DNA of 21,520 nucleotides from positions 1 through 21,520 of the IMG/VR virus record IMGVR_UViG_3300023176_002047; one strand, written 5' to 3'. The notes beneath the pieces are model-generated. The model was given only the letters and a program-made list of their open reading frames with translations, was not told the origin of the DNA and did no database searches. Positions 1-21,520 of this stretch are shown piece after piece; position 1 is the first letter of the stretch; each line of letters starts with the position of its first letter. Source of the DNA: a virus. The translations under genes were made by a program, and so were the position numbers.

Positions 1-2
1 AT

Positions 3-2300
3 GGTTTGAAAGTGGCTAGAGCTATAGAAAATGAATGGTTTAAGAAAGACAGAGGGGTTAATAGATTCTTTGTAAATCAAAACCAATATCATAAATTAAG
101 ATTATATGCAAGGGGAGAACAAAGCATACAAAAATATAAAGATGAATTATCTATCAATGGTGATTTATCATATTTAAATTTAGATTGGAAGCCAGTTCCT
201 ATTATACCTAAATTTGTAGATATAGTTGTAAATGGTATTGCAGAAAGAACATACGATATAAAAGCGTATTCACAAGATCCTAATGGCGTTAATAAAAGAA
301 CACAATATATGGAAAGTATACTTGCTGATATGCGCACTAGAGAGTTTAGTGATTATGTTCAAGAACAATTTGGATTAAATACATACAATAATAATCCACA
401 AACATTACCAGAAAACGAAGAAGAGCTACAATTGCACATGCAGCTTGATTACAAACAAGCTATTGAAATTGCTGAAGAACAAGCAATACAAACTGTATTT
501 AATCAAAATAATTACGAAAATATAAAGAAAAGGTTATTTTATGATTTAACAGTATTAGGTGTTGGATGTGTTAAAAATAATTTTACACAGTCAGAAGGTA
601 TTAAAATTGAATACGTAGATCCTGCAAACATAGTGCATTCGTATTCTGAATCACCATATTATGACGATATATATTATATTGGTGAAATAAAAAATATAAA
701 TGTTAACGATCTTAAAATGCAATTTCCAAATCTTACAGATGAGGATTTAAAAAAGATTACACAACAAGGGAGTCAAGATTACAATACATATAATAAATAC
801 AATACACAAGTAAACAATAAAGATAATAATTCAGTCCAAATTATGTACTTTAATTATAAAACGTACATGAACGAAGTTTATAAAGTAAAACAAACTTCTA
901 CTGGTGCTGAAAAAATTATTAAAAAGTCTGATGCATTTATGGCAACACCTATTGATGGTGAATTAAGATTTGAGCGTATTGCTAAAAACATAGAGGTATT
1001 ATATGAAGGCGTGTTTGTACCGGGGTCAAACATATTATTAGAATGGAAACTTGCTGATAATATGTTAAGAGAAAAAAGCGATGTTAATAAAGTTAAATTA
1101 AATTACTCATTGGTATCACCAAGAGTATATAATGGTAGAATTGAATCATTAGTAAGCAGAGTTACAGGTTTTGCAGATATGATACAATTAACACATTTAA
1201 AAATACAACAAGTACTTTCAAGAATGGTACCGGATGGTGTATATTTAGATGCAGACGGTTTAGCTGAAATTGATTTAGGTAACGGAACAAATTATAATCC
1301 ACAAGAAGCATTGAATATGTTTTTCCAAACAGGTTCTGTTATTGGTAGATCATTTACAGCCGAAGGTGATATGAATCCAGGCAAAGTGCCTATTCAAGAA
1401 ATAAGCAATAATGCAGGAGCAAATAAATTAGCACAATTAATTAGTACATATAACTATTATATGCAAATGATTAGGGATGCTACTGGATTAAATGAAGCAA
1501 GAGACGGAAGCACGCCTGATAAAAATGCATTAGTTGGTGTACAAAAACTTGCGGCAGCAAATAGTAATACAGCAACAAGACATATATTACAAGCTGGATT
1601 ATTTTTAACTGCTGAAACTGCAGAAAAAATATCTTTAAGAATATCTGATGTATTAGAATATTCACCAACAAGAGATGCATTTATTCAAAGTATTGGAGCA
1701 CATAACGTTGCGACATTACAGGAATTAACTGAATTACATCTTTATGATTTTGGTATATTTTTAGAATTAGCGCCAGATGAAGAAGAAAAACAAATGCTTG
1801 AAAATAATATTCAAGTTGCAATTGGTCAGAAAAATATTGATTTAGATGATGCTATTGATATTAGGCAAATTAAAAATATTAAACTTGCAAATCAATTATT
1901 AAAATTAAGAAGAAAGAAAAAGCAAGAAAGAGATCAAAAAATACAACAGCAAAATATTCAAGCACAAGCGCAAGCAAACGCTCAGGCACAACAAGTTGCA
2001 GCGCAGGCAGAAGTACAAAAACAGCAAGCATTAACTCAAAGTAAAATTCAATTAGAATCAGCAAAAAGTCAAATGGAAATGTCTAAACTTCAAGCTGAAA
2101 AAGAAATGAAAAAAGAATTAATGCAATTAGAATTTCAAATAAATATGCAATTACAGGGTATGGCACAACAAGCATCAGCTCAACAATTGCAAATAAAAGA
2201 AGACGCGAAAGCGCAAAAACAAACCGCTAAGCCCTTTGAATCATCGGGTAATGATATATTAAGTGGCGGATTTGGCTTAGGTGCATTTGAACCTAAGTAA
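3..2300 (+). CDS. Portal protein, crAss-like/P22-like (5' end outside window)
   Basis: This is very likely the dodecameric portal at the unique capsid vertex, through which DNA is packaged and ejected. The N-terminal region carries ARGEQSIQKYKDEL and PIIPKFVDIVVNGIAER (roughly residues 35-80), which I recognise from crAss-like portals. A central alpha/beta body follows, then a segment with ARDGSTPDKNALVG near residue 497. From about residue 620 to 740 it is almost pure Gln/Ala/Lys helix, as expected for the long C-terminal barrel of P22-type portals. About 765 residues suits this class (P22 portal is about 725). No ATG lies in this frame near the left edge; the frame is open from base 3 and the first start-like codon is TTG at 6, so the true start is probably just upstream. 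The scaffold-like gene follows after 31 bases. Portal identity is confident; the crAss-like label is less so. Confidence 0.85.
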   Translation, partial: GLKVARAIENEWFKKDRGVNRFFVNQNQYHKLRLYARGEQSIQKYKDELSINGDLSYLNLDWKPVPIIPKFVDIVVNGIAERTYDIKAYSQDPNGVNKRTQYMESILADMRTREFSDYVQEQFGLNTYNNNPQTLPENEEELQLHMQLDYKQAIEIAEEQAIQTVFNQNNYENIKKRLFYDLTVLGVGCVKNNFTQSEGIKIEYVDPANIVHSYSESPYYDDIYYIGEIKNINVNDLKMQFPNLTDEDLKKITQQGSQDYNTYNKYNTQVNNKDNNSVQIMYFNYKTYMNEVYKVKQTSTGAEKIIKKSDAFMATPIDGELRFERIAKNIEVLYEGVFVPGSNILLEWKLADNMLREKSDVNKVKLNYSLVSPRVYNGRIESLVSRVTGFADMIQLTHLKIQQVLSRMVPDGVYLDADGLAEIDLGNGTNYNPQEALNMFFQTGSVIGRSFTAEGDMNPGKVPIQEISNNAGANKLAQLISTYNYYMQMIRDATGLNEARDGSTPDKNALVGVQKLAAANSNTATRHILQAGLFLTAETAEKISLRISDVLEYSPTRDAFIQSIGAHNVATLQELTELHLYDFGIFLELAPDEEEKQMLENNIQVAIGQKNIDLDDAIDIRQIKNIKLANQLLKLRRKKKQERDQKIQQQNIQAQAQANAQAQQVAAQAEVQKQQALTQSKIQLESAKSQMEMSKLQAEKEMKKELMQLEFQINMQLQGMAQQASAQQLQIKEDAKAQKQTAKPFESSGNDILSGGFGLGAFEPK

Positions 2301-2331
2301 TATATAATGTATAATCATATAATATTTTATC
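2301..2331 (+). other. A/T-only leader before the scaffold-like gene
   Basis: The 31 bases between the portal stop and the next ATG are almost entirely A and T (two G or C until the final C). They contain overlapping TATAAT-like strings but no Shine-Dalgarno sequence. The leader could act as an unstructured, A/T-rich translation start of the Bacteroidota type, or hold a promoter; the sequence alone cannot separate these. Confidence 0.3.
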
Positions 2332-3582
2332 ATGTCAGAAAAAGTAGAAGCAAAAGTTATAGATGCTGAAGAGCCATCTATACAAGAAAAAGAAGAAATT
2401 GTACAAAAAAATGCCGGATTTGATGAAGAATCAGGTGTGTACAAGGTGGATCTTTCAAAACCACCAGTAACTGAAGAACAACCTAAAGAAGAAACAGATG
2501 CCGTTCAAGAGCAAAGCACAGATGAGGTTCCTGTACAAAACGAACCCGAAACTAGCGGAGAAGTGGTCGAAGAAATACAAAACGAAGAACCTACCAGAGA
2601 AAGTAATGAAGATGTGCGGGATACACAAGAAGAAGAAGTAATATTAGAAGAAGTAACGGATGAACAAACCAATAATGACGAGGCTGCAGTGGCTGCAGAG
2701 CAAGAAGAAGAGCAAATTGAACAGGTTGAAAAAGCAGAATTTAAAGAAGAAATAGAATATCCTGAAAATATTCAAGACTTAGTTAAGTTTATGAATGAAA
2801 CAGGTGGAACTTTAGAAGATTATGTAGCACTAAATAAAGATTATGACCAATTTGAAGACATGTCTTTATTACACGAATACTACACTAAATCTAAACCTCA
2901 TTTATCAGCAGATGAAATTAACTTTTTAATAGAAGATAAATTTTCATATGACGAAGAAATAGATGAGCCTAAAGATATAAAAAGAAAAAAATTAGCTTTT
3001 AAAGAAGAAGTTGCGCAAGCAAAAAATCATCTTGAATCACAAAAGTCTAATTATTATAAAGAAATTAAAGCTGGGTCAAGGTTAACACCTGAACAGCAAA
3101 AAGCAATGGACTTTTTCAATAGATATAATGAAGAAAGTGCAGAGCAAGAAAAAATAACACGATCTCAAAGAGAAGTGTTCGACAACAAAACTAAATCTTT
3201 TTTCAATAACCAATTCAAAGGTTTTGAATATAATGTTGGAGATAAAAGATATAGATTTAATGTCAAAAATGTGAACGAGGTTAAAAATACTCAAAGCGAC
3301 ATCAATAATTTTGTCAAGAGGTTCTTGAATGAAAAAAATGAAATGGCTGACGCTGCCGGTTATCATAAGTCTTTGTTTACTGCGATGAATGCCGATGCTA
3401 TCGCAAATCACTTTTATGAGCAAGGCAAAGCAGATGCTATTAAAGAATCTGTTAAGTCTGCTAAAAACATCAAAATGGATCCTAGATCCAGTCATCAAGA
3501 AATTGAAGTTGGTGGTATGAAAGCGAGAGTAGTTAGTGGAGATAATTCATCGGGTTTAAAATTAAAACTTAAAAATTATTAA
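2332..3582 (+). CDS. Scaffold-like acidic virion assembly protein
   Basis: This probably encodes the internal scaffold that guides coat assembly, inferred mainly from its position between portal and major capsid protein and from its composition. Residues 1-140 are extremely acidic and low in complexity (Glu-rich with Gln, Val and Thr) and likely disordered. Residues 142-215 form a more ordered block containing DLVKFMNETGGTLEDY and KPHLSADEINFLIEDKF. Next comes a Lys/Glu-rich helical stretch (about 216-275). The C-terminus turns basic (SSGLKLKLKNY), and P22-type scaffolds bind coat through a basic C-terminal element. Start ATG at 2332 has no Shine-Dalgarno sequence. The coat gene follows after 13 A/T-only bases. 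Alternatives are a head-tail or minor capsid protein; there is no catalytic motif that would make it a maturation protease. Confidence 0.55.
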   Translation: MSEKVEAKVIDAEEPSIQEKEEIVQKNAGFDEESGVYKVDLSKPPVTEEQPKEETDAVQEQSTDEVPVQNEPETSGEVVEEIQNEEPTRESNEDVRDTQEEEVILEEVTDEQTNNDEAAVAAEQEEEQIEQVEKAEFKEEIEYPENIQDLVKFMNETGGTLEDYVALNKDYDQFEDMSLLHEYYTKSKPHLSADEINFLIEDKFSYDEEIDEPKDIKRKKLAFKEEVAQAKNHLESQKSNYYKEIKAGSRLTPEQQKAMDFFNRYNEESAEQEKITRSQREVFDNKTKSFFNNQFKGFEYNVGDKRYRFNVKNVNEVKNTQSDINNFVKRFLNEKNEMADAAGYHKSLFTAMNADAIANHFYEQGKADAIKESVKSAKNIKMDPRSSHQEIEVGGMKARVVSGDNSSGLKLKLKNY

Positions 3583-3595
3583 AAATTAATTAAAA

Positions 3596-5047
3596 ATGGC
3601 AACAAACGTTACATTTAGCGGCCCAGCGGCTGCTAGTATAATTAGCCCAAGTGCGGTAAAAGCAACACTTGCGTCTAATTACTTAAACTTCCATGGTGCA
3701 GGTGGTGCTAACTGGTCACAGCAGTATTTACCTGAACTATATGAGCAAGAAGTTGAAAGATACGGAAATAGAACTGTATCTTCATTCTTAAGAATGGTAG
3801 GTGCTGAAATGCCTATGGCTTCTGATCAAGTTATTTGGTCTGAGCAAGGTAGATTACACTTAGCGTATAATGGTGTTGTAGACTGTACAGATGGTTCTGT
3901 AGGTACAATCACTGGTATTGATTCAGGTACTGCTGAGGCACACGCTGTAAGAAAAGGAGCAACTATCGTAGCTTCTGTTACAGGTAACTCAAGTGCAGCA
4001 ACTGAAGTTGTAAAATGTTATGTAACAGCTGGTATTGAAGCTTCTACATCTGCGTTAACTATTAAGCCTTACGGCGGAGCTAACTTAGAGGATATAGGAT
4101 CTTTAACATCTTCTGATACAGCAGCAACAATTAAATTCTTTGTTTATGGTTCTGAATTTAACAAAGGTACAGCTAGTATGACTGATGCTGTAGAGCCAAG
4201 CTTCAAATCTTTCACTAATAAGCCACTTATTATTAAAGATCACTATGAAGTAAATGGTTCTGACACAGCTCAAATCGGTTGGGTAGAAGTATCAGGAGAA
4301 TCTGGACAAAATGGTTACTTATGGTATTTAAAAGCTGAAGGCGACACAAGAGTAAGATACGAAGATTATTTAGAAATGGTAATGATCGAAGCTGAAAAGA
4401 AAAACGGCGGCGATGCAGCTGTTCCTGAAGGATCTGAAGGTTTATTCTCTGCAATTGAGTCAAGAGGGCTTATAGCTACAAATCAATTTGATTCAACAAC
4501 TCCAGCAGTTGATAAATTACCAGAATTTGACTTATTATTAAAAGAATTAGATAAGCAAGGATCTATCGAAGAAAACATGTTATTCTTAGACAGAGATGCT
4601 AATCTATACTTTGATGATATGCTTGCAGGATTAAACCCAAATATTACAGGTGGTTTATCTTTTGGTGTTTTTGAAAACTCACAAGATATGGCGCTTAATT
4701 TAGGTTTTTCTGGATTTAGAAGAGGTTCTTATGACTTCTACAAAACTGACTGGAAATATCTTAACGATAAGTCTACAAGAGGTTTAGTAGGTGGATTAAG
4801 CGGTATCTTAATTCCAGCAGGTACATCTTCAGTGTATGACCAACAATTAGGTAAAAACGTCAGAAGACCTTTCTTACACGTAAGATATAGAGCTTCTGAA
4901 ACTGATGATAGAAGAATGAAATCTTGGATTACTGGTTCAGTAGGTGGAGCATCTACAACTGGAGATGATAAGATGGAAGTACACTATCTATCAGAAAGAT
5001 GTTTAGTAGTACAAGCAGCTAACAACTTTGTATTATTCAACTCTTAA
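3596..5047 (+). CDS. Major capsid protein (HK97-fold, crAss-like)
   Basis: The 483-residue product is the likely coat protein of the icosahedral head. It is about the length seen in crAss-like phages, follows portal and scaffold-like genes, and is followed at once by a strong terminator. Recognisable stretches are FHGAGGANWSQQYLPELYEQ (residues 33-52), GNRTVSSFLRMVGAEMPM, QIGWVEV followed by NGYLWYLKAEGDTRVRYEDY (about 225-263), and a C-terminal half with repeated Gly/aromatic beta elements. Residues about 95-215 are Ser/Thr/Ala/Gly-rich and beta-like, possibly an inserted surface domain. Codon choice differs from the neighbours: AAC and TTC are used more often, as expected for the most abundant virion protein. 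Start ATG at 3596 has only A/T bases in front. HK97-fold is inferred from family, not shown directly. Confidence 0.85.
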   Translation: MATNVTFSGPAAASIISPSAVKATLASNYLNFHGAGGANWSQQYLPELYEQEVERYGNRTVSSFLRMVGAEMPMASDQVIWSEQGRLHLAYNGVVDCTDGSVGTITGIDSGTAEAHAVRKGATIVASVTGNSSAATEVVKCYVTAGIEASTSALTIKPYGGANLEDIGSLTSSDTAATIKFFVYGSEFNKGTASMTDAVEPSFKSFTNKPLIIKDHYEVNGSDTAQIGWVEVSGESGQNGYLWYLKAEGDTRVRYEDYLEMVMIEAEKKNGGDAAVPEGSEGLFSAIESRGLIATNQFDSTTPAVDKLPEFDLLLKELDKQGSIEENMLFLDRDANLYFDDMLAGLNPNITGGLSFGVFENSQDMALNLGFSGFRRGSYDFYKTDWKYLNDKSTRGLVGGLSGILIPAGTSSVYDQQLGKNVRRPFLHVRYRASETDDRRMKSWITGSVGGASTTGDDKMEVHYLSERCLVVQAANNFVLFNS

Positions 5048-5055
5048 TATTTAAC

Positions 5056-5089
5056 ATAGGGAACGGGTGCTTCGGCACCCAAACCCTAT
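5056..5089 (+). terminator. Bipartite C(UUCG)G hairpin terminator after the coat gene
   Basis: Beginning 8 bases past the coat stop codon, ATAGGG (5056-5061) pairs with CCCTAT (5084-5089), and GGGTGC (5065-5070) pairs with GCACCC (5075-5080) around the loop TTCG. The closing base pair makes the very stable C(UUCG)G tetraloop. The two stems are separated by a symmetric 3/3 internal loop (aac/aaa). Downstream sequence (5091-5110) is T-rich with runs of up to five T. This fits intrinsic termination, or an mRNA-stabilising 3' end that would raise coat yield over downstream genes. Confidence 0.85.
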
Positions 5090-5115
5090 ATTATTAATTT
5101 TTATTTTATTATATC

Positions 5116-5916
5116 ATGGCAAAAAAAGAAAAAGCAGCGGTGGCTGTTGAGGAGCCCGTAGTGGTTGCACCACCAAAAAAAGAAGATAAAGCTCCTAAAT
5201 GGGAGATTAAAGATAGGATTTATGAATTAACATTAAATAAAACACCTATAGTATACATATTAAAAAGTAGAGGATTAATGTGGTTTGATGAAGAATTGGG
5301 TTATGAAAGAGAAATCAAATATTGTGAAAATCAAAAAACAGTATTTCAAGATGAAATGAAGGGACCAGAAAGACTGAGTCATATTATTTTTAGAGATGGC
5401 CAGTTATATGTTCCAAAAGAAAAACAAACATTACAAAAATTTCTTTCATTATATCACCCTTGGAATGGTTCTAAATTTATAGAATACAATCCAGTACAAA
5501 TAGCTGAAAACGATATTGATTATCTTGAAGCTGAAATTGAAGCATTAAATGCAGCTCAAAGCATTGAAATTGATCATGCAGAGGCAATAATGAGGACAGA
5601 ATTAGGATCTAAGGTATCTAAGATGACTTCTAAGGAGCTTAAAAGAGATTTATTACTATTTGCTCGAAGTAATCCAAAATTGTTCTTAGAATTAGCAAAT
5701 GACGATAATATTAATATTAGAAATATTGGTATTAAAGCTACTGAAATGAAGATTATTAAATTATCAAATGACCAAAGAACATTTACTTGGGGATCAACTG
5801 GTAGAAAATTAATCACAGTTCCATTTGATGAAAATCCATATTCAGCTTTAGCGGCATACTTTAAAACTGACGAAGGTATTGAAGTATATCAAACTATTGA
5901 AAAGAAATTAAAGTAA
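5116..5916 (+). CDS. Conserved virion-module protein of unknown function
   Basis: I do not know the function of this 266-residue protein; a protein of this kind commonly sits between coat and neck genes in related marine phages, so a head-completion or minor structural role is inferred from position. The first 25 residues are Lys/Glu/Val/Pro-rich and probably disordered. Residues 30-120 form a compact, beta-rich domain with GYEREIKYCENQKTVF and RLSHIIFRDGQLYVP. Residues 125-205 are helical (DIDYLEAEIEALN, SKELKRDLLLFA). The end (about 215-255) has FTWGSTGRKLITVPFDENPY and ALAAYFKTDEG. There is no signal peptide or membrane segment. It lies between two hairpins (5056-5089 and 5924-5959), so its transcript could be separately ended. 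ATG at 5116 follows an A/T-only leader without Shine-Dalgarno. Confidence 0.6.
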   Translation: MAKKEKAAVAVEEPVVVAPPKKEDKAPKWEIKDRIYELTLNKTPIVYILKSRGLMWFDEELGYEREIKYCENQKTVFQDEMKGPERLSHIIFRDGQLYVPKEKQTLQKFLSLYHPWNGSKFIEYNPVQIAENDIDYLEAEIEALNAAQSIEIDHAEAIMRTELGSKVSKMTSKELKRDLLLFARSNPKLFLELANDDNINIRNIGIKATEMKIIKLSNDQRTFTWGSTGRKLITVPFDENPYSALAAYFKTDEGIEVYQTIEKKLK

Positions 5917-5923
5917 GCAATTG

Positions 5924-5959
5924 TAGGTAAGAGGCCTGCGATTGTGGGCCTTTAACCTA
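5924..5959 (+). terminator. Hairpin after the 266-residue virion protein, possible weak terminator
   Basis: TAGGT (5924-5928) pairs with ACCTA (5955-5959); after one A-A mismatch, AGA (5930-5932) pairs with TTT (5951-5953, one G-U), and GGCC (5933-5936) pairs with GGCC (5947-5950) around a 10-base loop. The hairpin fills the 56-base gap between two genes. The only T run lies inside the right arm and no T tract follows, so it may be a weak terminator, an RNA processing site or a stabilising structure. Confidence 0.5.
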
Positions 5960-5972
5960 TAATAAACATATA

Positions 5973-6665
5973 ATGAGCGTAAACGTAAATACAGTATACC
6001 AAAGAGTATTAGCTATAACAAACAAAGAGCAACGAGGTTATATTACGCCTCAGGAATTTAATTATCTTGCAAATCAAGCTCAGATGGACATATTTGAGCA
6101 GTATTTTTATGATATTAATCAGTTTAGTAGAATACCAGGTAACGACACTGAATATTCTGATATGCTTGATATATTAGAAAAAAAATTAAGTTTATTTGAA
6201 AAAACAAATCAAACTGTAACAAACGGAACAACATTGCCTAGCGATTTATATAGATTAGGTAGTGTTATCTTCAATAATGCTGTAGCTGAATTAATTAGCC
6301 AAAAAGATTGGTTATATGTAAAATCTTCACCATTAGCACAGCCAACAAATGATTTCCCTGTGTATATAAAAGACGTAGACGGAATAGAGGTATACGGAAA
6401 AGACAGTAATGGAAACATTGAACAAAAAACATCAAACGTTACTTGTAATTACACAAAGGTACCAAATGAAGTTTCATGGGCTTATAATTCTGTAACAGGT
6501 ACGTATGATGCAAGTAATTCTGTTAATTTTGAATTACATGCTTCTGAAGAAACCGATTTGGTTATAAAAATATTAGCATTGGCTGGTGTAATACTTAAAG
6601 ATAATTCTTTATACGGTATTGCAAGTGGAGAAGATGTTAAAAATATTCAACAAGAAAAATCATAA
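5973..6665 (+). CDS. Neck/ring protein (head-tail connector-like), first
   Basis: This 230-residue protein is probably one of the ring (adaptor) proteins stacked under the portal. The call rests on position, right before a second ring-like gene and the muzzle gene, and on the N-terminus, where VYQRVLAITNKEQRGYITPQEF and ANQAQMDIFEQYFYDINQF (residues 9-50) form a helical bundle I recognise from crAss-like and marine podovirus neck genes. Residues 85-200 are beta-rich (DLYRLGSVIFNNAVAEL, FPVYIKDVDGIEVYG), and the C-terminus is helical. Its stop TAA is followed directly by another TAA and then the ATG of the next gene, a spacing that suits coupled translation. Individual ring assignment (upper or lower ring) cannot be made from sequence by eye. 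Confidence 0.6.
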   Translation: MSVNVNTVYQRVLAITNKEQRGYITPQEFNYLANQAQMDIFEQYFYDINQFSRIPGNDTEYSDMLDILEKKLSLFEKTNQTVTNGTTLPSDLYRLGSVIFNNAVAELISQKDWLYVKSSPLAQPTNDFPVYIKDVDGIEVYGKDSNGNIEQKTSNVTCNYTKVPNEVSWAYNSVTGTYDASNSVNFELHASEETDLVIKILALAGVILKDNSLYGIASGEDVKNIQQEKS

Positions 6666-6668
6666 TAA

Positions 6669-7550
6669 ATGGGGTTAATTAATCAAACACAACAAGCATA
6701 TTACGAAGGCAACGATTTTGGGGGCTATCAGTTTATATCACTAAAAGATATTGTAAATAATTTTATGCTATCTTATGTTGGTGAAGAAAAAATAATCCCT
6801 AAAATTAAAAGAAATAACGTAAGTTTTTATGCTCAAAGAGCATTACAGGAATTAAGTTATGATACTTTTAGGATTGAAAAATCACAAGAAATTGAAATTC
6901 CACCAACACTAGTAATGGCTTTGCCGCAAGATTATGTAAATTATGTTAAAGTAAGCTGGACAGATACAAGCGGCGTTGAACATCCTATATACCCTACAAT
7001 AAACACTAGTAATCCAGAAGCTATATTGCAGGACGATCAGTATAATTATACATTTGATGCAGATGGTAATTTATTAAAAGCTAATGAATCCGAAACGTGG
7101 ACAAAATACAAAGACCAAAATACAGATACAGATGTTGTAAATGACTTTTATTTAGAAGATAATAGAAGTTTTCAAACATTAAATGGCCAAAGATACGGTT
7201 CAGATCCACAACACATGAATTCAAACGGGTCATTTTATATTGACCCTATTAAATCAAGAATACATTTTTCTGGCAATTTAACAGATAAAATTGTAACATT
7301 AAAATATATAAGTGATGGTTTAGGAACAGATGCAGAAATGAAAGTACATAAGTTAGCAGAGGAAGCAATGTATAAATGTATAGCATATTATATATTAGAA
7401 GCAAGATCAAATACTCCTGAGTATTTAGTTATGAGATATAGAAAAGATAAGTTTGCTTCCGTTAGAAAAGCAAAACTTAGATTATCAAATATAAAACTTT
7501 CCGAGCTTACACAAACACTAAGAGGTAAATCAAAACATCTAAAACACTAG
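6669..7550 (+). CDS. Neck/ring protein (P22 gp4/tail tubular A-like), second
   Basis: The 293-residue product probably forms another ring of the neck between portal and muzzle. Residues 20-70 carry FISLKDIVNNFMLSYVGEEK followed by IPKIKRNNVSFYAQRALQELSYDTF, an N-terminal helical pattern typical of head-tail adaptor proteins in podoviruses. Next come IEIPPTLVMALPQDYVNYVKVSW and HPIYP (about 77-112), a beta element seen in the same family. The C-terminal third is helical and basic, ending in repeated Lys/Arg/Leu (VRKAKLRLSNIKLSELTQTL). It is separated by three bases from each neighbour, so the two ring genes and the muzzle gene form one translational cluster. Which P22 neck protein it matches structurally is inference. 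Confidence 0.6.
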   Translation: MGLINQTQQAYYEGNDFGGYQFISLKDIVNNFMLSYVGEEKIIPKIKRNNVSFYAQRALQELSYDTFRIEKSQEIEIPPTLVMALPQDYVNYVKVSWTDTSGVEHPIYPTINTSNPEAILQDDQYNYTFDADGNLLKANESETWTKYKDQNTDTDVVNDFYLEDNRSFQTLNGQRYGSDPQHMNSNGSFYIDPIKSRIHFSGNLTDKIVTLKYISDGLGTDAEMKVHKLAEEAMYKCIAYYILEARSNTPEYLVMRYRKDKFASVRKAKLRLSNIKLSELTQTLRGKSKHLKH

Positions 7551-7553
7551 AAT

Positions 7554-10500
7554 ATGCCTGAAATTAAAAACGCTTTCATAAAAGGTAAAATGAATAAAGA
7601 CCTTGATGAAAGATTAGTTCCTAATGGTGAATATAGAGATGCATTAAACATTGACGTTGATTATTCAGAGGGCAGTGACGTAGGTGCATTAAAAAATGTT
7701 TTAGGCAATATTGCTGTAGGATCAATTCCTGGTAATGGTGAATCTATCATTTCATCAGGATATTGCATTGGGTATGCTAAAGATACAAAAGAAAACAAAA
7801 TATATTGGTTAATACAAGATAATCAATTTATACACCCTATAAATGGCACATTTGAAAATAGAGACATAATAGCTGAATACGATATTGAAACAAATACATT
7901 ATCACCTGTTATGGTTGATTGGAGCATAGGTGCTTTAAATTTTAATAGATTTTATTTAGTTACAGGTATAAACATATTAGATGGTGTATTATATTTTACT
8001 GACAATTTAAATGAACCAAAGCAAATTGATATTGCATATTGGAAAACACAAACAACAGATTTTCTTACAAATACAACAGGATTATCAGAAGAACGAATTA
8101 CTGTTATTAAAAAATCCCCATTACAAGCACCAACACTAGACATGGACAGCTCTACAAGAGGTGGAAATGGGACACAAGGAAATACAGCTGTTACAGTTAA
8201 TTTAGATTTATCAGATGGTGGTGGACAAGTTACAGCATTAGATAATTCTTTAGATTCTGGTGACGATATTGTAGGTACATTTTCTTTAGCGCCAAATTAC
8301 AAACCAGGAGACATAATTATATTAACACATACTTTTACTGATCCTGCTAGTAATGAAGAAACTAAGCTTGAAGCCAGAATATTATTAAAGTCTACATATG
8401 TAGCACAAGCTACATTTTTTAATTCAGAATTATTAACAATAAGTGAAACAGTACCGGGTGGTATTGTTCAATGGCAAGCAATATTAGAAGAAGATGAGCC
8501 ATTATTTGAATTAAAATTTCCATTATTTTCATATAGATATAAATATACCAATGGACAATACAGTTGTTTTGCACCATTTTCAAAAGCAGCTTTTTTACCA
8601 GATTCAAATAAAATAGGTGAAAATTTTGAATACGATTCAAAAAATGGCTATAATGTAGGAATGACAAATACATTAAGACAATTAGAATTGCAAAATTTAA
8701 ACCATAATATTAGTACTGATGTTGAAGAAGTTGATGTATTATATAAGGATTCTTTAAGTAGCAATGTATATATTGTAGATACAATTAAAAAAATAAATGG
8801 TGTATTAGCTGACACATTTGAAATAAAAGACGAACAAATATTCAAAACAATTGAAGCAAATCAATTATTAAGACTATTTGATAGCGTTCCTAAAAAAGCT
8901 AAATCACAAGAAATATCTGCAAATAGAATTATATATGGTAATTACACACATCAATTTAATTTACCAAATGAAAATCCAATTTTTAATGTAAAATTAAAAA
9001 ACAGATACAATCCTACGGATGCTAACTATATAGAGGATAAAAAGCAAATGTTATCTATTAAATCTAATAGAACATACCAATTGGGTGTTGTATATATAGA
9101 CAAATATGGCAGGCAAACACCAGTATTAACTGATAAATCAGGTATTATAAAAGTTCCTTTTAATCAAGCTAAAAATAAAACACAATTTGAAGTTAGTGTT
9201 ACTAACGGGGGAGCAAGCGGATTTGAAAATTATAAATACTTTATAAAAGAAATATCTTCAACAACATATAATTTATGTGCAGATAGTTTTTATCAAGACG
9301 ACGAAGGCGCAATATATATATCTTTTCCATCTTCAGAAATTAACAAAGTAAAAGAAGAGGATATATTATTATTAAAGAAAAAAGCAGGCAATAACTTAAG
9401 TGAAGATGGTACTAAATTTAAAGTTTTAGATAAACTTAATACCGTACCTGATTTCTTAGCTAAACCATTAAGACCCGATTATGTTCCCGAATACTTTAAT
9501 TTTGGAAGACAATTTAATAGAGATTCTGGCTACAGTACGCAGCCTGATGATGCAACAAGAGATGGTGGATATATGGGAACGCAAGCATCACAATCAGGTG
9601 GTAAAGCTTGGTTTTTAGAGCCTGGGTCAACACCAGTTCCAAATCACAACTCTATTATAATAAGAGACATGTTTAACGTTGGTGACGTGCAAATAGTAAA
9701 TAACGAGGATAAATACAGTGCGGGGAGCCATGGTATTTCTTTAGAAGCTAAAGACGCAATGAAACCGGGTTCAAAAATAAGATGGAATGTAGGTGGAGCA
9801 CAAACAAAAGTTTATACTGTAAAATCATTTCAAATTGGGACTGGTCCGACTAGTACTTCTCATGACGATGCTGAAGTAACCTTCGAAGAAGAATTTGGTG
9901 AAGATGTTTTAGTGTTATATGACGAACAAGATTATGAAGATAATCCAAGAATAGCAGTTTTAGCACAGGGTATAACTATAGAAACTTTAAATACAAAAGA
10001 CGAAAGTGGTAAAGCTGAATACGCTGGTAAATTCTTTTTAAAATTACAAGCTTCATCAAATTTATTAAATGAATTAGTTGACACTACTAATACAGATCAA
10101 TTGGTAGCAAGATCAACAGTAAGGTTCGATGGCTATGACGACGGCAATTTTAATTTTGCAGAAAGTAACAGTTATAGACAATTTTTTATTAGATATGGGG
10201 GCAAAGCAGGTACAGATTCTTCTCAATCATCTTCTCAATCAAGACCAACCTGGCAAGGGGGTTGGTTAGATGATTATAGTGGATTGAGTATGCCTTCAAA
10301 CTGGGAAGATGATGGATACCACTTTGTTTTAGAAACAGAACGAAAATTAAATGATGATAATAGTAATTATGGCAGTCATCCATTTATAAAAAGTTTAAAA
10401 GCGGATAATTATATGCGCTTTAGTGGTTTTAAATATAGTGGCACAACCAGGTGGTTTGACGAAAAATATTATAAAATAAAAAAGATATTAAAAATAGATT

Positions 10501-12173
10501 ATTCGGGTGGTAGTAGATTATATTTTATAAAGTTAGATCAAGCACTAGATTATGATCTTACATTTAATGATCAATCAAGTCAGCAAAGCACAATAAGCAG
10601 AGGATACTCATATGCAACTGTTTTTGATTTTGATCTTAATAAATCAATAAACATAATTAACCCTCCGATATTTGAAGTTGAACCACAAGATGATGTAGAC
10701 ATTGATATATACTACGAAACGCAAGAGGTATTTCCTATGACTGGATTATCTACACCTAGAAGCTTAGAATATCATAACTGCTATAGCTTTGGTAATGGTG
10801 TTGAATCGTTTGTTATAAGAGACGATTATAACGCACCAGCATTAGGTAAAGGCGTTCGTGTTTCAACTGTATTTGAAGACAATTATCAAGAAGAAGTTTT
10901 AAAATCTGGATTAATATATTCACAAGTATATAACGGTAAAACAGGTATTAATAGATTAAATCAATTTATTATAGCTGATAAAATTACAAAAGATTTAAAT
11001 CCAGAATATGGAAGCATACAAAAGCTTTACGGAAGGGATACAGATTTATTAGCATTATGTGAAGATAAAATTATAAAAATATTAGCAAATAAAGATGCTG
11101 TATTTAATGCAGATGGTAATCCACAATTAATTGCTAGCAATAGGGTATTAGGTCAAGCTATTATACCCGCAACATTTGGATCATATGGTTGCCAAAATCC
11201 CGAAAGCTTTGTAGATTTCACATATAGATCTTATTTTGTAGATAAAGTAAGAGGATGTGTTTTAAGATTATCCGCAGACGGAATTACTGAAGTTTCAAAT
11301 TACGGAATGAAAGATTATTTTAAAGATAATTTAAGAGCACAAGTTTCAAATTCTAATTACGGTAGAATATTTGGAACATACGACGAAGTTAAAAATCAAT
11401 ATAATGTTTCATTACCTACAGGTGTTGCAACCACAGTTTCATATTCTGAATCAATAAACGGTTGGTCAAGTAGAAAATCATTTTTACCAGAAGGCGGATT
11501 GAGTATAAATAACAAGTATTACACATTTAAAAATGGTAGCTTATATGAACATCACAGTGAATCAGGAGTAAGAAATACTTTTTACGGTGTAAAAACAAAC
11601 CCTGAAGTTACGTTTTTATTTAATGAAGCACCTGCAAATGTTAAAAACTTTAGAACATTAAATTATGAAGGTAGTTCAGATTGGACATGCGCTAGTATCA
11701 TCACCGATAAGCAAGATGGTTCAGTACCTTCGTTTGTTGAAAAAGAAGGTAAATATTACAACTATATATCTGGTGTTACTGAGAATGAAAACACTTTAGA
11801 TACTAAAGCTTTAAATGTACAAGGTTTAGGCAATCTAACTTCACAAACAACAGATAGTGGAAACAGAATATTTACATTTAATTTTAATTTAAATAATGAT
11901 CTACAAATTGGTGATAATTTATATTATGTAGATTCATCAAGTAATAAACAAGATTTAGGTAAAATAACAGCAATAAACAAAACTAATAAAACAATTACTA
12001 TTGTAGATGGTTCAGAAGTACCACAAGCGTCCGCGTATATGTTTTATAGTAAAGATGCTAAATTCAATACATCGGGTATTTTAGGATATTATGCAGAAAC
12101 AAAAATGACGAATATATCTACAGATTTTAAAGAATTGTACTCAGTTGGTTCTGAGATTAGTATAAGTAGTTAA
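7554..12173 (+). CDS. Stabilisation/muzzle tail protein (P22 gp10-like, crAss-like)
   Basis: This 1,539-residue protein is the probable tail hub or 'muzzle' that closes the neck and holds packaged DNA. The N-terminal signature KGKMNKDLDERLVPNGEYRD and a following SEGSDVGALKNVLGN (residues 11-50) mark the phage stabilisation family (P22 gp10-like) and are common in crAss-like and marine Bacteroidota phages. Further family-like blocks are FSYRYKYTNGQYSCFAPFS (about 324), SANRIIYGNYTHQFNLP (about 455), YIDKYGRQTPVLT (about 512) and, at 1125-1250, propeller-like blades with GSIQKLYGRDTDLLAL and RGCVLRLSADGITEVSNYGM. It is over three times the length of P22 gp10 (about 470), with added domains in between, such as a Ser/Gln-rich loop near residue 890. 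The ATG at 7554 begins three bases after the ring gene's stop. Confidence 0.8.
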   Translation: MPEIKNAFIKGKMNKDLDERLVPNGEYRDALNIDVDYSEGSDVGALKNVLGNIAVGSIPGNGESIISSGYCIGYAKDTKENKIYWLIQDNQFIHPINGTFENRDIIAEYDIETNTLSPVMVDWSIGALNFNRFYLVTGINILDGVLYFTDNLNEPKQIDIAYWKTQTTDFLTNTTGLSEERITVIKKSPLQAPTLDMDSSTRGGNGTQGNTAVTVNLDLSDGGGQVTALDNSLDSGDDIVGTFSLAPNYKPGDIIILTHTFTDPASNEETKLEARILLKSTYVAQATFFNSELLTISETVPGGIVQWQAILEEDEPLFELKFPLFSYRYKYTNGQYSCFAPFSKAAFLPDSNKIGENFEYDSKNGYNVGMTNTLRQLELQNLNHNISTDVEEVDVLYKDSLSSNVYIVDTIKKINGVLADTFEIKDEQIFKTIEANQLLRLFDSVPKKAKSQEISANRIIYGNYTHQFNLPNENPIFNVKLKNRYNPTDANYIEDKKQMLSIKSNRTYQLGVVYIDKYGRQTPVLTDKSGIIKVPFNQAKNKTQFEVSVTNGGASGFENYKYFIKEISSTTYNLCADSFYQDDEGAIYISFPSSEINKVKEEDILLLKKKAGNNLSEDGTKFKVLDKLNTVPDFLAKPLRPDYVPEYFNFGRQFNRDSGYSTQPDDATRDGGYMGTQASQSGGKAWFLEPGSTPVPNHNSIIIRDMFNVGDVQIVNNEDKYSAGSHGISLEAKDAMKPGSKIRWNVGGAQTKVYTVKSFQIGTGPTSTSHDDAEVTFEEEFGEDVLVLYDEQDYEDNPRIAVLAQGITIETLNTKDESGKAEYAGKFFLKLQASSNLLNELVDTTNTDQLVARSTVRFDGYDDGNFNFAESNSYRQFFIRYGGKAGTDSSQSSSQSRPTWQGGWLDDYSGLSMPSNWEDDGYHFVLETERKLNDDNSNYGSHPFIKSLKADNYMRFSGFKYSGTTRWFDEKYYKIKKILKIDYSGGSRLYFIKLDQALDYDLTFNDQSSQQSTISRGYSYATVFDFDLNKSINIINPPIFEVEPQDDVDIDIYYETQEVFPMTGLSTPRSLEYHNCYSFGNGVESFVIRDDYNAPALGKGVRVSTVFEDNYQEEVLKSGLIYSQVYNGKTGINRLNQFIIADKITKDLNPEYGSIQKLYGRDTDLLALCEDKIIKILANKDAVFNADGNPQLIASNRVLGQAIIPATFGSYGCQNPESFVDFTYRSYFVDKVRGCVLRLSADGITEVSNYGMKDYFKDNLRAQVSNSNYGRIFGTYDEVKNQYNVSLPTGVATTVSYSESINGWSSRKSFLPEGGLSINNKYYTFKNGSLYEHHSESGVRNTFYGVKTNPEVTFLFNEAPANVKNFRTLNYEGSSDWTCASIITDKQDGSVPSFVEKEGKYYNYISGVTENENTLDTKALNVQGLGNLTSQTTDSGNRIFTFNFNLNNDLQIGDNLYYVDSSSNKQDLGKITAINKTNKTITIVDGSEVPQASAYMFYSKDAKFNTSGILGYYAETKMTNISTDFKELYSVGSEISISS

Positions 12174-12204
12174 TATGTAATTATAATATATAAATAAAGA
12201 AATT
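12174..12204 (+). other. A/T-rich leader before the ejection/cargo genes
   Basis: A 31-base gap holding only A and T apart from two G bases, with no hairpin and no clear Shine-Dalgarno sequence (the nearest G lies in AAAGAAATT). It equals in length and resembles in composition the gap at 2301-2331. It could hold a promoter for the cargo genes or simply be an open translation start region. Confidence 0.3.
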
Positions 12205-12861
12205 ATGGCAGTACCAATAATGGCGGCAGCAGCGGCGGCACAAGCGGTCGGTGGTGTTATTAAAACAGTAGGCTCCCTTTTTGGAGGAGGTAAAAGGAGA
12301 AGAGAACAAAGAGCGGCAGCTGCTGAACTTGCTCAAAGAAAAGAAAAATATGAACAATTAGATACGTCTAATCCGTATGCTAATATGACTAATCCATATG
12401 AAAATTTAACTGTTAATACTCAAGCAGCTGATTTTGCAGCACAACAAAATTCACAAAATGCTGCAAATATTATGAGTGGTATGGCCGCAGCCGCAGGTGG
12501 AGGCGGAATTGCCGCATTAGCACAATCAATGGCTAATTCACAAGCTCAAGCAACACAACAAGCATCTGCAAGTCTTGCACAACAAGAATCACAAAATCAA
12601 CAATTAGCCGCGCAGGGTGAATTTAAAAGACAATCAATGATTGCTGCAGGTGAACAAGTATCTCAGCAAAGAGAAGCTGATAAACAAGGAACTTTATTAG
12701 GTATGGCTCAGCAAAGAAAAGCAGCAGCAGATCAAGCGAGGGCAGAAGCAAAATCACAATTACTTGGGGGTATTGGCGATATAGCTGGAGCTGGTATTGC
12801 AGCTGGTGCAGATGGTAAAGGCCCTTTAGCAGGTCCAATGGAAAATTTATTAGGAGAATAA
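12205..12861 (+). CDS. Ala/Gln-rich internal virion (DNA ejection-type) protein
   Basis: This 218-residue protein is probably an internal or ejection protein that leaves the virion with the DNA, judged by composition and by its place directly after the tail hub gene, as in P22 and T7 gene orders. It starts with an Ala-rich hydrophobic stretch (residues 2-30: AAAAAAQAVGGVIKTVGSLFGGG) followed by a basic patch KRRREQR. The middle has NPYANMTNPYENLTVNTQAADFAAQQ (about 56-81), familiar from marine podoviruses. From 82 to 190 it is a long Ala/Gln/Ser helix, broken by a Gly-rich patch near 98, and it ends with a Gly/Ala-rich tail. The hydrophobic N-terminus could interact with membrane. It is separated by one base from the next gene. 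Function is not proven by any catalytic motif. Confidence 0.6.
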   Translation: MAVPIMAAAAAAQAVGGVIKTVGSLFGGGKRRREQRAAAAELAQRKEKYEQLDTSNPYANMTNPYENLTVNTQAADFAAQQNSQNAANIMSGMAAAAGGGGIAALAQSMANSQAQATQQASASLAQQESQNQQLAAQGEFKRQSMIAAGEQVSQQREADKQGTLLGMAQQRKAAADQARAEAKSQLLGGIGDIAGAGIAAGADGKGPLAGPMENLLGE

Positions 12862-12862
12862 T

Positions 12863-14008
12863 ATGGCAACAAAAACAAATCAAAGTGCGTCTATTAGAAG
12901 CAGTTTAATAGCAGGAGCTGGAATGGCTGCAGATAAATTTACAGGTCTTAAAGATTTTAAGGTTAATGTAGGTGGTTTATTAGGTATGATGCAAAAAGAA
13001 GCGGCTGAAACAGAAAAAATAAAACAGGAATTAAATTCTCAATTAGAGTACATGCCAGATGTAACTAAGGTTGCTGAAAATGAAGCGCCAATGCTACAGG
13101 ATTATTTTCAAACTGGAAAAAATCAAATTGCTGATTTACATAATGAATTACAATATGCAGATGATGAAGGCAAAAGACAAATACAACAGCAAATAAGCCA
13201 AATACAAAATAGCGCAAAAGCAGCCAATGGATATTTAAGTAAAAAGGTTGAGTTAGCACAAGAATTTAGAGACAATCTAGATAATATATCTGGTAGCATG
13301 CCTAAAGATAAATTAGAAAAAATAAAAGGGGTTTTAATGAGCAATGATTATAAACTAGAATTTAATGATTATTCAGGTAAACCAGTTTATATATTACCAG
13401 ATGGTAGCAGAGTTGAGCATGAGGAGCTTGATGACTTTTATTATAAAGACAGCAAAACAGCATTAACAATTAATGATTACGCTGAAACTTATATTAATAA
13501 AGGCAGAAGAAATGAACCTTTAACAGATGCTGATGTAAATATATTAAAAACTAAATTAAATCAAAGCATCGACAATCCCGGAAGTGTTAATTCATTAATA
13601 GTAGATCCTATGATTTCAGGTTTAAATTTTAAAGAAGCAATTACAGACGAAAAACTTTCAAATTTAAAAAAGCAATACCCTAATGAAAATGATGATGAAA
13701 TAAAAAAGAGGGCGGTTGTTGATGAAATAATAGGACATTTAAAAAATGTACATGGGCAAGGGCAGAAAGAATATAACATAAAACAAAGACTAGGAAGTGA
13801 GACAGGTAATACAGTTTCTTTTGGGTCAGAACCACAATTTAGAGGTGGCGATTATATGTATATATATGATGAAAAACAAAAAGGTTATGTAGCACATAGA
13901 TGGGATGGTGAGGCAAGTGAGCTTGTAAGTGTTGAAGCAATGCCTGTAGTAAAAAGTGCGAATACCGCTAACCAATTAATGACTGGAGGTGATTATAAAT
14001 TTAAATAA
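12863..14008 (+). CDS. Internal virion/cargo-type protein, helical N-terminus
   Basis: I do not recognise a named family for this 381-residue protein; its position between the Ala/Gln-rich protein and the giant cargo-like gene suggests an internal virion or ejection role. The first 30 residues are Ala/Ser/Gly-rich. Residues about 45-145 look like a long coiled coil rich in Gln, Glu and Lys (KEAAETEKIKQELNSQLEY, GKRQIQQQISQIQNSA). Residues 155-200 are beta-like (YSGKPVYILPDGSRVEHEEL), 200-305 mixed helical, and the C-terminus is a small beta region (GGDYMYIYDEKQKGYVAHRW). No signal peptide or obvious membrane segment is present. Start ATG at 12863 lies one base after the previous stop; the GGAGA just upstream lies inside the previous gene's coding end and is only a chance Shine-Dalgarno-like match. 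Confidence 0.5.
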   Translation: MATKTNQSASIRSSLIAGAGMAADKFTGLKDFKVNVGGLLGMMQKEAAETEKIKQELNSQLEYMPDVTKVAENEAPMLQDYFQTGKNQIADLHNELQYADDEGKRQIQQQISQIQNSAKAANGYLSKKVELAQEFRDNLDNISGSMPKDKLEKIKGVLMSNDYKLEFNDYSGKPVYILPDGSRVEHEELDDFYYKDSKTALTINDYAETYINKGRRNEPLTDADVNILKTKLNQSIDNPGSVNSLIVDPMISGLNFKEAITDEKLSNLKKQYPNENDDEIKKRAVVDEIIGHLKNVHGQGQKEYNIKQRLGSETGNTVSFGSEPQFRGGDYMYIYDEKQKGYVAHRWDGEASELVSVEAMPVVKSANTANQLMTGGDYKFK

Positions 14009-14014
14009 AATTTC

Positions 14015-17000
14015 ATGGCAGATCCAAAGAATAGATATATAACTTTTCTGGATAAGGAGGCCTTAAAAGCTGGCGAAGAAAAACTCATACGAATTAATGA
14101 GGCCGACTATAATAATGAGTATGGCACATTTGAGGAGTACGCTAAAGCCCAAAATGCCACTATATATAATACTGATGGCGTTGAATGGGATCCAACCTAC
14201 GACACGAAACCTGAAGCTGTACAACAATTAGATGAAGTTGTTGTAGAAGCGCCTAAAGGAAAATTTGCTACTGAAAAAGAACAACAAGCAAAAAACATTC
14301 AAGATAATTTATCCAAGATAACTCCTGAGACTACAAAAGATTTAATTGCTAAAGAATATTTTAATTTAGATGATAATTTTAATCCTAAAATAGATAGAAA
14401 ATGGAAACCAAAAGTTGTAAACGGTGTTCCAACACAAGCAAGAGAGTACGTAAATGATTACGAAACTGATTTAAAAAATAATTTTAATGATGATAAAAAA
14501 TATAATTTATGGAAATCTATAGTTAATAAAGCACAAAAAGAGGGGGTTAAATTAAATAAAGAAAATATAGGGGGTTATTTTAGCTTAGATGATATTGATG
14601 AAAAATCAAAGCAAACAGCTGTTTTAAAAGAAAAAAATTATCAATCTGATCAATATCTAAGAGGACTTGATGAAAATGAAAGAAAATTTATTGAACCTTA
14701 TTTATTTGAAGGAGAGCTTGAAACAAAAGCAATTAAAGAGCTTCAAAGAGCTACAAAATTACAAAAAGAAAAAGATGAATTTTATGGCAATGAAGAGCAA
14801 TGGAATCAAGAATTAAAAAAGAGAGGATTAACACCTAAAGATTTAAATCCTGATTATTCTTCAATAAAAAACGAATTTAATCAAGAGTTAAAAAAGAAAA
14901 CTAAAGAATATGATGATTTTGTAAAAGGCGTTGACACTAAAGCCGCAAACTGGCAATCATTTGTTAATGGAAAAACAGAATTAGAAAAAAGAATAGAAGG
15001 GTTTAATACATCGGTAAAAAATAATGTTTTTGAAAATGAACAGGAACAAATAGCAGTAAGAAATCAATTAGTAGAAGATATAGAAAAATTTGATAGTATA
15101 TATACAGAAGATGTTATAAATGCACAATGGGAAGATTTAAATTCAAGTATTGCGGAAGCAAAAAATAAATACGACGAATTAAACGATGCTCTAATACAAT
15201 CAACTGATATTGATTTTGCCTTAAGCTCTTTATCTAAAAACTATGATAAGATGGACAAGCTGGCTCTTGTTATGGAAGAATCTTTTTTAGGTAGTGCAGC
15301 TATGTTAACTTCTACTGTTGCAGCAGATTTAGGTAACTTAGCTATGTTTATGAACATATCACCAACTAAATCTAGAAAATGGTATCAAGATTTATTAGAT
15401 AATAAAACAGCTGCTATAAATTATAATCAAAAATTAAGAAAGAAAAAAGAAACACAATTTCCACAAGATGCAAGATATGGCGATGAAGGGTATTGGGGTG
15501 ATGTTTTAATTAATAATAGCCCATCTATATTAGTAGCATTAGGTACTGGTTTTGCTGGTGTTGGTGGTGCGTCTGCTTTAGCAACAGCTGCCAATGTTTC
15601 AACAGGTGTATTCTTTACAATGGAGGCTGGACAACAATTATCTAATTTAGAAATTGGTCAAAGAGAAGCCCCAAAAGTAATTGCTGATTTAGAAGAAGCA
15701 CTAAAAGATGAAACAAACCTTGCAAAAAGAAATGAATTATTAAAAGAAATTGATAACCAAAAAAGTTTATTAAAATATTCTCAATTTCAAAAAGCCTTTA
15801 ATGCTTATACTTATGGAGGTATAGCTTCTTTAGCTGAAAGATTTGGTACCTTAAGTGTTATAAAAAACTTTCAAAAATTATCAAAAGGTGTTGGTCTTAC
15901 AAAATTAGAAAAAGTTTTACCACCATCTATTGCTAGAGCCACATCACAAGGGTTAGGTATTGCATCAGCAGGAACAACAGGAATTGGCGTAGAAACTGTA
16001 GAAGAAACAGTAACTAAAATAGGACAAAATTTTGCAGATATTGTAGTTTTAGGAAAAGAAAAAACTTTAATTGACGGTTTAGACCCTGAGTTTTTTAGAA
16101 ATGTTGCGGCAACATCTTTAGCTATATATGGACCAATGGCCACACCTAATGTATATACCGCTGTTAGTAATGAATTAAAATTAAGAAGTGAAGCAAAGCA
16201 AGAGGCTATAATAAGAGACCAATTAATGCTTCTACAAGAAAAAATAAATAAAACAGATCTTAGGTCAAAAGAAGGTAGACAATTATTAGGGCAAAGAAAT
16301 AGCTTATTAAAAGAATTAGAAAAAATAAACACTAATATTATTTTAAAAGCTGGTAAAATGTCCAATGATGAAATTGAAGCAGTTTTTGAAAACGGTAAAA
16401 GAATAAGAGAGCTTAGAAGAGAAGCTGAGCAAATTGGAAATCAAGTTGAGTTAACTGAATATGATAAGCAAAGATTTGGAATTATAAAAGGTAAAGCTCA
16501 AAAATTATTTGATATAAATCAAAAAATATTAGGTAAGCCTACTGAAAAATTTAAAGATTTAGATGTAGCATTACAAATGTCTAGATTTTTTGGTTCAACA
16601 AATTTAGTTAAAAATTTAAAAGGTATTAATCTATTTGAAATAAACAAAGATAATTATCAAGAATTTATTTCTCAAAAGAAAAATGAATATCCTCAAGAAG
16701 TTTTAGATAGAATTGAAAAAAATGCATTAGCAATACAGAATAAAGAGTCTGGGGCTAATGCAATGAATGAAAATAATGACGTAATAGTATTTACAGACAA
16801 TGTTCCTGTAAATATCCAGGCCGCTTACGCTTTAGGCTTAGACATGATGGCAGACGTATTTTCGGTTAGCCCAATACACGAAGTAGGTCACATACAAACT
16901 AGAAAAGCTGGTATAATAAAAGATGGTAAATTATCGGAAGAAGCTAAAAATTTAGCAGATGAAATTTCATCAGACATTGAACAAAGATTTAGAAATGGGG

Positions 17001-20000
17001 AAATAACAAAAGAAAATTATCAAAATTTTCTTTCAAGAATGCAACAGTATAGCAAAGCATCAGAAACTATTTTTGCAGATGAAATGTTGCAATTAATTGC
17101 TGAAATGCAATTATTAGGTATTTTACCAAAAAATAAATTTAATTTTTATAGTGCAAAACAATTTGTTAATTCTTTATTAACTAAATTTAATGGTGATCAA
17201 TCTTATTTATTTAGAATTGAATCACCCCAAGATGCTTATGATTTTATTAGTAGCTGGCAAGAAGGAGTTTTTACAGCACAAACAGCTGGAGCACCAGAAG
17301 AAGATAAGAGCACTGAAATAAAAGAAAGTAAAGGTGTTTCAAAAGCAGAATTTGAAAATACAGTTAAAAAATTAAATAATTTAAAAGACGGAAATAATAC
17401 TGTAGATTTAAGAACTAAGCCAGAAGTATTTGAGGCATTACCTACAATGATAGAGGTTCAGATCAATAACTTAGCTGCTACATTCGATAATAACACAAAA
17501 GAAGAATTAATATCTGACGTTCAGCTTAGGGTATTAGATCAAAATAAACAAGGTAATAATCCTGATTTAACATTTAAAGGCATAGGCCAAGTTTATGGAT
17601 TTTTAAATGATAGAATAAGAAAAAGATTATTAGATGCTTTAAAAGCAGATAGAGAATCAATATCTCCTAAATACTTAAATAGATTAGAAGGCGATGCAAT
17701 TGAAAAACTAGAAAAGCGAACTACTGAAGATAGCCCAGCACCTAAGCAACAAGAAAAACCAACATATAAAACTATTTCAAAAAGTAATATATTTTCAACA
17801 TCAGCACTTGATCAAATTAAAAATAAATTAGTATCTACGGTTAGAGTATTAAAATCAAAAATAAATGCACCAACCACAATAAATCAAACTGTTAAACCTA
17901 TTATATCAGAAATAAAAACTGAAATGGGTAAACAAGCTGATATTATAATTAAAAAAGACGCTGGTGGATTACAAAATAAAAGATTAGAAAAAGTATTTTT
18001 AAAATCTAAAAAAGCCACATTAGAAAATGCACCTACAACTTGGCTTGCTAAAGCGATGCCTTTTGCTGTTCAAAAATCTGTAGGCGGAAAATATACAGGA
18101 GAATTTGTTATTGATCCTACAACAAATAAAAAAGTAGAAGTTTTTAAACCAAATTTTATAAATGATTGGCAAGGTAAAAAAATAGATAGAGTAAAAACTT
18201 TAGGCACAGGTCAAACATCAGGTAATCAATTTATAAAAAGAAAACCAAATGTAGCTCAAAAAGTAACTGACGAGCAATTTATGTCGTACATGTTTAAATT
18301 TGACAATGATGGTAATGCTACGGAGATTATAAGAGGCAGAAAAGAATCATGGTCAAAAATGATGGCGGAAGAAATATCATTTGAATTAATAGACGATGCG
18401 TTGAATGATTTAACCAGCCCTATTGCAGAAGAACTTATAAAAAATCAAGCAAGATTAGGTGTTGAAATTGTAGAAAATTTTGCTCAACAAGTAAGAAAAG
18501 ATATTGATAGAGGTACAGTAAAAGAAAGTAAAGGCTTAGCCAGTTTTACGCCAAGCGAAATGGATAGATATACTAGCTCACAAGGCTGGGCTGATTTTAA
18601 AAATAAAATGGCGGCTGCTGAAGGAAAATATAGAGAAAACACTATATATAGATTTCATAAAGAATCTTTTTTAGAAACATACCCAGATAAGTTACAAAAA
18701 GAAATTGCAAAACAATTTTTTGTTAAATTAAAAAATTATGGTGATGTTGAGTCTATTAAAGTTCAATTAAAAGAAGATAACAGTTCATTGCCGGAATATT
18801 TAGAAGATATTAGAAGCCAAATAGATTTTAATGAAACAGTTAGACAAATTACAAATGCAGAAGCATCTATTCCAGTATTAAATGATAATAAAGTATATGT
18901 AGCTGATACACAACAGTATGTTATAGACCAAGCAAAAGGAGAAGATGTACAAACAATTATAGCATTCTTTTCCCCTACATTTGCTAATTCTGGCAAAATT
19001 GGAAGAGAAAGACAAGGCGTGATTGGTAAAGTAAGTAGAGCTGATTTATTTTATAATCAAAAGCATGTTATAAGTTCACTTAATGAAGCTGGTTTTAATA
19101 TTGATAAAGTAACTAAAACAAAAATAATATTAAAGGATGGTACTGTTTTACCTAGAGAATTTACAGCTACTGCTAAGGTAGAACAAAAGCATTTAGACGG
19201 AACATTAGATATAAATAAAGAAATTGAAATAGCTGGTAAGGCTTGGGATTTTATGATGAAATTAATAAAAGGTTTGAAAAATCAACCTTCCCATGTCCAA
19301 GCATTAACTTTAGCCTCTATGAATTCTGGTACAAATACTGTTTTAAGAGTTGCGGCTCCAGTACTTAATGTTAGTACTGTTTTACCTTCCAAAATACCAT
19401 CAGATTACAGATATGAACATAGACCACCAGCAAGGGTTGTTATGGCATTAGCTTTTAAAAGTGAAGTATTAGGCGATAAAAATATAAATATTGAAGCTTT
19501 GAAAAATGATTACCAAGTTTCTATTATACCAGTAACAATGGATAAAGTAATAGGAAAAATTGGATTAGGTCAAAGCACAATACCTGATTACAAACCTGGT
19601 ATTACGCCTGCAACTAATGATTATTATAATGCTTTTACAAAAAATAAACCCGGTATAGTTTCTATAAAAAATCTTAAAACAGGTGAAATAATTGGTAAAG
19701 ATTATGAAGCTTCATCTAAATTAAAAAATCAACCTACAGTAAAAGATGCTGTTGCTCAGCCTAAACAACCTAAAGAATCAACTGTAAAAGAAAGTAAAGG
19801 GTTAGATTTAAGTAAAGAAATTAATAATATGATTGCTAGGCAAAAAGGTGTAAAAGCAGAAGCAACATATTCTGAAATAGTAGCAAGAAAAAAAGGAGCA
19901 GGTAAAGGTGCTTTAAAATTTTTCTTACCAGCTACAGCTGAAGATTTTAGAGGCTTAACATCATATACATTTGCAGGAAAAGGAAAACAAGGAGAAGCAG

Positions 20001-21520
20001 ATCAAAAGTTTTTTGAAGATAATTTAGTAAAACCTTATATAAAAGGTGTTGCTGCAATGGAAAGTGCAAGACAAGCTTTAAAAAATGATTATAGAGGATT
20101 ATTACAAATGTATCCTGAGGTTAAAAAATCTTTAAATAAAGAAATAGGTAAGACTGGATTTACATTAGACCAAGCTATAAGAGCATATTTATATGAAAAA
20201 TCTGGTAATGAAGTTCCTGGTATATCTAAAAGAGATTTAAAGTTATTAACAGACACAATTAATAATAACGAAAATTATAAAGGATTCGCTGATGGTTTAT
20301 TAGCTGCAAGTAAGAAAGACTCTTGGGTTAAACCAGACCCATATTGGGATGCGGGTAGTATATTGAAAGATTTGAATGACATGGACCAAAATGTAAATAG
20401 AGCTGAATATTTACAAGAATTTATTGAAAATGTTGATATAATATTTGATAAACAAAATTTAAATAAGATTGAAGCATTATATGGTTCTAGACATAGAGAA
20501 GCATTAGAGGATATAATTAGAAGAATGAAGTCTGGTAGTAATAGACCACCAGGCACAGGGGATAGACAAACAACAGCTTGGTTGAACTGGGTAAACAACT
20601 CTGTAGGTACAATAATGTTCTTTAACAGAAGATCAGCATTATTACAGATGATTTCATTTGCTAACTTTACAAACTGGTCAGATAATAACCCATTAATGGC
20701 TGCAAAAGCATTTGCTAATCAACCAGCATATTGGAAAGCTTGGGTTGAAATATTTAATTCAGATAAATTAAAACAAAGAAGAGGTGGTTTAAAGTCTGAT
20801 GTACAAGAACAAGAAATTGCTAATCAAGCTAAAAATTCACCTAACAAAGTTCAAGCAGCTATATCTTATTTATTAAAAATAGGTTTTACACCAACACAAA
20901 TAGCAGATAGTGTTGCTATTGCAACTGGTGGTGCTACATTTTTAATTAATAGAACAAATACATACCAAAAGCAAGGAATGAGCTATGAAGACGCGAGAGC
21001 AAAAGCTTTTGAAGATTTTAGTGCTATATCTGATGAAACACAGCAATCAGGTGATCCAATGCTTATTTCAAAACAACAGGCTGGTCATTTAGGTAGATTC
21101 ATATTATCATTTCAAAATACACCAATGCAGTATACCAGGTTAATGAAAAAAGCTGGACAAGATTTAATAAATGGTAGAGGTGATTGGAAAACAAATGTAA
21201 GTAAAATATTATATTATGGATTTATACAAAACTTAATATTTGCTGGATTACAAAATGCTTTATTTGCATTATTACCAGAGTTTGATCCTGAAGAAGAAGA
21301 AGAAGCATACGATAAGCAAAAAAATAATAAATATAATAGAATTATAAATAGTATGATTGATACTATTTTAAGAGGTAGTGGTTTAGCAGGAGCCGTAGTG
21401 GCAACATTAAAAAATGCTATAAGAAGATACAATTTTGAAGAAGCAAAAGGTTTTACAGGAGATCATGCATATACCTTATTAGAATTAGCTAACGTTTCAC
21501 CACCTATTGGTTCAAAGCTT
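14015..21520 (+). CDS. Giant polyvalent virion/ejection protein with HEXXH metallopeptidase motif (3' end outside window)
   Basis: The frame from ATG 14015 stays open to the window edge, at least 2,502 residues. I read it as a large polyvalent virion protein that travels with the genome. Residues 1-75 are encoded by clearly less A+T-rich DNA and end at LDEVVVEAP (72-80), which resembles the TonB box of SusC-type receptors. Residues 100-420 are helical and charged. Hydrophobic segments lie near 422-455, 503-535 and 695-715. HEVGH at 955-959, with ADE (Glu1023) and AEM (Glu1030) downstream, looks like a gluzincin-type zinc peptidase. KESKG occurs at 1103, 1503 and 1925. Residues 1503-1920 hold a domain with YEHRPPARVVMAL. 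From 1930 onward the sequence (KFFLPATAEDFRGLTSY, WLNWVNNSVGTIMFFNRRSA, FILSFQNTPMQYTRLMKKAG) matches what I remember of marine phage structural giants. No virion RNA polymerase or lysozyme motif is seen. Confidence 0.8.
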   Translation, partial: MADPKNRYITFLDKEALKAGEEKLIRINEADYNNEYGTFEEYAKAQNATIYNTDGVEWDPTYDTKPEAVQQLDEVVVEAPKGKFATEKEQQAKNIQDNLSKITPETTKDLIAKEYFNLDDNFNPKIDRKWKPKVVNGVPTQAREYVNDYETDLKNNFNDDKKYNLWKSIVNKAQKEGVKLNKENIGGYFSLDDIDEKSKQTAVLKEKNYQSDQYLRGLDENERKFIEPYLFEGELETKAIKELQRATKLQKEKDEFYGNEEQWNQELKKRGLTPKDLNPDYSSIKNEFNQELKKKTKEYDDFVKGVDTKAANWQSFVNGKTELEKRIEGFNTSVKNNVFENEQEQIAVRNQLVEDIEKFDSIYTEDVINAQWEDLNSSIAEAKNKYDELNDALIQSTDIDFALSSLSKNYDKMDKLALVMEESFLGSAAMLTSTVAADLGNLAMFMNISPTKSRKWYQDLLDNKTAAINYNQKLRKKKETQFPQDARYGDEGYWGDVLINNSPSILVALGTGFAGVGGASALATAANVSTGVFFTMEAGQQLSNLEIGQREAPKVIADLEEALKDETNLAKRNELLKEIDNQKSLLKYSQFQKAFNAYTYGGIASLAERFGTLSVIKNFQKLSKGVGLTKLEKVLPPSIARATSQGLGIASAGTTGIGVETVEETVTKIGQNFADIVVLGKEKTLIDGLDPEFFRNVAATSLAIYGPMATPNVYTAVSNELKLRSEAKQEAIIRDQLMLLQEKINKTDLRSKEGRQLLGQRNSLLKELEKINTNIILKAGKMSNDEIEAVFENGKRIRELRREAEQIGNQVELTEYDKQRFGIIKGKAQKLFDINQKILGKPTEKFKDLDVALQMSRFFGSTNLVKNLKGINLFEINKDNYQEFISQKKNEYPQEVLDRIEKNALAIQNKESGANAMNENNDVIVFTDNVPVNIQAAYALGLDMMADVFSVSPIHEVGHIQTRKAGIIKDGKLSEEAKNLADEISSDIEQRFRNGEITKENYQNFLSRMQQYSKASETIFADEMLQLIAEMQLLGILPKNKFNFYSAKQFVNSLLTKFNGDQSYLFRIESPQDAYDFISSWQEGVFTAQTAGAPEEDKSTEIKESKGVSKAEFENTVKKLNNLKDGNNTVDLRTKPEVFEALPTMIEVQINNLAATFDNNTKEELISDVQLRVLDQNKQGNNPDLTFKGIGQVYGFLNDRIRKRLLDALKADRESISPKYLNRLEGDAIEKLEKRTTEDSPAPKQQEKPTYKTISKSNIFSTSALDQIKNKLVSTVRVLKSKINAPTTINQTVKPIISEIKTEMGKQADIIIKKDAGGLQNKRLEKVFLKSKKATLENAPTTWLAKAMPFAVQKSVGGKYTGEFVIDPTTNKKVEVFKPNFINDWQGKKIDRVKTLGTGQTSGNQFIKRKPNVAQKVTDEQFMSYMFKFDNDGNATEIIRGRKESWSKMMAEEISFELIDDALNDLTSPIAEELIKNQARLGVEIVENFAQQVRKDIDRGTVKESKGLASFTPSEMDRYTSSQGWADFKNKMAAAEGKYRENTIYRFHKESFLETYPDKLQKEIAKQFFVKLKNYGDVESIKVQLKEDNSSLPEYLEDIRSQIDFNETVRQITNAEASIPVLNDNKVYVADTQQYVIDQAKGEDVQTIIAFFSPTFANSGKIGRERQGVIGKVSRADLFYNQKHVISSLNEAGFNIDKVTKTKIILKDGTVLPREFTATAKVEQKHLDGTLDINKEIEIAGKAWDFMMKLIKGLKNQPSHVQALTLASMNSGTNTVLRVAAPVLNVSTVLPSKIPSDYRYEHRPPARVVMALAFKSEVLGDKNINIEALKNDYQVSIIPVTMDKVIGKIGLGQSTIPDYKPGITPATNDYYNAFTKNKPGIVSIKNLKTGEIIGKDYEASSKLKNQPTVKDAVAQPKQPKESTVKESKGLDLSKEINNMIARQKGVKAEATYSEIVARKKGAGKGALKFFLPATAEDFRGLTSYTFAGKGKQGEADQKFFEDNLVKPYIKGVAAMESARQALKNDYRGLLQMYPEVKKSLNKEIGKTGFTLDQAIRAYLYEKSGNEVPGISKRDLKLLTDTINNNENYKGFADGLLAASKKDSWVKPDPYWDAGSILKDLNDMDQNVNRAEYLQEFIENVDIIFDKQNLNKIEALYGSRHREALEDIIRRMKSGSNRPPGTGDRQTTAWLNWVNNSVGTIMFFNRRSALLQMISFANFTNWSDNNPLMAAKAFANQPAYWKAWVEIFNSDKLKQRRGGLKSDVQEQEIANQAKNSPNKVQAAISYLLKIGFTPTQIADSVAIATGGATFLINRTNTYQKQGMSYEDARAKAFEDFSAISDETQQSGDPMLISKQQAGHLGRFILSFQNTPMQYTRLMKKAGQDLINGRGDWKTNVSKILYYGFIQNLIFAGLQNALFALLPEFDPEEEEEAYDKQKNNKYNRIINSMIDTILRGSGLAGAVVATLKNAIRRYNFEEAKGFTGDHAYTLLELANVSPPIGSKL
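16790..17110 (+). other. Zinc metallopeptidase-like domain within the giant protein
   Basis: The motif SPIHEVGHIQTRKAG places HEVGH at residues 955-959 (bases 16877-16891), a standard HEXXH zinc-binding and catalytic signature with the usual hydrophobic residue before the first His. About 64 and 71 residues later, FADEMLQLIAEM supplies Glu1023 and Glu1030 as candidates for the third zinc ligand. Domain limits are estimated. Similar HEXXH domains occur within other phage and conjugative-element polyvalent proteins; the substrate here is unknown. Confidence 0.65.
17319..17334 (+). repeat. KESKG-encoding 16-base repeat, copy 1
   Basis: TAAAAGAAAGTAAAGG encodes KESKG (residues 1103-1107), preceded by a Pro/Glu/Asp/Ser linker and located shortly after the metallopeptidase-like domain. 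The same 16 bases recur at 18519 and 19785 in the same reading frame. Confidence 0.85.
18519..18534 (+). repeat. KESKG-encoding 16-base repeat, copy 2
   Basis: This is exactly the same 16 bases as copy 1, encoding KESKG at residues 1503-1507, exactly 1,200 bases downstream. With flanks it reads TVKESKGL, identical in peptide to copy 3 and differing at only two nearby bases. Confidence 0.85.
19785..19800 (+). repeat. KESKG-encoding 16-base repeat, copy 3
   Basis: This third exact copy encodes KESKG at residues 1925-1929, 1,266 bases after copy 2. It follows a Pro/Lys/Gln linker (VAQPKQPKEST) and directly precedes the long C-terminal domain, as expected of a domain-boundary element. Confidence 0.85.

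Follow-up and report, generated by a model that had tools for sequence, protein, structure and literature searches.

Embedded zincin domains have been predicted to process the polyvalent proteins of phages, and the same work cites DdrB of phage P1 as being processed (Iyer et al. 2017, PMC5512222). The virion RNA polymerase of N4 has such a zincin domain but is packaged unprocessed, which counts against cleavage, and the paper, as searched, names no recurrent cut-site or junction motif (PMC5512222). In the giant phage SPN3US the prohead protease gp245 cuts ejected head proteins at A-X-E (PMC10052503), and for the cargo proteins of crAss001 no proteolytic processing is described in PMC10172136. 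We found no description of cut sites for such zincins or of a lineage-matched junction motif in the literature searched, which takes in few subscription journals.

The stretch of DNA analysed here (the window) is a fragment, 21.5 kb long, of an uncultured crAss-like podovirus. Its portal, capsid, ring-type and muzzle proteins resemble those of crAss-like phages of Flavobacteria. Downstream of the muzzle gene and two cargo-like genes it encodes a giant protein whose counterpart in the relative L004 is complete at 2628 residues. Cultured relatives show the same order, with the counterpart gene placed after those for the muzzle and the cargo-like proteins; its annotation in phi38:1, elemo and Gundel is that of a structural protein. 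Judged by gene position, the giant protein of the window is probably a packaged virion cargo protein. Scans against Pfam and PHROG assigned it to no meaningful family, and profile matches to RPM2 and FliL were treated as chance. A tblastn search with three family members against cultured phages returned no match, hence no sequence relative of the giant protein, and the giant proteins of four cultured crAss-like phages (Panino, phi38:1, elemo and Gundel) show no comparable repeated motif. The positional counterpart in Maribacter phage Panino (L005:26703-32192, 1829 residues, annotated as a tRNA methyltransferase) has neither an HExxH nor a repeated junction motif. The features of the window that matter for what follows are these:

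14015..21520, + strand: giant modular (polyvalent-type) putative virion cargo protein, a single ORF of 2502 residues, open at its 3′ side where the window ends
16877..16891, + strand: HEVGH, residues 955-959, the active-site motif of a zincin metallopeptidase, invariant across 27 diverged members
17081..17083, + strand: Glu 1023, which is predicted to be the third zinc ligand; in the 27-sequence alignment the one invariant column besides those of the HExxH
17276..17332, + strand: low-confidence linker, residues 1088-1106, including most of copy 1 (AlphaFold2 pLDDT below 50, model residues 229-247)
17321..17335, + strand: junction motif copy 1, (I)KESKG, starting at residue 1103, on the border between the zincin region and the next module
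17336..18520, + strand: module between copies 1 and 2, defined by alignment, its first part weakly resembling sigma-70 region 2
18521..18535, + strand: junction motif copy 2, (V)KESKG, starting at residue 1503, where the homology of relatives ends (residues 1505-1518), in a low-confidence linker (residues 1496-1505)
18536..19786, + strand: exchangeable module between copies 2 and 3, alignable in some relatives and replaced or extended in others
19787..19801, + strand: junction motif copy 3, (V)KESKG, starting at residue 1925, where homology restarts (residues 1908-1930), in a low-confidence stretch
19805..21520, + strand: conserved C-terminal module, family-wide, with 45-82% identity among ten diverged members, used as the query for collecting the family

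A sequence-only reading of the window had pointed to a peptide, KESKG, repeated in this protein with identical nucleotides. The sequence TAAAAGAAAGTAAAGG indeed occurs exactly at 17319, 18519 and 19785, each time on the + strand and in frame of the ORF 14015-21520, and KESKG is found exactly three times in the 2502 residues. The segment lengths given earlier, 1102, 400, 422 and at least 578 residues, are right, and TVKESKGL is common to copies 2 and 3. The same reading held three chance copies to be unlikely, and we agree: the expectation for KESKG in a protein of this kind is 0.007 occurrences, and a 5-mer of any kind was present three or more times in only 10 of 2000 composition shuffles. 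A KLSKG at residue 621 was treated as chance, L004 having KYSKP at this place. The proposed linker-like setting agrees with AlphaFold2 models of modest overall quality, in which copies 1 and 2 fall within short linkers of very low confidence and a long stretch of low confidence surrounds copy 3. Near-regular spacing, also noted at the time, proved incidental, as the same two junctions are about 400, 650 or 830 residues apart in other members. The earlier account did not mention that an HExxH zincin domain precedes copy 1 by about 150 residues. A helical segment following copy 1 (17387-17614) shows a weak likeness to Sigma70_r2, with an E value of 0.022 in 2 of 27 members.

The KESKG motif is thus real, but it is the spelling of one lineage only. 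A profile search with the C-terminal module gave at least 566 confirmed related loci, and 105 loci, some of them on shared contigs, were gathered by searching once with the muzzle and once with the C-terminal end; 69 non-redundant giant proteins were studied. Across the family the junctions carry a wider motif with the consensus (V/I)-K-(F/R/Y/K)-S-(K/I/L)-(S/G/A). Junction 2 was anchored on the preceding module and junction 3 on the following one, and despite this separate anchoring their consensus sequences are nearly the same. The spelling matches within a protein and differs between lineages. In the nearest relatives, L004 and L013, copies 2 and 3 read KESKG and copy 1 reads ESKD. L012 has KKSIS twice, L016 KSSIA twice, L099 KRSAI and KRSAA, L097 KRSVS and KRSVT, L105 IKFSKGL twice, and L108 VKFSKG and IKFSKS; at the position homologous to copy 1, relatives have KSSIS, KKSIS, KKSVS and the like. 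Some distant members have no clear motif at junction 3. Within the window and L004, ESKG is confined to the giant protein, and on the L013/L091 contig a motif of the KESKG type is convincing only in that protein.

Could K- and S-rich linkers produce such a pattern by chance or through their composition? An unanchored scan for K-x-S pairs over whole proteins speaks for this, being weak in most single proteins, significant in the window and marginal in L105 only. Tests anchored on the junctions give a very different result. With automatic site choice, junctions 2 and 3 of the same protein are far more alike than mismatched pairs (permutation p=1e-5, for 16 proteins as well as for 10 distinct lineages), in line with p=2e-5 for an earlier hand-picked set. 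A motif-agnostic test, in which the best match to the junction-3 linker within its own protein is ranked against all proteins, placed the own-protein match in the top 5% for 19 of 66 (p=3e-10). When a profile was trained on junction 2 alone, junction 3 was among its top five matches in 40 of 68 proteins, about 2 being expected; this profile matched 1.6 times per protein against 0.26 in shuffles, and its only strong matches in the window were the three KESKG copies. We consider a chance or compositional origin scarcely credible and take the existence of a functional peptide-level signal at the junctions as almost certain.

That the three copies have identical nucleotides is true in the window, and it was one reason to consider them as seams for DNA recombination, at which short stretches of identity would let modules be exchanged. 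Module exchange does happen near the copies. The identity at the DNA level is nevertheless nothing special: among 11 lineages, residues shared between junctions use the same codon in 35 of 57 cases, against 28 expected from the codon usage of the gene, and several exact peptide repeats in other members are encoded by different codons. Recent DNA copying is therefore excluded as a general cause. Copies within one protein agree in peptide and those of different lineages do not, while the codons used differ; we conclude that selection acts on the peptide and not on DNA seams. The mosaic structure of the window also argues against seams at the copies, as identity between the window and L004 switches at about 17670 (residue ~1219), from ~45% before to ~97% after the sequence PKQQEKPTYKT, more than 100 residues after copy 1, the nearest one. 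On the codon comparison we have rejected the seam explanation, to which we give very little credence.

At the level of the protein, the copies do mark borders of modules, as had been suggested. BLAST alignments of the window protein to many relatives end at copy 2 (residues 1505-1518) and restart around copy 3, and 21 of 44 internal alignment ends lie within 25 residues of a copy (P=0.002). Inserted modules, too, have the motif on both sides. In L108 a zeta-toxin-like P-loop kinase (Pfam AAA_33, E 3e-13; residues ~1769-1916 of the giant protein) sits between VKFSL and IKFSKS. HAD-like domains, judged by sequence motifs, lie between FKLSKGL and IKFSKGL in L105 and between RKRSY and VKRSV in L097. 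These observations bear on what we regard as the main alternative to cutting, namely that the motif is a docking or packaging tag repeated on each module and coevolving with a virion or host partner. Coevolution with any partner would yield the same matching within proteins, and a tag would suit a protein that is probably packaged cargo. An uncut single chain, however, should need no tag per module; the copies are placed in module borders and flank inserted modules on either side, and the same protein always has a peptidase of its own. A docking role seems to us rather unlikely. Among the three functions that had been put forward, the tag, the seam and proteolytic maturation, the last fits best, and the persistence of the peptide through changes of codon speaks against the seam. 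The motif probably represents a proteolytic site, cleavage here being deduced from sequence comparison. T4-like cleavage at (L/I)xE, which would split IKE|S, was dropped as a candidate since the E position is occupied by F, R, K, S or Y in relatives.

Which enzyme might cut at such sites? When 27 diverged proteins are aligned over junction 1 and the region that precedes it, no columns are invariant except the two His and the Glu of HExxH and a single Glu further downstream. Of the 69 representatives, 68 have exactly one HExxH ahead of the C-terminal module, with 0.006 expected. Single family members give weak matches to Pfam M78, M90 and SprT; a fold search of the PDB with a model of the zincin region, which is modelled poorly, returned no match. 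The similarity of the motif between proteins correlates with that of the zincin (r 0.36, p 0.01; 15 of 18 proteins alignable). This correlation persists when the C-terminal or the middle module is controlled for (r 0.31-0.36, p 0.010-0.016), and the middle module adds nothing once the zincin is controlled; the correlation is modest, and shared ancestry could partly explain it. In L012 (IMGVR_UViG_3300021964_000361), the muzzle is 97% and the C-terminal module ~80% identical to the window; its zincin is of a different subtype (HELLH) and its junctions read KKSLS, KKSIS and KKSIS, a natural joint swap of zincin and motif.

Cleavage might instead be due to another protease, either a separate phage enzyme or one of the host. 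The L013/L091 contig, the closest long relative, encodes a separate 134-residue protein with HEKLH (L115:886-1290) next to genes of the tail-fibre type, and lineage-specific spelling requires only some coevolving or host-specific enzyme. Against this, the HEKLH protein matches no Pfam family, an S78 prohead protease was found in none of seven related contigs of 56-67 kb (possibly incomplete), every full-length member has its own zincin with conserved active-site residues, and motif similarity tracks zincin similarity. We consider an enzyme of this kind improbable. That the sites are cut by the embedded zincin is a serious possibility, to which we would give slightly less than an even chance.

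We therefore favour proteolytic processing and propose the following model. The giant protein would be a multi-module packaged polyprotein of the polyvalent type, with the repeated peptide as a processing site at each border. A sequence-specific peptidase, for which the zincin inside the same protein is the best candidate, would recognize the version of (V/I)-K-x-S-x-x used by the lineage and cut there. The peptidase could act in cis or in trans, either while the head matures or once the protein has been injected, and would free the modules. As all sites would have to suit one enzyme, they would change together within a lineage, and a newly acquired module would have to carry or gain a matching site. 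Taken as a whole, this processing-site polyprotein is the best explanation we can offer, with about equal chances of being right or wrong. A more general formulation is more tentative: proteins of this type might be self-processing cassettes for injected proteins, combining a resident metallopeptidase with a lineage-specific cut code at each module border. If so, a new effector module could be added wherever it is flanked by the cut code, and the code, coevolving with the peptidase, would predict the cut sites. For dozens of lineages the motif predicts cut sites to the residue, it shows where modules meet in proteins that are almost unannotated, and its many natural pairings with a matched peptidase lend themselves to a direct test of specificity. 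Confirmation of the model would show how these phages can swap effector domains in a packaged polyprotein while retaining its processing.

The proposed maturation resembles that of SPN3US (PMC10052503) in that a phage protease would cut at a short degenerate motif, cutting being predicted in our case. It differs in that SPN3US uses one separate protease for many head proteins, from which mainly propeptides are removed, while no S78 protease was found in the seven contigs related to the window. Unlike in SPN3US and T4-type systems, the motif is not spread over several head proteins: convincing copies of the KESKG type in the L013/L091 contig, and ESKG in the window and L004, are confined to the giant protein. 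As with the cargo proteins gp45-gp50 of crAss001 (PMC10172136), the giant protein is a putative crAss-like virion cargo encoded near the muzzle. The closest likeness is to the polyvalent proteins, as represented by P1 DdrB and the N4 virion RNA polymerase in PMC5512222: both groups are very large and multidomain with variable domain content, and share one HExxH domain with a downstream Glu and predicted packaging and processing. In contrast to polyvalent proteins, no known LPD or polyvalent-associated Pfam domain was detected, whether in the protein of the window, in three further members or in the C-terminal module. Processing of polyvalent proteins by zincins was already proposed in 2017; what our comparison would add is the lineage-matched junction motif.
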